DNA of 64,000 bases from Pseudorhodoplanes sinuspersici (GTDB lineage Bacteria; Pseudomonadota; Alphaproteobacteria; Rhizobiales; Xanthobacteraceae): assembly GCF_002119765.1 (NCBI RefSeq), contig NZ_CP021112.1:738501-802500 (forward strand). The letters are read 5' to 3'. The notes beneath the pieces are model-generated. The model was not told the origin of the DNA. It saw only the letters and a list, made by a program, of their open reading frames with translations, and made no database searches. Below are positions 1 to 64,000 of the stretch, piece after piece; positions within the stretch are counted from its first letter, which is position 1, and every line of letters starts with the position of its first letter. The position numbers were made by a program, and so were the translations under genes.

Positions 1-1
1 G

Positions 2-700
2 TACATCCGTATCCGCGACTGGCTGATGGAGCATATCCTGTCGTCGGGTCTGTTGCGTGGCGACAGGCTACCTTCCGAAAGCGACCTGATCCGCCGCTTC
101 GAGGTCAGCCGCGTCACGGTGCGGCAGGCGCTCGAAGCGCTGCGTGCCGACGGGGTGATCGAAAGTCATCACGGCAAGGGCTGGTTCCTCCGCCGCGTCT
201 GCGCGGTGCAGAATCTCGGCCGCCTGCAGGGCTTCGGCGAAATGCTGGCGCCGATGGGCGTGAATACGCGCTCCAAGGTGCTGGAGATGACCCAATGCGC
301 GGCGCCGGAAGCGGTTTCGAAAGCGTTCGGCTTGCCGCAAGGCAGTCCTGTCATGCGGATTGCGCGGCTGCGCATCGCCGGCGGCCGCGTCATGTCCTAC
401 GATCTCAGCTACTTCCCGATCGACGTGGGACAGCGGCTGGCGCAGGAGGACCTTGTAGGCCAGGATATCTTCGTGCTGCTTGAGCGCGCGCTCGGCATGC
501 CGCTTGGATTCGCCGACGTCACGATCGAGATCGCACCCGCCGGGGACGAAGCGGCACAACAACTCGGCGTCAAGCTTGCCAGCCCGATTTTCAAGCTCAC
601 CCGCCTCACGCACGACCGCCGCGGGTTTCCCATTGATTTCGAGTATGTGTACGGCCTGCCGGAATCTCATCTATTTAAGGTGCGGGTGCCGCGACGATGA
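2..700 (+). CDS. GntR/HutC-family transcriptional regulator (5' end outside window)
   Basis: This is a DNA-binding repressor-type regulator with an N-terminal GntR winged helix and a C-terminal UTRA ligand domain. The reading frame is open from base 2, and the residues before the first ATG (base 26) already read like the start of a GntR domain, so the true start lies upstream. The helix-turn-helix is seen in LPSESDLIRRFEVSRVTVRQALEAL, split here as LPSESDLIRRF then EVSRVTVRQALEAL. The UTRA part spans roughly residues 75-220. The stop overlaps the start of the TlpA-like gene by 4 bp (ATGA), so the two are co-transcribed. The effector is not evident. Confidence 0.88.
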   Translation, partial: YIRIRDWLMEHILSSGLLRGDRLPSESDLIRRFEVSRVTVRQALEALRADGVIESHHGKGWFLRRVCAVQNLGRLQGFGEMLAPMGVNTRSKVLEMTQCAAPEAVSKAFGLPQGSPVMRIARLRIAGGRVMSYDLSYFPIDVGQRLAQEDLVGQDIFVLLERALGMPLGFADVTIEIAPAGDEAAQQLGVKLASPIFKLTRLTHDRRGFPIDFEYVYGLPESHLFKVRVPRR

Positions 701-1212
701 CGATCAGCCGGCGTACCGCATTGTCGGCTCTCGTGACGACATTGTTGCCGCCGCAGGCATTGAGCGAAGCGCTGTCCTTGACCGAACTGCCCGGCAGTGT
801 CGCGGCGCCAGACTTTACGCTGACCGACTTGAACGGCATCATTCATCGCCTGTCGGATTATCGCGGACGACCGCTGCTGGTAAATTTCTGGGCGGTGTGG
901 TGTCCACCGTGCCGACGCGAGCTGGCCGCGCTCGCCGATCTGCGCGAACAATTGTCCGACACGTATGTCGCGGTGCTTGCCATCAATCTTGGCGACAAAG
1001 CCGAACGCATCGCGGCATTCCTCCAGCAGCATCCGGCGCCGAATTTGCCTGTGCTGCTTGACCACAAAAAATCGACGGCTGCCGCCTGGCACGTGCGCGG
1101 ACTTCCCGTCGCTTATGCGATCGATACCGCGGGTATCCTGCGTTACGGCGCACTGGGTGAGCGCGACTGGCGCGCTCCGATCATCGAAAGGCAGCTTCGT
1201 TCACTGCCATGA
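697..1212 (+). CDS. TlpA-like exported thiol-disulfide oxidoreductase
   Basis: This is a 171-residue thioredoxin-fold protein of the TlpA/ResA/DsbE group, expected to act in the periplasm. The N-terminus has a twin-arginine-like stretch (SRRTALSAL) and a hydrophobic segment. The active site WCPPC is at residues 68-72, and a cis-Pro region (GLPVAYAID) lies near residue 128. Family members reduce apocytochrome c or copper-site cysteines. It is translationally coupled to the GntR gene upstream. The downstream operon contains a NosL-like domain and a cytochrome c, which fits a redox or metal-maturation role, but that link is inference. Confidence 0.85.
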   Translation: MTISRRTALSALVTTLLPPQALSEALSLTELPGSVAAPDFTLTDLNGIIHRLSDYRGRPLLVNFWAVWCPPCRRELAALADLREQLSDTYVAVLAINLGDKAERIAAFLQQHPAPNLPVLLDHKKSTAAAWHVRGLPVAYAIDTAGILRYGALGERDWRAPIIERQLRSLP

Positions 1213-1573
1213 ATGCAAGGACGCAAATTTCAGCCTCGCCCCCGAAGATAACCTGAATACCGCGTCTGCGATGGCGCGGGTTCCGGGACGGCTGGGTAAC
1301 CGCACCGGAATGCGGCTCGGTTAGGACCCCAACTTGTATCATCACTCTTTATATCTTTGCCTTGTCCTTCCGCTATCCCCGCGAGCCGCCGCCCAACGCC
1401 TGGGCAGCGCGGCGCTGAAGCGGGCCGGCGCCCCCTTCCCGGCTTTGGAAAAAAACCAATTAAAAGCAAGCACCTAGCCAAAAGGACTGACTGGCCTGCC
1501 GCTTTGGCACGCCATTTGCGGCTTTATACGGCGAGCTCTGAACAAGTTGTGGCTCAAACAAGGGGATCCGATC
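1213..1573 (+). other. Intergenic leader of the ABC transporter/cytochrome operon
   Basis: This is about 360 bp without a convincing gene. It contains a -24/-12 promoter near 1505-1519 and an A-rich, G-rich ribosome-binding stretch (aaggggat, about 1559-1567) before the ATG at 1574. A C/G-rich inverted-repeat area (about 1375-1445) could form structure, but I recognise no riboswitch class. I looked for a NifA-type upstream activator site (TGT-N10-ACA) and found no good match. Confidence 0.5.
1505..1519 (+). promoter_or_regulatory. Sigma-54 (-24/-12) promoter
   Basis: The sequence TGGCACGCCATTTGC matches the RpoN consensus TGGCAC-N5-TTGC. The invariant GG (1506-1507) and GC (1518-1519) are separated by exactly 10 bases. 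It lies about 55 bp upstream of the ATG of the binding-protein gene and on the same strand. Sigma-54 promoters need an AAA+ enhancer-binding protein, and none is encoded in this window. Confidence 0.75.
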
Positions 1574-2938
1574 ATGACGCGTTCCAAAGTCCTGCTTGCA
1601 GCAGCCTTTGCGCTGACGTTCGCGCCGCCGCTGCATGCCAAGACCATCGAAATCAACATCGGTCACCAGAGCATGTGCACCGATACCTACACCGCCGGGA
1701 TCGTGGTCAAAGAGCTGAAGCTCTTGGAAAAACACCTGCCCAAGACCGGCAAGTACAAGGACGCGAAGTTCACTGTGAGCTGGAGCGATTATTCGTCAGG
1801 TGGGCCGATCACCAACCAGATGCTCGCCAACAAGCTCAATTTCGGCGTGATGGGCGACTACCCCCTCATCGTCAACGGCGCGAAGTTTCAGGCCACCGAG
1901 AGCCTGCGAACGCTCTATGTCGCGGGCACTGGCTATAACCTGAAGGGCTCGGGCAATTCGATTGTCGTTCCCGTCAAGTCCGACATCTATTCGATCGACG
2001 ACCTCAAGGGCAAAGCGGTATCGACGCCGGTCGGGTCCGCTGCCTGGGGCATGCTGCTGAAGGCTATGCAGGATAGCAATATCCCGACCAGCGAGTATCA
2101 GCTCAAAAACCAGTCTCCGGCAGTCGGTGCGGCCAATATTGCGACCAACAAGATCGACGCACATGCCGATTTCTGTCCTTGGACGGAGATCATGGAATTC
2201 CGTGGGACCGGCCGGAAAATCTATGACGGCTCGGAGACCGGCGTCCCCTATCTGCACGGCGTTGTCGTGCGCCAGGACTTCGCCAAGGAATATCCGGAAG
2301 TCGTGACCGCTTTCATCAAGGCGATCTATGACGCGGGCAAATGGATCAAGGAAGATCCGATGCGCGCCGTCGAACTGATGGAGAAATGGACCGGCGTCGA
2401 GAAGGAAGTGCTCTATATCTACTTCTCCAAGGGCGGCCACCTGACTCTCGATCCCACCATCAAGCCGCAATGGATCGACGCGCTCAAGTTCGACCACACG
2501 GTGCTGGCCAAGGAGCAGGCGATCCCGCCGCTCGACTTCGATACCTGGATCACCGACACCTACGTCAAGGCCGCCTACAAGGACATGAAAGTGGACTACG
2601 AGGCGGAGAAGGCCGAGGTGGTCGATCCGGTCAAAGCCAATGCCGGCCTGCCGATGGAAATCTGGCATTCCCGCGAGGGCATCAAGACCTATCCGAATCT
2701 CGCCGCGTTTCTCAAGGCGGTGGCGACGTACAACGCTGAGGGCTCGAAGCTCAATTCCACCTATGTTTACGATGTCGAGACCGGCCTGAAGCTGTTCGGC
2801 AAGACTGCGTTCTACGTGAAGGCCAACGATGGCAGCTTCGCCACCTTCCTGCGCAAGCGCGAAGCCGAAGCACACGCCAAGAAGGTCGATGGCACGATCG
2901 TGACCTATGAGGAGGCGTGGGGATCATTCTCCTCATGA
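1574..2938 (+). CDS. ABC transporter substrate-binding protein with C-terminal NosL-like domain
   Basis: This is a 454-residue exported protein with a Sec signal (MTRSKVLLAAAFALTFAPPLHA) and a NrtA/TauA/SsuA-like periplasmic binding domain over about residues 23-340. Beyond the normal family length there are about 100 extra residues. Their pattern TYPNLAAFLKAV, TYVYDVETG, KTAFYVKA, FLRKREAEAHAKK and GTIVTYEEA follows the NosL family, whose founder is a Cu(I)-binding lipoprotein of nitrous oxide reductase maturation. The ATG at 1574 is preferred to 1547 because the ribosome-binding stretch and signal peptide start there. It is the first gene of the operon behind the sigma-54 promoter. The substrate is unknown; the fusion hints at a metal or metal complex, which is inference. 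Confidence 0.82.
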   Translation: MTRSKVLLAAAFALTFAPPLHAKTIEINIGHQSMCTDTYTAGIVVKELKLLEKHLPKTGKYKDAKFTVSWSDYSSGGPITNQMLANKLNFGVMGDYPLIVNGAKFQATESLRTLYVAGTGYNLKGSGNSIVVPVKSDIYSIDDLKGKAVSTPVGSAAWGMLLKAMQDSNIPTSEYQLKNQSPAVGAANIATNKIDAHADFCPWTEIMEFRGTGRKIYDGSETGVPYLHGVVVRQDFAKEYPEVVTAFIKAIYDAGKWIKEDPMRAVELMEKWTGVEKEVLYIYFSKGGHLTLDPTIKPQWIDALKFDHTVLAKEQAIPPLDFDTWITDTYVKAAYKDMKVDYEAEKAEVVDPVKANAGLPMEIWHSREGIKTYPNLAAFLKAVATYNAEGSKLNSTYVYDVETGLKLFGKTAFYVKANDGSFATFLRKREAEAHAKKVDGTIVTYEEAWGSFSS

Positions 2939-3026
2939 GCCGGCGCGATTGGGGGTCTGCTGCGAGTGCGGCAGACCCGATCACGTCCTGTCTGCAATGC
3001 GTACATCAAAACCGCCGGACTCGCTC

Positions 3027-3971
3027 ATGAAGACTTCGACTTTGGCCATCGCGCCCGATACGGACAGCAAGGATATCTCGACACAGCCGCAACCCGCGCT
3101 GACGATCCATGCGTCAGAACCGCCCGTCGTCGACCGCGGGGACCGCTCCCCAGACAATGTCCGGGGCAAATTGGTCGACGGCATCAGGCGCGTCGACTGG
3201 ACCGGTCTGTCGCGCAGTTGGTCGGTCCGCTTTCTGTCGCTCGCGCTCGGCGTCCTGCTCTGGCACCTGCTGTGCGCAACCAAATTCAAGTTCTTCATCA
3301 ATTTCGAGAATGTCCCCGCGCCTTTAGTGGTGATGGATGCATTCATCGGGCATCTGCATGATTCCAAATTCTTCATCCACATAGCAGTCAGCATGAAGCG
3401 CATCTTGATCGGCTTCGCGCTGGCCACCGGCCTTGGCATCTGCATCGGCATGCTCATGGGCCGCTCAAAGACCGCCTGCGACTTGGTGACGCCTTATATC
3501 GAAATCCTGAGGCCGATCCCGGCGGTGGCCTGGATCCCGCTTGCCATCCTGATGTGGCCGACCGAGGAATCCTCCATCATCTACATCACCTTTCTCGGCG
3601 CGCTGTTTCCGATCGTGCTGAATACGGTGCATGGCGTCGAGCAGACGCCGGAGGTGCTGGTGCGCGCGGCACAATCGCTCGGCGCCTCGCGCCTGCAGAT
3701 TTTCTGGCATGTGGTCACGCCGGCCGCATTGCCGTCGATCGCGACGGGGCTTGCCATCGGCATGGGCGTGTCGTGGTTTTCGCTGCTGGCGGGGGAAATC
3801 ATCTCCGGCCAATACGGCATCGGCTATTTCACCTGGAACGCCTATTCGCTGATCAATTACCCGGACATCGTGGTTGGCATGCTGGTGATTGGCGGCCTTG
3901 GCACGCTGTCCACCCATACCGTCCGCAAGATCACACAACCGCTCCTGTCCTGGCAGAGGAGAATGCGATGA
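3027..3971 (+). CDS. ABC transporter permease (SsuC/TauC/NrtB type)
   Basis: This is an inner-membrane permease of the BPD_transp_1 family, about 314 residues from the ATG at 3027. An in-frame ATG at 2997 is also possible; neither has a strong ribosome-binding site. Several hydrophobic helices follow a polar N-terminal tail of about 70 residues. The cytoplasmic coupling loop reads AAQSLGASRLQIFWHVVTPAALPS, seen here as AAQSLGASRLQIF then WHVVTPAALPS, which is the EAA motif that docks the ATPase. The tail is longer and more polar than usual. The stop overlaps the next start (ATGA). Confidence 0.88.
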   Translation: MKTSTLAIAPDTDSKDISTQPQPALTIHASEPPVVDRGDRSPDNVRGKLVDGIRRVDWTGLSRSWSVRFLSLALGVLLWHLLCATKFKFFINFENVPAPLVVMDAFIGHLHDSKFFIHIAVSMKRILIGFALATGLGICIGMLMGRSKTACDLVTPYIEILRPIPAVAWIPLAILMWPTEESSIIYITFLGALFPIVLNTVHGVEQTPEVLVRAAQSLGASRLQIFWHVVTPAALPSIATGLAIGMGVSWFSLLAGEIISGQYGIGYFTWNAYSLINYPDIVVGMLVIGGLGTLSTHTVRKITQPLLSWQRRMR

Positions 3972-4696
3972 GCACCATCGCTTTGCACCAGCACGCCGAC
4001 CGCGGCCTCACTTCACCAGCGGCCGGAAAAACGGCACGGCGGTGGAGCCTGATCGCAAGCTTCGCACTGGCCTTCCCGCTGATCTTCTACTGGTTCCTGC
4101 TGGCGATTCTCGTCGTCAAATACGGTCACCTGCCAAACTATGTCACGCCGCACGACTGGATCGGGAACGTGCTGCGCATCGTCAAGAGCACGGGATCGGC
4201 TGCCGACATGGTGCCGATCATTATCGACGAATGGCTAATCGAGGCCGGGCGCATCAATTACGATTACGGCCACGGCGTCGTCGAATGGAGCTTCACGATC
4301 ATTCCGCACAAATGGGGCCTCGTGGCATTGGCCGGCGCCCTGCTCGGTCTCAATGTGGCTCTTCTTCTCGAACAGCGCATTCCCGCGACACTCGCCGGAA
4401 AATGCATCCAGGCAAGCCGGTTTGGTCTACTCACGAGCCTGGGCTCATTCTGCGCAAGCGTGACCAACGCCACCGTCTTTTCGGTGGTGCATTGCGCCAC
4501 ACCGTCGTGGGTCGGCAGCCTCGCCGTTCTCGGCCTCGATTCATACAACCTGTTCGCGATCGAGCCGTTTGGTCCGACGATCAGCGTACTTGGACTTGCG
4601 GCACTCGGCATCTCCGCGCTGCTGCTCCTTCGAGATGAGCGCTCTTCCGACGCCCGGGCCCGGGCCGCAATCCCTCAGGAGGCCGTGCCATGTTGA
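3968..4696 (+). CDS. Multi-pass membrane protein of unknown function
   Basis: This is a 242-residue protein with about four to five hydrophobic segments, near residues 25-45, 105-125, 145-170 and 190-215. I do not recognise a family. It has two cysteines about 15 residues apart near a membrane segment (SFCASVTNATVF, then SVVHCATPSW), several His/Tyr/Asp residues in the first periplasm-facing loop, and a polar C-terminal tail. It sits between the permease and ATPase genes with overlaps on both sides (4 bp and 7 bp), so it is almost certainly made together with the transporter. It could be an extra membrane subunit or a redox/metal-handling partner. It lacks an EAA loop, so it is not a second normal permease. 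Confidence 0.7.
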   Translation: MSTIALHQHADRGLTSPAAGKTARRWSLIASFALAFPLIFYWFLLAILVVKYGHLPNYVTPHDWIGNVLRIVKSTGSAADMVPIIIDEWLIEAGRINYDYGHGVVEWSFTIIPHKWGLVALAGALLGLNVALLLEQRIPATLAGKCIQASRFGLLTSLGSFCASVTNATVFSVVHCATPSWVGSLAVLGLDSYNLFAIEPFGPTISVLGLAALGISALLLLRDERSSDARARAAIPQEAVPC

Positions 4697-5538
4697 ACAC
4701 CGTGACGTCCTTTGCAGCCAGAACCGAACCGCTGCGGCAGAAGAAACCGCATGCGGTCGATACCGGCCTGGTCGAGATCGATCGGGTGTCCGTCGTGTTC
4801 GGTAAGGGCCGAAACGCGCATACGGCAGTCCAGGAAACCTCGATCAGAATCGCGCCCGGCGAGTTCGTCTGCATTCTTGGACCCTCGGGCTGCGGCAAAT
4901 CCACCTTGCTGAACACCGTTGCAGGCTATGTAAAGCCAGCCGGCGGCGAGGTCCGCGTCGACGGCGATCTGGTGACCAAGCCTGGCCCCGACCGCGGCAT
5001 GGTGTTTCAGCAATATTCCCTGTTCCCGTGGAAGACAGTGAAGGAAAATGTGGCCTTCGGTCCAAAGATCGCCGGTCTTCTGTCCGAGCCGATCGCCAAC
5101 ACCTTTCTCGACATGGTCGGCCTGACCCGCTTCGCCAACCGCTATCCGGCAGAATTGTCGGGCGGCATGCAGCAGCGCGTCGGCATTGCGCGTGCGCTGG
5201 CCAATTATCCTCGCGTGCTGCTGATGGACGAGCCGTTCGGCGCGCTCGATGCTCAGACCCGGCTGATGATGCAGGAGAACCTGCTGAAAATATGGGCCGA
5301 GTTCGGCACGACGGTGCTGTTCATCACCCACGATGTCGACGAGGCAATCTTTCTCGCCGACCGCGTCCTGATCATGAGCGCAAGCCCCGGGCGCATTATT
5401 GCCGATCTTGCGGTGAACCTGCCGCGGCCGCGCCTGCCGGAAGTCACGGCGGAACCTGCTTTTGCCGAGTTGAAGCGTCAATGCATCGCGCAGATCAGGG
5501 CAGAAAGCCTCAAGGCTTTTGAGCAGCAGAACCGCTGA
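4690..5538 (+). CDS. ABC transporter ATP-binding protein (SsuB/TauB/NrtD type)
   Basis: This is a 282-residue cytoplasmic ATPase for the transporter. It shows Walker A GPSGCGKST, the Q-loop (VFQQYSLFPWKTV), the signature LSGGMQQR, Walker B VLLMDEPFGALD and the H-loop histidine (FITHDVDEA). Length and motifs are standard for the nitrate/sulfonate/taurine importer family. The N-terminal 30 residues are variable. The start overlaps the preceding membrane-protein gene by 7 bp, and the cytochrome gene follows after 5 bp. Confidence 0.93.
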   Translation: MLNTVTSFAARTEPLRQKKPHAVDTGLVEIDRVSVVFGKGRNAHTAVQETSIRIAPGEFVCILGPSGCGKSTLLNTVAGYVKPAGGEVRVDGDLVTKPGPDRGMVFQQYSLFPWKTVKENVAFGPKIAGLLSEPIANTFLDMVGLTRFANRYPAELSGGMQQRVGIARALANYPRVLLMDEPFGALDAQTRLMMQENLLKIWAEFGTTVLFITHDVDEAIFLADRVLIMSASPGRIIADLAVNLPRPRLPEVTAEPAFAELKRQCIAQIRAESLKAFEQQNR

Positions 5539-5543
5539 ACACG

Positions 5544-6194
5544 ATGAGTGGTCGCGTTCTCCAGAGGATGGCGATGACAATGGTGCTCCTTCTTGGCGGG
5601 GCAGACGCTGAGGCCGACATGATGGACACGACCGGCGTCGAGCCGTGGGAAGTGTGCGGCGGCTGTCACGGCCTCGACGGTGCCGGCAACCGCATCAAGT
5701 TCCCGCGCCTCGCCGGTCAGAAGCCGGGCTACATCGTCAAGCAGTTGAACGACTTCCGCGCCGGCAAGCGCAGGAATGACGGCGGACAGATGCAGAAGAT
5801 GATGACCGAACTCGAGGACAGTGACCTCAAGCGCATTGCCGAGTGGTTTGCCGGTCAAACGCCCGAGTGGCCAGGCCTGACGATAGAAGCCGAAGCCGAC
5901 ATGAACCGCATGCGCCGGCTCGCAACCCGCGGGGTTAACGACATTCCAGCCTGCCTGTCCTGTCACAGCGCCATCTCACCGGAAATGGTGGATCGCCCGA
6001 TCACGGCGCCGCGGATCGCGGGCCAGCACGATTTCTATATCGCCAAGCAGCTCGCTGATTTTCGCGAGGGGCGGCGTATCAATGACGCCGACGGCATGAT
6101 GCAGCGCATCGCCAAGAAGCTCTCCGATGCCGACATCGCCGGCCTTGCGATGTTCCTCTCGCAAAATCCGGATCTCCACGAGGCAGCACCGTGA
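5544..6194 (+). CDS. Diheme cytochrome c (c4-like)
   Basis: This is a 216-residue exported cytochrome with two c-type heme sites: CGGCH at residues 38-42 and CLSCH at 137-141. Each site is followed by the family's RIAGQ/RLAGQ-type loop and by a Met-containing stretch (QMQKMM and GMMQRI) that may give the axial methionine. The two halves are homologous, as in cytochrome c4. The N-terminus is a short signal peptide (MAMTMVLLLGGADAEA). Presence inside an ABC-transporter operon is unusual and suggests that electron transfer is coupled to the substrate handled here. The last codons overlap the start of the Crp/Fnr gene. Confidence 0.9.
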   Translation: MSGRVLQRMAMTMVLLLGGADAEADMMDTTGVEPWEVCGGCHGLDGAGNRIKFPRLAGQKPGYIVKQLNDFRAGKRRNDGGQMQKMMTELEDSDLKRIAEWFAGQTPEWPGLTIEAEADMNRMRRLATRGVNDIPACLSCHSAISPEMVDRPITAPRIAGQHDFYIAKQLADFREGRRINDADGMMQRIAKKLSDADIAGLAMFLSQNPDLHEAAP

Positions 6195-6958
6195 ACCGAC
6201 CGCAACCTCCGGCCGCCATGACAGCAAGGTCCATTGCCATAGTATCCAGCGAACCGGCCCTGTTCCTGGCCGAGGCGATCGGCGATCTCAATGAGGGAGC
6301 CAATTTTCTGGCGCAACTTTCATCCGAAGTCTGGGAGACGTTGCGGCGAAAGGGCACGCAGGTCACGATCAAAGCCGGCAGCAGCGTCTTCCTGCAGGGC
6401 GACCAGCACGAAGGCATCTGGCTGATCGAGGACGGCGTTGTGCGGACATTCTACGCGGCCCCCTCGGGGCGCGAGATCACCCTCGCCTACTGGACGGCCG
6501 GACACTTCGTCGGCGGCCCGGAGATATTCGGCGGCGGCCAGCATATCTGGTCCGCCGACGTGATGCAGACATGCCGACTTCTTTACCTTCCCGCAGGCGC
6601 CATCCGCTCGCTGATCCAGACCCAACCTTCCTTCGCGCTATGCCTGATCGAAGGACTCGTTGCCAAGGGCAAATGCTATTCCGCGCTGGCGCAGATGCTC
6701 GGGACGCGCTCGGTCGTCGAGCGGCTCGCGCAGTTGCTTGTGATTCTAGCCGAAAATCATGGCCGGCGCGAAGGCAACCGCCTTTTCATCGAGCGCAAGA
6801 TCACCCATGATCAGATCGCCACCATCGTAGGGGCGACCCGGCAATGGGTGACGATCACACTCGATAAGTTCCAGAAGAAGGGCATCATCACGGTCGCACG
6901 CCAATCGATCGTCATTGAACGCTACGATCTTCTGATGGCACAGGTCGGATCGGACTAA
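6191..6958 (+). CDS. Crp/Fnr-family transcriptional regulator
   Basis: This is a 255-residue regulator with an N-terminal cyclic-nucleotide-binding-type beta-barrel (about residues 40-150) and a C-terminal helix-turn-helix (HDQIATIVGATRQWVTITLDKF). It lacks the four-cysteine Fnr iron-sulfur cluster pattern at the N-terminus. The GTG at 6191 overlaps the cytochrome stop (GTGA); an ATG at 6218 is an alternative. As last gene of the operon it may control the operon or related redox genes. The ligand is unknown. Confidence 0.88.
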   Translation: MNRPQPPAAMTARSIAIVSSEPALFLAEAIGDLNEGANFLAQLSSEVWETLRRKGTQVTIKAGSSVFLQGDQHEGIWLIEDGVVRTFYAAPSGREITLAYWTAGHFVGGPEIFGGGQHIWSADVMQTCRLLYLPAGAIRSLIQTQPSFALCLIEGLVAKGKCYSALAQMLGTRSVVERLAQLLVILAENHGRREGNRLFIERKITHDQIATIVGATRQWVTITLDKFQKKGIITVARQSIVIERYDLLMAQVGSD

Positions 6959-7418
6959 TCTCTAAGAAAACGAACTTTACCATCTACAGGATTGCAGCCC
7001 TGCTTATGTCCTTTTTAGGCCGAACGCGGTCACCGGGCGTGCTTCTGTGCCGCTGGTAAGGAGAATGTTGGAAAGCAGTTCCTCTCCCTCCGCCAGTCCT
7101 ATACCCAGGCAGCTTCTGTCTTCTAAATAGCTCCCGGTCTCACCAGCTGGCTTTACGATCGATTTTTGAGAACAAGGCGACCTCGAATTGAATCGGTCAC
7201 TGTGCCTAGGGCACTGGTCGACTCCAAGGTTATCCGAGGAAATTCATCTTTCTAAAGCCCAATAAGGGCATGGCCAAAATGCCAGCAATTCAGTTGGCAA
7301 GAGAGAAAAAGCGGAACGCCCTTGACGAAAGCGCTCGCCCGTTGCCACCTTCGTGCGAGTGGCATCGCTGACAGCGAGCAGCATTTCGCGTTGATGCGAT
7401 AAGCTGTGAGGAGAGCCT
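6959..7418. other. 460-bp gap without a recognisable gene
   Basis: Both strands were read and no ORF with family features was found. Base composition is lower in GC than the neighbours, as expected for decayed or non-coding sequence. It separates the Crp/Fnr gene from gene fragments and is probably part of the same degraded region. A GAGGAG ribosome-binding site stands at its right end (7409-7414), before the glycosyltransferase remnant. Confidence 0.45.
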
Positions 7419-7780
7419 ATGTCGGTAGAACTTACTACCGCTCCCTCGACATTCAGCCTCACCGCTGTCGAGGACTATGGATGTTTTATTAGCGATGAAG
7501 CGGTAGACCGAATCATCAAGAAGGCCAAGCGTCCTGGCGATCTTCACATTGTCCATATCAACTCGACATATTAGTCCATATCAACTCGACATATTACCGC
7601 GGCGGCGTCGCTGAACTTCTCTCCTCCTTGACGCTGTTGACGAATGCTGCGGGCATTCGGACCGGATGGCGGGTCATTCAGGCGCGCCCCGACTTCTTCA
7701 GTATCACCAAGAAGATGCACAACGCGCTGCAGGGAGGAGACATCAATCTTACAGATCTGAAGATGCATATCTACGAGTAA
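7419..7780 (+). pseudogene. N-terminal remnant of a trehalose-synthase-like glycosyltransferase (TreT type), frameshifted
   Basis: The ATG at 7419 has a GAGGAG site. The first 51 codons read in frame to a premature TAG at 7572, and the correct frame resumes from about 7577. Joined, the fragment contains HINSTYYRGGVAELLSS, GWRVIQARPDFFSITKK and MHNALQGGDINLTDLK. These are hallmarks of the N-terminal domain of GT4 trehalose-synthase-type enzymes. The break is an exact 23-bp tandem duplication. After HIYE a stop (7778-7780) and unrelated sequence follow, so more than two thirds of the gene is gone. Confidence 0.75.
7551..7596 (+). repeat. Exact 23-bp tandem duplication inside the pseudogene
   Basis: Bases 7551-7573 are repeated without change at 7574-7596, beginning GTCCATATCAACTCG. 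The extra 23 bases shift the frame and create TAG at the junction. Removing one copy restores a continuous reading frame across this site. Perfect identity suggests a young slippage event, or an assembly artefact. Confidence 0.9.
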
Positions 7781-7902
7781 TCGTAACGCCACACAGCGCC
7801 TTCAACACACGTGAGGCCGTTCAGCGCATCATCCATACGACCGTTACAAATATCGAGACATTTTTGTCCGGTAATCCGCGCAACGTTGTGATCGGTCAAT
7901 GA
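7780..7902 (+). pseudogene. C-terminal fragment of a D-isomer 2-hydroxyacid dehydrogenase
   Basis: The last 40 codons before the stop at 7902 read IVTPHSAFNTREAVQRI, then IHTTVTNIETFLSGNPRNVV. This is the C-terminal end of D-lactate dehydrogenase-type enzymes, including the catalytic-histidine segment TPHSAFNT. Everything upstream is missing: the sequence switches from the glycosyltransferase fragment at about 7778-7783. The junction therefore looks like a deletion that joined two neighbouring genes. Confidence 0.7.
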
Positions 7903-7984
7903 CTGAAATTTACCTTCCTCTGATCGACTTATATCGCAGAGACGGAGCCAGGTTCCGCGGCGTTTTCGAGCGAAAGACAAATCG

Positions 7985-8944
7985 ATGAACGGGCCGAAGC
8001 TTGGTCTCGTCGGGGATGTCGGCGCCACAAACGCGCGATTCGCTCTTGTTGCGCCGGACGGGAGCATCACAGCCCCAAGAGTCTACGCCTTGGATGACTA
8101 TCCATCCATCGCCGACGCGATCGAGACATACCTGACGGAGGAATTACCAGCCAGACGACCGATGCTGGCCGTACTCGCGGTCGCCTCGCCGATAACGGGC
8201 GATCAGGTCACGCTGACGAACCACAACTGGACGTTTTCAATCGAGGGGCTTCGCAGGCGCTTTAGGTTGGAGCGGCTTCGCGTGATCAACGATTTCGCCG
8301 CCAACGCTCTCGCCATTCCCCACCTCCGCGAAGGTGATCGTACGCAGATCGGCTCCGGAGCGCCCATCGCCGACGCCCCCATCGGCGTGATCGGGCCGGG
8401 CACAGGACTTGGCGTAAGCGCGCTGGTTCCAATGGACGACGGTTCAATGCCCATTCAAGGCGAAGGCGGACACGTCACCATGGCGCCTGTCGACGAGCGT
8501 GAAGGCGCTGTGCTCGATCTCATGCGACGGCGCTACGACCACGTCTCCGCCGAGCGAATCCTGTCCGGGCCCGGCCTTGTCAACCTGTACAATGCCCTCT
8601 GTGAGTTGTCGGGGGTGCCCGCAGCGCCGTTTACTGCGCCTCAGATCACTAGCGCGCAGGTCGGCGTGGAAGATCCCCGTGCGCGGGAAGCTATGGCCAT
8701 GTTCTGTGCCATGCTCGGGACCATCGCCGGCAATCTCGCGCTGACATTTGGCGCTCGCGGCGGCATCTACATTGCCGGCGGAATCGTTCCGAGGTTGGGC
8801 GCTGCTTTCGCGAAATCGGCATTCCGTACACGGTTCGAGGCTAAAGGACGATTCACCAGCTACCTCGCTGCGATCCCGACTTATGTCATAACCCGTCCGC
8901 TACCGGCTCTTCTTGGCGCAGCAAAACTGCTCAAACGTCCCTAA
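7985..8944 (+). CDS. glk: Glucokinase
   Basis: This is a 319-residue ATP-dependent hexose kinase that makes glucose 6-phosphate. The N-terminal phosphate loop reads LVGDVGATNARFAL, with the family sugar-binding and catalytic stretch INDFAANALAIP, the GPGTGLGVS phosphate 2 motif and EGGHVTMAP. Length matches the bacterial Glk family (about 320). It lies just after two gene remnants, and the convergent PfkB-type gene follows 40 bp away. The ribosome-binding site is weak. Confidence 0.92.
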   Translation: MNGPKLGLVGDVGATNARFALVAPDGSITAPRVYALDDYPSIADAIETYLTEELPARRPMLAVLAVASPITGDQVTLTNHNWTFSIEGLRRRFRLERLRVINDFAANALAIPHLREGDRTQIGSGAPIADAPIGVIGPGTGLGVSALVPMDDGSMPIQGEGGHVTMAPVDEREGAVLDLMRRRYDHVSAERILSGPGLVNLYNALCELSGVPAAPFTAPQITSAQVGVEDPRAREAMAMFCAMLGTIAGNLALTFGARGGIYIAGGIVPRLGAAFAKSAFRTRFEAKGRFTSYLAAIPTYVITRPLPALLGAAKLLKRP

Positions 8945-8984
8945 TGCCGCGCCACCCAGAATGAAAACGGCCAGCTTGTGAGTT

Positions 8985-9923
8985 TCAGATCGTCCGTATG
9001 TTGACGTCACCAAGCAGCCGCTCCACGTCCTCCCGTCGGCAGAGATCTGTTCCCGGCGTAAGCAAGGCGGCGGACCCGGCGGCCACGCCGTACCGGAACG
9101 CGTTCTGCAGGCCATGGCCTGAGCAGAGGCTCCAGATCATGGCACCCAGAAAGCTATCTCCTGCTCCAACCGTACTGACAGGCTTGATGGGGATGGCAGG
9201 TGCATACAAGGCCTGATCGCGCGTGACCAGCAGAGCGCCTTTATCTCCGAGCGTCAATGCAACGACCTCGGCGCATCCATCCGTGACAAGTTTGCGGCAT
9301 GCCGCAACCCAATCACGTTCGCCACTAAGCGCCCTGTCGGCCAGTTCCCTCAACTCGCGGAGACTTGGCTTGAGTAAATACACGCCTGCTTTCACTACGG
9401 CCTTGAGGGCAGCTCCGGAACTATCGACAACCATCTTCGTGCCCGCCTCGTTCGCAGCCTTCGCGATCCTGCCATAGAAATCCTCCGGCACTCCGGGAGG
9501 TAAGCTGCCACTGGCCACCACGAAGTGCGGTTGCCCTTCAAACGACACAAAAGCATCGAGACAGGCACGCCATTCCGCTTCACTCAGTCGCGGCCCCGGC
9601 AACACGAAACGATATTGCTGTCCGGTTTCCGTTTCGGAAACCGTGAAGTCTTCCCGTGTCTCTTCCGCTATGGGGATGCTCAGACTGCGAATGTCCTCTC
9701 GATCTGTGAGGCGTCGCAGCAATTGACCGAGCACGCCACCCGTTGGATACAGCGCCACAACATCGGCACCAAACCGGCGGGCAACGCGCGCCACGTTGAT
9801 GCCACCACCACCCGGGTCGCGTCGAGTCGGTCCGCATCTCAGCTTGTGGTCAGGCGTCACGCGTCCGACGGCGGTCGAAGTATCGATTGCGGGATTGATC
9901 GTAAGCGTAATGATGTCCGCCAT
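8985..9923 (-). CDS. PfkB-family 1-phosphofructokinase / 6-phosphofructokinase II
   Basis: This is a 312-residue ribokinase-superfamily sugar-phosphate kinase. The start MADIITLTINPAIDTS is typical of FruK/PfkB/LacC proteins, followed by the GGGGINVARVARRFGA motif near residue 40 and the C-terminal GAGDSFLGA with the catalytic Asp. With the convergent glucokinase it suggests a small glycolytic module. Substrate choice (fructose 6-phosphate, fructose 1-phosphate or tagatose 6-phosphate) cannot be settled from motifs alone; no PTS gene is nearby, which favours the Pfk role. Confidence 0.85.
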   Translation of the reverse strand: MADIITLTINPAIDTSTAVGRVTPDHKLRCGPTRRDPGGGGINVARVARRFGADVVALYPTGGVLGQLLRRLTDREDIRSLSIPIAEETREDFTVSETETGQQYRFVLPGPRLSEAEWRACLDAFVSFEGQPHFVVASGSLPPGVPEDFYGRIAKAANEAGTKMVVDSSGAALKAVVKAGVYLLKPSLRELRELADRALSGERDWVAACRKLVTDGCAEVVALTLGDKGALLVTRDQALYAPAIPIKPVSTVGAGDSFLGAMIWSLCSGHGLQNAFRYGVAAGSAALLTPGTDLCRREDVERLLGDVNIRTI

Positions 9924-10081
9924 AGACAGCCCGTTGCTACTTTCCTTGCGGCGACAATGGTGACGTATGATGTCGTCACATCACCGTCGAACCCTTGGCC
10001 AGTATGCAAGAATACAAGATTAAGCCTGGATCAGCGATTCAAGGCGAACGAGGCTACCTCCTTGAAACCACGCTATCATCG

Positions 10082-10540
10082 TCAGACCGCTGCCCCGAGC
10101 AGCATTCCGATATGGCCGTCCCCCCACATAGGCAGGAGAATGCGAGAATATGTTCCTGACTCGTGGGGAGCCGCTGTTTTCTCTGAAACATGCTGGTAAT
10201 ACGTCGGCGCGCGCCCTTCAATGGCTGCGCTGCCTTGCGACAGAAGATACTGAAATGGAGTGCGTATCTCGATCTTATCGGCAAACTGGCTGTGAACGTC
10301 TCCGCCGTACCGGTCCGTCAACTCCCGCCCGACAATGTTGAATCTGAGGCGCAGGGGCTCTTCGAAGACGTCAATCAGCATCAATTTGTCCGAAAGGTCC
10401 GGCAGCATCGATAAATTAACATCATCCCAAAACGGCATATCGTTTCTGCTTCGCTTCAGGCTCTCCCAGTAAGCTAGAACGCGAATCAAATTAGGCTCGA
10501 TCTTGTCGGGGACGGAGTAAGGTCTGGCTGGCGGCGTCAT
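10082..10540 (-). CDS. Small PAS-domain protein
   Basis: This is a cytoplasmic protein of about 152 residues consisting of one PAS_5-like domain, a type common in Hyphomicrobiales. Visible features are PFWDDVNLSMLPDLSDKLMLIDV, here as PFWDDVNLSML then PDLSDKLMLIDV, then RLRFNIVGRELTDRYGGD and YSRILLPMWGDGHIGMLLGA. There is no output domain, so it is a stand-alone sensor or binding module. The ATG at 10540 is chosen because GAGG stands 7 bp before it; ATGs at 10555 and 10597 are possible. The ligand is unknown. Confidence 0.65.
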   Translation of the reverse strand: MTPPARPYSVPDKIEPNLIRVLAYWESLKRSRNDMPFWDDVNLSMLPDLSDKLMLIDVFEEPLRLRFNIVGRELTDRYGGDVHSQFADKIEIRTPFQYLLSQGSAAIEGRAPTYYQHVSEKTAAPHESGTYSRILLPMWGDGHIGMLLGAAV

Positions 10541-10637
10541 GAGGTCACCTCGCATCACAAGACAGGCACAAGTTCGGTCCTCAATATTCCATTTCATAGG
10601 CTCACGAAATCAGCAAAAAAATCACTATGGGATCAGC

Positions 10638-10814
10638 TCACCCTTCCAGTTTTTCGAGCTCTCTTGTGAAAGCCTCATCGAGTTGGCGTGTCACCTCGAC
10701 AAACAACGCATCGTCCAATCCCGCAACCTTCAACGCATTGCGGAGCCGGCACAATGTCGTCTCGTCAGGCGTGGCCTGATCCAGGCCAAGGCAAAGCGCC
10801 GGAACGACACCCAT
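10638..10814 (-). pseudogene. Remnant of an IS5-type transposase
   Basis: A 58-codon open stretch reads GLDQATPDETTLCRLRNAL then KVAGLDDALFVEVTRQLDEA. It matches the N-terminal region of IS5-family DDE transposases, where PDETTLCRFRH...L is conserved. The rest of the transposase, including the DDE residues, is absent, and no terminal inverted repeats were seen. It sits directly downstream of the acetoacetyl-CoA synthetase gene and is probably the scar of an old insertion. Confidence 0.68.
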
Positions 10815-10840
10815 CTGTGTTATCGCGTTGGAGACGTCAA

Positions 10841-12796
10841 TTACGTCCGCAATTCCGCCAGTCCCTCATACAGCTTCAACGCTTCCGGATTGGCCAATGC
10901 CTCGGTGTTCTTCACCGCACGGCCATGCACCACATCGCGCACGGCGAGTTCGGTAATCTTGCCGGATTTGGTGCGCGGAATGTCGGCGATCTGGATGATC
11001 TTGGCCGGCACATGGCGCGGCGAGGCGCCGGTACGGATCTTCTTCTTGATGGTGTCGCGCAAGTTGTCGTCGAGCGTGACGCCCTCCTTGCAGCGCACGA
11101 ACAGTACGACGCGCACATCATTGTCGAAATCCTGGCCGATAGCGATCGCCTCCAGCACTTCCGGGATCTGCTCGACCTGGGCGTAGATTTCCGCCGTGCC
11201 GATGCGCACGCCGCCGGGATTGAGCGTTGCGTCGGAGCGGCCATGGATGATCAGACCGCCATGTTTCGTCCATTCGGCAAAGTCGCCATGGCACCACACG
11301 TTCGGAAAACGCTCGAAATAGGCGGCGCGATATTTCTTTCCATCCGGATCGTTCCAGAACATGACCGGCATCGAGGTGAAGGGGCGCGTGCAAACAAGTT
11401 CGCCCTTCTCCTGTTCGATATGCTGGCCGTCGTCGGACCACACATCCACCGCCATGCCGAGCCCAGCCGCCTGGATCTCGCCGCGATACACCGGCGCAGT
11501 CGGATCGCCGAGCACGAAGCACGACACGATGTCGGTGCCGCCGGAAATCGAGGCGAGATGCAGGTCGCTCTTGATGTCGGAATAGACGTAATCGAAGCTT
11601 TCGGCGGCAAGCGGTGAGCCGGTCGATGTCATCACGCGGACCGACGACAGATCGTGCGTCTTAGCCGGATGCACGTCCGCTTTCTTCAGCGCATCGATAT
11701 ATTTCGCGCTCGTGCCGAACAGCGTGATCTTCTCGTCCTGCGCATATTCGAACAGCACATCGGGCTTGGGCGCGAAGGGCGAGCCGTCCCACAGAATGAG
11801 CGTCGCACCGGCGCCGATGCCGGAGACCAGCCAATTCCACATCATCCAGCCGAGCGTGGTGAAATAGAACACGCGGTCGCCCTCGCGCACGTCGCTCTGC
11901 AGACGATGCTCTTTGAGATGCTGCAATAATGTGCCGCCACCGCCATGCACGATGCATTTCGGCACGCCGGTCGTGCCGGACGAATAGAGAATGTAGACCG
12001 GGTGGTTGAATGGCACGCGCTCGTAGATGACGGGCTTGGCCGTGAAGGGCGCAAGGAACGCCTCAAGCGTCACCGCGCGCGGCACGGCGGCGGCAACTTT
12101 ATCGGCTATCTTGAGATACGGGACGATGATGACTTTTTGTGCGGTCGGAAGCTGGCCCGCAATGTGGGTCAGCCGGTCGGTGAGATCGATCGCCTTGCCA
12201 TTGTACCAATAACCATCGACGGCCAAGAACACCTTCGGCTCGATCTGGCCGAAGCGATCAAGCACGCCGCGCTCGCCGAAATCCGGCGAACAGGACGACC
12301 AGATCGCGCCAATCGACGTCACTGCCAGCATCAGCGCCACCGATTCGGGCAGATTCGGCAGCATGGCAGCGACGCGGTCGCCCTTGCCGACGCCGGCGGC
12401 CTTCAACGCCTGCTGCGCGCGCGACACCAGCGCATGAACGTCGTCCCAGGTCAGGCGGTACGAGACCTTGTCCTCACCGCGGAATACCATCGCGTCGCCG
12501 GAGCCGGTCTTGCGCAGAAGATTCTCGGCAAAATTGATCGACGCGTCGGGGAAAAACTGCGCGCCCGGCATCCTGTCGCCGTCGATCAGCCGCCGCCCAC
12601 CTTTATCACCAATGACGCCGCAATAATCCCACACCTGATCCCAGAACAGGCCCGGATGGGCGACCGACCAAGCATGTAAGTCCTTGTAACTCGTCAGGGA
12701 GAGGCCATGGCGGTCGTTGACCTGCCGCATGAAATCCATGACCTGGGTGGCGGCCACGCGTTCGGGGCTCGGTATCCACAGCGGTTTGTCAGTCAT
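10841..12796 (-). CDS. acsA-like (aacS): Acetoacetyl-CoA synthetase
   Basis: This is a 651-residue ANL-superfamily enzyme that activates acetoacetate with ATP and CoA, used in ketone-body or polyhydroxybutyrate breakdown. The AMP-binding core is YILYSSGTTGVPKCIVHGGGG, here as YILYSSGTTGVPK then CIVHGGGG; other motifs are GWMMWNWL, the STGSPL loop, and the C-terminal hinge and lysine region RTKSGKITELAVRDV. Length and the N-terminal PSPERVAATQVMDFM are typical of AacS rather than acetyl-CoA synthetase. It is monocistronic and divergent from the AsmA-like gene. Confidence 0.94.
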   Translation of the reverse strand: MTDKPLWIPSPERVAATQVMDFMRQVNDRHGLSLTSYKDLHAWSVAHPGLFWDQVWDYCGVIGDKGGRRLIDGDRMPGAQFFPDASINFAENLLRKTGSGDAMVFRGEDKVSYRLTWDDVHALVSRAQQALKAAGVGKGDRVAAMLPNLPESVALMLAVTSIGAIWSSCSPDFGERGVLDRFGQIEPKVFLAVDGYWYNGKAIDLTDRLTHIAGQLPTAQKVIIVPYLKIADKVAAAVPRAVTLEAFLAPFTAKPVIYERVPFNHPVYILYSSGTTGVPKCIVHGGGGTLLQHLKEHRLQSDVREGDRVFYFTTLGWMMWNWLVSGIGAGATLILWDGSPFAPKPDVLFEYAQDEKITLFGTSAKYIDALKKADVHPAKTHDLSSVRVMTSTGSPLAAESFDYVYSDIKSDLHLASISGGTDIVSCFVLGDPTAPVYRGEIQAAGLGMAVDVWSDDGQHIEQEKGELVCTRPFTSMPVMFWNDPDGKKYRAAYFERFPNVWCHGDFAEWTKHGGLIIHGRSDATLNPGGVRIGTAEIYAQVEQIPEVLEAIAIGQDFDNDVRVVLFVRCKEGVTLDDNLRDTIKKKIRTGASPRHVPAKIIQIADIPRTKSGKITELAVRDVVHGRAVKNTEALANPEALKLYEGLAELRT

Positions 12797-12985
12797 TCAC
12801 ATGTCCCCCTTCGACGCCTTTCTCAATTTACCCGCGCCGCCATAAACCACAAAAGACACATCAAAAGACACTTGCTTGTGAGGGGACTTGCAGGCCACGA
12901 AAGGGTCACAGACCAGTGTACAAGGTTGGCGGGTGGGATTGGCGGCCGGTATAGTCCGTGCTGCCTTGCATTCGGAATAAAACTC

Positions 12986-15034
12986 TTGTCAGCGGTCACT
13001 GGCTTCAAGCGCCTGGGTCTTGCCGTTTTCGTCCTGATCCTGGGCGTATTCGGCGCACTCGCGGTGGTCTCGTTCCTGATCCCGCAGGATCAGGTGCGCG
13101 ATGCCGTGAAATCGGAGATTCGCAGCGTCACTGGACTCGATCCGGACCTGCGCGGCGGCGTCTCTGTGTCGCTTTTTCCCTATGGGAAGGTCGAGCTTTG
13201 GGACGTCGCGCTGGGCGACAGTGCCGGCGAACCGCCGCTGCATGCCTCACGGCTGGTGGCCCGCCTGAGCTTCCTGCCGCTCCTGTTCGGTCAGGTCGAG
13301 ATCGCCGACATCACTCTCGCCGACCCGCGAATCGTGGTGACGGTCGATTCGAAAGGCCGCTCGAACTGGTCGCCGCTGCTGACCTCGCTGACACGCGCCT
13401 TCGACACCAAACAGCGGCTGACCGACGATGTGCCGTCATTTTCTGAAATCCGCATCAACAGCGGTACCATCGTGGTGCGCGACGATTACCGGCAGGTCTA
13501 TGAATATGTGTCGGGCGCCGACCTGTCGCTTGCCTGGCCGGCGATTTCGCGCAGCTTCGCGGTCACCGGTACCGCCCGCTATCGCGGCGAGATGCTGGAT
13601 ATCGGCGTCACCCTCGGCAATTTCGCCGCTGCCTTGCAGGGCGACCGCTCGGCGCTGAAAGTGCGGGTGGCCGGCGAACCGCTCAAACTGGCTTTCGACG
13701 GCGCCATCGCCACCCGCCCGACCCTCAAGATCGAGGGGGCGACCTCGATCGATTCGCTGTCGCTGCGTCAGGCGATCGCCTGGATGGGCAAGAAGCCGCT
13801 GCCCGGCGGCGGCTTCGAACGCTTCTCGCTGAAGGCCCAGACCAACGTGCTCGGCGGCACGATCGCGCTGTCACAGGTCAATCTCGAACTCGACGGCAAC
13901 ACGGCCGAAGGCGTCCTGACCTTCGTGGTCGACGGCCGCCAGACCCTCCAGGGCACGCTGGCCGCCGATGCGCTGGACCTGACATCCTATCTCTCGACCG
14001 TCCGCCTGCTCGCCGCGCCGGATCGCGAATGGAGCCGCACGCCGATCGACCTCGACGGCCTGACCACCGCTGATCTCGATCTGCGGTTGTCCGCCGCCAA
14101 GATCATGATCGGTACGGCGCAGCTCGGCCGCACCGCCATCGCGACCAATCTGCGCGCCGGCAAGCTCGGCATTACCGTCGGCGAGGCCCGCGGGTTTGGC
14201 GGCGTGATCCGCGGCAACATCAATCTCGCCAAAGCCGAACAGGGCGCGGCCTTCGCCTCGCAAATCGTTTTCGACAACGTCAATCTCGAGCGCTGCATCG
14301 GCGAACTGTTCGGCATCAAGCGGATCGACGCCAAAGGCAGCCTGACCTTCGCCCTCGAAGGCACCGGGCAGAGCGTTTATGCGCTGACCCGCACGCTGGA
14401 AGGTGAGGCGACACTGACCGCCAACAAGGGCGCCCTCACCGGACTGAATGTCGAGCAATTGCTACGGCGGCTGGAGCGGCGTCCGCTGTCGGGTGGCAGT
14501 GAATTCCGCAGCGGGCGAACGCCATTCGAAACTCTCAGCGTGCAGGTCAAGATTGCCAAGGGTAATGCGACCGTCGAGGCCGTCGACTTGCGCGGGCAGA
14601 CGGTGCAGCTCGCGCTGGAAGGCGAAGCGTCGATCCCGGCACGCGATCTCGACCTGAAAGGTGTCGCGACGCTGGTTTCGGCCAGTGCCGACCGCAAAGC
14701 CTTTGAGCTTCCGTTTGTGGTGCAGGGCCGCTGGGACGACCCGGTGATGCTGCCCGATGCGCAAATCCTGATCCAGCGCTCGGGTGCGGCAGCGCCGCTG
14801 CTGGAGGCGCTGCGCCGTCATAATCGTGAAGAGCGCAATGAGACGGCCCCGGCCGCCATCCCGACATTACCGGCATTGACCTCCGAACCGGTCGCCCCGA
14901 CTGCCGCCACAGCGCCGCTCGCGACCAAGGAAGCCGGAGCCCAGACAACGCCCGGCGCAACCACGATCGAACCGACCGCCCCTACTCTGCCGCTGCCGGC
15001 GGTCACCACCGCCCCGGCCGCCAAGGTCGAATAA
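12986..15034 (+). CDS. AsmA-family envelope protein
   Basis: This is an inner-membrane-anchored periplasmic protein of about 682 residues. One hydrophobic helix (LGLAVFVLILGVFGALAVVSF) is followed by an AsmA N-terminal domain with alternating beta-strand character and an AsmA_2-like C-terminal domain. The last 70 residues are rich in Ala/Pro/Thr and probably disordered. AsmA-like proteins are linked to phospholipid transport to the outer membrane. The frame is open further upstream, but no ATG precedes the membrane helix well. I place the start at TTG 12986, which has GGAAT upstream; this start is uncertain. Confidence 0.8.
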   Translation: MSAVTGFKRLGLAVFVLILGVFGALAVVSFLIPQDQVRDAVKSEIRSVTGLDPDLRGGVSVSLFPYGKVELWDVALGDSAGEPPLHASRLVARLSFLPLLFGQVEIADITLADPRIVVTVDSKGRSNWSPLLTSLTRAFDTKQRLTDDVPSFSEIRINSGTIVVRDDYRQVYEYVSGADLSLAWPAISRSFAVTGTARYRGEMLDIGVTLGNFAAALQGDRSALKVRVAGEPLKLAFDGAIATRPTLKIEGATSIDSLSLRQAIAWMGKKPLPGGGFERFSLKAQTNVLGGTIALSQVNLELDGNTAEGVLTFVVDGRQTLQGTLAADALDLTSYLSTVRLLAAPDREWSRTPIDLDGLTTADLDLRLSAAKIMIGTAQLGRTAIATNLRAGKLGITVGEARGFGGVIRGNINLAKAEQGAAFASQIVFDNVNLERCIGELFGIKRIDAKGSLTFALEGTGQSVYALTRTLEGEATLTANKGALTGLNVEQLLRRLERRPLSGGSEFRSGRTPFETLSVQVKIAKGNATVEAVDLRGQTVQLALEGEASIPARDLDLKGVATLVSASADRKAFELPFVVQGRWDDPVMLPDAQILIQRSGAAAPLLEALRRHNREERNETAPAAIPTLPALTSEPVAPTAATAPLATKEAGAQTTPGATTIEPTAPTLPLPAVTTAPAAKVE

Positions 15035-15047
15035 TCCGAACCGAGAG

Positions 15048-16079
15048 TTACACCGCGCGCAGCATGCCCGTCTTCGGATGGCAATTGCGATATTCGAAGA
15101 ATTGCTCATCCGCTGCGGCGACCGTCACCTCGTGATAAAGACGCAGCTTCGCGGACGGTCCGAGCGCCATCAGATACTTCATCGCCGCGCCAAAGATGGC
15201 GACATGGGTCGGATGCGATTCCGCCCAGCGTTCGAGTGCGCTAAGGCTCTTCCACCAGCTCATGCCGAAAGACTTCTCGACTGATTTCCCATCCGCACCG
15301 ACGACGCGCATGTAGCGACTCGCGAAACAGCCGCAAGACAGCCCCTCGTCGCGAAGAAAGTCCATGCCCACACGCAGCACAGGCTCAACATCATCGAGAT
15401 AGAGCTGACGCTCGCTTGCGTCCGTATCCGTCCAGTCCTGGCCGGAGCGGATGAGACACAGATTCTCGTGCGGCACGACGCGCAGATAGCCGTTCGCACC
15501 GGTGGCCTGCGGCGAACCGGCTGGCGCCATGTCGCTCGTCTGGCTCAGTGGAATGCGATCGCGCATGCCGCCCCAATAGGCGTGCTCCTGCACCATGTCG
15601 CTCAAGCCATCGGCGACAACGGCGATGCCTTCCATACGTCCGGCCGATGAGAACAGTGTTTCATAGCGTGTGATGGACGGGCGCAGGATTTCCGTGAAGA
15701 AGCCGAACGGCACATTCGTTTTATCCTCGCCAGCCCATGCCGCGCCATAAGACGCGAACCAGGAATCAAAGCGCGCCGGATCATCCCAATAGGCGATTGT
15801 GATGATTGTCTCGTAACCTGCTTCATCGGTGTAGCGCGCGCGATCCCAGTGGCCGGGACCGTCTTCCGCCTTGAAAGCGGTTACAGCCTGCTCGAGTGGT
15901 GCGCTCGCGGCTTGCTCATCGGCTGCAAGAAACTGCAGCCCGAAATACGCCATCACGACGCGTGCGACGCTCGGCTTGTGGCGGGCGACGAAGGCCGGAT
16001 ATGGTGGCACATAATCATCGCCGACGCGCGGATGTCGCGTGCGCGCTGTTTTGAGGTGATCGGGTATCGCCGATTCCAT
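15048..16079 (-). CDS. oxd: Heme-dependent aldoxime dehydratase
   Basis: This is a 343-residue cytoplasmic enzyme that dehydrates aldoximes (R-CH=NOH) to nitriles using ferrous heme b. The C-terminal part carries SHPTHVAIFGAAMKYL and KLRLYHEVTVAAADEQFFEY, which ends in NCHPKTGML. The His in THVAIFG (about residue 292) is the likely heme ligand and the His in LYHEV (about 316) the likely catalytic distal residue, by comparison with the OxdA/OxdB family. The ATG at 16079 overlaps the nitrilase stop by one base (TGATG), so the two enzymes are co-translated. Confidence 0.9.
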   Translation of the reverse strand: MESAIPDHLKTARTRHPRVGDDYVPPYPAFVARHKPSVARVVMAYFGLQFLAADEQAASAPLEQAVTAFKAEDGPGHWDRARYTDEAGYETIITIAYWDDPARFDSWFASYGAAWAGEDKTNVPFGFFTEILRPSITRYETLFSSAGRMEGIAVVADGLSDMVQEHAYWGGMRDRIPLSQTSDMAPAGSPQATGANGYLRVVPHENLCLIRSGQDWTDTDASERQLYLDDVEPVLRVGMDFLRDEGLSCGCFASRYMRVVGADGKSVEKSFGMSWWKSLSALERWAESHPTHVAIFGAAMKYLMALGPSAKLRLYHEVTVAAADEQFFEYRNCHPKTGMLRAV

Positions 16080-17143
16080 CACGCGGCCTCCTCACCGTCC
16101 TCCTTCACAAGCGCAAGGATCTCGGCACGCGCAGCCGCGACGGCCGGCGCCTCCTCGCCGCGGCGCGCAAGGTCCGCCTCGCCGCGGCTCTTTGGAACGA
16201 CTCGATCACCTGGTGTCTTGTCGAGCAGCAGGCGCGTCACATCCGGCCGTGCATAATGACCGGCGGGATCGGCTGCGGCCTTCGCGAGGGAGATCATGCC
16301 AAGATCGAGATCGGCATAGACGAGCCCTTCCTCATTCTCCGGCAAAGGCGCATGCATCAACTGCCCGTCGGGCGCATAGATTGTCGCGAAGCCGCCGCCT
16401 GCGAGCAGCAACTGCTTCTTCACGTCGTCGGTGCAGAGCATGTCGACCATCTCTTTCGACACCGTCGCACACGGCGCGATGACGAAGCACCCGCCTTCGA
16501 CGGCGTAGATGCGACTTGCCGCGTTGTTCACCTCCGGTCCAAGCGCATAGGCGCCGCCGCGATACAGCGAGAAGCTGGGCCAGGCTGCGATATGCACCTG
16601 CTCGTTCTGCGCATACATCGCGTATTTCGAGAGCGGCTGCAGATGCTCCCAGCAGCACAGCGCGCCGACGCGGCCGAGCGGCGTATCGAACACCGAAAGA
16701 TCCGAGCCATCGCCTTCGCCGAACACGGTGCGCTCGACATGCGTCGGCTTCAGCTTCCTTCGCATCGCAATGGTGCCGCCATCGGGCCCGATGATCCACT
16801 GACCCATGTAGAGGCTACCGCCCTGCTTCTCGCTGTGGCCCATGACAACCATGATGTTATTGTCTTTTGCCGCCTTGGCGAGGCGATCGGCCTGCAGCGA
16901 GCCATAGACCAGCGAATTATCGTGATAGCGCTGGACGAATTGCATGCCCCATGCGGGCGAATCCAGCCAGACGAACCACGGATAGCCGGGAATGAATGTT
17001 TCCGGAAAGGCGATCAGCGACGCGCCGTTCGAGGCGGCCTCCTCAATCAGCGCGACCGATTTGTCGACCGTGGCCTCGAGATCGAGGAAAACGGGCGAGG
17101 CCTGAACCGCAGCGGCCTTGAACTTCGGATGATCGACGGACAT
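16079..17143 (-). CDS. Nitrilase
   Basis: This is a 354-residue carbon-nitrogen hydrolase that converts nitriles to carboxylic acid and ammonia. The catalytic triad is visible: Glu48 in FPETFIPGYP, Lys130 in MRRKLKPTHVER, and Cys164 in ALCCWEHLQPL. The CWE motif and PTHVER are characteristic of true nitrilases rather than amidases. The gene precedes and overlaps the aldoxime dehydratase gene, giving a complete aldoxime-to-acid route. It is divergent from an AraC-family gene 154 bp away. Confidence 0.93.
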   Translation of the reverse strand: MSVDHPKFKAAAVQASPVFLDLEATVDKSVALIEEAASNGASLIAFPETFIPGYPWFVWLDSPAWGMQFVQRYHDNSLVYGSLQADRLAKAAKDNNIMVVMGHSEKQGGSLYMGQWIIGPDGGTIAMRRKLKPTHVERTVFGEGDGSDLSVFDTPLGRVGALCCWEHLQPLSKYAMYAQNEQVHIAAWPSFSLYRGGAYALGPEVNNAASRIYAVEGGCFVIAPCATVSKEMVDMLCTDDVKKQLLLAGGGFATIYAPDGQLMHAPLPENEEGLVYADLDLGMISLAKAAADPAGHYARPDVTRLLLDKTPGDRVVPKSRGEADLARRGEEAPAVAAARAEILALVKEDGEEAA

Positions 17144-17297
17144 GGCGCATCTCCTCCCAGTGCCCGCAAATCTTAGGTCGCGGCTGGATGTCCCGCTTGC
17201 TCAGGACACGCGCGAAATTTGACTGAGGATCGCATCGGCTGCCTTTTGCCTGCTTTTTCGCATAGACAGGACCGCGCCGGTTGCTACGCTAAAGACC

Positions 17298-18272
17298 ATG
17301 CACAGGCTGTGGTCCACGGACGTGGTGGAAGCACGCGATCGCCTCTCCTATTGGGTGGAAGCGGTCTGCGATACCTATGTGCAGCTCGATTGCGACACGC
17401 CGCAACGCGACGGGATTTTTCACGGCACCATCGACGCCAATCGGCTGGCAACGCTCTGCCTGTCGCGCGTCACGTCATCGCCGCAATGGGTGCGACGAAC
17501 GCCCGCCAAGATCGCGCGCGCGACCGAAGATTATTTCCTCGTCAGCATTCAAACCGCCGGACACGGCCGGATCATTCAGGACGGACGCGTTGCGGAATTA
17601 TCGCCGGGTGACTTCGCCCTCTATGACTCGACGCGGCCTTACGAACTCATCTTCGATGAACCCTTCCAGCAGCATGTGCTGCAACTGCCGGGAGCCGCGC
17701 TGCGCACGCGGCTGCGCAACACCGAGACACTGACGGCGCGGAGAGTGTGCGGAGATCGTGGCGCCGGCCATCTGATGATCGGCATGATCAATACGCTCGC
17801 CGCCGATATCGACACGCTGGAAGCCGGCTCGGTGGCGGCCATTGCCGAAAGCGTCGAGAATATTCTGGTGGCGGGCTTGCGTTCATTGCCGGGAGCGTCG
17901 GACCCGGTTGTCTCGCATCAGATCGCCTTTCATCGCAGCCAGATCAAGGCCTATGCGTTGCAGCATTTACGCGATCCGGAATTGTCAGTGAACCAGATCG
18001 CCGCGCATTTGCGGCTGTCGCCGAGCACGATCCATCGCGCCTTTGTGGGCGAGCCGAATTCGCTGAATGCGTGGATCTGGAATCAACGATTGGATGGCGC
18101 CAAGCGCGATATCTGCGATCCGACGCTGGTCAACAGGACGATCAGCGATATCGCCTTCGCCTGGGGCTTCAACGACGCCGCGCATTTCAGCCGCATCTTC
18201 AAAGGAAGGTTCGGATGTTCCGCTCGGGACTTGCGGGCTTCCATTTCGGGTTTGCCCCACGGATTATTGTAA
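17298..18272 (+). CDS. AraC-family activator, probable regulator of the nitrilase/aldoxime dehydratase genes
   Basis: This is a 324-residue regulator with an AraC_binding_2-type N-terminal domain (about residues 15-190) and a C-terminal double helix-turn-helix (LSVNQIAAHLRLSPSTIHRAF, here as LSVNQIAAHLRL then SPSTIHRAF, and ISDIAFAWGFNDAAHFSRIF). This architecture matches the AraC-type regulators known beside nitrilase/oxd clusters, such as NitR. Divergent placement next to the nitrilase gene supports control of that operon. The inducer would be an aldoxime or nitrile, which is inference. Confidence 0.87.
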   Translation: MHRLWSTDVVEARDRLSYWVEAVCDTYVQLDCDTPQRDGIFHGTIDANRLATLCLSRVTSSPQWVRRTPAKIARATEDYFLVSIQTAGHGRIIQDGRVAELSPGDFALYDSTRPYELIFDEPFQQHVLQLPGAALRTRLRNTETLTARRVCGDRGAGHLMIGMINTLAADIDTLEAGSVAAIAESVENILVAGLRSLPGASDPVVSHQIAFHRSQIKAYALQHLRDPELSVNQIAAHLRLSPSTIHRAFVGEPNSLNAWIWNQRLDGAKRDICDPTLVNRTISDIAFAWGFNDAAHFSRIFKGRFGCSARDLRASISGLPHGLL

Positions 18273-18275
18273 CAG

Positions 18276-19088
18276 TCACAGCGGCGCGCCGCGCATTTCG
18301 CCCTTGTCCGCGGCGGCGTAGCGCTTGGTGATGAGCGAGGCGGTCACCACCAGCACCGCGACAAGCGCGATCATCAACGTGCAGATCGCGTTGATCTCCG
18401 GTTTCACACCGAGACGCACTTCCGAATAGATGCGGATCGGCAACGTCGTAGCGCCGGGACCGGTGGTGAAGCTCGCAATCACGAGATCGTCGAGCGACAG
18501 CGTGAAGGCGAGCATGAAACCAGCCAGCACCGCCGGCAGGATCAGCGGCAAGGTGACGGTGAAAAAAGCGCGCAACGGCGGGCAGCCGAGGTCCATCGCC
18601 GCTTCCTCAAGGCTCCAGTCGAAGGACAGAAGCCGCGATTGAACAATGATGGTGACGAAGCACATGGTCAGCGTCGTATGCGCCAGCATCGTCGTCCAGA
18701 AGCCGCGCTCGATATCGGCGGCGACGAACAGCAGTAGCAGCGCAAGACCGATGATGACTTCCGGCATCACCAACGGCGCGTAAGACATCGCCGAAAATGG
18801 CAGCCGGCCGCGAAAGCGGCCCATGCGTACCAGCGCGAGTGCGGCGAGCGTACCGAGAATGGTCGCGAGCGTTGCCGAGAGGAATGCGATGCGCAGACTC
18901 ACCCATGCGGCCTGCAGGATCGCCGAGTCATCCAAGAGCGCGCGATACCAGCGCAGCGACCAGCCGCCCCAAACTGCGACGAGCTTCGAGTCGTTAAACG
19001 AGTAGACAATCAGAATCGCGATCGGCAGATAGAGGAAGGCAAGGCCGAGCGCGACCGAGACGATGTTGAAGGGCGACGCGCGGTGCAT
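18276..19088 (-). CDS. ABC transporter permease, PotC/PotI type
   Basis: This is a 270-residue inner-membrane permease with about six hydrophobic helices and the EAA coupling loop (EEAAMDLGCPPLRAFFTVTLPLI, here as EEAAMDLGCPPL then RAFFTVTLPLI). It belongs to the spermidine/putrescine permease family. The ATG at 19088 is preceded by GGAGGTGA overlapping the end of the PotH-like gene, with only 2 bp between the genes. A longer open frame (to 19943) exists but is only the shifted frame of the neighbouring permease. It is the last gene of the glpD-glpK-pot run. Confidence 0.9.
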   Translation of the reverse strand: MHRASPFNIVSVALGLAFLYLPIAILIVYSFNDSKLVAVWGGWSLRWYRALLDDSAILQAAWVSLRIAFLSATLATILGTLAALALVRMGRFRGRLPFSAMSYAPLVMPEVIIGLALLLLFVAADIERGFWTTMLAHTTLTMCFVTIIVQSRLLSFDWSLEEAAMDLGCPPLRAFFTVTLPLILPAVLAGFMLAFTLSLDDLVIASFTTGPGATTLPIRIYSEVRLGVKPEINAICTLMIALVAVLVVTASLITKRYAAADKGEMRGAPL

Positions 19089-19090
19089 CC

Positions 19091-20068
19091 TCACCTCCGC
19101 TCCAGCGAGCGTGACTGCATGTGCTGATAGATCATGATCGGCACCAGCAGGATCGCGAGCAGGATGGTGGCGAGCGCGGAGGCCACCGGCCAATCCTTGT
19201 TGGAGAAGAATTCCGTCCACAACGTCTGGCCGATGAACAGCGAATCCGATCCACCGAGCAGATCGGGAATGACGAATTCGCCGACCACCGGAATGAAGCA
19301 GAGCAGCGAGCCGGCGACGATGCCTGGCACGGCGAGCGGCAAGGTGACAAGCCAGAAGGCTTTCCAGCGCGGGCAACCAAGATCGGCCGCCGCTTCGAGC
19401 AAAGTATCGTCCAGCTTCTCGAAACTCGCATAAAGCGGCAGCACCATGAACGGCAGATAGGAATAGACGATACCGATGAAGATCGCGGTCTCGGTGGCAA
19501 GCCATGTCAGCGGCTCGGAGATGACGCCGAGCGCCAGCAGCAGGTCGTTTAGCAGGCCTTCCCGCTGCAGGATATTGATCCAGGCATAGATACGGATCAG
19601 GAACGCGGTCCAGAACGGCAGGATCACCGCCATCACCAGCATCGGCTGCAGCCACCGGGGGCTGCGCGCCATGCCGTAAGCGATCGGAATGCCGAGCATA
19701 AGCAGGATGAGCGTCGAGATGGCAGCGACCGAGACGCTTTTCACATACGAAGAAACATACAGCCAGTCGCCGAACAATGTTGTGAAATTGTCGAACGACA
19801 GTGCTGCTACGAAATCTTTTATGCCCTGCCAGCCGGCGGACGGATCGAAGACCGGGCTGTAGGGCGGCTGCGCGAGTTCGGTCTGCGACAGGCTGATGCG
19901 CAATACGATCACAAACGGAAGCGCCAGGAAGACGATCATCCAAAGATACGGAATGCCGATCACGATGCGGCGATACCAGCGATCGAAGCGCGCGGGAGCA
20001 TGATGCCGAAAAGTGTGAAGCGGTTTTCTGGTAACATCATGCTCTGACTTATGAGAAGAACCGGCCAT
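19091..20068 (-). CDS. ABC transporter permease, PotB/PotH type
   Basis: This is a 325-residue inner-membrane permease with six predicted helices after a basic N-terminal tail of about 35 residues. The EAA loop reads LEAAADLGCPRWKAFWLVTLPL. Together with the PotI-type subunit it would form the translocation pore of a spermidine/putrescine-like importer. Genes on both sides are within 4 bp. The actual substrate may not be a polyamine because the neighbours are glycerol genes. Confidence 0.9.
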   Translation of the reverse strand: MAGSSHKSEHDVTRKPLHTFRHHAPARFDRWYRRIVIGIPYLWMIVFLALPFVIVLRISLSQTELAQPPYSPVFDPSAGWQGIKDFVAALSFDNFTTLFGDWLYVSSYVKSVSVAAISTLILLMLGIPIAYGMARSPRWLQPMLVMAVILPFWTAFLIRIYAWINILQREGLLNDLLLALGVISEPLTWLATETAIFIGIVYSYLPFMVLPLYASFEKLDDTLLEAAADLGCPRWKAFWLVTLPLAVPGIVAGSLLCFIPVVGEFVIPDLLGGSDSLFIGQTLWTEFFSNKDWPVASALATILLAILLVPIMIYQHMQSRSLERR

Positions 20069-20072
20069 CGCC

Positions 20073-21194
20073 TCAGCTCCGGATCAGCACGCCGGCATCC
20101 GGCGCAAACGACAGCCAGGCGGCATCACCCCGATGCAGCATCGTTGCGGCATGGCGGTCGGTATTGGCGACCGACGCCTTGATCAGCATGCCGTTGTCGA
20201 GGCGCATCTTGTAGACCGAGAGATCGCCGAGATAGCCGATATCGGCGATCTGCCCGTGCAGCACATTCTCCTTCTCGGACGGCTCGGCGCGATGGATCGC
20301 GACCTTCTCCGGTCTGACGGCGACGCAAACATTGTCGCCCGCCTGCACGTAGTCCTTGCTCACGACGTCAAACGATCCCGACGCAGTATCGACCGTTGCC
20401 AGTCCGCCACCGTAATCGGCCACCTTGCCGTCGAACAGATTGATGTCGCCGATGAATTCGGCGACCCAACGGGTCCGCGGCTCTTCGTATATTTCGGCGG
20501 GCGTGCCGACCTGAACGAGTTTGCCCGCATGCATCACGCCGATGCGGTCGGCCATGGTCATCGCCTCTTCCTGGTCATGCGTGACGATGATGAAGGACAG
20601 ACCGAGCCGCTGCTGCAAGGCCATCAGCTCGAATTGCGTCTCGTCGCGCAGCTTCTTGTCGAGCGCGGCAAGCGGCTCATCGAGCAGAAAGACCTTCGGC
20701 GATTTCGCCAGCGCGCGGGCGAGCGCGACACGCTGCCGCTGACCGCCGGACAACTGATGCGGCTTGCGATGTGCGAAGTCCGACAGCTTCACCAGCGCCA
20801 ACATCTCCTTCACACGGGCGTCGATGTCGCTCCTGTTCCATCCCTCCTGGCGCAGGCCGAAGGCGACATTCCCGGCGACGGTGAGATGCGGGAACAGCGC
20901 ATAGCTCTGGAACATCATGTTAACGGGACGCTCATAGGGCGGCATGCCGACGACATCGACGCCATCCAGCAGGATGTGACCCTCGTCCGGCTGTTCGAAG
21001 CCGGCCAGCATCCGCAGTAATGTGGTCTTGCCGCAACCGGACGGCCCCAGCAGCGCAAAGAATTCGCCACGCCCTATATCGAGTGAGACATGATCGACTG
21101 CGGTGAAGGCGCCGAAGCGCCTGGTCACCGCGTCGAACCGCACCACGGGAGAAGAAGGTGACCGGCCAGATTTGCCGGCCGGGTCATCCGGCAT
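20073..21194 (-). CDS. ABC transporter ATP-binding protein, PotA type
   Basis: This is a 373-residue ATPase with Walker A GPSGCGKTT, Q-loop FQSYALFPHL, signature LSGGQRQR, Walker B VFLLDEPLAALD, and a C-terminal TOBE domain (about residues 290-370) typical of PotA/MalK-type subunits. It drives the two permeases downstream on the same strand. The gene starts 77 bp after the glycerol kinase stop. No periplasmic binding-protein gene accompanies it in the window. Confidence 0.93.
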   Translation of the reverse strand: MPDDPAGKSGRSPSSPVVRFDAVTRRFGAFTAVDHVSLDIGRGEFFALLGPSGCGKTTLLRMLAGFEQPDEGHILLDGVDVVGMPPYERPVNMMFQSYALFPHLTVAGNVAFGLRQEGWNRSDIDARVKEMLALVKLSDFAHRKPHQLSGGQRQRVALARALAKSPKVFLLDEPLAALDKKLRDETQFELMALQQRLGLSFIIVTHDQEEAMTMADRIGVMHAGKLVQVGTPAEIYEEPRTRWVAEFIGDINLFDGKVADYGGGLATVDTASGSFDVVSKDYVQAGDNVCVAVRPEKVAIHRAEPSEKENVLHGQIADIGYLGDLSVYKMRLDNGMLIKASVANTDRHAATMLHRGDAAWLSFAPDAGVLIRS

Positions 21195-21271
21195 GATGGT
21201 TCCGCGTTCCTGACGTGATGGAGATTCCGCCCGCGGTGCACGCTAACGATATGGTGCAGCAGGCTCAAGCC

Positions 21272-22756
<1,485 letters not shown>

Positions 22757-22759
22757 CTG

Positions 22760-24259
22760 CTACTCCGCAGCCTTCAGTGCGGCATGCTGCGTCATATAGC
22801 GTTGCAGAGCGGCGCGTTCGCTATCGCTGAACCGCAGGCCAAGCTTGCTTCGCCGCCACAACACATCATCGGCGTCCATCGCCCATTCCCGCATCATCAG
22901 ATAGCGCACCTCCGCCTCGGTGAGATCGGTGCCAAAGCGCTGCCCCAGATCCTCATATCTCTTCGCCTCGCCAAGACCATCGCTCGCGCGCGTACCGTAG
23001 GCGCGCACCAGCCGCAGCGCATGATCTTCATCGACAAAAGGCCAACGGCGGCGCAATTGCGCCACCTGCGCATCGATGCCGTTATAGGGAAACATGCCGC
23101 CTGGCAGCGGGGCAGTGGCCGTCCACGGCCGCGTCGGCTCGAACACATGGGCAAGCTTTTTCATCGCCGCTTCCGCCAGCTTGCGATAGGTCGTGATCTT
23201 GCCGCCATAAATCGTCAAGAGCGGTGCATTGCCGTAGCTCTTGTCGAAATCGAGATGATAATCACGCGTGACATCTTCTGGTTTCTTCGATCCGTCGTCG
23301 TAGAGCGAACGCACACCGGCAAAGGCATGGACGATATCCGCCGGCGTCACGGGATTGCGGAAATAGCGCGAGGCGGTTTCGCAGAGATATGCGATCTCAC
23401 CCGCCGAAGGCGCGGCGGCGGCAGGATCGCCCTTGAAATTCTCATCGGTCGTGCCAATCAGCGTGAAGTCCCGCTCATAAGGCAGCGCAAACACGACGCG
23501 ACGATCCGGATTCTGGAAAATGTAAGCGGTGTGGTGATCGAACAGCCGCTGCACGACGATGTGGCTGCCCTTGACGAGCCGCACGCGTGGCGGTCCCTCG
23601 ACACGAACCACGGTTTCGGCCACTAGGCCGACCCAAGGGCCAGCGGCATTCACCAATGCCCGCGCAGTGATGCTCTCACTGGCGCCGCGCGTATTCAGCA
23701 CCAGCCGCCAGATATCGCTGCGCTCGGCACGCACGCATTTCGTGCGCGTGCGGATGGTGGCTCCGCGCTCGGCGGCGTCGAGGGCATTCAGCACCACGAG
23801 CCGTGCGTCATCGACCCAGCAATCCGAATAGAGAAAGCCAAAATCGTAGGCGCGCTTGAGCGGCTCGCCCAAAACATTGTGGGTCAGATCGACGACCTGC
23901 GTTGCAGGGAGAATTTTTCGGCCGCCGAGATGATCGTAGATGAACAACCCGAGCCGCAGCCACAGCGGCGAGCGCATCTCCGACTGGGGCGGCAGGAGAA
24001 AGCGCATCGGCCGGATGATATGGGGCGCGTTGCGCAGGAGCACCTCACGCTCCTTCAGCGCCTCGCGGACAAGGAGAAAGGCGCCGTGCTCCAGATAGCG
24101 CAAGCCGCCATGGATCAGCTTGGTCGAGGCCGAGGAGGTGCCGGACGCAAGGTCTGCCTGCTCGACCAGCAGCACCCGCAGGCCCCGGCCGGCTGCATCG
24201 CGGGCCAGCCCTGCGCCGTTGATGCCGCCGCCGATGATGGCGAGATCGAAATCAGCCAT
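22760..24259 (-). CDS. glpD: Aerobic glycerol-3-phosphate dehydrogenase
   Basis: This is a 499-residue membrane-associated flavoenzyme that oxidises glycerol 3-phosphate to dihydroxyacetone phosphate and passes electrons to quinone. The FAD-binding dinucleotide fold DLAIIGGGINGAGLARDAAG is at the N-terminus, with the signature TSSASTKLIHGGLRYLE. The C-terminal DAO_C domain is present. It is the first gene of the run glpD-glpK-ABC transporter. No DeoR-type GlpR gene is adjacent. Confidence 0.95.
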   Translation of the reverse strand: MADFDLAIIGGGINGAGLARDAAGRGLRVLLVEQADLASGTSSASTKLIHGGLRYLEHGAFLLVREALKEREVLLRNAPHIIRPMRFLLPPQSEMRSPLWLRLGLFIYDHLGGRKILPATQVVDLTHNVLGEPLKRAYDFGFLYSDCWVDDARLVVLNALDAAERGATIRTRTKCVRAERSDIWRLVLNTRGASESITARALVNAAGPWVGLVAETVVRVEGPPRVRLVKGSHIVVQRLFDHHTAYIFQNPDRRVVFALPYERDFTLIGTTDENFKGDPAAAAPSAGEIAYLCETASRYFRNPVTPADIVHAFAGVRSLYDDGSKKPEDVTRDYHLDFDKSYGNAPLLTIYGGKITTYRKLAEAAMKKLAHVFEPTRPWTATAPLPGGMFPYNGIDAQVAQLRRRWPFVDEDHALRLVRAYGTRASDGLGEAKRYEDLGQRFGTDLTEAEVRYLMMREWAMDADDVLWRRSKLGLRFSDSERAALQRYMTQHAALKAAE

Positions 24260-24580
24260 CTGTTCCCTTGGTTCTCCTCAATGCCGGTAACATTTTTTTT
24301 AGGACGTTAGCATGACGTCACAAAACCCGTCCGCCAAGGGATGAGGCTCGCAAATCAGCCTTAAACGTCTATATAAATGAATAGGTCTGCATTTCGGCGC
24401 GGACTTTACCGGAATCTCCGGTGCGGGGGTTCAGCTATTGCCTTCACTATCGCGGCGACCGCGCGAAGGGAATGTCTGAGCCAATGCACGCCGGATCAAT
24501 GAAGTGCTAGTGTCCTTCGAATCCACCATTCGCTTGAGAAGGCGCTGCAAGACGGAGCGAACTTCGGGTTCGGAACGAGG
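24260..24580. other. Divergent intergenic region upstream of glpD
   Basis: These 321 bp lie between glpD (minus) and the glutamine-amidotransferase gene (plus) and must hold both promoters. A run of eight T (about 24293-24300) and a small hairpin (ACCGGA-ATC-TCCGGT, 24408-24422) are visible. I see no gene and no operator I can assign. Confidence 0.4.
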
Positions 24581-25447
24581 ATGCCTGCCCCCCGCCTGCT
24601 TGTGATCGAGGGTAATACTTCCGACGGACGTGCTTTGCTCAAAGCGGCCGGCGGCGAGGCACCGAGCGAAGGCTACGCCAATCTATTGCGCGAATTCCTG
24701 CCGCAAGCCACCATCGACATCTGCTATCCCGCCGATCCCGGCGCCAACCTGCCCGACGCATCCGGCCTTGAGTCCTATGACGGCATCGCCATCACCGGCT
24801 CGGCCTTGCATGTCTATGATCGCGGGCCGCACATCGAACCGCAGATCGAATTGACGCGCGCGGCGTTCGAGACCTCGACGCCGCTGTTCGGAAGCTGCTG
24901 GGGGCTGCAGGTCATCACGACGGCGGCCGGCGGCAGCGTGCGGCGGAATCCGAGGGGCCGCGAGATCGGCTTCGGCCGCCGAATCCGCCTGACGACGTCA
25001 GGCCGCGGCCATCCCATCTTCGCCGGCAAGGATGAAGTCTTCGACGCCGTCACCATCCATCTCGACGAAGTCGAGACGCTGGCCCCCAATCAGCGGGTGC
25101 TGGCGATGAACGCCGTGTCCGGGGTGCAGGCGGCCGAGATCAAGGTCAATGGCTGTACCGCCTGGGGCGTTCAATATCATCCCGAATATACGCTGGCCGA
25201 CATCGCCGCGAGCTTCCGCCGCCACGGCAAAAGGCTGATCGAAGAAAGGTTCTTCAACGACAATGACGAGGTGCTAGATTATTCCGCCGACGTCGCGGCG
25301 TTGAACGAAAAACCTCATGACAAGCCGCTGGCGTGGAAACTGGGGCTGGATGCAACAGTACTCGACAAGAACGTTCGAACGCGCGAAGTTCGCAACTGGA
25401 TTCATCATCAGGTGCTGCCGACGCGCAGCAGGCGCGGACGGGAGTGA
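24581..25447 (+). CDS. Class I glutamine amidotransferase domain protein
   Basis: This is a 288-residue stand-alone GATase of the GuaA/YfeJ-like group. The nucleophile Cys106 lies in GSCWGLQ and the His200-Glu202 pair in QYHPEYT, so the glutaminase triad is complete. The first half holds the Rossmann-like GATase fold; about 50 C-terminal residues are extra. No synthetase partner domain or gene is next to it. It could hydrolyse a gamma-glutamyl compound, as related PuuD/YfeJ-type proteins are thought to do, but the substrate is unknown. The SDR gene follows after 3 bp. Confidence 0.85.
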   Translation: MPAPRLLVIEGNTSDGRALLKAAGGEAPSEGYANLLREFLPQATIDICYPADPGANLPDASGLESYDGIAITGSALHVYDRGPHIEPQIELTRAAFETSTPLFGSCWGLQVITTAAGGSVRRNPRGREIGFGRRIRLTTSGRGHPIFAGKDEVFDAVTIHLDEVETLAPNQRVLAMNAVSGVQAAEIKVNGCTAWGVQYHPEYTLADIAASFRRHGKRLIEERFFNDNDEVLDYSADVAALNEKPHDKPLAWKLGLDATVLDKNVRTREVRNWIHHQVLPTRSRRGRE

Positions 25448-25450
25448 CGC

Positions 25451-26131
25451 TTGGATTTCGGCGGGCGTAGCGTTGTCGTCACGGGCGGGACTGGCGCCCT
25501 CGGCAATGCTGTCGTCGACGCCTTGATCGCGCACAACGCCGTCTGTCATATCCCGTCTCATGTCAGCGAGGATACGAGCCCGCAGCGGCAGGGCGCGCGG
25601 ATCTATCCCGGCATCGAACTGGCCGACCAGGATCAAGTCGATGCGTTCTATGCCAACATTGGGCCGATCTGGGCCTCGATCCATCTGGCGGGCGGCTTTG
25701 CCGCCAAGCCGATCGCCAAGACCGACAAGGCGCATCTGCTAGCTCAGCTCGACACCAATCTCATCAGCTGCTTCCTGTGCTGCCGCGCGGCGCTCAAGGG
25801 AATGCCGCAAGGCGGCCGCATTGTGAATGTCGCCGCCCGTCCGGCTCTGGAGCCACGCACCGGTGCGGGCATGACGGTCTATACAATCGCCAAATCCGGC
25901 GTCGCCGCGCTCACGATGGCGCTGGCGGAAGAAGTGGCCAAGGACGGTGTTCTTGTGAATGCGATCGCCCCGTCGATCATGGATACCCCTGCCAACCGTA
26001 AAGCGATGCCGAAAGCCGATCATGACCATTGGCCAAAAGTCGAAGAGGTCGCGGCGACGATCCTTTTCCTCGCATCGCCGGACAATCTTGTCACACGCGG
26101 CGCCATCGTACCGGTCTATGGACGGTCGTGA
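25451..26131 (+). CDS. Short-chain dehydrogenase/reductase
   Basis: This is a 226-residue SDR oxidoreductase with the nucleotide-binding motif VVTGGTGALGNAVV and the catalytic YTIAKSG (Tyr-x-x-x-Lys). The usual catalytic Ser position is less clear (VAARPALEP precedes it), which is slightly atypical. The start is TTG at 25451, 3 bp after the amidotransferase stop, so the pair forms an operon. The substrate is unknown. A C-terminal stretch near residue 190 (DHWPKVEEVAATILFLASPD) is normal for the family. Confidence 0.85.
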   Translation: MDFGGRSVVVTGGTGALGNAVVDALIAHNAVCHIPSHVSEDTSPQRQGARIYPGIELADQDQVDAFYANIGPIWASIHLAGGFAAKPIAKTDKAHLLAQLDTNLISCFLCCRAALKGMPQGGRIVNVAARPALEPRTGAGMTVYTIAKSGVAALTMALAEEVAKDGVLVNAIAPSIMDTPANRKAMPKADHDHWPKVEEVAATILFLASPDNLVTRGAIVPVYGRS

Positions 26132-26217
26132 TGGCTCTGGCTGGCGCCGGGTCTTCATCTACGTAGCAATACGCCCGCAGCACGACGTCGGGCGGCAAGA
26201 ACTTCATTGGAGGAGTT

Positions 26218-27042
26218 ATGACTTTGTTGAATCCGTTCTCGCGTATCGCCGCCGTGTCCTGCCTCTCGGCCATGCTGACACTCAATGTCGCCTTCGCGCA
26301 GCCGGCCGAAAAGCCGTTCGAACCAAGTGTCGGTCAGGAAGGCAAGGACGTGATCTGGGTGCCGACGCCGCAGGCGCTGGTCGACAAGATGCTCGACATG
26401 GCCAAGGTCACGGCCAAGGACAATCTGGTCGATCTCGGCTCGGGTGACGGCCGCACGGTCATCACCGCAGCGAAACGCGGCGTCACCGCACGCGGCATCG
26501 AATACAATCCGGACATGGTTGCGCTGTCGCGTGCCAATGCCGCCAAGGAAGGGGTGGGCGACAAGGCAACCTTCGAACAGGCCGATATCTTCGTCACCGA
26601 TTTCTCCAAGGCCGACGTGGTGACCATGTTCCTGCTCACCAGCCTGAATGCGAAACTGCGTCCAACCATTCTCGACATGAAGCCGGGCACACGCGTCGTC
26701 TCCAACACCTTCGACATGGGTGAGTGGAAGGCGGATGAGGAAGCCGTCGTGACGCAGGGTTGCACGTCCTATTGCAAAGCCTATTTCTGGATCGTCCCGG
26801 CCAAGGTCGATGGCAGCTGGGCGATGGACAAGGGCGAGCTTGAGATCAAGCAGACGTTCCAGAACTTCACCGGCACCATCAAGAACGGCAACGTCATCAC
26901 CCCTGTCACCAACGGCAAGCTGAAGGGTGACGAGATCACTTTCACCGCCGGCGGCACCGACTATGCCGGCAAGGTCAACGGCGCGACGATCGAGGGCACG
27001 ACCAAGTCGGGCGCGAAGTGGCAAGCCAAGCGCGGCGCGTAA
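26218..27042 (+). CDS. Exported SAM-dependent methyltransferase-like protein, copy 1
   Basis: This is a 274-residue protein with a clear Sec signal (about residues 1-27, ending near VAFAQP) and a class I methyltransferase core. Motif I is DLGSGDGRTVI, followed by GIEYNPDMVALS and the D-rich QADIFVTDFSKAD. The C-terminal 75 residues form a separate beta-rich part (GTIKNGNVITPVTNGKLKGDEITFTAGG, here GTIKNGNVITPV then TNGKLKGDEITF). GGAGGAG stands before the ATG. An exported SAM enzyme is unexpected, because SAM is not thought to be available in the periplasm. It forms a tandem pair with the gene at 27199. Confidence 0.8.
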   Translation: MTLLNPFSRIAAVSCLSAMLTLNVAFAQPAEKPFEPSVGQEGKDVIWVPTPQALVDKMLDMAKVTAKDNLVDLGSGDGRTVITAAKRGVTARGIEYNPDMVALSRANAAKEGVGDKATFEQADIFVTDFSKADVVTMFLLTSLNAKLRPTILDMKPGTRVVSNTFDMGEWKADEEAVVTQGCTSYCKAYFWIVPAKVDGSWAMDKGELEIKQTFQNFTGTIKNGNVITPVTNGKLKGDEITFTAGGTDYAGKVNGATIEGTTKSGAKWQAKRGA

Positions 27043-27056
27043 TGCATGCATCTTCG

Positions 27057-27145
27057 TCCGCTCATTCCCGCGTATGCGGGGAATCCAGAAAACATAAAAG
27101 ACTCTTTCTAATTTCTGGGTCCCCGCCTTCGCGGGGACGAGCGGA
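27057..27145 (+). repeat. Short palindromic intergenic repeat, copy 1
   Basis: Two GC-rich hairpins (CCCGC-GTAT-GCGGG at 27067-27080 and CCCCGC-CTTC-GCGGGG at 27121-27136) are enclosed by outer arms TCCGCTC and GAGCGGA. A close relative lies at 60029-60104 in the same orientation. It matches the type of dispersed repeat known in Bradyrhizobium-like genomes. When translated it gives the typical false peptides DSRLRGNER/PAKAGTQ seen in overextended ORFs. Confidence 0.8.
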
Positions 27146-27198
27146 GAATGATCCCTCTTAATCGGTGACACATGCTCCAAGCGAACGGAGAAAATAGA

Positions 27199-28023
27199 AT
27201 GGTGGCGTTGAAATCTTCGGCCCGGCTGGTGGCTGGATCGTGCGTATCGATTGCGTTCGCGCTCAATTGCGCGGTGGCGCAACCGGCTCCGGCTTTCGAA
27301 CCAAAAGTCGGGCAGCGCGGCAAGGACGTGGTGTGGGTGCCGACCAATCAAAAGCTGGTCGACAAGATGCTCGACATGGCCAAAGTGACGGCAAACGACT
27401 ACGTCATGGATCTCGGTTCCGGTGACGGCCGCACGGTGATCACCGCGGCCAAGCGCGGCGCCACGGCGCAGGGCATCGAATACAATCCCGACATGGTCGA
27501 ACTGTCGAAGAAGAATGCTGAGAAGGAAGGCGTGACCCCGAAGGCCAGCTTCGAGAAAGCGGACCTGTTCGAAACCGACTTCTCGAAAGCGACCGTGGTG
27601 ACGATGTTCCTTCTGCCGAGCATCAACCTGAAGCTGCGGCCGAAGCTGCTCGATATGAAGCCGGGCACGCGCATCGTCTCCAACTCGTTCGATCTCGGCG
27701 ACTGGACCGCGGACCAGACCGAATCTGTCGGCGAAGAATGCTCCTCACACTGCACCGCCTATTTCTGGATCGTGCCGGCCAAGGTCGAAGGCACATGGCA
27801 GACGCCGCAGGGCGAACTCAAGCTCGAGCAGAAATACCAGATGGTGAGCGGCACGCTGAAGAACGGCAACGTGATTGCGCCGGTCACCCACGGCAAGCTG
27901 ACCGGCGATCAGATCGCCTTCACCGCTGCTGGAACACGCTATACCGGCACGGTCAATGGCAACGCCATCGAAGGCAAGAGCAACGAAGGCGGCAAGGAAG
28001 CCGTCTGGAAGGCGACGAAGTAA
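27199..28023 (+). CDS. Exported SAM-dependent methyltransferase-like protein, copy 2
   Basis: This is a 274-residue paralogue of the previous gene, with the same length and layout: a signal peptide ending near CAVAQP, DLGSGDGRTVITAAKRG, GIEYNPDMVELSKKN, and the same beta-rich C-terminal part (GTLKNGNVIAPVTHGKLTGD). The ATG at 27199 is chosen over 27172 because GGAG lies 8 bp before it and the signal peptide then has normal length. A cysteine pair (EECSSHC) corresponds to a QGCTSYC pair in copy 1, possibly a disulfide. Both may bind SAM as a lost or altered function. Confidence 0.8.
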   Translation: MVALKSSARLVAGSCVSIAFALNCAVAQPAPAFEPKVGQRGKDVVWVPTNQKLVDKMLDMAKVTANDYVMDLGSGDGRTVITAAKRGATAQGIEYNPDMVELSKKNAEKEGVTPKASFEKADLFETDFSKATVVTMFLLPSINLKLRPKLLDMKPGTRIVSNSFDLGDWTADQTESVGEECSSHCTAYFWIVPAKVEGTWQTPQGELKLEQKYQMVSGTLKNGNVIAPVTHGKLTGDQIAFTAAGTRYTGTVNGNAIEGKSNEGGKEAVWKATK

Positions 28024-28034
28024 CTTCTTTTCGG

Positions 28035-28079
28035 CCTCATCCTGAGGAGGCTGCGTAGCAGCCGTCTCGCAGGATGAGG
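28035..28079. repeat. Double hairpin between convergent genes
   Basis: The outer arms CCTCATCCTG (28035-28044) and CAGGATGAGG (28070-28079) enclose an inner hairpin GGCTGC-GTA-GCAGCC (28049-28063). This nested palindrome resembles a dispersed repeat family of Bradyrhizobium-like bacteria. It lies between two convergent genes and may also serve as a bidirectional terminator. Confidence 0.75.
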
Positions 28080-28085
28080 TCGGAA

Positions 28086-28763
28086 TTACGCTGCCCCCTC
28101 CTCCAGCGCCGGCAGCGCAATCTGCACCACAAGACCGCGGGCGCGGGCATCGACCACACCTAGCCCGCGCAGCGACAACAACGTCAGCGTCTGCACCGCA
28201 TCACGCGTACGCGTCGGATCCTCGTTCGCGCTCGGCGCCAGCGGTCCGATCAATCCTTCGAGCAATGCGCCGACCAGAGCCGGTGCGACAAGACTGGCGT
28301 CCTGCTGCTGCGGCAAATAGCCAGCCTGCATTGCGGCGGCGATCCGTGTCTGTAGCTCTCCCGCCAGCGCCTTGCGATAGACCACCCGCACCGCCTCGAT
28401 ATCGGCATCCACCGGTTCGGCAATCACAGCCCAGGCCAGCCGCCGGTTCCGCAGCGCACGCGTCGCGAAGGTGGCGATGCAGGCAGCCAGTGCCGACAGC
28501 GGCCCCGGCGCGGCCTTGGCCGCCTTGCGGATGGCGCCGATTTCCCGCTCCGAGACGTTGGCGACGAGCGCCGTGACCAGCTCGGTTTTCGAGGGGAAGT
28601 AGCGATACACGGTGCCGGTCGCGATGCCGGCCCGCTGGGCGATCAGGGCCACCTGCACCGCCGCCATACCGCCTTCCGTCGCGGCGGCCCGCGCCGCCGC
28701 AACGATCGCCACATGCCGAGCGGCGTGCCTGCGAATCACATTGTCGGTCCGGCGGTAGGGCAT
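28086..28763 (-). CDS. TetR-family regulator
   Basis: This is a 225-residue repressor-type regulator. The helix-turn-helix is QVALIAQRAGIATGTVYRYF, then PSKTELVTALV. The ligand domain has a tail rich in Ala/Leu. It is 84 bp downstream of the ThDP-enzyme gene on the same strand and may regulate it, but no operator palindrome is obvious nearby. Confidence 0.88.
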   Translation of the reverse strand: MPYRRTDNVIRRHAARHVAIVAAARAAATEGGMAAVQVALIAQRAGIATGTVYRYFPSKTELVTALVANVSEREIGAIRKAAKAAPGPLSALAACIATFATRALRNRRLAWAVIAEPVDADIEAVRVVYRKALAGELQTRIAAAMQAGYLPQQQDASLVAPALVGALLEGLIGPLAPSANEDPTRTRDAVQTLTLLSLRGLGVVDARARGLVVQIALPALEEGAA

Positions 28764-28847
28764 CGATAGAGTGAGCCACGATTCACTCCATCCGGCAATG
28801 CTGTTCAGGCCCGCTGCGTCAACGCGTCCGAGCAGTCCGGCCCGAGG

Positions 28848-30527
28848 TCACTTCCCTTGAAGCGATTTCGCGCGGATCGCTTCCAACGTTGTCGTCGGGG
28901 TGATGCCGCTGGGGTCGACCTTGAGATGGATGATCGCCGGCTGGCCGGAGGCCTGCGCCTCCTCGAACGCCTTCGGAAAATCCTCGGTGCGGTCCACCAT
29001 GATGCCAAACCCACCGAACACCTGCGCATAGCCGGCAAAGTCCGGATTCTTCAGCGTGGTCGCGACCACACGGCCCGGATATTCGCGCTCCTGGTGCATG
29101 CGGATGGTGCCGTACATGCCGTTGTCGACGATAACGATGACCAGCGGCAGCTCGTACTGCACGGCGGTCATGAACTCCTGACCGTTCATCAGGAAGTCGC
29201 CATCGCCGGCAAAGCAGACCACGTTGCGCTCGGGATGAAGCCGCTTGATGCCGATCGCGGCCGGAACGCCATAGCCCATCGAGCCCGATGTCGGCCCGTA
29301 GAAGGTGTTGTACTTGCGGAAGCGATAAAACCGATTAATCCAGCCGGCGTAGTTGCCAGCGCCGTTGCAGAGAATATCGTCTACCGAAAGATTATCGCGC
29401 AGCCACACCATGATCTCGCCGAGATTGACCGCGCCAGGCATCTCGGTCGCCTTGTCGGTGAAGGCGCGATAATCCGCGTTCGCCGTGCGCGTCGCGTTTG
29501 ACCATGCAATCTCGTTCGGCGCCTGCAGCCCTTCCAGCGCGGCAGCAAAGGCCGTCGGCGACGCATTGATCGCCAATGCAGGACGATAGACACGGCCCAG
29601 CTCGTCGCTGCCCGGATGCACATGCACGAAGGTCTGCTGCGGCGACGGAATATCGAACAAGGTGTAGCTCTGGCTCGGCATCTCGCCCATGCGGCCGCCG
29701 ACCAGAATGACGAGATCGGCATCCTTGATGCGCGCCAGCAATTTCGGATTGGCGCCGATGCCGACATCACCGGCGTAATTACGATGGGTCTGGTCGAACA
29801 GATGCTGGCGGCGGAAGGTCGTCATCACCGGCAGATCGAAGCGTTCGGCAAAGCGTAGCGTCGCGGCGCAGGCTTTCTCCGACCAGCGGCTGCCGCCAAG
29901 GATCAGCACCGGCTTCTTCGCCGCCCACAGCATCTTCTGCAGCCGCGACATGTCGGTGAGACCCGGCCATGTTTCCACCGGCTCGAAGGCCGGCGCGTCG
30001 GGGACAACGGCCCGATCGGTCAGCATATCTTCCGGCAGCGCAATCACGACGGGACCGGGCCGGCCATTGGTCGCGACATGGAACGCGCGCGAGACGATTT
30101 CCGGAATGCGCGCCGCATCGTCGATCTCGGTCGCCCATTTCGCCATGGTGCCGAACACCGCGCGATAATCGAGTTCCTGAAACGCCTCGCGCTCGCGCAT
30201 GTCGCGCGCCACCTGACCGACGAAGACGATGAGCGGCGTCGAATCCTGACGCGCAATATGAATACCCGGCGATGCATTGGTGGCGCCCGGCCCGCGCGTG
30301 ACAAAGCATATGCCGGGCCGGCCCGTCGCCTTGCCCACCGCTTCCGCCATCATCGCGGCGCCGCCCTCCTGCCGACAGATGGTGAGTTCGATCGAGCGAT
30401 CGTGGAAGGCGTCAAGCGCGGCGAGATAGCTCTCGCCAGGCACGCAGAAAGCATGGCGCACACCATGCGCGACAAGCTGATCGACGAGGATTTCGCCGCC
30501 GGTTCGCGAACCGTCATTGCTGCGCAT
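28848..30527 (-). CDS. Thiamine-diphosphate enzyme, acetolactate-synthase-like
   Basis: This is a 559-residue enzyme with the three domains of the IlvB/pyruvate-decarboxylase superfamily. The N-terminal domain has GVRHAFCVPGESYLAALDA and the conserved catalytic Glu (ICRQEGGAAMMAEAVG). A central domain follows, and the C-terminal ThDP/Mg motif is GDGDFLMNGQEFMTAVQYEL, continuing to VDNGMYG. It is probably cytoplasmic. No small regulatory subunit is adjacent, so it is unlikely to be the biosynthetic acetolactate synthase; a 2-oxoacid decarboxylase or carboligase role is more likely. The NIPSNAP gene precedes it by 18 bp. Confidence 0.87.
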   Translation of the reverse strand: MRSNDGSRTGGEILVDQLVAHGVRHAFCVPGESYLAALDAFHDRSIELTICRQEGGAAMMAEAVGKATGRPGICFVTRGPGATNASPGIHIARQDSTPLIVFVGQVARDMREREAFQELDYRAVFGTMAKWATEIDDAARIPEIVSRAFHVATNGRPGPVVIALPEDMLTDRAVVPDAPAFEPVETWPGLTDMSRLQKMLWAAKKPVLILGGSRWSEKACAATLRFAERFDLPVMTTFRRQHLFDQTHRNYAGDVGIGANPKLLARIKDADLVILVGGRMGEMPSQSYTLFDIPSPQQTFVHVHPGSDELGRVYRPALAINASPTAFAAALEGLQAPNEIAWSNATRTANADYRAFTDKATEMPGAVNLGEIMVWLRDNLSVDDILCNGAGNYAGWINRFYRFRKYNTFYGPTSGSMGYGVPAAIGIKRLHPERNVVCFAGDGDFLMNGQEFMTAVQYELPLVIVIVDNGMYGTIRMHQEREYPGRVVATTLKNPDFAGYAQVFGGFGIMVDRTEDFPKAFEEAQASGQPAIIHLKVDPSGITPTTTLEAIRAKSLQGK

Positions 30528-30545
30528 GGTGTGTCCGATTCCCTG

Positions 30546-30869
30546 TCAGCGTGACATCTTGGCGAATTTCGCCGGGGTCATCAGCTTGGTGACCTGGCTG
30601 ACGAGATAGCCCGCTTCGCGATTCTTCTTCAAATAAACATGCCAGTCCGGATCTGCTTGCATGGCGGCGCGTCTCTTTTCACGATCTGCGGCATTCTCGT
30701 AGACCCAGATATGGACGATCGTGTTCATCTCGCCGCTTTCGGTGAACATATAGGCCAGCGGCTGGCCGAGATGCTTGGTCTGCGTCGCGAGACCATATTG
30801 CTCGTAAATGTCGAGATGGGCCTGCATGGTGCCCGGCTTGACGGTATAAGTGCGGTGATCGATGAGCAC
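30546..30869 (-). CDS. NIPSNAP-family protein
   Basis: This is a small protein (about 107 residues) with the ferredoxin-like dimeric alpha-beta barrel of the NIPSNAP family. It shows LIDHRTYTVKPGTMQAHLDIY, here LIDHRTYTVKPG then TMQAHLDIY, plus MNTIVHIWVYENAADREKRR and DPDWHVYLKK. The GTG at 30869 is chosen because GGAGG lies 6 bp upstream and it gives the normal family start; the longer ATG start at 30917 gives an unrelated tail. It precedes the ThDP-enzyme gene by 18 bp and likely shares its transcript. Confidence 0.85.
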   Translation of the reverse strand: MLIDHRTYTVKPGTMQAHLDIYEQYGLATQTKHLGQPLAYMFTESGEMNTIVHIWVYENAADREKRRAAMQADPDWHVYLKKNREAGYLVSQVTKLMTPAKFAKMSR

Positions 30870-31044
30870 GTCCGGCCTCCAATTGCCAAAATACCAGCGC
30901 CCGCTGGCGGGGCGCATTTTCAGCGGGAACGCCTCCGGGTCAAGGCCATAGAGAACCGATTTTCGGAACCGATTTGAGCCGGTGAAATTGGAGCATGATG
31001 GCTATGCAAAACCGCTGTCATCCAGTGCTGTAAGATTGGTGTTG

Positions 31045-32586
31045 ATGTCCGCCCCCGTGCAATCCCAGCAAGACGTCTTTGCCTTCCTCGCCGATCCGCG
31101 CACGCATGAGGGCCGTGATGTGCGCCGCATCGACACGCACGGCGCGGCGGTGTTTCTCGTCGGCGAACGCGTGCTGAAGGTGAAGCGCGCTGTTCGGTTT
31201 CCGTTCCTCGATTATTCGACGCTGGAAAAGCGAAAAACGGCCTGCGAAGCGGAACTGGAGGTAAACCGCCCGTTCGCCCCACAGATCTATCGCGGTGTCG
31301 TTGCGATCACGAAAAACGATGCGGGGCGGCTGTCGCTTGGCGGCGACGGCACACCGGTCGAGTGGGCGCTGGAGATGCAGCGCTTCGATGAGAATGCGAC
31401 ACTCGATCGTCTCGCCGATGACAGGAAGATCGATACAAAACTGGCCGACGGGCTCGGCCGCGTTGTGGCGGCGGCGCATCGCAAGACGCCCCTGGCCGAT
31501 ACCGAAAAATGGATCGCGGCGCTCGGCGATTATGTCGAGCAGAATGACGAGGCTTTCAGGGAATGGCCGGCGCTGTTTCCTGCAACCGAAGCAAAATCGT
31601 TCACCGAGGCGAGCCGCCGCTTGTTGAAAGCGTTGCAGCCGCTGTTGCGCCAGCGCGGCACAATGGGGCTCATCCGGCGCGGCCATGGCGACCTGCACCT
31701 CGGCAATATCGTCTTAATCGATGGCAAGCCGGTGCTGTTCGATGCGGTCGAGTTCGATCCCGTGGTGGCGTCGGGCGATGTCTTCTACGACCTCGCCTTT
31801 CTGCTGATGGATCTGGTCGAACGGAACTTGCGGCCGCAAGCCAACATCGTTCTCAATCGCTATCTCACCGATACACAGCGCGATGACGATCTCGACGCGC
31901 TCGCCGCCCTTCCCTTCTTCATGGCCATGCGCGCCGCGATCCGCGCCAAGGTGACGGCGGCCAAGCTCGTCCATGCCGATGATGCCAAGAAGAAAGGCAT
32001 CGAAGACAGCGCGCGCGCCTATTTCGTTCTGGCAACGACACTGATTGCGCCGCCAAAGCCGATGCTGATTGCCGTTGGCGGATTATCGGGGACCGGAAAA
32101 TCGGTGCTCGCGCGCGCGCTGGCCGCGCATATCTTGCCCGAACCCGGCGCCGTGGTGCTGCGCTCCGATGTCATGCGCAAGCGGCTGTTCGATGCCGCCG
32201 AGGCTGACAAGCTTCCGCAGGAAGCCTACAAGCCCGAAGTTTCGGAGACGATTTACAACAGGCTGTATGAACAGGCGCAACGCGTTCTAGCGGCCGGACA
32301 TTCGGCCATCGTCGATGCCGTCTTTGCGAAAGCGGAGGAACGCGAGCCCGTCGCCGAACTGGCCAAGGCATCGAGCGTGCCGTTCCACGGCTTCTTTCTC
32401 ACCGCCGATCTGGAGACGCGCATCAGACGTGTCGGCAGCCGCATCAACGATGCGTCGGATGCCGATGCCGCCGTGGTGCGCCAGCAGGCGGAATACGATC
32501 TCGGTGCGATGACATGGACGCCGATCGACGCCGCCGGCACGCCGGAAGACACGCTCGCCCGCACGAGAAAAGCGTTGGATCAGTAA
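31045..32586 (+). CDS. Two-domain kinase: aminoglycoside-phosphotransferase-like plus P-loop kinase
   Basis: This is a 513-residue cytoplasmic protein. The N-terminal half is an APH/choline-kinase-like fold with HGDLHLGN at 214-221 and the metal-binding FDAVEFDP. The C-terminal half is a P-loop NTPase with Walker A GGLSGTGKS (about 345-353) and a zeta-toxin/AAA_33-like layout. Such fusions are widespread in proteobacteria, and their substrate is not established. The ATG at 31045 is preferred to 30982. The stop overlaps the azlD stop from the opposite strand by 7 bp. Confidence 0.87.
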   Translation: MSAPVQSQQDVFAFLADPRTHEGRDVRRIDTHGAAVFLVGERVLKVKRAVRFPFLDYSTLEKRKTACEAELEVNRPFAPQIYRGVVAITKNDAGRLSLGGDGTPVEWALEMQRFDENATLDRLADDRKIDTKLADGLGRVVAAAHRKTPLADTEKWIAALGDYVEQNDEAFREWPALFPATEAKSFTEASRRLLKALQPLLRQRGTMGLIRRGHGDLHLGNIVLIDGKPVLFDAVEFDPVVASGDVFYDLAFLLMDLVERNLRPQANIVLNRYLTDTQRDDDLDALAALPFFMAMRAAIRAKVTAAKLVHADDAKKKGIEDSARAYFVLATTLIAPPKPMLIAVGGLSGTGKSVLARALAAHILPEPGAVVLRSDVMRKRLFDAAEADKLPQEAYKPEVSETIYNRLYEQAQRVLAAGHSAIVDAVFAKAEEREPVAELAKASSVPFHGFFLTADLETRIRRVGSRINDASDADAAVVRQQAEYDLGAMTWTPIDAAGTPEDTLARTRKALDQ

Positions 32587-32888
32587 ACCGCGCGCAAGCC
32601 CGCCGCGACCGCGATGCCACAGGCCAGCGCCACAAACTCATTGCGCCGCCAGATCATCAGGACAGCGACAACGATCATCGCCAGCGTCGCCGGCAGTCCC
32701 TCCTTCACCATGACCGGCATCACCAGCGCGGCAACCACCGAGCCCGGCAAAGCTTCCAGCATGCGGCGGATGCGCGGCGTCAGCGTCACGCGGCCCATCA
32801 TCCAGTGACCGGACAGACGTGTCAGCAAGGTTGCGAAGGACATCGCCGCGATGGCGGCCAGCGCACCGAAGGAAATGACTTCAGTCAT
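32580..32888 (-). CDS. azlD: AzlD-family branched-chain amino acid exporter subunit
   Basis: This is a 102-residue inner-membrane protein with three to four hydrophobic helices. TPRIRRMLEALPGSVVAALVMP, here TPRIRRMLEALPG then SVVAALVMP, is the AzlD pattern. Together with AzlC it forms a branched-chain amino acid exporter (AzlCD/YgaZH). The start overlaps the azlC stop by 8 bp. Confidence 0.88.
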   Translation of the reverse strand: MTEVISFGALAAIAAMSFATLLTRLSGHWMMGRVTLTPRIRRMLEALPGSVVAALVMPVMVKEGLPATLAMIVVAVLMIWRRNEFVALACGIAVAAGLRAVY

Positions 32889-33612
32889 CGCCGATCAATC
32901 CTCCGACGATGGCTCCCGTGAGCGCACCGACGATCACGTACCAATGGCCGGGCACGAGATAGAAGACCGCAATGGCGGTCACGCCCGCGGAGATCCAGGC
33001 GAGCGAGCGGCGCGACATTTCCAGTGTCGGCGCCAGGAGAGCAATGAAATAAAGTGGCACGATCAGATCGACGCCGAAACGCTTGGGATCGGCAAGGAGA
33101 CTGCCGAAGATCTGCCCGATCGCCGTGGACGGCACCCAGACCAGCCAGATGACGAGGCTGCTGCCGAACAGATAGCCGACATCGGCGCCGCCCTCTTTCC
33201 GGTAGCGCGCTGAAGCCACCCAACTGCCGTCGGTCATCAGGATCAGGCTTGGATAAATCTGCCAGCCCGGAGAACCGGCGATCCAGGGCTGCAGCGATGC
33301 ACTCATCAGCACCATGCGCAGATTGACCACCAAGGTCGATACGGCGATGGCAAGAATCAGCGCTCCGGTCATCGCCGGCGACCAGATCTCCATCGCAACG
33401 AATTGCGACACGCCGGCAAAGACGATGGCGCTCATCAGCACCGTCTCGAACAGCGTCAGGCCCTTCTGTGCCGCCAGCGCGCCGAACGCCGCGGCGAACA
33501 CAATGACGCCCGGCAGCGCCGGGATCATCATGCGCGCGCCGGCACGAATACCGGCAATAGTCCAATAAGGCGCGGGCGCGCCGTCGCTGGCCACAGGCTG
33601 CATGGAAGTCAT
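32881..33612 (-). CDS. azlC: AzlC-family branched-chain amino acid exporter subunit
   Basis: This is an inner-membrane protein of about 243 residues from the ATG at 33612 (or 33603). The motifs FAAAFGALAAQKGLTLFETVLMSA, here FAAAFGALAAQKG then LTLFETVLMSA, and FAGVSQFVAMEIW are diagnostic of AzlC. It overlaps azlD by 8 bp and is divergent from the MFS gene by 89 bp. It lies at the start of a two-gene operon. Confidence 0.9.
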   Translation of the reverse strand: MTSMQPVASDGAPAPYWTIAGIRAGARMMIPALPGVIVFAAAFGALAAQKGLTLFETVLMSAIVFAGVSQFVAMEIWSPAMTGALILAIAVSTLVVNLRMVLMSASLQPWIAGSPGWQIYPSLILMTDGSWVASARYRKEGGADVGYLFGSSLVIWLVWVPSTAIGQIFGSLLADPKRFGVDLIVPLYFIALLAPTLEMSRRSLAWISAGVTAIAVFYLVPGHWYVIVGALTGAIVGGLIGDD

Positions 33613-33701
33613 GTCGTGAGCGGGGACGCGAGCCCTAGCAAAGCACCCGCGCTTGAGCAATGTTGCCAACCACCTGCCTGCCTTGCTTCCTGGTCAATGT
33701 C

Positions 33702-34853
33702 ATGCGCGTTTCCATGCCCCGGGTCGCCGTCGCGACTGCCGGTTTCGCCGCGATGCTCAATATGTATGCGCCGCAGGCGGTGTTGCCGCTGCTGGCGAAC
33801 GAGTTCGGCGTTGGGCCGGCGAGCATCAGCCAGATCATGACCGTCAATGCCCTGGCGGTGGCGCTGACCGCGCCATTCACCGGCATCGTCGCCGATGTGC
33901 TGGGACGCCGCTCCGTAATCGCCGTAGCGATGGTCTTGCTGATTATCCCGGACGTCATGATGGCGTTTTCGGACAGCCTCGAAGCGCTGCTGTTCTGGCG
34001 CTTTGCGCAAGGCCTTTTGCTGCCGCCGATCTTCGCGGTATCAGTCGCCTATATTGGCAGCGAATGGCCGGCCGGCGAAGCCACCGGCGTCACCGGATAC
34101 TTCATCGCCGCCACCGCCTTCGGCGGATTTCTCGGCCGCATGCTGACCGCGGTTCTGGCGGAGCCATTCGGCTGGCGGCATGCGCTGTTTGCGCAAGCCA
34201 CCATCACCGCGCTCTGCGCCATCACGATCATTGCGCTGCTGCCGCGCGAGCGCAACTTCGTCGCGGCAACGACATTGGCGGCCTCTCTCCGCCAGATGGT
34301 GAAACACCTGCGCGACACGCGGCTGCTGGCGACATTCTGCGTCGGCTTCGGCATCATGTTCAATTTCATCGCCGCCTTCACCTTCATCGCATTCGTGCTG
34401 GCGGCACCGCCCTTCAATCTGTCGGCCGCGGCGATCGGCGCGGTATTTGTGACCTACCTCATCAGCCTCGTCACCACGCCATTCGCTGGGCGGCTGGTGA
34501 AGCATTTTGGCCGGCGGAATTTCGGATTGATCGCCATCGGCATCTGGATCTGCGGCATCCTGCTGACGCTGGTGCCGTCGATCGCCGTCATCGTGCTCGG
34601 CCTCGCCCTGTTCGCCGGCAGCGGTTTCCTGGTGCAGACCTGCTGCCAGAGCTTTGTCGCGACTTATGTCCGGGAAGGCACGTCATCGGCCATCGGGCTC
34701 TATGTGACATCCTTCTATATCGGCGGCAGCTTCGGCGGACTGGCTGCGGGATTGCTCTGGAATGTCTGGGGCTGGCCCGGCACGGTCGGGCTGATTGTCG
34801 CGATGCTGGTCTTCATGGGAGCGATGATCCGCTACGCCTGGCGCGCAGCATGA
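33702..34853 (+). CDS. MFS transporter
   Basis: This is an inner-membrane transporter of about 383 residues with twelve predicted helices. The cytoplasmic loop motif GIVADVLGRRSVI (the MFS A motif, G-x-x-x-D-x-x-G-R-R) lies between helices 2 and 3. The start at 33702 is chosen because the residues before it look non-membrane and unrelated. It resembles YnfM/drug-efflux-type exporters (MFS 12-helix), and the substrate is unknown. It is divergent from azlC. Confidence 0.88.
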   Translation: MRVSMPRVAVATAGFAAMLNMYAPQAVLPLLANEFGVGPASISQIMTVNALAVALTAPFTGIVADVLGRRSVIAVAMVLLIIPDVMMAFSDSLEALLFWRFAQGLLLPPIFAVSVAYIGSEWPAGEATGVTGYFIAATAFGGFLGRMLTAVLAEPFGWRHALFAQATITALCAITIIALLPRERNFVAATTLAASLRQMVKHLRDTRLLATFCVGFGIMFNFIAAFTFIAFVLAAPPFNLSAAAIGAVFVTYLISLVTTPFAGRLVKHFGRRNFGLIAIGIWICGILLTLVPSIAVIVLGLALFAGSGFLVQTCCQSFVATYVREGTSSAIGLYVTSFYIGGSFGGLAAGLLWNVWGWPGTVGLIVAMLVFMGAMIRYAWRAA

Positions 34854-34905
34854 GGCTGACGGGCGGCCGCGGCTGTGCGATAAGTGAGGCCGATGGCATG
34901 ATCTC

Positions 34906-35943
34906 ATGAGTGCGCCGATGAAATTGCAGCTTTTCTCCGTGCTGTTTGCGCTGGCCGTACCTACGGCATTGCAGGCGCAGGAGCAGCGTGTATCGCCGCT
35001 GCCCTCGCATATGCCGCTCGGCCAGGAAGCCTGTTTCGGTCGCACCTACGACGTAGCCCATCTCAAGCAGCACCCGAAACAGCGTGTCACCAGCTTCCAT
35101 CTGTTCCGCGATTTCACACCCGACGCCACCAAGGAAATGCCGCAGGAAACCCGCGAGAAGCTGATCGCCGATGACGGCGACAGCAGCATCCAGATCATGG
35201 CCTATGTGCGTTTTCGCGACCGGCCCGGCCTGTTTTTCAACGGCCTGAGTTGCATGAATTATCCGGAGAGCGGTGTCCGCTGTGGCATCGATTGCGATGG
35301 TGGCGGCTTTCGTCTGAAACCCTCCGCTGATTCGTTGCTGCTGGAGAATGACGGCTTTGTCGTCATCGGCGGCTGTGGCGCCAGCGAGGACGAGGCGGAG
35401 CAGGCCGATTATGTGAAGCCAGGCGCCGACGACAAGGTCTTCAGGCTCGACCGCAAGCCGGTCGCCGAATGCCGCGCGCTGGAAGACAGCCGCAAGCCCC
35501 AATGGGCTGCGCTCGGCGCGCCTTTGCGTGAGCGGTTCGACAGCGAGAACGCGGTCTGCTTCACGCGCTCCTATGACCCGGCGCATCTGTCGAAACATCC
35601 CAAACAGACGGTGAAGCGTATCTCGGTGCTGAAAGTGAAAGGCGATAAACGCGGAGAGGACGATTTTCCCTATTACAATCTTGTCTTCCGCGTCGAACTC
35701 AAGGACGGCAAGCGCGCGGAAAAGACAACACAATGCGGCGCGGACCAATATGCCTTCGCGTGTACCCACAATGTCGATGTCGATACGCCGCGGGATTTCT
35801 ATCTGACACGGGCCGGCAAGGACCACATGATGCTGCGCGACCGTCGTGGCGCGATGAGCAAGATGTTCGGCGGGCTGACGCTCGGCACCGACGACCGCAT
35901 CTTCAAACTGGAGCAGACGGCCACCAGCGCCTGCGAGTTCTGA
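34906..35943 (+). CDS. Exported protein of unknown function with two homologous halves
   Basis: This is a 345-residue protein with a Sec signal (cleavage after ALQA, near residue 24). I do not recognise a family. Two internal repeats are clear: ACFGRTYDVAHLKQHPKQRV at about residue 43 and VCFTRSYDPAHLSKHPKQTV at about residue 222. Each is followed by a beta-rich region with a cysteine pair (VRCGIDCDGGGF; YAFACTHNVD) and the motif ADDKVFRLDR/TDDRIFKLEQ. The second half ends with CEF. It is probably a periplasmic protein with disulfides. The gene stands alone on the plus strand. Confidence 0.75.
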   Translation: MSAPMKLQLFSVLFALAVPTALQAQEQRVSPLPSHMPLGQEACFGRTYDVAHLKQHPKQRVTSFHLFRDFTPDATKEMPQETREKLIADDGDSSIQIMAYVRFRDRPGLFFNGLSCMNYPESGVRCGIDCDGGGFRLKPSADSLLLENDGFVVIGGCGASEDEAEQADYVKPGADDKVFRLDRKPVAECRALEDSRKPQWAALGAPLRERFDSENAVCFTRSYDPAHLSKHPKQTVKRISVLKVKGDKRGEDDFPYYNLVFRVELKDGKRAEKTTQCGADQYAFACTHNVDVDTPRDFYLTRAGKDHMMLRDRRGAMSKMFGGLTLGTDDRIFKLEQTATSACEF

Positions 35944-36027
35944 CATTCCTCATTGGATGTAATTATCGATTGACTTCCCGCAAAGGCTGCAGATGCTTGG
36001 CACGGGGCTGGGAGGTCCGACGGGGTC

Positions 36028-36834
36028 ATGCCGCCATCGGTGGGAGCCGTTGCGGAACGCATCGAAAGGCTGTTGCCGCAGGACGGCACGCCCGTTCTCA
36101 ACCGCGTTTTGCAAGTGATGCTGTCGCGCGAGCTGGAAAGTCCGATCTCGCCGGACCTTTACTTCCAGGCGTCGGACCACCTTTCAAAAGAACAACGGAT
36201 CGGCCGGCTGCGCGGCCAAGGCGGCCAGATTTTCCTGCTGCCCAAGGCCGGAAAGGAGCAGGTCAATGGCGCAACGGTGGAACTGCGCCGCGAGGCCATG
36301 CTGATGGCTCCGCTCGGCCGCTATCTGACCGAGACATTCTGCAAAGGGCTCGACCTGCCGCCCGATGGCGTCAGCATTGTGCAGGACACATCCACCATCG
36401 GCCCGGTCCGCGGCCGTTTTGCCCGGCCGGACTTTATCCTCGTCACCGCCATGCGCTTTCGCCTGCTGCCCGGCGCGCAGATCGACGTGCACAGTTTCGA
36501 ACTGAAGGCGGAAAACGGTGCAACCGACGAGTCGGTCTATGAGGCGCTGGCGCAGACCCGCTTCACCCATTTCGGCCATCTGGTCTGGCACCTGCCGCAG
36601 AATTCGCGGTGCGAAGCGCGGTTGCCGGAGATCGAAAAGCAGTGCGACCAGCACGGCATCGGCTTGATCCGCATGCGCGATCCGCACGATCATGTCAGCT
36701 ATGAGATCCTGCTCGATCCCGTGCGCAAGACAACGCCACCGGCCATCGTCGATGGCTTACTGGAATCGCGACTGTCCGCCGCGCATCGTGAAAGGCTGTT
36801 ACGTGTCGTGAACGGAGGCCCTGGTGAAGGGTAA
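36028..36834 (+). CDS. Putative PD-(D/E)xK-superfamily protein
   Basis: This is a 268-residue protein that I do not recognise as a named family. A nuclease-like core is suggested by Asp135 in FARPDFILV and Glu158-Leu-Lys160 in VHSFELKAE. This matches the D-(x)n-ExK pattern, followed by a helix (SVYEALAQTRFTHFGHLVW). The N-terminal 90 residues are winged-helix-like and could bind DNA. It overlaps the ParA-like gene by 11 bp. Function is inferred only from the motif and the neighbours. Confidence 0.6.
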   Translation: MPPSVGAVAERIERLLPQDGTPVLNRVLQVMLSRELESPISPDLYFQASDHLSKEQRIGRLRGQGGQIFLLPKAGKEQVNGATVELRREAMLMAPLGRYLTETFCKGLDLPPDGVSIVQDTSTIGPVRGRFARPDFILVTAMRFRLLPGAQIDVHSFELKAENGATDESVYEALAQTRFTHFGHLVWHLPQNSRCEARLPEIEKQCDQHGIGLIRMRDPHDHVSYEILLDPVRKTTPPAIVDGLLESRLSAAHRERLLRVVNGGPGEG

Positions 36835-37735
36835 GGTCATCGCCGTGGCCAACATGAAAGGCGGCGTCGGCAAGACCGCGACCGTGGTCGCGCTGGCCGA
36901 AGCCCTCGCCGCGGCCGAAGGCGCACGGGTGCTGGTGATCGACCTCGATGCGCAGGCCAATGCCTCGATCGTCCTTGCCGGCGACTCCTATCTCGCGGCG
37001 ATGATCCGCGACGGCCGCACCATCGATGCGTTTCTTGAAGACTATCTGATGCGCGGCAAGAAGAAGAAATTCGATTCCTGCATCCGCGATCAGATCAGCG
37101 AAGTCACCCATCTCGGGCAACCCTTGCAGGTCTCCCTGCTCGCTTCCAGCGCCGAACTCAGGACGCTGGAATTGCGGATGATCTACAGGCTGACCAAGAA
37201 GAAGGAACTCAACCTCGAGGAAATCGTCGGCGGCATCTGGGGCGTTATCAAGGAGCAACTGTCGCGTTCGGCCAAGTCGTTCGACTACATCCTGATCGAT
37301 TGCGCACCCGGCATTTCCGTGCTCACCGAGGCCAGCATTCGCCTCGCCGATCTCGTGATCGTGCCGACCATCCCTGATACGCTATCGACCTATGGCTTGC
37401 AGGCCTTCTGCAAGACGGTGTGGCAGGGTCAATCCGAGACCGCAAAATTCTACAAGAAGCCGCGCGGGGCGCTGCCGCATGTCCTGATCACGCGGCGGCG
37501 GCCCATTCTCGAACATCACAAGACTGTCGAACGCATGCGCAATGAGGAGCATGCGGACGATCCGAGCTTTTCCGTTTTCGAAACCGAGATTCCCGAACGC
37601 GCCGCGATTGCCGATGCGCTGGCCAAAACCGGCACCTATCCGAATTTCACCAACAAATGGACGCCGGCGGTTGCGGACATCCTGCAGCGGCTGGCGCGTG
37701 AGACCAAGGAGATGCTGAATGGCTCTCACCCTTGA
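36824..37735 (+). CDS. ParA/MinD-family ATPase
   Basis: This is a 303-residue ATPase with the deviant Walker A KGGVGKT at residues 12-18, Walker A' VLVIDLDAQANAS, and Walker B YILIDCAPG. The central part contains a lysine-rich insertion (MRGKKKKFDS). The start is GTG at 36824 with GGAGG nearby. There is no ParB gene next to it, and both neighbours overlap it (11 bp and 17 bp). That arrangement argues for a three-protein system rather than chromosome segregation. The function is unknown. Confidence 0.82.
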   Translation: MKGKVIAVANMKGGVGKTATVVALAEALAAAEGARVLVIDLDAQANASIVLAGDSYLAAMIRDGRTIDAFLEDYLMRGKKKKFDSCIRDQISEVTHLGQPLQVSLLASSAELRTLELRMIYRLTKKKELNLEEIVGGIWGVIKEQLSRSAKSFDYILIDCAPGISVLTEASIRLADLVIVPTIPDTLSTYGLQAFCKTVWQGQSETAKFYKKPRGALPHVLITRRRPILEHHKTVERMRNEEHADDPSFSVFETEIPERAAIADALAKTGTYPNFTNKWTPAVADILQRLARETKEMLNGSHP

Positions 37736-38168
37736 CGGCTATGCAGTGCTGGGACGTATCGCCGCCAATCCGAATGCCTTTCCCGACATTCGCGCCGACG
37801 TCACTAACGCCGCGCAGGCATTGGTCCTCGCACAGCTCAAGTCCAAGAACTCGGGCATCGAGATCTTGCGCGCCGTGCGAATGGCGCTCAGCGCCGAACC
37901 TTTCGCACTTGTCATCGAGGCGCTGAAGGATGCACAGGTGAAGACGCTGGTGACGAAATTCGACAAGCACAATATCGAAATGAAGACGGCGACGGCGCAA
38001 CAGCGGCGGCGCCACCTCTGCCTCTTGGCCGATGCCTCGGTGACACCGGCGCAGAAACAGGCACGCACCAAGAAGCAGGTAAAATCAAAGAAGGCCGCGA
38101 AAGCCGAACCGATGGAACAGGACCGTCTCTCCAGCGAAGCCATGAGCGCACGGCGCGAGCGGCGGTAA
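37719..38168 (+). CDS. Small basic protein of the ParA-like cassette
   Basis: This is a 149-residue protein without a recognised family. The first about 110 residues are helix-rich (LDGYAVLGRIAANPNAF, VTNAAQALVLAQLKSKNSGIE, then ILRAVRMALSAEPF). The tail is lysine-rich (KQARTKKQVKSKKAAKAEP) and could bind nucleic acid. AAGGAG lies 7 bp before the ATG, and the start lies 17 bp inside the ParA-like gene. It may play the DNA-binding partner role that ParB has elsewhere, but it has no ParB motifs. Confidence 0.7.
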   Translation: MALTLDGYAVLGRIAANPNAFPDIRADVTNAAQALVLAQLKSKNSGIEILRAVRMALSAEPFALVIEALKDAQVKTLVTKFDKHNIEMKTATAQQRRRHLCLLADASVTPAQKQARTKKQVKSKKAAKAEPMEQDRLSSEAMSARRERR

Positions 38169-38276
38169 TTTTCACATCGTCGCAACAACACTCTGCTTTC
38201 GACTCCCAAGGGCAGATGGTATCGTTCATTCATTCTGATTGAGCGCCAGACTCAACAGTGAGGGAAGGAAACATCC

Positions 38277-39383
38277 ATGCCGATATCGCCGTCGCGCTTT
38301 CGTCTTTTTGCCTCCTGTGCCTGCGGTCAAAGTCATCTGCAAATGCCGAAAGCAACCGGCCTGAGCAGACGCCAGTTGCTGGCCGGAGGCGCGGCCCTTG
38401 CCATTGGAGCCGCCACCGCCGGAACGGCGTCGCGTGTCTTCGCGCAGGACAAACCGCATCGCATCGACGTGCATCATCACATTTCGCCGCCGACCTGGCT
38501 CGATGCGATGAAGCGCATCAAGAAAGCCAATCCACCGATGGCGAACTGGTCGGTCCAGAAGACCCTCGACGATATGGACAAGGGCGGCGTCGCTACCGCC
38601 ATCACTTCACCCACCACACCGCAACTGCAGGGACTGGACGCCGCGGAAGCCGCGCGCCTCGCGCGCGAATCCAACGAATATGCCAAGAAACTCGAGACCG
38701 AGCATCCCGGCCGTTTTGGCACCTTCGCGATGCTGCCACTGCCGCATGTCGACGAGAGCCTGAAGGAAATCGAATATGCCTTCGATACGCTGAAGGTCGA
38801 TGGCATCGGCTGCATGACCAGCTATGGCGACAAGTGGCTGGGTTATGCCGAATTCGAACCGGTCTGGGCCGAATTGAACCGCCGCAAGGCGACCGTCTAC
38901 ACCCATCCCACCGGCGCGAATTGCTGTGTCAATCTCGTGCGCAATACCGACGACGCCTTCATCGAATTCGGCACAGACACGACACGCGCCGTCTTCACCA
39001 TCATCTTCAGCGGCTTTGCGGAAAAGTATCCGGACATCAACTGGATCTGGTCGCATGGCGGCGGCTCGACCACCGCTTTCTACGAGCGCTTCACCGTGCA
39101 GGCGCTGATGCGTCCACCCTATGCCGGCAAGTTCACGCGCGACCAGGTGGAAAAGCAGATCCGCCGCTTCTATTACGATACCGCAGCTGTGCCGAACGAG
39201 GTGACGCTGTCGGCGCTGCAGAAAATGGTGCCGGTCTCGCAGATCGTCTACGGCACCGACTATCCCTATCGCACCGCCGCCGATCACACGAAGGGCGTGT
39301 CCGCCTTTTTCAGGGGTGACGACCTGAAGGCGGTCGATCGCGAGAACGCGTTGCGGCTGATCCCGCGCCTGCAGAAAGCTTGA
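38277..39383 (+). CDS. Tat-exported amidohydrolase
   Basis: This is a 368-residue metal-dependent hydrolase/decarboxylase of the amidohydrolase_2 (ACMSD-like) group. An unusually long n-region precedes the Tat motif (SRRQLLAGG, near residue 29), a hydrophobic stretch and a cleavage near VFAQD. The catalytic domain shows the metal site VHHHI, the THPTG histidine, SHGGG and the final YGTDYPY. AGGGAAGGA precedes the ATG at 38277. The substrate is unknown. A hairpin terminator follows. Confidence 0.88.
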   Translation: MPISPSRFRLFASCACGQSHLQMPKATGLSRRQLLAGGAALAIGAATAGTASRVFAQDKPHRIDVHHHISPPTWLDAMKRIKKANPPMANWSVQKTLDDMDKGGVATAITSPTTPQLQGLDAAEAARLARESNEYAKKLETEHPGRFGTFAMLPLPHVDESLKEIEYAFDTLKVDGIGCMTSYGDKWLGYAEFEPVWAELNRRKATVYTHPTGANCCVNLVRNTDDAFIEFGTDTTRAVFTIIFSGFAEKYPDINWIWSHGGGSTTAFYERFTVQALMRPPYAGKFTRDQVEKQIRRFYYDTAAVPNEVTLSALQKMVPVSQIVYGTDYPYRTAADHTKGVSAFFRGDDLKAVDRENALRLIPRLQKA

Positions 39384-39390
39384 CAAAGAG

Positions 39391-39424
39391 AACGTGCCGC
39401 TTTGAAACTTCAAAGCGGCACGTT
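39391..39424. terminator. Bidirectional hairpin terminator
   Basis: A perfect 16-bp inverted repeat (AACGTGCCGCTTTGAA at 39391-39406, complement at 39409-39424) with a 2-base centre stands between the convergent amidohydrolase and chemoreceptor genes. A and T runs flanking the stem are short, so it is probably an intrinsic terminator of moderate strength for both directions. Confidence 0.8.
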
Positions 39425-39444
39425 CTTCACCATCCGTCAGGCCT

Positions 39445-41505
39445 TCAGAATTCCTGCCAATCCTGGTCCGGCTTCATGGCGAGGTTGCCCTGCACTTGCG
39501 GAGTTGAACGCTTGCCGCGTGTCCCCGCCCTGACCGCCGAAACATTCGTTGCGCGAGAGGCCGCATTGCCGACCGAGCTCAATGAAGCATTCGCGCCTTC
39601 GTCGACCGTAAAGAACGATGCCCGCTGATCCATGATCGCGGATTGCTGCTCCAGCGTCTTGGCAGTCGCGGCATTTTCCTCAACAAGAGCCGAGTTCTGC
39701 TGCGTCACCTCGTCCATCTGCGTCAATGCCGCATTGATCTGCTGGACACCTGTCGCCTGCTCGGTGCTGGCCGTGGCGATACCCGACACGATGTCAGCAA
39801 CCTTCTGGATCGACTGCATAATCTCATTCAGAGATTCGCCGGCGCGATTGACGAGCTGGACGCCGTCCTGCACTTGCGCGTTACTGTTGGTGATGAGATC
39901 CTTGATGTCTTTTGCAGCCTGGGAAGATCGCTGCGCCAAGCTTCGCACTTCCGACGCGACCACTGCAAAGCCGCGCCCTGCTTCGCCGGCACGGGCTGCC
40001 TCGACGGCCGCGTTCAGCGCAAGAAGGTTTGTCTGACGGGCGATCTCATCGATGACGCCAATGATATCGGAAATCTTCTGCGACGATTCCTCGATGCGAG
40101 ACATCGCGCCAACCGCCTCGCTCACCACCTTGCCGCCGCGTCCCGCAACCTCCTGCGCTTCGCTGGTAAAGCGGTTGGCCTGCATGGCATCGTCGGCATT
40201 CTTCTTCACAGTCACTGATATCTCCTCCATCGACGCGGAGGTCTCTTCCAGGCTGGCAGCCTGCTCCTCGGTGCGCTGAGAGAGGTCGGTCGTGCTGGTA
40301 GAGATTTCCGATGACGCATTCGAGACTTCCCGTGCGGCGGATTTAATCTCGGCCATCGTTTCCGAAATACGAGCCGCCATGGCGTTGGCGTCGTCCTTGA
40401 GCTTCCCGAACATGCCCTGATATTGCGCCGTAATGCGCTGCGTCAGATCGCCGGAGGCAAGGCCGCCGAACATGCGAGCCATATCGCCCAGCACCTCGGC
40501 CGTATTCTCGCACAGCGTATTCATCGCTCGGCCGATATTCAGGATGAAACCCTGCTTGCCGTCGAGCGACACACGCTGCGAGAAATCGCCCGCGAGTGCC
40601 GACTTGACGATGCCGCCCACGGCCGCTTCGAACTCATCGGTCAGCCGCTGCATGGCGATGCGATCCTGTTCGCCCTTCTGCTCGGCTTCGATACGCGCTT
40701 TTTCCGCCAGCATCACCTTGATGTCGTTAACGGCGCGGGCGGTTTCGCCGATCTCGTCCCGGCGCTCGGTCCCGGTGATCGCCACTTCTTCACCCTTGGC
40801 CATGCGCTGCAGGAGGCCGACGAGGCCACGCATCGGCCTGGCGATGCCGAACTGACCGATCAGGAAGCCGAACAGCAGACCGGCAACAATGCTGACCGAT
40901 GCGACCGTTATCATCAGGTTGGACACGCGCTTGTATTCTTCAGTCGCCGCGTCGGAAACCGCGATCACACGATCGTCGAGGAACCGTGCCAGATCGCCCG
41001 CCTTTTGCTGCAAGTCGGACGCAACGGTGCGGCTTGATGCAAGGGTTTTTCTAAGCGCGGTCATTTCCGCGCTGGAATCGATGTTCTTGACTGTCTCCGC
41101 GACCTTGAAGGTTTCCGCGACTTCCCTTTTGTAGCGATCATAAGCGGCTTCCAGGTCGGCGAGCATCTTTTTGGACTGCTCGCTTCTGACGCCCTTCCTG
41201 AGCTCGGCAATACGAGCCTCGGTTTCGCGCTTACGGTCTTCCAGATTTCGGCTAACTTCCGCACGCATCTGCGCAGTCGGCTCCGCACCAACGCGGTATT
41301 CGCCACGGTTCATCTGGACAATTTCCTGGCTTACGCGTGCGGCGTGGAGTGCCAGCTTCGACGCGGCCTCCATACTATCGGTCGAGTCGCTCAGGCTTTT
41401 GAGGGAGGTGACACCCAGATAAGTAATGCCGATGGCGCTGGCCGACAGAACGGCTATGACCATCAGGATTTTGGTGAGAATGCGGAAGCGGGCAAGAAAC
41501 GACAT
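39445..41505 (-). CDS. Methyl-accepting chemotaxis protein with C-terminal CheR-tether-like motif
   Basis: This is a 686-residue receptor. One N-terminal membrane helix, a helical periplasmic sensor of about 150 residues, a second helix, HAMP domains (including [20 protein letters not shown]), then the MCP signalling hairpin ([20 protein letters not shown], then [20 protein letters not shown]) are all visible. The last residues are DWQEF, which fits the xWxxF pentapeptide that tethers CheR/CheB in high-abundance receptors. The ATG at 41505 is chosen; the longer ORF to 41748 is not supported. No che genes are in the window. Confidence 0.9.
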
Positions 41506-41760
41506 TGGATATCTCGTGACTGGATGAGAGCCCGTCGGGCCATGAGGAGGTGCAGTTCGATGCGCTCGGCAGCAGACAGTCGTGTTATTCGCGACGCAGC
41601 GCCCGTCTTGATATTTTGGATGCTCAGTGAAAGCCTCCGGCTGAGAACCAGAACAGTTGCAAAAGCGCAGAATGAACAGAGCGCAATTATGGTTTATGAT
41701 CGGTAAAGAAGGGCCCGTTCGTTCATGACGCGGTCGCCTAAGCGCCATGCGCGGGGTGAT

Positions 41761-42393
41761 TCAGCTTTCTTTAACGATGTGCCGTACGTTCACGCTGGGA
41801 TGCCAGCGCGGTTGATATCCAGCCGACAGCACCGTCACGATAGCGGGCGGCGTCAACACATCGACTGTTTCATCGGGCTCGCGCGGTATATTCGACCCAT
41901 AGCCCGAGGGCGACCAGCGCAGCAGTGCGTCGCCCTTCACCGCATAAGCGTCGCCATCGCGCACGATCATCGCGCCGTCCGGCAAATCACCAAGGCGCAT
42001 GCGATGCATGCGCTTGTTACGACCACCCAGCCGCTGCGCATGCAGCACATCATCCATCTGCGGCGCGCTCGGCTTTTGTCCTGCCGCGCTGGCCCAGGCT
42101 TGCGCAAACGCATTCGCATCGGCACGCCGGCATTCGAAACAGGGACGATGACCGGCTGCGAGCGCCGTCACTTCATCGAGAAAGAACAGTTCGGTGTAGC
42201 TGTCGCCCCAGACGCGGCGATGACGGTTCTTGAAATCGAGAACGCAGCAGATCCACTGCTTCGAGGCCCAGCGACGTGCGCCAAGTTTCTGCGCCGCGTC
42301 ATGGATGCGGCCGCCACGGTTGCCCATGAAGGTGCCGCGGACCGGAGCTGCGAATAATTCACCAAAAGGCGAGACGCGGTTCTGGAGAGGCAT
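41761..42393 (-). CDS. Conserved hypothetical protein next to nnrS
   Basis: This is a 210-residue soluble protein that I do not recognise. Visible features are RRWASKQWICCVLDFKNRHR, the stretch AAGHRPCFECRRADANAF with a CxxC pair (Ada-like appearance), and a C-terminal part with DGAMIVRDGDAYAVKGD that may be a ligand-binding or beta domain. It starts 30 bp after nnrS on the same strand, so it probably shares the Fnr-box promoter. A metal-binding role is possible but unproven. Confidence 0.65.
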   Translation of the reverse strand: MPLQNRVSPFGELFAAPVRGTFMGNRGGRIHDAAQKLGARRWASKQWICCVLDFKNRHRRVWGDSYTELFFLDEVTALAAGHRPCFECRRADANAFAQAWASAAGQKPSAPQMDDVLHAQRLGGRNKRMHRMRLGDLPDGAMIVRDGDAYAVKGDALLRWSPSGYGSNIPREPDETVDVLTPPAIVTVLSAGYQPRWHPSVNVRHIVKES

Positions 42394-42423
42394 CGCCGTT
42401 TATAACACGGCACCGCACGCTGC

Positions 42424-43623
42424 TCAGGCCCGCGTCCAGTTCGGCGCTTTCAACATCAGGAGCGGTCCATGGCTCACGGCGAATAGACCGAAAGCCATGA
42501 TCCATGCCGTTGCAGAACTATGCATGAGCGCAGGCCCGCCACCGAAGGCAGCCGCAATCCGCAAGACCGCAGCCAGAAACAGGCAGATATAGATCGCCTG
42601 CGTCAGAGACGAAGCCACCAAAGGCTGCCCGGTATGACCGAGGCTTGCGCGTGTCATCACCGCCATCGTCATCAGGCCGATGGCGCCGGCGGTCCAGGCG
42701 TGAATCCCTGCGCTTGCAAGCACCGCATCGGGCCACAGCGCTGCGGCCCCCACCAGAAAGAACCCCACAGGGACGAATGCGTAAGCGACATGCAGAACAA
42801 GGACGAGACGATCGGCCAGCGTGCGATCGCCGGCCCAGCGTGCGAGGCGGACAATGTGCAAAAACCCGGTGAATATCATCAACGTGCCGGTCCACGTGGC
42901 TGAAGGTGTTGCAATCCACACCGCGAAGGCAACAGCAGACACCGCAAGGGTCGCGATGTCATAGCGCCCGAACGGAACGGGCAGCCGGCCCGGATTGTCC
43001 CGCACCAGCCAGTTATGCGTGAAGCTTGGAATGATGCGCCCGCCAATCAGACTGATCAGCAGAATCGTGGCGCCGATGCCGAGCCGGATGCCGTAGTCTG
43101 CTGCCCCTGTGACAATCACCTCGATATGGAAGACGACATTGCCCGCAATCAGCACCGCGACGATGACCAGAACCCGAAGATTGCGCCAGTTCTTTCCGGC
43201 CATGATCTCGCGCATGGTCACGGCGAACAAAATAGCAAGAAATGCCACGTCGATGGCCGCCGCAACCGTAAGGCCGATGTGCGCGGTCGTCAGCATGGCA
43301 ATGCGTCCCGCGAGCCAGACGAAAACGAGGCCCGCCAGCGGTGCGCCGCATACCGGCAGCCGCCCGGTCCAGTTGGGTATCGCGGTGAGCACAAAGCCTG
43401 CCACGATCGCCGGCACGTAACCGTACAGCATCTCGTGGATGTGCCAATCGAGCGGCGCGATCGCCGACGGCCATTGCCATGCTCCGACATATTGCGGAAT
43501 CCAAAGGAGGATCGCGACGGCGGACCAAACGGCCCCACCGAAGAAGAATGGACGGAACCCGTAAGAGAAGATTGCGGGACCGACATAGTTGCGACGGCGC
43601 GCGAGTGCCGCTGGAATGCTCAT
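42424..43623 (-). CDS. nnrS: NnrS-family membrane protein
   Basis: This is a 399-residue inner-membrane heme/copper-containing protein of the NnrS family with about twelve hydrophobic helices, linked to nitric-oxide stress and denitrification. It has the typical start GPAIFSYGFRPFFFGGAVW and HIHEMLYGYVPAIVAGFVLTAI, here HIHEMLYGYVP then AIVAGFVLTAI, with conserved His residues. The ATG at 43623 is preferred to the TTG at 43626. A Fnr-type box stands 36-49 bp upstream. Confidence 0.9.
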   Translation of the reverse strand: MSIPAALARRRNYVGPAIFSYGFRPFFFGGAVWSAVAILLWIPQYVGAWQWPSAIAPLDWHIHEMLYGYVPAIVAGFVLTAIPNWTGRLPVCGAPLAGLVFVWLAGRIAMLTTAHIGLTVAAAIDVAFLAILFAVTMREIMAGKNWRNLRVLVIVAVLIAGNVVFHIEVIVTGAADYGIRLGIGATILLISLIGGRIIPSFTHNWLVRDNPGRLPVPFGRYDIATLAVSAVAFAVWIATPSATWTGTLMIFTGFLHIVRLARWAGDRTLADRLVLVLHVAYAFVPVGFFLVGAAALWPDAVLASAGIHAWTAGAIGLMTMAVMTRASLGHTGQPLVASSLTQAIYICLFLAAVLRIAAAFGGGPALMHSSATAWIMAFGLFAVSHGPLLMLKAPNWTRA

Positions 43624-43658
43624 CAAATAAAAGCTAGCGCCGCCATACAGCTTCTTTT

Positions 43659-43672
43659 TTGATCTGAATCAG
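43659..43672 (-). promoter_or_regulatory. Fnr/NnrR-type binding box upstream of nnrS
   Basis: The sequence TTGATCTGAATCAG matches the Fnr/NnrR consensus TTGAT-N4-ATCAA with a single mismatch. It lies 36-49 bp upstream of the nnrS start. This position is somewhat close to the gene, but it fits activation by an oxygen- or NO-responsive Crp/Fnr protein, as known for nnrS in rhizobial relatives. Confidence 0.7.
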
Positions 43673-43682
43673 CCCGCAAAAG

Positions 43683-43710
43683 AAAACGCCCGCCATGCGG
43701 CGGGCGTTTT
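43683..43710 (-). terminator. Rho-independent terminator of ftsH
   Basis: A 12-bp stem AAAACGCCCGCC (43683-43694) and its complement (43699-43710) with loop ATGC. On the minus strand the GC-rich stem is followed by TTTT. It lies 25 bp downstream of the ftsH stop and ahead of nnrS. Confidence 0.85.
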
Positions 43711-43734
43711 GAATCATGCAGAGCTTGTTCTGTC

Positions 43735-45657
<1,923 letters not shown>

Positions 45658-45862
45658 CACTTGTCCTTGTTGAACCGCGGTGGCCGGCGCGGGCGTGCTT
45701 GGTCAGAAAACGCGGGAGCTAGGTATCATCCCCGTGGTGGCCAATGTATGTCTGCCGACACCGCCTGCCAAGAGAACGCTATCAACGGATTACCGCCGAA
45801 AAACGGCTAAGAAACCCACCCCCTCGCGCCAAATTCTAGCGGGTCCGAAGCCCTTCTACCTG

Positions 45863-46938
45863 CTAAGTTTTTCCCGTGGTTAAGGTCTGGCTTCCACCGC
45901 CGCCTGGTGGCCGCCGCCGAGGAGGCGCCCGCTCCACGACAATTTCGGCCGGTTTCAGGGTGATCACAGCCCCGGCCAGTGTCCGACGCAGGGATTCGCC
46001 CTCCGGCCGCAGCGCCTCGAAAAGGGTTTCAAGCTTGCCAAGCTCGACCGGCCCCTCGTCTCCGACCTCTGCGATGGCCTGCCCGAGCAGCCGCAGGCCA
46101 ATTTCTGCCGGCAAACGCCGGAACCGGTCGCGATCGAAGACAATCCGCCCCCCTCCTCCCCCATTCCGTTTTTAGGCGTCAGCAACACCCGGGCGGACGC
46201 CTCTGCGACGGCTGAGCGCAAGGCGGCCTCGGCCCGCTGCAAACGGGCGGCGAGCACGGCCATACGCCGGGCCGTCAGCCCTTCTTCCAGCAGCGCCGGC
46301 ATCAGGGCCCGCAGGCGCACGCGGGTGTAACGCGGATCGCGATTGCTCGGATCGTCGGCGAACGGAATGCCTGCCTTCGCCAGTGTGGCGATCAGCCGCG
46401 CCTTGGGGATCGCCAGCAAAGGACGCGCAAGCACCAGTCCCGGTTGCTCCGGGTAGGGCGACATCGCCTGCATCGCCTGCAATCCGGACAGGCCGCTGCC
46501 GCGCAAAAGCCGCAGCAGCACCGTCTCGGCCTGGTCGTCGAGCGTATGCGCGGTCAGTACAATACGGGCGCCGGCCTTGATCGCGGCTTGCGCCAAAAGC
46601 GCATAGCGGGCGCCGCGCGCCGCCTCCTGCAGCCCGGTTTTCGGCTTGGCGCCGTTCCAGCGCAACGTGCGATGGATGACGCCAAGTTCATGCGCGAAGC
46701 GCTTCACCGCTTTGGCTTCGCGTGCCGATTCCGCACGCAGGCCGTGATCGATGGTCACCGCAACAATCAAAGGCCCGGTCTTGCGCGATGCACGCCAGCG
46801 GGCCGCGAGCCACAGCAGGGCCGTCGAATCCGGCCCGCCCGATACTGCGACAACGACGGATTTTTCTTTGGCGAAAGGAGCAAACAGCGCGCGCGCTTCG
46901 ACAAGCGTCAGTGGCACCGGATCGTCAGCAGCGGACAC
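45863..46938 (-). pseudogene. tilS: tRNA(Ile)-lysidine synthase, split by a frameshift
   Basis: TilS makes lysidine at C34 of tRNA-Ile(CAU) and is essential in bacteria. The PP-loop SGGPDS is at residues 33-38, and the core is intact up to about residue 260. The frame then goes wrong at a G-rich homopolymer (the six-C run at 46148-46153 on the plus strand): frame 1 continues to a stop at 45964, whereas the correct C-terminus (VFDRDRFRRLPAEIGLRLLG and on to 45863) is in another frame. Adding one base in the run joins them. Because the gene should be essential, a sequencing error is the most likely cause. The start GTG overlaps the cpoB stop by 14 bp. Confidence 0.85.
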
Positions 46939-48067
46939 GCTTCTGTTCCCGCTCGACGCCCTGCTTCACGGCGACGGACGAGCGCGGATATTTGCGGCCG
47001 ACTTCGGCGAAGGACGCGCAGGCCATTTCCTTCTGGCCGATGGCCGCGAGCGATTGCCCAAGACGCAGCAGCGCGTCGGGCGCCTTACCGGCAGTTTCAT
47101 ATTTCGTCGTGACAACGAGATAGGCTTCCGCCGCATCCTGATAGCGCTGGCGCTGGAACAGGCTTTCGCCGAGCCAGTAATTCACCTCTGGCGCCATGCG
47201 GTCGTTCGGATAGCGCTGCAGGAAATCGCGAAAGGTCTGCTCGGCGGAGGCGTAGTCCTTCCGCTGGACATAGCCATAGCCGAGGTCGAAATGATCGCGC
47301 GGAGAATCGCCGGGCGGCGAAACCGAGGCCACCGCTCCCGTGCCGCTCATATTGCGTTGGGTCGGCACGCCGCCACCACGCCGGAGCGAGGGATCATTCA
47401 CCGCATTGTTGGCCATGGTCGAAAGGTCGAGCGGCTGACCGGGCTCGCGGCCACCCCGCGCGCCGACTGCGTCGTTGTCGTCATCGTCAGCCTCGTAACG
47501 CGGCGGCACCGACGGTTGGCCAGGCGGCAGTGAACCGAGCGCACGTGGCGCACCGGGTGCCGTCGGATTGGCGTTCGGATCGAACGCATCGCCACGACGG
47601 CCGCCGACATTCGGCGCCGGCACGAAATTCTGATTATCGCGCTGGTCCACACGCGGCTCACTGCGTTGCGCGAAACGTGGATCAGCCGCACGCGGGTCGT
47701 TCATCCGCGGGTCGTTGCGCTGATCCATGCCGGGATCGATATCCGAGCGGCGACCGGGAATGGTCTGCGGCGCACCTTGCGGCGTCGGCGGTTGGGCCTG
47801 CTGACGCTGAGGCGCCCGCGAGCCACCTTTCCCGCCCAATTCCTGGAAGCGATACTCGTTGTCCTCGGTCGTGCGGCGCAATTGCTGCTCGAGCTGCTGG
47901 TTGCGGTATTGCAGTTGCTCGACCTGGCCGGTGAGCTGGCGGATCTGGTTTTCCAGGGCATCGAGCCGCATGACAACATCGGACGCGGACATTTGCGCCG
48001 TGGCCGGCACGGCCCCCACGAGCAGGAACGATAGACCCATTACAAAGAAATGCGGCTTCAGGCGCAT
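46925..48067 (-). CDS. cpoB: Tol-Pal accessory protein CpoB (YbgF)
   Basis: This is a periplasmic protein of about 380 residues with a signal peptide (MRLKPHFFVMGLSFLLVGAVPATAQ, ending near residue 25, of which MRLKPHFFVMGL is the n-region). A trimerising coiled coil (LDALENQIRQLTGQVEQLQY), a Pro/Asp-rich linker of about 130 residues and C-terminal TPRs (AEQTFRDFLQRYPNDRMAPE) follow. CpoB tunes Tol-Pal and PBP1B activity. The linker is much longer than in E. coli. It lies between the RND pump and tilS. Confidence 0.92.
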   Translation of the reverse strand: MRLKPHFFVMGLSFLLVGAVPATAQMSASDVVMRLDALENQIRQLTGQVEQLQYRNQQLEQQLRRTTEDNEYRFQELGGKGGSRAPQRQQAQPPTPQGAPQTIPGRRSDIDPGMDQRNDPRMNDPRAADPRFAQRSEPRVDQRDNQNFVPAPNVGGRRGDAFDPNANPTAPGAPRALGSLPPGQPSVPPRYEADDDDNDAVGARGGREPGQPLDLSTMANNAVNDPSLRRGGGVPTQRNMSGTGAVASVSPPGDSPRDHFDLGYGYVQRKDYASAEQTFRDFLQRYPNDRMAPEVNYWLGESLFQRQRYQDAAEAYLVVTTKYETAGKAPDALLRLGQSLAAIGQKEMACASFAEVGRKYPRSSVAVKQGVEREQKRVRC

Positions 48068-48173
48068 GGAGACAAACTCAAAGGATACGAGGAAGGAAGC
48101 CATCTTAGCATAGACGCGGTAACGTCGAAATTATGACTGAAGCAATTGACCAGGCATTAACCCAAATGCCCGG

Positions 48174-51100
48174 TTAACCGGCCGCCTTGGCCGGACCCGC
48201 CTGCGTTTTACGCGATTTCCTCCACTCCTCGAAACGCTGAATCACCACGAACAGCGACGGCACGAACAGCACGGCAAGGAAGGTCGATGCCAGCATGCCG
48301 CTGAACACGGTGATGCCGATCGATTTGCGGGCGCTGGCCCCGGCGCCGGTCGCCAGCACCAGCGGAACCATACTGATAATGAAGGCGAAGGACGTCATCA
48401 GGATCGCGCGGAACCGGGCCTGCGCGGCGCCGATCGCCGACTCGATGATCGGCCTGCCGTCGCGTACACGCCATTCCCGCGCGACTTCGACGATCAGAAT
48501 CGCATTCTTCGCCGCCAGCGCGATCAGCAGCACGAGACCGATCTGGGTGTAGAGATTGTTGTCGACGCCGATGCCCTTCAACGCCAGCACGGGACCGACC
48601 AGCGCCAACGGCACCGATAGAATGATGGCGAGCGGCGCGTACCAGCTTTCGTACTGGCCAGCGAGCACAAGATAGACCAGCAGCATGGCGAGACCGAGCA
48701 CGATATAGAGCTGATTGCCGACCGCTTTTTCCTGATACGACATCGCCGTCCATTCGAAGCCGGTGCCGGGCGGCAGCGTGCGCTGGGCGATCTGCTCCAT
48801 CAATGCGATTGCCTCGCCGGACGAGAAACCGGCCGCCGGCAGGCCGATCACTGATGATGATGGATACAGGTTATAGAGACTGATCAGCGACGGGCCGACC
48901 GTCGGTTCGATCCTCACCAATGTGCCAATCGGCACCATGTCGCCCTTGTCGTTGCGAACGGACAATTGATCGACGTCGCTTGGCCGCAGACGGAAATTCG
49001 AATCCGCCTGCACATAGACCTGGAAGGTGCGCCCGAATTTGTTGAACTGCGCGACATAGCTCGAGCCGAGGTAGCTCGCGATGGTCTGGAAAACAGCATC
49101 CACCGACACGCCGAGGGTCTGCGCCTTCACCCGGTCGACCTCGACCGCAAGCTGCGGTACGTCGGCGCGAAACGAGGTCTGCACGCGCTGCAGGCCGCTC
49201 TGGCTTTGCGCGTTGCTGACCACCGCATTGGTGATCGCCTGTAGCTTGGTAAAATCGAACGAGCCGTCGCGCATCTGGATCTGCATCGTGAAGCCGCCGG
49301 CATTGCCGATGCCCTGGATCGGCGGCGGCGGCAGCACGTTCACCTTCGCATTCATGATCTGATCGAATTCGCGCGTGAGCCTGGTGAATAGCGGCAGCAA
49401 TTGCTCGTCCTTGCCGCGCTCGTCCCAGTCCTTCAGCACGATATAGACGACGCCTGCGTTCGATAATGTCGCGTTGTTGTCGAGCGCGGACACGCCGGCG
49501 ATCGACAATGCGCTGTCCACGCCCGGCGTCTTGCGCGCGATATCGGCGACCTGATTGAGCACCTCATTGGTGCGCTCAAGCGAAGCGCCGTCCGGCAATT
49601 GCACGGTGGCCAGGAGATAGCCCTGATCCTCAATCGGCAGGAAGCCGGTCGGAATGCGCGAGAGGCCGTAGCCGGCCGCGGCGATGATCAGCAATGCAAC
49701 CACCGACGCGATGCCGGCATGCCGCACCATACCGCCGATCAGCCGCAAATAACCGCGTTCGCAGGCCCCATAGATCCAATTGAAGCCGCGGAAAACGAAA
49801 TTACGATGCTCCGGCGGCACCGAAGGCCGCAGCCACAGGGCACATTGCGTCGGCTTCAACGTCGCCGCGTTGATGGCACTGAGCAAGGCCGTCGCGGCGA
49901 TCACCAGCGCGAATTGCGCATACATCCTGCCGGTCAGTCCGGGCAGAAAAGCGGCCGGGATGAACACCGCCATCAGCACCAGCGTGATGCCGACGATCGG
50001 TGCGAATAATTGGTCCATCGCCTTGATCGCCGCATCATGGCCGTTCATGCCACGCTCGATGTTATGCGCCGCGCCTTCCACGACGACGATGGCGTCGTCG
50101 ACGACGATACCGATCGCCAGCACCAGCGCGAACAAGGTCGAGAGATTGACGGTGAAGCCGAGCGCGGCCATCGCCGCGAAGGCGCCGATGATCGTCACCG
50201 GCACGGTCGTCGCCGGCACCAGCATTGCCCGCCAGTCCTGCAGGAACAGCACGATGACGATCAGCACGAGGATCGCCGCCTCGATCAACGTCTTGTAAAC
50301 TTCGTTGATCGACGCATTGACGAATTTCGTGGTGTCGAACGGGATGCTGCTGGCAACGCCGGGCGGGAACGCCTTGGCCAGTTCCGCCATCTTCTTGTCG
50401 ACCGCCTGCTTCACTTGCAACGCGTTCGCACCGGGCGACTGGAAAATGCCGAGCGCAGCGGCCGGCTGACCATCCTGCGTGAAAATCTGGCTGTAGGTCT
50501 GGGCACCGAGTTCGACGCGGCCGATATCGCGTATGCGGGTGAGCTCACCGCCGGCGCCGCCTCCGGTTTTCACCACCACATTCTCGTATTCGCTCACTTC
50601 ACTGAGACGGCCGGAGATGTCGATGGTGTACTGGAAGTCCTGCCCCGAAGGCGCCGGCGGCGCGCCGATCTGCCCCGCAGTCACCTGCTGGCTTTGCGCC
50701 TGCAAGGCGGAGATCACGTCTTGCGGCGTCAGCGAGCGCGCCTTCAGCTTTTCCGGATCGAGCCACACGCGCATCGAATATTGTCCGGCGCCGAACACCG
50801 TGACGTTGCCGACACCCGGCACGCGGGACAATTCATCGCGCAGGCTGATAGTGCCGTAATTGGCGAGATAGAGGCTGTCACGGCTCTTGTCCGGGGACGT
50901 CAGCGTGACGAACATCAGGATCGCGGTGGACTTCTTCTGCACCGTTACACCTTGCGCCTGCACCGCCTGCGGCAGCGACGACAAGGCGCTCGATACGCGG
51001 TTCTGCACCAGCACCTGCGCGAAGTTCAGATCGGTGCCGATCCTGAACGTCACCGTCAGCGTATAGGTGCCGTCGGCGGCGCTGGTGGACTGCATGTAGA

Positions 51101-51329
51101 TCATGTCCTCGACGCCGTTGACCTGCTGCTCGATCGGCAACGCAACGGTATCGACAACGACGCGAGCGCTGGCGCCTGGATAACGTGTCTGCACCTGCAC
51201 GGTCGGCGGCGTCACATCGGGATATTGCGAGACCGGCAGGTTGATCAGCGCGACCAGGCCGATCACGACCATCAGGATCGCAAGAACATTCGCCAGAACC
51301 GGACGCTCGATGAAAAATTTGGAAATCAT
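48174..51329 (-). CDS. RND multidrug efflux permease (HAE1 family, AcrB/MexB-like)
   Basis: This is a 1051-residue inner-membrane proton-driven pump with twelve helices, two large periplasmic loops and the HAE1 signature GIVVDDAIVVVEG in the fourth helix region (the double Asp of the proton relay). The N-terminal SKFFIERPVLANVLAILMVV is canonical. It is co-transcribed with the adaptor protein gene upstream (14 bp). No outer-membrane TolC-type gene and no TetR gene are adjacent, so an unlinked TolC is expected. Substrates are unknown. Confidence 0.95.
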   Translation of the reverse strand: MISKFFIERPVLANVLAILMVVIGLVALINLPVSQYPDVTPPTVQVQTRYPGASARVVVDTVALPIEQQVNGVEDMIYMQSTSAADGTYTLTVTFRIGTDLNFAQVLVQNRVSSALSSLPQAVQAQGVTVQKKSTAILMFVTLTSPDKSRDSLYLANYGTISLRDELSRVPGVGNVTVFGAGQYSMRVWLDPEKLKARSLTPQDVISALQAQSQQVTAGQIGAPPAPSGQDFQYTIDISGRLSEVSEYENVVVKTGGGAGGELTRIRDIGRVELGAQTYSQIFTQDGQPAAALGIFQSPGANALQVKQAVDKKMAELAKAFPPGVASSIPFDTTKFVNASINEVYKTLIEAAILVLIVIVLFLQDWRAMLVPATTVPVTIIGAFAAMAALGFTVNLSTLFALVLAIGIVVDDAIVVVEGAAHNIERGMNGHDAAIKAMDQLFAPIVGITLVLMAVFIPAAFLPGLTGRMYAQFALVIAATALLSAINAATLKPTQCALWLRPSVPPEHRNFVFRGFNWIYGACERGYLRLIGGMVRHAGIASVVALLIIAAAGYGLSRIPTGFLPIEDQGYLLATVQLPDGASLERTNEVLNQVADIARKTPGVDSALSIAGVSALDNNATLSNAGVVYIVLKDWDERGKDEQLLPLFTRLTREFDQIMNAKVNVLPPPPIQGIGNAGGFTMQIQMRDGSFDFTKLQAITNAVVSNAQSQSGLQRVQTSFRADVPQLAVEVDRVKAQTLGVSVDAVFQTIASYLGSSYVAQFNKFGRTFQVYVQADSNFRLRPSDVDQLSVRNDKGDMVPIGTLVRIEPTVGPSLISLYNLYPSSSVIGLPAAGFSSGEAIALMEQIAQRTLPPGTGFEWTAMSYQEKAVGNQLYIVLGLAMLLVYLVLAGQYESWYAPLAIILSVPLALVGPVLALKGIGVDNNLYTQIGLVLLIALAAKNAILIVEVAREWRVRDGRPIIESAIGAAQARFRAILMTSFAFIISMVPLVLATGAGASARKSIGITVFSGMLASTFLAVLFVPSLFVVIQRFEEWRKSRKTQAGPAKAAG

Positions 51330-51343
51330 CGACGCGCGCGCTC

Positions 51344-52489
51344 CTATTTCGACGGCGCTGCTGCTGCCACCTGAAGCTTTGGATCAACTTTCTGGCCGGG
51401 AATCGCGCGCATCAAGCCATCGACGACGACGCGATCGTCCGGGTTGAGCCCGCTCAGGATCACCCGCATCGCCCCCGAATGCTGGCCCAGCTCGACCTTG
51501 CGCTGTTCGACCACATTGTCGGCATTGACCACCAGCACATAACGACCCCCCTGGTCGCTGCCGAGCGCCGCATCGGGCACCAACAACGATTCACGTGCGG
51601 GTCCGGGCACACGCACGCGCACGAAATAGCCGGGCAACAACACGCCTTTCGGATTGGCCAGCACGCCGCGCACGGCCAACGTGCCAGTGCCGGCGCTCAC
51701 GCTCGGAGCGGCATAGTCGAGTTTGCCATCATGAGGGAAGCCGTTCTCGGTCTGCAGCCCGATCTGCACCGGGTAATTCAGGATGTCGCTGCTGCTTTCG
51801 CCGCGCTTTGCGCGCTCGGCGCGGATGCGCAGCACATCCTGCTCGCTGACATTGAAATTTACATAGATCGGATCGAGTTGCACGATGGTCGCAAGCTTGG
51901 TCGGCGTGTTGTTGGCGCCGACATATTCGCCGACCGAGACCTCCCGTGCGGTCACCACCCCATCAAACGGCGCCGCAACTTGCGTATAGCCATAGTTGAT
52001 CACGGCAAGCTCGGTATTGGCCTCTGCCTGTTCAACATTGGCCCTGTCAGTGTCACGCTGCGCCAGCGCCTTGTCGTAATTGACCTGGGCCGACACGCCG
52101 CGCTTTTGCAGATCGGCTTGCCGCGCGAACTCGGCTTCGGATTGGACTAACGCCGCCTTGGCGGCATCTTCTGCGGCCTTGGCCTGATCGACTTTGACCT
52201 TGTAGGGCTCAGGCTCGATCAGAAACAGCGGCGCGCCCTTCTTCACCAACGCGCCGTCCCGATATTGAATCGCCTGAACGAAGCCCGGAATGCGCGCGAC
52301 GAGATCGACGGTATTCACAGCGGCAAGCGTACCGGTCTCTTCCAGATAACCGACCACATTTTGCTTCACCGGATTGGCAACGATCACCTGCGGTGGCGGC
52401 GGCGGCACATAGCGATTGGGCTCTTCGCATCCCGTCAGCACGACGAGACCGGCAACGGCAAGCCAAAGCTGACTTCTGACCCGGTGCAT
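51344..52489 (-). CDS. RND efflux periplasmic adaptor lipoprotein
   Basis: This is a membrane-fusion protein of about 381 residues (MexA/AcrA type). The lipobox is LTGC near residue 20. A biotinyl-lipoyl-like and alpha-hairpin region (AKAAEDAAKAALVQSEAEFA) and beta-barrel domains follow. It links the pump to an outer-membrane channel. The ATG at 52489 is chosen so that the signal peptide is normal; the ORF to 52549 is longer. It is upstream of the pump gene by 14 bp. Confidence 0.93.
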   Translation of the reverse strand: MHRVRSQLWLAVAGLVVLTGCEEPNRYVPPPPPQVIVANPVKQNVVGYLEETGTLAAVNTVDLVARIPGFVQAIQYRDGALVKKGAPLFLIEPEPYKVKVDQAKAAEDAAKAALVQSEAEFARQADLQKRGVSAQVNYDKALAQRDTDRANVEQAEANTELAVINYGYTQVAAPFDGVVTAREVSVGEYVGANNTPTKLATIVQLDPIYVNFNVSEQDVLRIRAERAKRGESSSDILNYPVQIGLQTENGFPHDGKLDYAAPSVSAGTGTLAVRGVLANPKGVLLPGYFVRVRVPGPARESLLVPDAALGSDQGGRYVLVVNADNVVEQRKVELGQHSGAMRVILSGLNPDDRVVVDGLMRAIPGQKVDPKLQVAAAAPSK

Positions 52490-52590
52490 AGAGGAAACAA
52501 TCCTGCGCCATTGCAACTTTGGCAAGCACCAAAACAAAACCGGCCCCACTTTTGCCGCGGGCGCCGGTTCAATCCAAATTCATTTTTGCC

Positions 52591-53082
52591 TTACGAGCTT
52601 GCGTTCAGCACCGTCACAGCACGGCGGTTTTGCGACCAGCAGGAGATGTCGTTACACACCGCGACCGGCCGTTCCTTGCCGTAAGAAATCGTGCGCATGC
52701 GCTGTGGGTTCACACCGCGCGACGAAAGATATTCGCGGACCGTCTGAGCGCGACGGGCGCCGAGCGCGATATTGTATTCGCGTGTGCCGCGTTCATCGGC
52801 GTGACCTTCGATGGTGAAGGTGTATTGCGAATAGCGGTTCAGCCATTGCGCCTGATTGTCGAGTGTCGCCCGACCCTGGGGCGTCAGAGTGGTCTGATCC
52901 GACTCGAAGAAGACGCGATCGCCAACATTGACCACAAAATCCTGCTGGCTGCCTGGGACACCGGCACCGCCGGCCGCACCAACCTGATCGCCTGGCTTGT
53001 TCGCGCAAGCAGACACCGCGAGAGACGCGGCGAGGACGCCAATCACGCTCAACAGGCGCAGGGACCGTCTGACAGAAATCAT
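52591..53082 (-). CDS. pal: Peptidoglycan-associated lipoprotein Pal
   Basis: This is a 163-residue outer-membrane lipoprotein. The signal peptide ends at a lipobox (SVIGVLAASLAVSAC), and the OmpA-like peptidoglycan-binding domain includes FTIEGHADERGTREYNIALG, then ARRAQTVREYLSS and SYGKERP. The ATG at 53082 is preferred to 53157. It is the outer-membrane anchor of the Tol-Pal system. The neighbouring genes on the left are an RND pump rather than cpoB, so the usual pal-cpoB adjacency is broken. Confidence 0.96.
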   Translation of the reverse strand: MISVRRSLRLLSVIGVLAASLAVSACANKPGDQVGAAGGAGVPGSQQDFVVNVGDRVFFESDQTTLTPQGRATLDNQAQWLNRYSQYTFTIEGHADERGTREYNIALGARRAQTVREYLSSRGVNPQRMRTISYGKERPVAVCNDISCWSQNRRAVTVLNASS

Positions 53083-53309
53083 CCCGGTGACTCCATTTAC
53101 TTTACCGGACACTTTCGAAAGGTCTAACCCGCGTTGGTTAAACGAACGTTCCATCAACCTTGATCAGACCTTGCGAAGTCCCCCCGAAGGCGACCGATTG
53201 TCGCAAACCATCGTTAATGGTTAGCAGACGGTTAATGCCGAAAATACGGCAGGGACAGCTATTTTACGCTTGCGGCGCAAGGGTGAGGCCAGCAGGCCAC
53301 ACCGGAGGA

Positions 53310-54659
53310 TCAGGACAGAAGCGGGGACCAGGCCGGGTCTGATGCGAAACTGGGCGTCGGAATGCGCTGCTCGTTGCGGCCGGTGATATCGACAGAAAAC
53401 AGCGACGGACCGCCGCCGCCGTCGCGGAAGAACATGATCACCCGTCCATTCGGCGCGAAGGTCGGGCCCTCATTGTGGAAGCCCTCGGTCAGAATTCGCT
53501 CCCCCGAACCGTCGGTCCGCATGATGCCGATCGCGAACTTCCCGCCGCCCTGTTTGGTGAAGGCAATGGCGTCACCGCGCGGCGACCAAACCGGCGTCGA
53601 ATAGGAGCCTTCACCGAAGCTGATGCGCTGTGCGTTGCCGCCGGTCGATGGCATGACATAGATCTGCTGCGAGCCGCCGCGATCGGATTCGAAACAGATC
53701 CGTGTGCCGTCCGGCGAATAGGATGGCGCGGTGTCGATGGCCGGGGATTGCGTCAGCCGGGTCGTGTTGCGCGAGCGCAGGTCCATCGTGAAGAGATTGG
53801 AATTCGAGCCTTGCTGCAGGCTCATGATCACGCGCTGCCCATCGGGCGAAAAGCGCGGCGAGAATGTCATGCCTGGGAAGTTGCCGACGATTTCACGCTG
53901 GTTGGTTTCGATGTTGAGCAGATAAACGCGCGGATCGCCCTGCCCGAACGACATGTAGGTGATTTCCTGCGTCGACGGCGAGAAGCGCGGCGTCAGCACG
54001 AGATCTTCGCCGCGGGTCAGATAGCGCACATTGGCGCCGTCCTGATCCATGATCGCGAGCCGCTTCACGCGACGATCCTTCGGCCCGCTCTCGTCGACAA
54101 ACACGATGCGGGAATCGAAATAGCCCTTCTCGCCGGTGAGACGTTCGTAGATGGCGTCGGAGATGATGTGGCCGATGCGCCTCCAATTGTCCGGCGTCGT
54201 GAAATATTGCTGACCCGCCTGCTGCTGGCCCGCGAACACGTCCCAGAGGCGGAATTCGGCCCGCAGACGGCCGTCACCCTGTCGCGTGACGCGGCCGGTG
54301 ACCAGTGCCTGCGCGTTGATCGCGCGCCAATCCGGGAATTTCGGCGCGACATCGGGATTGGAGATCCTCTCGATGTAGGCGGCCGGATCGATCGGCGCGA
54401 ACAGGCCGGAGCGGCGCAGATTGTTGGTGATGATGCCGGTGACGTTGCGCGCCACGTCCGAATCCGGGCCCGTACCGCCGGCAAAATCCGGCAGCGCGAT
54501 CGGCATCGGCTGGACATTGCCCTGCGTAACATCGAGCTTCAGCACGGCTTCCGCAGGGCGAAGACCTGTCACGGCGACCAGCGCTGAACCCGCGCCGATC
54601 GTCAGCAAACGACGACGCGTCAGCGTCGGATAAGGAAGGTGAAGCGGTGTTTTCAGCAT
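53310..54659 (-). CDS. tolB: Tol-Pal system protein TolB
   Basis: This is a 449-residue periplasmic beta-propeller protein. The signal peptide starts with [17 protein letters not shown], which is Tat-like (RRRLL). An N-terminal domain and WD40-like propeller repeats with [31 protein letters not shown], and [15 protein letters not shown] follow. It interacts with Pal and TolA. It is downstream of tolA by 33 bp and 227 bp upstream of pal. Confidence 0.96.
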
Positions 54660-54692
54660 TGATGAATATTCACTGGTGAATTGTGAAACGGG

Positions 54693-55634
54693 TCAGCCTC
54701 GATACATCTCGCGCGGATCGAAGCGCACTTCAACGTCCGACCAGAGGTCGTATTTCGCAATCGGCATCTTGTATGGCGCACAACGCCTGATGGCGCGTCG
54801 CGCTGCTTCAGCCGCCACCTGGAATTGCGGGTGATTGCCGCGATTCATGACCTGCGGCTCGGATGAAACACTGCCATCACGATTGAGTTGCAACCGCACA
54901 TCGACGATGAGTTCACGCGCTTCCAGCGCACCGGGTGGCGGATTCCAGCACGCCTGGATCTGCGCGCGCAAGGCATCGATATCGCTCTGCGACAACGTCG
55001 CGGCGCTGCCGGTCGGCACGCCAAGCGAAGCGGTACGGTTGATGGTCTCGCCGGTCGCAGCATGACGTTGCGGATCGCGCTTGTCGAGCAGCGCGGAAAT
55101 CTTCGATGGGTCGAATTTCGGCTGTGGCTTCGGCGGCTCCGGCTTTTTCTGCGGAATCGGCACGGGCTTGGCTTCGGCCTGTTTCTGCTCGTCCTTTTTC
55201 TTGCTGTCGTCCTTCTTCAGGGCTTCGGCAATCGGATCGGTTTTCGGCTCCGGCTTTTTCGGCTCGGGCTTGGCTTCCGCCTTGGGCTGCGGCTTGGGCG
55301 GTTCCGGCTTCGGCTCTGGCTTGTTCTCAGGCTGTTCGGTCGGCGGCGTCGGCTCGCTCTTGGTCGCCTCGATTTCCTTTTTCTCGGTGACCTTCTGAAC
55401 CGGATCGGGCGCCGGTTTTTTCTCGCCCTGCTTGTCGACCAGCGGCTTCGGCGTGTCCTGCTTCTTGGCGGTCTTGGAGCCTTGCGTCATCTGCGTGAAT
55501 TCGGTCGTCGAGATGATATCGACCGGCACCGAATCAGACTGCGCCGATTGCAGCGGATTGGCGCTGAAAGTCAGCACCGCCCACAGCAACGCGGATGCGT
55601 GCGCCACGCTCGATATGGTGAGACCCGTCCTCAT
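54693..55634 (-). CDS. tolA: TolA-like energy-transducing protein
   Basis: This is a 313-residue inner-membrane-anchored protein. One N-terminal membrane helix is followed by a Lys/Glu/Pro-rich stalk of about 150 residues (for example PKPEPPKPQPKAEAKPEPKK) and a C-terminal TolA/TonB-like domain (LRAQIQACWNPPPGALEARE, then LIVDVRLQLNRDGS). It links the TolQR motor to TolB and Pal. It lies 10 bp after tolR. Confidence 0.93.
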   Translation of the reverse strand: MRTGLTISSVAHASALLWAVLTFSANPLQSAQSDSVPVDIISTTEFTQMTQGSKTAKKQDTPKPLVDKQGEKKPAPDPVQKVTEKKEIEATKSEPTPPTEQPENKPEPKPEPPKPQPKAEAKPEPKKPEPKTDPIAEALKKDDSKKKDEQKQAEAKPVPIPQKKPEPPKPQPKFDPSKISALLDKRDPQRHAATGETINRTASLGVPTGSAATLSQSDIDALRAQIQACWNPPPGALEARELIVDVRLQLNRDGSVSSEPQVMNRGNHPQFQVAAEAARRAIRRCAPYKMPIAKYDLWSDVEVRFDPREMYRG

Positions 55635-55644
55635 CCCCTGATGA

Positions 55645-56097
<453 letters not shown>

Positions 56098-56113
56098 CGT
56101 GCGCTATCCCCCG

Positions 56114-56827
56114 TCAGGTCCCACGTTCGTCGATCTGACGCGACAGGATTGCGGAAAACTCGTCGGCGAACCCTTCCAGGCGATGCGCCTGCTTGTTCAC
56201 CTCGGCGACGAACTTGTTATAGAAAATCGTCGCCGGAATGGCGGCAACGAGGCCAATTGCTGTTGCGAACAGCGCCTCGGCGATGCCGGGCGCGACGACC
56301 GCGAGCGAGGTGTTCTTGGACGCGGCGATCGACTGGAAGCTGTTCATGATGCCCCAGACGGTGCCAAACAGCCCGACGAAGGGGCCAGCGGAACCGACGG
56401 TCGCCAGCACCAGCAGCCGGCGCTCCAGCCGGTCGATCTCACGGGTGATGGTGACGTCCATCACCTTGTCGATTCGGGTCTGCAGGCCGGCGAAGGACCG
56501 GGATTGGCCTTCGAAGCTGCGCTTCCATTCCCGCATGGCCGCGACAAAAAGTGCCGCCATCGAATGGGTCGGACGGGCCGACAGCGCGCGATAAAGCTCC
56601 TCCAGCGACTGGCCGGACCAGAACGCCTGCTCGAAACGATCCATCGCCCGCTTGGTACGGGCGAACAGCAGCAATTTGTCGATGGCGATCGCCCATACCC
56701 AGATCGAGCAGGCGAGCAGGCCGATCATCACCAGTTTCACGACCCAATGCGCCTGCAAGAACAGGCTGAAGATCGAAAGATCGGCGGTGACCGGCAGGGC
56801 CGACTGCGCCACGTCGGCTGGATTCAT
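56114..56827 (-). CDS. tolQ: Tol-Pal system protein TolQ
   Basis: This is a 237-residue inner-membrane motor protein of the ExbB/MotA/TolQ family with three membrane helices, the last two containing GPFVGLFGTVWGIMNSFQSI and VAPGIAEALFATAIGLVAAI. The ATG at 56827 is preferred to 56905, because GAGGACAG stands upstream and the family start follows. It begins the tolQ-tolR-tolA-tolB run. Confidence 0.96.
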   Translation of the reverse strand: MNPADVAQSALPVTADLSIFSLFLQAHWVVKLVMIGLLACSIWVWAIAIDKLLLFARTKRAMDRFEQAFWSGQSLEELYRALSARPTHSMAALFVAAMREWKRSFEGQSRSFAGLQTRIDKVMDVTITREIDRLERRLLVLATVGSAGPFVGLFGTVWGIMNSFQSIAASKNTSLAVVAPGIAEALFATAIGLVAAIPATIFYNKFVAEVNKQAHRLEGFADEFSAILSRQIDERGT

Positions 56828-57237
56828 GGATCTGTCCTCTTCGGAATTGCGTTCCGCAAGCTCTCTATCGACTAGCCTCGCGTCGGCTCGACTTTGGCGG
56901 TGCACCTCGCCGGACCATGAGGGGAGAGCGGACGCCCGAACGAGGCGCGACGCGCATTCCCGATTGTCACGAAGACAAAGCCGTCCACCACCACCGGCAT
57001 ACCGACGAAATCCCCGTGAAACTTGGCCAAACTAGGGCGCAAGCTGAGCCGTCACCGGGCTAACCAGCGCCCATTGTGGTTAAGAAAGGGTTACGGCGAT
57101 GCGACGGTTTTTTGTGAACGCGGGGGCCGCGCGAGAGGGGGCAAAAACCGCCGGTTTTTAATTGCCCCCATAAAAATCCGCCCGCCGCAATGAAGCGACG
57201 GGCGGTACGCACACAACGGATATTTCGAGAGGGCGCG
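56828..57237. other. Intergenic region upstream of tolQ, with hairpins
   Basis: This 410-bp gap has no convincing gene. It must contain the tolQ promoter. A hairpin with outer arms GGGGGC (57137-57142) and GCCCCC (57164-57169) and an inner AAAAACCG/CGGTTTTT pair stands near its left-hand DUF2852 side, next to the DUF2852 terminator. It may insulate the tol operon from readthrough. Confidence 0.55.
57173..57205 (-). terminator. Rho-independent terminator of the DUF2852 gene
   Basis: A stem of CCGCCCG (57178-57184) and CGGGCGG (57199-57205) with an inner loop of 14 bases. On the minus strand the stem is followed by ATTTTTAT, as expected for an intrinsic terminator. It lies 33 bp downstream of the stop codon. 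Confidence 0.75.
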
Positions 57238-57684
57238 TTACTGGCCCTGTGGCGCGGGCGGCGGTGTGTTGCCGCGGCTGCGGCGATCGGCCATGAACTG
57301 GTCGAACTCGGCCTTATCCTTGGCTTCGCGCAGACGTGCCAGGAAGTCCTGGAATTCGCGCTGCTCCTCCTCGAGCCGGCGCAGCGTTTCGGCGCGATAT
57401 TCATCGAACGCCTTGTTGCCCGACGACGGAGGCGACCAGAGCCCGCCACCAAAACCAGAGCCGAAATTTTGTCCGCGCTCACGCATGCGGTCCATCTTCT
57501 CCTGCATGCGATTCATTTTGGATTGCCAGCGTTCCATGCCGTAGCGACCACATCCCATCCGTCCGCTCCATATTGTGAAGGCCAGAAGGCTGAGACCGAT
57601 CGGCCACCAAACAATGAAGCCGAGAACCGTTGCTGCGATCCAAGCCGGCCGGCCGTATTCGTCGATCTTGTCCGTGAGAGTCAT
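57238..57684 (-). CDS. DUF2852-family membrane protein
   Basis: This is a 148-residue protein with one strong hydrophobic helix (AATVLGFIVWWPIGLSLLAF) near the N-terminus, followed by a basic, helical and coiled-coil-like soluble part (MERWQSKMNRMQEKMDRMRE; AETLRRLEEEQREFQDFLAR). The family is found mainly in Hyphomicrobiales and its function is unknown. A perfect 23-bp palindrome lies 20 bp upstream of the ATG and is shared in part with the TetR gene at 57771, suggesting regulation by that protein. Confidence 0.85.
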   Translation of the reverse strand: MTLTDKIDEYGRPAWIAATVLGFIVWWPIGLSLLAFTIWSGRMGCGRYGMERWQSKMNRMQEKMDRMRERGQNFGSGFGGGLWSPPSSGNKAFDEYRAETLRRLEEEQREFQDFLARLREAKDKAEFDQFMADRRSRGNTPPPAPQGQ

Positions 57685-57703
57685 CGCATCCTCATGGCCT
57701 AGA

Positions 57704-57726
57704 TGTGAATGTTAATAACATTCACA
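57704..57726. promoter_or_regulatory. Palindromic operator candidate upstream of the DUF2852 gene
   Basis: Arms TGTGAATGTTA (57704-57714) and TAACATTCACA (57716-57726) are exact complements around one central base. Position 20 bp upstream of the start codon fits repressor control. A related site (TGTGAATG-N4-TAACAT) stands at 58409-58422 by the adjacent TetR gene. Confidence 0.7.
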
Positions 57727-57770
57727 TAGCTTCGGCCCCGTTGGGTGTCAAGACGCGGCCAGACGGAACC

Positions 57771-58409
57771 CTAACTTCCGTGCAGGCCGAGACCTGACAG
57801 ATAGACAAGCACCCCGGCTTCCAACAGATCCTCGGGCGACATCGGCAGCGATCTTTGTGCGCCGTCGCCGCGGGCAAACAGCGAGGCGATACCGTGCGAA
57901 AGCGCCCAGATATGCAGGGCCATCATCAAGGCCGGCGGTCGTTTCCCCTGCGGTAACAATGCCGCGAGCGCTTCGCAGGCATTGCGCACGACGGCGAAAG
58001 CGCGGTCACCGGCCGCCCGCAATTCCGGAGTGGCATTGCTGGGAATGCCAGCTTCAAACATCGCCGAATAGAAGGCCGGCTCGGCGCGGGCGAAAGCGAG
58101 ATAGGCTTTTCCGAGCCGCTCGAAGGCGGTTCTGGGGTCGGGTTTGCCGTCGTTCCAGGCCTGCACCAGGCGCTGCTCGAATTGCTCGAAGCCGCGGCGT
58201 GCGACATCGGCCAGCAATTCCTCGCGATCGCGATAGTGCCGGTACGGCGCGGCCGGGCTGACGCCGGCCCAGCGCGCGGCATCGGCAAACGTAAAGCCGG
58301 CCGGGCCTTTCTCAGCGATCAGCGCGAGCGCCGCGCGCACCAAAGCTTCCTTCAGGTTGCCATGGTGATAGCCCCGCTCGCCTTCGCTGCCGCCTTTCGA
58401 CCATCTCAT
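57771..58409 (-). CDS. TetR-family regulator, probable repressor of the DUF2852 gene
   Basis: This is a regulator of about 212 residues from the ATG at 58409; an ATG at 58436 would add nine residues. The helix-turn-helix is FTFADAARWAGVSPAAPYRH, then YRDREELLADVA, preceded by the family start YHHGNLKEALV. The ligand domain contains a WHG-type C-terminal (TetR_C_33-like) region. It lies directly upstream of the DUF2852 gene, and both have related palindromic sites, so it probably represses both itself and its neighbour. Confidence 0.87.
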   Translation of the reverse strand: MRWSKGGSEGERGYHHGNLKEALVRAALALIAEKGPAGFTFADAARWAGVSPAAPYRHYRDREELLADVARRGFEQFEQRLVQAWNDGKPDPRTAFERLGKAYLAFARAEPAFYSAMFEAGIPSNATPELRAAGDRAFAVVRNACEALAALLPQGKRPPALMMALHIWALSHGIASLFARGDGAQRSLPMSPEDLLEAGVLVYLSGLGLHGS

Positions 58410-58427
58410 GTGAATGGCATTAACATG
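58409..58427. promoter_or_regulatory. Second half-site-like operator at the TetR gene start
   Basis: TGTGAATGGCATTAACATG shares TGTGAATG-N4-TAACAT with the perfect palindrome at 57704-57726 in the same spacing. The right outer arm is degenerate. It overlaps the likely start codon of the TetR gene, which is a suitable place for autoregulation. Confidence 0.5.
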
Positions 58428-58452
58428 CGTCGCCATGCCGCGTCGATGGCGA

Positions 58453-59025
58453 TCAATCCAAACCGGCGCGCAGCCGTTTTAATGCTCGTGAAAACACACT
58501 TGTACTGGCCTGAGCCCTCGCCAGAACAAGTGCTCCCTGGATTCCCAGCACGATTTCTTCCGCGCGGTCTTTCGCGCGCGACGGTGCCATGCCCTGCCGC
58601 CGCAAAGCCGCCGCCAGCGCCGCCTCCCAGGACTTGAAATAGCCGCGCAGCTTTTGGCCGAAGAGGTCGCGCGCGCCGCCGAGCGCGAACACACCGACAA
58701 GGCACACGCGGCCGCCTGACTCGAAATAGCGGTCGGTGGCCTCGAACATATGCGCCAGGCCTTCGCCGCTTTTGTCGTCACGCAAGGGCGCGAACACATT
58801 GCGCTCGAACCAATCGTCGATATGCGCGAGCACCTCCTCCGCCATCTGCTCCTTGCCGCGCGGAAACAGATTGTAGAGGCTGCCCTTGCCGAGCCCGGTC
58901 GCCTGGGTGATCAGCGAGAGCGATGTGCCTTCATAGCCATGCGCGCGAAACACTTCGGCAAGCTGCGCGATGACGATCTTGCGCGTATCACCCTGCTTTG
59001 TGTTCGCGCGCTTGACGGCTTTCAA
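58453..59025 (-). CDS. TetR/AcrR-family regulator (LmrA/YxaF-like)
   Basis: This is a 190-residue regulator. The helix-turn-helix is [20 protein letters not shown], then [18 protein letters not shown], and the C-terminal ligand domain has two or more cysteines ([11 protein letters not shown]). It starts with TTG at 59025 and overlaps the DUF1348 gene stop by 4 bp (TTGA), so it is the second gene of a two-gene operon. A perfect 20-bp palindrome stands in front of that operon and is probably its operator. Confidence 0.88.
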
Positions 59026-59489
59026 AACGGCTCGCCCGCAAGGCCCGGCACATTGTCAGGACGCGGGCCGGGCGCATCCCAGAAGAAACGACGATCGTCG
59101 GACTTGATCGGCAGATCGTTGATGCTGGCTTCGCGCCGGCGCATCAGCCCGAGTTCGTCGAATTCCCATTGCTCGTTGCCATAGGAGCGAAACCACGCGC
59201 CGCTGTCGTCGTGCCATTCATATTGAAAGCGCACGGCAATGCGGTTGCCACTGAAAGCCCACAGATCCTTGATCAGCCGGTAGTCGTGCTCCTTTCCCCA
59301 TTTGCGGGTGAGGAATTCCACGATCGCCTCGCGCCCGACAAAGAATTCGGAGCGATTGCGCCAGGTCGAGTCCGTCGTGTAGGCCTGCGAGACGCGCACC
59401 GGATCGCGCGAATTCCACGCATCTTCCGCCATGCGGACTTTCTGGCGCGCGGTCTCTTCGGTGAATGGCGGGAACGGCGGGCGGGACAT
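59022..59489 (-). CDS. DUF1348/NTF2-like protein
   Basis: This is a protein of about 155 residues with the SnoaL/NTF2-like fold of the DUF1348 family. The start [20 protein letters not shown], then [15 protein letters not shown], and the segments [14 protein letters not shown] and [20 protein letters not shown] are family features. The ATG at 59489 is preferred to the longer ORF, whose extra residues run through the operator. Biochemical function is unknown. It is co-expressed with the TetR gene. Confidence 0.87.
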
Positions 59490-59520
59490 TGCAGATGCTC
59501 CTGAATTGCGGCACCCGAAA

Positions 59521-59540
59521 TTTGTACCGATCGGTACAAA
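59521..59540. promoter_or_regulatory. Perfect 20-bp palindrome, TetR operator candidate
   Basis: TTTGTACCGATCGGTACAAA is a perfect palindrome 32 bp upstream of the DUF1348-tetR operon. The core ACCGATCGGT is typical of operators of the LmrA/YxaF-type TetR proteins. The TetR protein encoded in that operon is the natural candidate to bind it. Confidence 0.8.
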
Positions 59541-59546
59541 CAAATG

Positions 59547-60008
59547 TCAACCCGCCGCGGCGTCCTGATCCGCCTTCATGGCGATGCGCAGGGGTTTGGG
59601 GATCGGCCTGGCCCGTCCTTCGGAAATGAAGGCCACCCGCACGTCGGCCTGCACCAGCAATTCGTCGCCGCGCATGACCTTTTGCCGAATGGTGACGGAG
59701 GCGCCCTTCACCTCGTTCGGCTCGCTGACGATGGTGAGGAGATCATCCATCCGCGCCGGCTTGAGGAAATCGAGCGTCATCGAGCGCACGACGAAGGCGA
59801 AGCCCGGCGCTTCCTGTTCCGTCTGCTCGAACAACGCCCGGTGATCGGCGCCGATCAGCCGCAGATAGTTCGTCCGCCCGCGCTCCATGTAGCGCAGGTA
59901 ATTGGCGTGATAGACGATGCCGGTGAAATCGGTGTCTTCGTAATAGACGCGCACGATGAAGGTGTGACGCCCGTCACGCAATTCGCCGTCGAGAGGGATT
60001 GAGGTCAC
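59547..60008 (-). CDS. ybgC: YbgC-type acyl-CoA thioesterase
   Basis: This is a hotdog-fold thioesterase of about 153 residues with the motif VRVYYEDTDFTGIVYHANYL (YbgC: D-x-x-G-x-V-y-h-x-x-Y), GADHRALFE and RSMTLDFLKPARMDDLL. It is usually part of the tol-pal locus and hydrolyses acyl-CoA or acts on phospholipid-linked acyl chains. A GTG at 60008 is the best start; the upstream part of the open frame is a palindromic repeat, not coding. It is separated from tolQ here by four genes. Confidence 0.9.
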   Translation of the reverse strand: MTSIPLDGELRDGRHTFIVRVYYEDTDFTGIVYHANYLRYMERGRTNYLRLIGADHRALFEQTEQEAPGFAFVVRSMTLDFLKPARMDDLLTIVSEPNEVKGASVTIRQKVMRGDELLVQADVRVAFISEGRARPIPKPLRIAMKADQDAAAG

Positions 60009-60028
60009 TACCAAGCCTGTTTCCGTTA

Positions 60029-60104
60029 TCCGCTCATTCCCTCGAAGGCGGGAATCCAGCAGGACCAAAAATACTGGGTCCCCGCGTTCGCGGGGACGAG
60101 CGGA
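60029..60104 (+). repeat. Short palindromic intergenic repeat, copy 2
   Basis: This has the same organisation as the copy at 27057-27145: outer arms TCCGCTC and GAGCGGA, a variable centre, and a final hairpin CCCCGC-GTTC-GCGGGG. The two copies share the left block TCCGCTCATTCC, the centre GGGTCCCCG and the right block CGGGGACGAGCGGA. It stands between ybgC and the DUF6869-like gene and is translated in the spurious N-terminal extension of ybgC. Confidence 0.85.
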
Positions 60105-60154
60105 GAGAGACTGTTGTCTAAACGCGAAAACGGCCCCTTCGCAAGCAGTCAGAC

Positions 60155-61024
60155 CTACCAATGCGCGCCCTGGATGATCGCATCCAGACGGGCTTTGAGT
60201 TCGTCGGGCGCCGAACTGTACCACACCCCGCCGAGCAACATCTTGAACCGGTCGTTGCGCTTCGCCTCGGCCTCGATCATGTCGATCGTGTCCATCGTGA
60301 TCAGGTCTTCCAGCGGACCGGCCGCCAGATAGGACAGCATCTGCGTATTGGTTTCGCGCTCGAGCACGGCAAGGATGATCGCAAGCGCACGCGCGGGGTC
60401 CTGTTCGCGCAGATCGCGTTCGTAATCGCGCAAGGCCGACCAGTTCCGGTCGCGGTCCTTCACCGGGCAGCCATTCTGGCTAATCCAGATTTGCGCGATC
60501 TCCTCCGACGAAAGGCTGTCGAAATCGATCAACGGATTGCGCTCGTCATGCGCATCCGCAGCGTCGCGCCAGCCTTGCTGATCGGCGATAGCCTCCAAAC
60601 GCGCCTGCTGAGCCTCATCGTCGGTCCAATAGATCACGCTTCCGAGCAGCCAGCGCAGGCGCGCGTTGTTTTTCGCTTCGCGCTCCAGCCGGCCGATCAG
60701 CTTTTCGCCATGAGTATTCATCAGCGCCAGCGTGAACTTGTCGCCAAGCTGCAGCAGCACGGAAATATCGGTCTCACGCCGCAACACTTCGAGGATGAGA
60801 TCGAGCGCACGCTCAGGGTTCTGATGCGGGAGCGAGTCGAAATAATAGAACGCCGCCCACATTCCCTCGGTCCTGTCGCGGTAGCCGCACCCTTGCAGCG
60901 CCCGCCACACATCGGCGAGTTCGGCCATCGGCATGGCGTCGAAGACTTTCTGCTGCTCGTCAGGCGTATCTGCTGCCGGAATGCTCATGGTTGCTGCCGC
61001 CATCGCCTCGTTGATGAAAGACAT
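60155..61024 (-). CDS. DUF6869-like protein with two tandem repeats
   Basis: This is a 289-residue soluble protein. Two homologous units are visible: LADVWRALQGCGYRDRTEGM (about residues 36-55) and IAQIWISQNGCPVKDRDRNW (about 177-196). Each is followed by NPERALDLILEVLRRET or DPARALAIILAVLERET and by RLRWLLGSVIYWTDDEA or RFKMLLGGVWYSSAPDE. The repeats are probably helical. The function is unknown. It lies on the minus strand between ybgC and the small-gene region. Confidence 0.75.
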   Translation of the reverse strand: MSFINEAMAAATMSIPAADTPDEQQKVFDAMPMAELADVWRALQGCGYRDRTEGMWAAFYYFDSLPHQNPERALDLILEVLRRETDISVLLQLGDKFTLALMNTHGEKLIGRLEREAKNNARLRWLLGSVIYWTDDEAQQARLEAIADQQGWRDAADAHDERNPLIDFDSLSSEEIAQIWISQNGCPVKDRDRNWSALRDYERDLREQDPARALAIILAVLERETNTQMLSYLAAGPLEDLITMDTIDMIEAEAKRNDRFKMLLGGVWYSSAPDELKARLDAIIQGAHW

Positions 61025-61307
61025 GTCTGAATTCGGCCAAGGCCGCTCCTGGTTGGAGCCATTGGTCGTCCGGAAAACGGAATCGGTTCAAGCACCGTTG
61101 TATAGCGGGATTATGTGCCAAATCGGCTAATCGCAGCCCTAAAGCACAGAACGGCAACGCAACGTCACGATTAAGTGTCGAGCTGATTGCTTGGCAAAGT
61201 GGACTCCTTATTCACGAACGGGCAAGGATGCTGCATCATCGGCAGAGATTTTTGGGCGCCGATGACTGAGAGACTAGCGCTCCCGCCTGGGCCATAGCGG
61301 AAGACAC

Positions 61308-61553
61308 ATGATCTCTAACACCCCTCCCAAGACCATCAAACCTGCCGTTATCGCTCCGATCGTCTGCCTAAAATGCAATAATAGCGCTCATGTCATTCAG
61401 TGCCAGCCCGGCGGGAAGGGATGGGAGCATCGAGCATTCGAATGCGCTACCTGTCATCATCGCTTCTATCGCGTCGTCACGATAGCGCCGGCAGATGACA
61501 ACATTCAGCGAATGGCCGTGCAGTTGGACGGAAAATCGCTCTGGAGGACCTGA
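61308..61553 (+). CDS. Small putative zinc-ribbon protein
   Basis: This is an 81-residue protein with two cysteine pairs, CLKC (about residues 20-23) and CATC (about 46-49), separated by 22 residues, with His residues nearby (CATCHHRFYRV). This fits a rubredoxin-like or zinc-ribbon fold. The ATG at 61308 is supported by GGAAG just upstream. There is no clear operon. The role is unknown. Confidence 0.6.
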   Translation: MISNTPPKTIKPAVIAPIVCLKCNNSAHVIQCQPGGKGWEHRAFECATCHHRFYRVVTIAPADDNIQRMAVQLDGKSLWRT

Positions 61554-61610
61554 AAGAAGGGGCAGGCCGGGCCGGCATGGCGAACAGCAAACCATCAACG
61601 GAATGAATTG

Positions 61611-61643
61611 AAAAAAGCCCGGCACGCGTTGCTGCGGCCGGGC
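61611..61643 (-). terminator. Rho-independent terminator of the 53-residue gene
   Basis: Arms GCCCGGC (61617-61623) and GCCGGGC (61637-61643) form the stem. On the minus strand the stem is followed by TTTTTT (61611-61616). It lies 53 bp downstream of the stop at 61696. Confidence 0.8.
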
Positions 61644-61695
61644 GGCTCGAACGCTGTGCGATCGTCTCAGCGTGATCGATGGGGGCTTCGTATCC

Positions 61696-61857
61696 CTATT
61701 TTTTCTTCAGCGTTCCCGCTTGCGGATCGCGCTTCATGAGATAGACGGCGCTCTGTTGTCTTGAATCGCGCTCAACTGCATTTGCGGCCATCCCACGCAT
61801 TTCTCTATCGCCCACTTCAGCATGCCAACTGAAGTTGGCATTTTCCCGTTCATTCAT
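61696..61857 (-). CDS. 53-residue small protein
   Basis: This short gene starts with ATG at 61857 behind a perfect GGAGG 7 bp upstream, and ends at 61696. The protein MNERENANFSWHAEVGDREM continues RGMAANAVERDSRQQSAVYL and ends with a lysine tail (KKK). It is hydrophilic and has no recognised domain. The strong ribosome-binding site and its own terminator support a real gene. It could be a small stress or regulatory protein. Confidence 0.6.
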   Translation of the reverse strand: MNERENANFSWHAEVGDREMRGMAANAVERDSRQQSAVYLMKRDPQAGTLKKK

Positions 61858-61874
61858 GTCTTTCCTCCGTTACG

Positions 61875-61896
61875 AAAAAGGCCGGCAAAGCCGGCC
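61875..61896 (-). terminator. Rho-independent terminator of the 42-residue gene
   Basis: Stem GGCCGGC (61880-61886) with loop AAA and GCCGGCC (61890-61896), followed on the minus strand by TTTTT (61875-61879). It lies 28 bp past the stop at 61924 and just before the next minus-strand small gene. Confidence 0.85.
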
Positions 61897-61923
61897 TCCC
61901 TGTCGCGTACCCAGACGGGCGCG

Positions 61924-62052
61924 TTATTTCTGCTGCGGCTTCGCGGTGTCAGGCTTGCCATCGCCTTGGTTTTGCTGAGGGGCAGGCTTGGCTTCATTCG
62001 GAGTGGCGGTCTTGGGGGCTTCATTCGAACCACCCTGCTGTTGATTGGACAT
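61924..62052 (-). CDS. 42-residue Pro/Gln/Lys-rich small protein
   Basis: A short gene with ATG at 62052 and AAGGAA upstream. The protein starts MSNQQQGGSNEAPKTATPNE and ends GDGKPDTAKPQQK. It is low complexity, hydrophilic and probably disordered, like small stress-linked proteins of this order. A terminator follows directly. I do not know its function. Confidence 0.55.
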   Translation of the reverse strand: MSNQQQGGSNEAPKTATPNEAKPAPQQNQGDGKPDTAKPQQK

Positions 62053-62196
62053 AGTATTTCCTTTCGAGAAAATCGCTTCAGTAAGTTTTGGTAAGTCTTT
62101 CTACTTTTGAGAGATGGCCATCAAAAAATAATCCACAAGTAGCAATCGAAGCTTTATTTCAGAATTGCTGTTCTTGAAGTTCTTCTCCGGCTAGGA

Positions 62197-62397
62197 ATGC
62201 AGATGCTTCAGCACACCGACTTTTCCGTCGTCGTGAAGAATAAGGCTCGGCTGCCGAGGCCCTGGCGATGGGAAATCTATCGAGCCGGACGCCGTACTCC
62301 GATTGGACATTCCGACGTTTATTTTGAAACCGCGAGTGAAGCCAAACAGGCCGGACAAAAAGCTTTGAAGCTGCTTCTCAGCGAGTTTCCTGAGTAA
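62197..62397 (+). CDS. Small conserved-looking protein
   Basis: This is a 66-residue protein (or 64 from an ATG at 62203) with a compact beta-alpha layout: RPWRWEIYRAGRRTPIGHSD then VYFETASEAKQAGQKALKLL. It resembles short hypothetical proteins common in Bradyrhizobium-like genomes. There is no assigned function. No good ribosome-binding site is visible. Confidence 0.55.
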   Translation: MQMLQHTDFSVVVKNKARLPRPWRWEIYRAGRRTPIGHSDVYFETASEAKQAGQKALKLLLSEFPE

Positions 62398-62551
62398 CGC
62401 CACATTGGCCCACCCGCTTATTCTTCGGCCCGCTCGTTTATTCTTCGCAATTCATCTTGGAACACTCATACGGTCGCGGTCAGATCCGATGAACGATCGT
62501 CAGCGCACCATACGGAACAAAAAAAGCCGGACGATAAAGGCATACGTCAGC

Positions 62552-62953
62552 TTACGGCAGTCGCGCCAGCGGCAGCACATGATCACGCGTCAGCGGCGCG
62601 AGATGCAGTTGCGACAGCATGGCGGCATCGGCCCAAACCGCCTCTTCGATCTCGGCCTGCGGCATGACGGGACCGGCAACATCGAGCGCATAGACCGCGG
62701 CCCGCACGCGAAAGCCGGGCTCGTTCGCCGCCGGTGCGTCGAACAGGCCGAGCGGCCGCACGCTCTCGGCGACAACCTGACAACCCAGCTCTTCATCGAT
62801 CTCACGCATCAGCGCCGCAACATCGTTCTCGCCGGCATCGCGCTTGCCGCCCGGCTGCATGAAGGCCGCCGTACCGCGCTTTCGCACCAGCAGCAGCCGC
62901 CCCGCTTCGTCGCGAATAAGCGCAGCGACGATACTGATGACCTTCTCACTCAC
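62552..62953 (-). CDS. NUDIX hydrolase
   Basis: This is a NUDIX pyrophosphohydrolase of about 133 residues. The NUDIX box is [23 protein letters not shown], given here as [17 protein letters not shown] then IDEELG, with the conserved metal-binding glutamates. The start GTG at 62953 overlaps the ruvB stop by 8 bp, so it is translated after ruvB. The substrate (nucleotide or other diphosphate) is not known. Confidence 0.88.
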
Positions 62954-63995
62954 TCTCGCCCTCCTGCCCGAACAGACCGAATTGCGCCGGATCGCGTGGC
63001 GGCTCGGCAAGCCCGAGATGTTTGAATGCGTGCCCGGTGAGCAGACGCCCGCGCGGCGTGCGCTGCACGAAACCCTTCTGGATCAGGAACGGCTCGATGA
63101 TGTCCTCGATGGCGTCGCGCGGTTCCGACAACGCCGCGGCGATGGTCTCGACGCCGACCGGCCCGCCGCCGTAATTGCGCGCAATCATCGTCAGATAACG
63201 CCGGTCCATCGCATCGAGCCCGGCATTGTCGACCTCCAGCGCGCTCAGCGCCTTGTCAGCGACCACGCGGTCGATCGCCTTGTTGCCGTCGACATGGGCG
63301 AAGTCACGCAGCCGCCGCAGCAGACGTCCGGCAATGCGCGGGGTGCCGCGCGAGCGGCGCGCGATCTCGTTGGCGCCGTCCTTGGTGATGCCGACGCCGA
63401 GCACGCGCGCACCGCGCGTGACGATCAGTTCCAGTTCGGCTTCGGTGTAGAAATTCAGCCGCACCGGAATGCCGAAACGATCGCGCAGCGGATTGGTAAG
63501 GAGGCCTGCGCGCGTGGTCGCGCCGACGAGCGTGAATTTCGACAATTCGATCTTCACCGAACGCGCCGCCGGACCTTCGCCGATGATGAGATCGAGCTGG
63601 AAATCCTCCATCGCCGGATAGAGCACTTCTTCCACCTGCGGATTGAGACGATGGATCTCGTCGATGAACAGGACATCGCGCTCTTCGAGATTGGTGAGCA
63701 AAGCGGCGAGGTCACCGGCCTTGGAAATCACCGGACCGGAGGTCGCGCGGAAATTCACGCCGAGTTCACGCGCGACGATCTGCGCCAGCGTGGTCTTGCC
63801 GAGACCGGGCGGGCCGACGAACAGCACATGATCGAGCGCTTCTTTCCGCGCTTTCGCGGCGCTGATGAAGATATCGAGATTGGCGCGCGCCTTTTCCTGG
63901 CCGATGAAATCGCCAAGCTTCAGCGGCCGCAGCGATGTGTCGGTGTCATCGTCTTCGCGCTTTTCGGGTGAAACAAGGCTGCGCTCGGTCGCCAA
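62946..63995 (-). CDS. ruvB: Holliday junction branch migration helicase RuvB (5' end near or beyond window edge)
   Basis: This AAA+ motor drives branch migration with RuvA. Walker [10 protein letters not shown], Walker [31 protein letters not shown] and the C-terminal winged helix ([20 protein letters not shown]) are present. The visible start is TTG at 63995, but the frame is open to the window edge and an ATG just outside could be the true start. ruvA and ruvC would be expected beyond the edge. Confidence 0.95.
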
Positions 63996-64000
63996 AATCA

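Follow-up and report, generated by a model that had tools for sequence, protein, structure and literature searches.

The operon at positions 1505–6958 of the window, i.e. of the whole 64,000-nucleotide stretch of DNA analysed, is one half of a larger gene cluster, namely its import head, and a comparison of related clusters revealed that import heads have been swapped around one unchanged enzyme. The cluster probably captures a sulfur compound. We tentatively read it, with a confidence somewhat short of even, as a two-module system for sulfur-compound acquisition that consists of an AprA-like core and a swappable import head. The preliminary description had regarded the operon as a redox- or metal-linked uptake system. 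This view is supported, but the operon represents the import head alone, and the enzyme core located outside the window decides the likely function; a thiol-redox reading competes with the 'metal' part.

All features listed below for the window are on the forward strand. A GntR/UTRA regulator gene (2–700; Pfam UTRA 102 bits, GntR 58 bits), whose frame is open at the window edge with its 5' end at or beyond it, and the gene for a TlpA/ResA-like periplasmic thioredoxin with a CPPC motif (697–1212), identified by family search, stand just upstream of the operon. The operon itself encodes a substrate-binding protein (SBP) with the TauA/SsuA fold (1574–2938), assigned by families, profile and structure model, an ABC permease (ORF 2907–3971; start uncertain, in-frame ATGs 90 and 120 bp inside the ORF being likelier starts), a 242-aa membrane protein (3968–4696), an ABC ATPase (4690–5538), a diheme cytochrome c (5544–6194) and a Crp/Fnr-family regulator found by family search (6191–6958). 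Permease and ATPase were assigned by Pfam and by their clades; Pfam Cytochrom_C matches the cytochrome in two stretches, and two CxxCH motifs are present in 72 of the 73 rows, including the window's own. Between the permease and the Crp/Fnr gene, three junctions overlap (by 4, 7 and 4 bp) and one leaves a gap of 5 bp. The six abutting genes, the diheme cytochrome c, the Crp/Fnr regulator and the upstream thioredoxin and GntR genes of the preliminary description were thus all borne out.

The consensus -24/-12 site reported ahead of the operon was also confirmed: the sigma-54-type element TGGCACGCCATTTGCG (1505–1520) was assigned by position and by TGGCAC-N5-TTGC (1505–1519), whose match here is the sole exact one within 64 kb. 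Because the number of matches in the window with one mismatch allowed is at chance level (5 observed versus 5.75 expected), the support for this element is positional. Of the 81 regions upstream of SBP homologues, that of the window among them, 28 contain TGGCACN5TTGCW with no more than one mismatch, versus ∼1 of 81 after block shuffling. The proposed sigma-54 promoter therefore stands as an exact site in the window, but only these 28 of 81 relatives carry it within one mismatch. Among the families conserved in the cluster, none was noted to be an enhancer-binding protein. A putative GntR operator, AACTTGTATCA (1331–1341), was recognized as a recurrent motif upstream of SBP genes: ACTTGTATTA is found 211–375 bp upstream of the SBP match in 19 of 81 scanned loci, 18 of which have a GntR gene and one of which (L100, a short contig) does not, and its match in the window is the only one within one mismatch (0.32 expected). 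An FNR box (at most one mismatch) was found upstream of the SBP gene in 15 of 81 loci versus ∼5 of 81 after shuffling, which led nowhere.

Left of the window are a thioredoxin-reductase-like gene and the genes for FdxA, a DUF971 protein, the AprA-like flavoprotein (PRK08275/NF006131), an AprB-like ferredoxin and a HEAT protein. Alpha-, beta- and gammaproteobacteria share the cluster (81 loci, with the AprA-like gene in 70 and the AprB-like gene in 71), and its gene order is conserved in all three classes as SBP–permease–membrane protein–ATPase–(SCO1–PCuAC)–cytochrome c. The lack of conservation outside this genome, which the preliminary description had named as a refuting outcome, was thus not observed. 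Relatives usually contain the copper chaperones SCO1 and PCuAC, both of which are absent from the window copy. The slot for the pyridine-nucleotide reductase is occupied by FNR in most relatives and by the thioredoxin-reductase-like gene at the window locus. The PRK08275/NF006131-type enzyme adjoins similar genes in cyanobacteria and actinobacteria as well, and scored over the cut-off in 18 of the 349 genomes of a phylum sample (own genome included). No C–S cleaving enzyme was found in the conserved cluster, a point against the sulfur reading, and no tRNA gene was found close to the locus in L021 or L001. A search of the open-access literature by cluster parts yielded no description of the cluster, in agreement with the earlier statement that the set matches no described system.

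Two classes of import head were distinguished. The M-type SBP is defined by His31, Met34, Cys35 and Cys201, which are hence invariant by definition, and the T-type has Thr31 and Val201. The window SBP is M-type; its class-defining loop H31-Q-S-M34-C35 (codons at 1664–1678) follows strand 1, and further class residues are C201 (2174–2176) and W203 (2180–2182). Eighty M-type loci, the best 80 of 90, were fetched by SBP patterns, one being HQSMC, so that M-type status is partly fixed by selection; accessory genes played no part in the selection. T-type loci came mostly from AprA-like family searches, by which the AprA-like gene is present in 24 of 24. The M/T counts exclude L029, L154, L170, L172, L178 and L180 (SBP unclassed), L169 (mixed HTVC) and L174 (YKTV).

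Phylogenetic trees were built from at most 46 loci (24 M-type and 22 of the 24 T-type, the near-copies L156 and L160 being dropped), with smaller trees for HEAT (45 rows), DUF971 (39 rows) and Crp (26 rows). The SBP, permease and ATPase of M-type loci each form one clade, whereas the AprA-like and HEAT trees mix M- and T-type loci (AU p = 2e-74 and 1e-52, respectively), a mixing that had been seen in the FastTree tree ahead of the AU tests. In the AprA-like tree, only four of the six changes are forced by starred branches; the AprB tree is too short (p-AU 0.116). No position of the AprA-like protein separates the two classes (0 of 582), versus 34 of 454 in the SBP, where the separation is partly built in because the classes were defined on the SBP itself. 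Therefore, the heads have been exchanged around an unchanged enzyme, and the M/T contrast provides a natural experiment, in which the same enzyme is combined with two SBP classes and two periplasmic parts lists.

These lists differ. The membrane protein (79 of 82), SCO1 (70 of 82), cytochrome c (72 of 82) and the TlpA-type gene (19 of 82) occur in M-type loci versus none of the 24 T-type loci, and the GntR-type gene (39 of 82 and 13 of 24), the Crp/Fnr gene (56 of 82 and 11 of 24) and PF03601 exporter-type genes (28 of 82 and 4 of 24; raw counts) occur in both. The three M-type loci lacking the membrane protein are L080 (a 5-kb contig), L090 and L104, and the mixed locus L169 also lacks it. 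SCO1, PCuAC, DsbA (ScsC-like in the one examined) and the membrane protein with the CC motif accompany M-type heads only, which, together with the possibility that H31, M34, C35 and C201 are soft-metal ligands, could indicate that the cargo is a soft metal ion, either Cu(I) or another, and that the M-type head imports copper and travels with the core. We consider this rather improbable, because the same AprA-like core, with no class-separating position, pairs with T-type heads lacking these residues, because the SBP has the fold of sulfonate/taurine binders and because the Cys/Met motifs of NosL are missing from its NosL-like domain. Pure copper import was rejected, since T-type heads go with the same core.

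The unchanged enzyme, and the presence of thioredoxin-fold proteins and cytochrome c with M-type heads only, would also be explained if C35 and C201 were a redox-switchable pair, so that uptake of the same cargo as in T-type systems tracks the periplasmic redox state, with TlpA/DsbA, SCO1, the CC-motif membrane protein and the diheme cytochrome c oxidizing or reducing the two cysteines. Such a thiol-gated importer, taken together with these partners, is unlikely in our estimation: it leaves His31 and Met34 unexplained, and the membrane protein in the window keeps just one Cys of the CC motif. Under our preferred two-module reading, H31, M34, C35 and C201 would form the binding site of the M-type SBP, and the M-type importer appears to rely on a site of the copper or thiol type.

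The membrane protein has a conserved CC-x-x-P-x-W motif, in which HC replaces CC in the window copy. No family match over the cut-off was obtained for it, no relative was found in genome contigs searched with its single sequence or in the plasmids searched, and Foldseek of its model returned no match at E ≤ 0.001. MerT was rejected as its identity, since PF02411 remained below the cut-off (12.1 versus 32.9 bits; weak matches in 4 of 29 members, best E 0.013; hhalign 16% local) and the CC-P pattern alone is alike. The window copy, which has neither SCO1 nor PCuAC and has HC for CC, is an observation against our two-module reading.

The structure model of the SBP (pLDDT 89.5) has TauA/SsuA as its best Foldseek matches (E about 1e-20), although the SBP scores below the curated SsuA and TauA cut-offs (124.3 versus 163.5 and 77.3 versus 304.25 bits, respectively). 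Its C-terminal domain (2648–2935) is NosL-like by hhalign (91% local, E 1e-6; 73% global), and PF05573 matches the SBP of a related cluster (38 bits versus a cut-off of 24). Of the initial label 'binding protein-NosL', the binding protein and a remote NosL likeness stand, but the window SBP has no Pfam match to NosL (PF05573), and the Cys-x-Met and Gly/Pro-Met-Gly motifs of the NosL rows are absent from the SBP domains compared, the window's included. The identity as NosL proper was rejected for this absence of motifs.

The AprA-like enzyme is a full member of PRK08275/NF006131 (1059.8 bits versus a cut-off of 587) and is closest to the PAPS reductase alpha subunit and AprA; the AprB-like protein has Fer4 domains in two stretches. 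No tested function was found for PRK08275/NF006131, and the model name occurs in no paper of the open-access literature searched; no protein listed in Table 1 of a Rhodococcus sulfur-starvation proteome (PMC8557817) is named like this enzyme. The AprB-like partner and nearby sulfate and sulfite exporter genes would suit a variant sulfite-oxidizing APS pathway, in which the importer takes up sulfonate, another enzyme releases the sulfite and the AprA/B-like pair forms APS from it; in other bacteria, AprAB acts after the desulfonation of taurine (PMC10356861). This is highly improbable, because the AprA-like protein scores far under the cut-off of the AprA model TIGR02061 (149.3 versus 641.75 bits) and the adjoining reductase and FdxA genes suggest reduction. 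The active site also argues against it. At the places of Trp234, Arg265 and Glu141 of Archaeoglobus AprA, which we take to be the APS/sulfite site, the enzyme has Tyr, Leu and a variable residue (profile A4), with the Tyr and Leu in 69 of 69 M-type and 24 of 24 T-type rows, whereas a true PAPS reductase keeps the Trp and Arg. A genuine APS reductase was rejected on these residues and the model cut-off. Since the three residues are not kept, the chemistry at the flavin need not involve sulfur. The enzyme belongs to the fumarate-reductase superfamily and has a conserved His in an SGHS motif, and the Foldseek matches of the SBP further include nitrate, bicarbonate and thiamine-precursor binders, so that a non-sulfur substrate, e.g. 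an organic acid or an N-oxide, might be imported and reduced instead; we regard this as quite unlikely, given that the nearest solved enzymes are sulfur enzymes and that exporter and sulfonate transport genes are nearby.

The sulfur link is one that we infer solely from neighbourhood and fold. Genes for sulfonate, sulfate or sulfite transport lie beside T-type or unclassed clusters, and annotated sulfur names were found in 5 of 12 cluster regions (6 with Cupriavidus) versus 1 of 12 offset regions on the same plasmids (2 with phosphosulfolactate synthase), an excess that is no more than suggestive of such a link. In the proposed two-module system, the SBP, permease and ATPase would carry a small substrate into the cytoplasm, where a core module of pyridine-nucleotide reductase, FdxA, AprB-like ferredoxin and AprA-like FAD enzyme, with HEAT and DUF971 proteins that probably serve in assembly or support, would reduce it using electrons from ferredoxin. 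The exporters often encoded alongside may release surplus sulfite or sulfate. The M-type SBP would hold its ligand by the His/Met/Cys/Cys site, and the periplasmic group (TlpA or DsbA, SCO1, PCuAC, the CC-motif membrane protein and the diheme cytochrome c) may ensure that this site stays loaded or has the proper redox state. The substrate, the reaction direction and the role of each periplasmic part are predictions. The fullest version of this proposal is doubtful as a whole: a fixed, ferredoxin-driven AprA/B-like reductase with a non-APS active site and exchangeable heads, of which the M-type takes a sulfur ligand via a Cu(I)- or thiolate-type His/Met/Cys/Cys site maintained by its own copper/thiol/cytochrome c relay in the periplasm, in which a new membrane protein family takes part.

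These results place a family known by no more than the name 'fumarate reductase/succinate dehydrogenase flavoprotein' in a conserved proteobacterial cluster with a dedicated importer. If the proposal is true, bacteria have an additional, reductive way of acquiring sulfur. The substrate and the membrane-protein role are directly testable. We know of no earlier case of copper/thiol periplasmic equipment serving a sulfonate-class ABC uptake head, and this would be the first.

Among known systems, the best-scoring curated models for the window ATPase and permease are those of the 'selenocysteine-assisted organometal' (SAO) ABC transporters SaoA/P/X, as these are named in PMC10418091. SAO membership was rejected, as all scores for SaoA, SaoP and SaoX are below the curated cut-offs (256 versus 360, 151.5 versus 295 and 38 versus 300 bits, respectively). 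AprAB and the PAPS reductase alpha subunit of Methanothermococcus thermolithotrophicus (8a8o) resemble the cluster in the FAD subunit, along most of its length, and in the small two-cluster ferredoxin gene next to it, but the cluster enzyme lacks Trp234, Arg265 and Glu141, and its partners (HEAT, DUF971 and an ABC importer) differ. NosL and NosDFY function in the copper assembly of N2O reductase; remote NosL homology and copper chaperones near an ABC transporter are shared with them, whereas the cluster has no noted Nos gene among its conserved families, lacks the NosL Cys/Met motifs and is an importer with a soluble binding protein. TauABC and SsuABC share the SBP fold and the permease and ATPase families with the cluster, which has no TauD or SsuD among its conserved genes but adds the NosL-like domain, the M-type class residues and the periplasmic redox genes.

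The preliminary description of six tightly packed genes (1505-6958) behind genes for a GntR regulator and a TlpA-like thioredoxin was borne out by the gene calls in the window and by Pfam and NCBIfam (GntR-UTRA, TlpA-like). These databases identified an NMT1/SsuA-type substrate-binding protein (SBP), a BPD permease, an ABC ATPase, a diheme cytochrome c and a Crp/Fnr regulator, and assigned no family to the 242-aa membrane protein. The proposed -24/-12 site was also recovered as the sole exact match within the window; with one mismatch or fewer, 28 of the 81 homologous upstream regions, counting that of the window, carry it, versus approximately one in shuffles. The sequence AACTTGTATCA at 1331-1341 matches the element ACTTGTATTA, which lies 211-375 bp upstream of the SBP gene in 19 loci, 18 of which contain a GntR gene. 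It is read, from this sequence pattern, as a putative GntR operator; the ACTTGTATTA word also occurs near other genes in a few clusters. After the operon, the GC content falls to 0.52 (7001-8000), and a short interrupted frame (7419-7780) resembles what we take to be the N-terminus of a trehalose-synthase-type glycosyltransferase.

To the left of the window, the same genome encodes a PF03601 exporter-type protein, a thioredoxin-reductase-like flavoprotein, FdxA, a DUF971 protein (GBBH-like N-terminus), an AprA-like flavoprotein, an AprB-like two-cluster ferredoxin and a HEAT protein. With 1060 bits versus a cut-off of 587, the AprA-like protein belongs fully to NF006131/PRK08275. In most relatives, the thioredoxin-reductase-like gene is replaced by one for a pyridine-nucleotide reductase (FNR) from a different family (PF00970/PF00175 in the single case tested), and the FNR profile had no match in the cluster stretch of this genome. 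Approximately 13 kb left of the window (L021:2535-3978, a stretch of the same genome), a pair resembling an acyl-homoserine-lactone synthase and a LuxR-type regulator was recognized by eye.

The membrane protein was detected in 6 of 149 genomes of the family sample and 6 of 297 of the order sample (in each case this genome and five others, one weak), in none of six further genomes of its genus among those listed, and in 1 of 349 genomes of the phylum sample, namely this one. An SBP profile search yielded 80 named loci, the best 80 of 90, from Roseobacter kin, Stappia/Roseibium, Filomicrobium, Nitrobacter, Rhodospirillaceae, Microbulbifer, Granulosicoccaceae, Betaproteobacteria and others. The gene order is conserved outside this genome, recurring in the set of 81 loci (these best 80 of 90 plus our own), which contain SBP (81), permease (81), ATPase (78), membrane protein (77), HEAT (72), AprB-like (71), AprA-like (70), DUF971 (65), FdxA (54), FNR (47), cytochrome c (71), SCO1 (70), PCuAC (54), TlpA (20), DsbA (15), Crp (55), GntR (40) and PF03601 (29) genes. 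Two arrangements dominate among the 81: a mostly alphaproteobacterial one (FNR', FdxA', DUF971, AprA-like, AprB-like, HEAT, (GntR, TlpA), SBP, permease, membrane protein, ATPase, SCO1, PCuAC, cytochrome c, Crp) and a mostly gammaproteobacterial one (SBP, permease, membrane protein, ATPase, SCO1, (PCuAC), cytochrome c, GntR, AprA-like, AprB-like, HEAT, FdxA, DUF971, PF03601). By the family profiles used for these loci, SCO1 and PCuAC are absent from the window's copy. The DsbA-like protein tested from one locus has an ScsC-type N-terminal domain.

The SBPs fall into two classes. M-type SBPs (n = 83), including that of the window, are defined by H31/M34/C35/C201, with S33, D37, Y39, W158 and W203 also invariant; in T-type SBPs (n = 24), T31, D33, N37, H158, V201 and F203 are invariant, and T34 and T35 occur in 22 and 23, respectively. 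The membrane protein (79 of 82 M-type versus 0 of 24 T-type loci), cytochrome c (72), SCO1 (70), PCuAC (54), TlpA (19) and DsbA (15) are all confined to M-type loci, whereas HEAT (73/82 versus 24/24), FdxA (53/82 versus 3/24), FNR (47/82 versus 7/24) and the AprA-like gene (71/82 versus 24/24, the T-type loci having mostly been found through this family) occur with both. A possible intermediate is the SBP at L169:5193-6566, a locus lacking the membrane protein, with mixed class residues (HTVC). An Acinetobacter baumannii record (L171) contains a complete T-type cluster, preceded by genes for ChrA and a TSUP transporter. In an actinobacterial version, where the SBP lies outside both classes (YKTV), a single long protein (L174:8974-11655, 2,682 bases) starts with the AprA-like enzyme, probably fused to the HEAT part. 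In three cyanobacterial loci (L173, L026 and L172), an Mrp/NBP35 ATPase follows the HEAT gene and DUF971 is not annotated, which hints at Fe-S assembly as the role of both.

The SBP model (pLDDT 89.5) best matched TauA and SsuA. Of the class residues, 31-37 come after strand 1 and 201-203 belong to the second domain; given the general architecture of such proteins, they may line the cleft. The C-terminal domain appears from sequence to be a remote relative of NosL (91% local, 73% global, E 1e-6; three control pairs ≤0.2% locally), and the SBP of one relative exceeds the Pfam NosL cut-off, but the Cys/Met motifs of NosL are missing. The membrane-protein model (pLDDT 86.9) matched no solved fold at E ≤ 0.001. 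Its motif is CC in 71 of 80 copies, HC in the window and SC in one, and is unmatched in seven; the CC-P pattern resembles that of MerT, although the profile match is weak (16%).

In the 46-locus trees, M-type sequences of the SBP, of the permease and of the ATPase are each set apart by a single branch (support 99-100), and the SBP grouping holds with 17 class positions removed. The AprA-like tree requires 6 M/T changes, of which well-supported branches force at least 4. An M clade is rejected there (p-AU 2e-74), as it is in the HEAT (6 changes, 1e-52), DUF971 (5, 5e-6) and Crp (3, 0.0026) trees; the AprB alignment is too short for a decision (9, 0.116). In the AprA-like tree, Nitrobacter M-type sequences are nested within Rhizobium/Bradyrhizobium-like T-type ones, and a T-type group of the same family as the window's genome stands beside Filomicrobium M-type. 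Across 69 M-type and 24 T-type rows, the AprA-like protein has no position that distinguishes the classes, compared with 34 in the SBP by a slightly stricter rule. The import heads have been exchanged and the enzyme has not altered in step, which argues that both types of head serve one kind of chemistry.

A sulfur substrate is suggested by the kinship of the SBP and enzyme, the PF03601 genes and sulfur-named neighbours. PF03601, to which TauZ and the name 'putative sulfate exporter' presumably belong, occurs in 28 of 82 M-type and 4 of 24 T-type loci, counts without a background rate. The sulfur-named neighbours, annotated beside clusters that are T-type or unclassed, comprise aliphatic sulfonate importers (Methylobacterium and Nostoc), TauE/SafE with a putative sulfate exporter (Leptolyngbya), TauE/SafE (Aquabacterium), TSUP (Acinetobacter), sulfate and sulfonate importers with TauD (Sinorhizobium americanum), and DmoA/NtaA with an SsuA-family SBP (Cupriavidus). 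Such names appear at 6 of 16 annotated regions (7 with Cupriavidus), one of the 16, L027, holding only an SBP fragment. Within 12 of these records, they occur at 5 clusters (6 with Cupriavidus) versus 1 of 12 offset control regions (2 with phosphosulfolactate synthase), an excess that is suggestive only. Beside two Nitrobacter-like clusters, an SsuA-like SBP and, by eye, an SsuD-like flavin monooxygenase are present (L014:17121-19001 and L015:15109-18000). According to PMC5320631, TauZ is a sulfate exporter and TauE a sulfite exporter. Most likely, the head would bring the substrate in, the FdxA/AprB/AprA-like chain would reduce it, and surplus sulfite or sulfate would be exported; in M-type clusters, the periplasmic thiol/copper/cytochrome group may load or re-reduce the putative His/Met/Cys/Cys site. 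An open-access library, searched for the parts of the cluster, 'selenocysteine-assisted organometal' ABC transporters and TauZ, yielded no description of the cluster, in agreement with the earlier view that the operon could not be matched to a described system.

The closest solved relatives of the AprA-like protein are the methanogen PAPS reductase alpha subunit and Archaeoglobus AprA. In the alignment, whose numbering we take to agree with the literature residues, Trp234 of Archaeoglobus AprA is replaced by Tyr and Arg265 by Leu, and the position of Glu141 is variable; an APS reductase was ruled out by these tests. The methanogen PAPS reductase, unlike the cluster's protein, retains the Trp and Arg. 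The SGHS motif retains its His, and stretches including TYEN, INPL(I)KDYNGP and GHSAS are near-invariant over 93 AprA-like rows. The enzyme is a relative of APS reductase, probably a ferredoxin-linked one.
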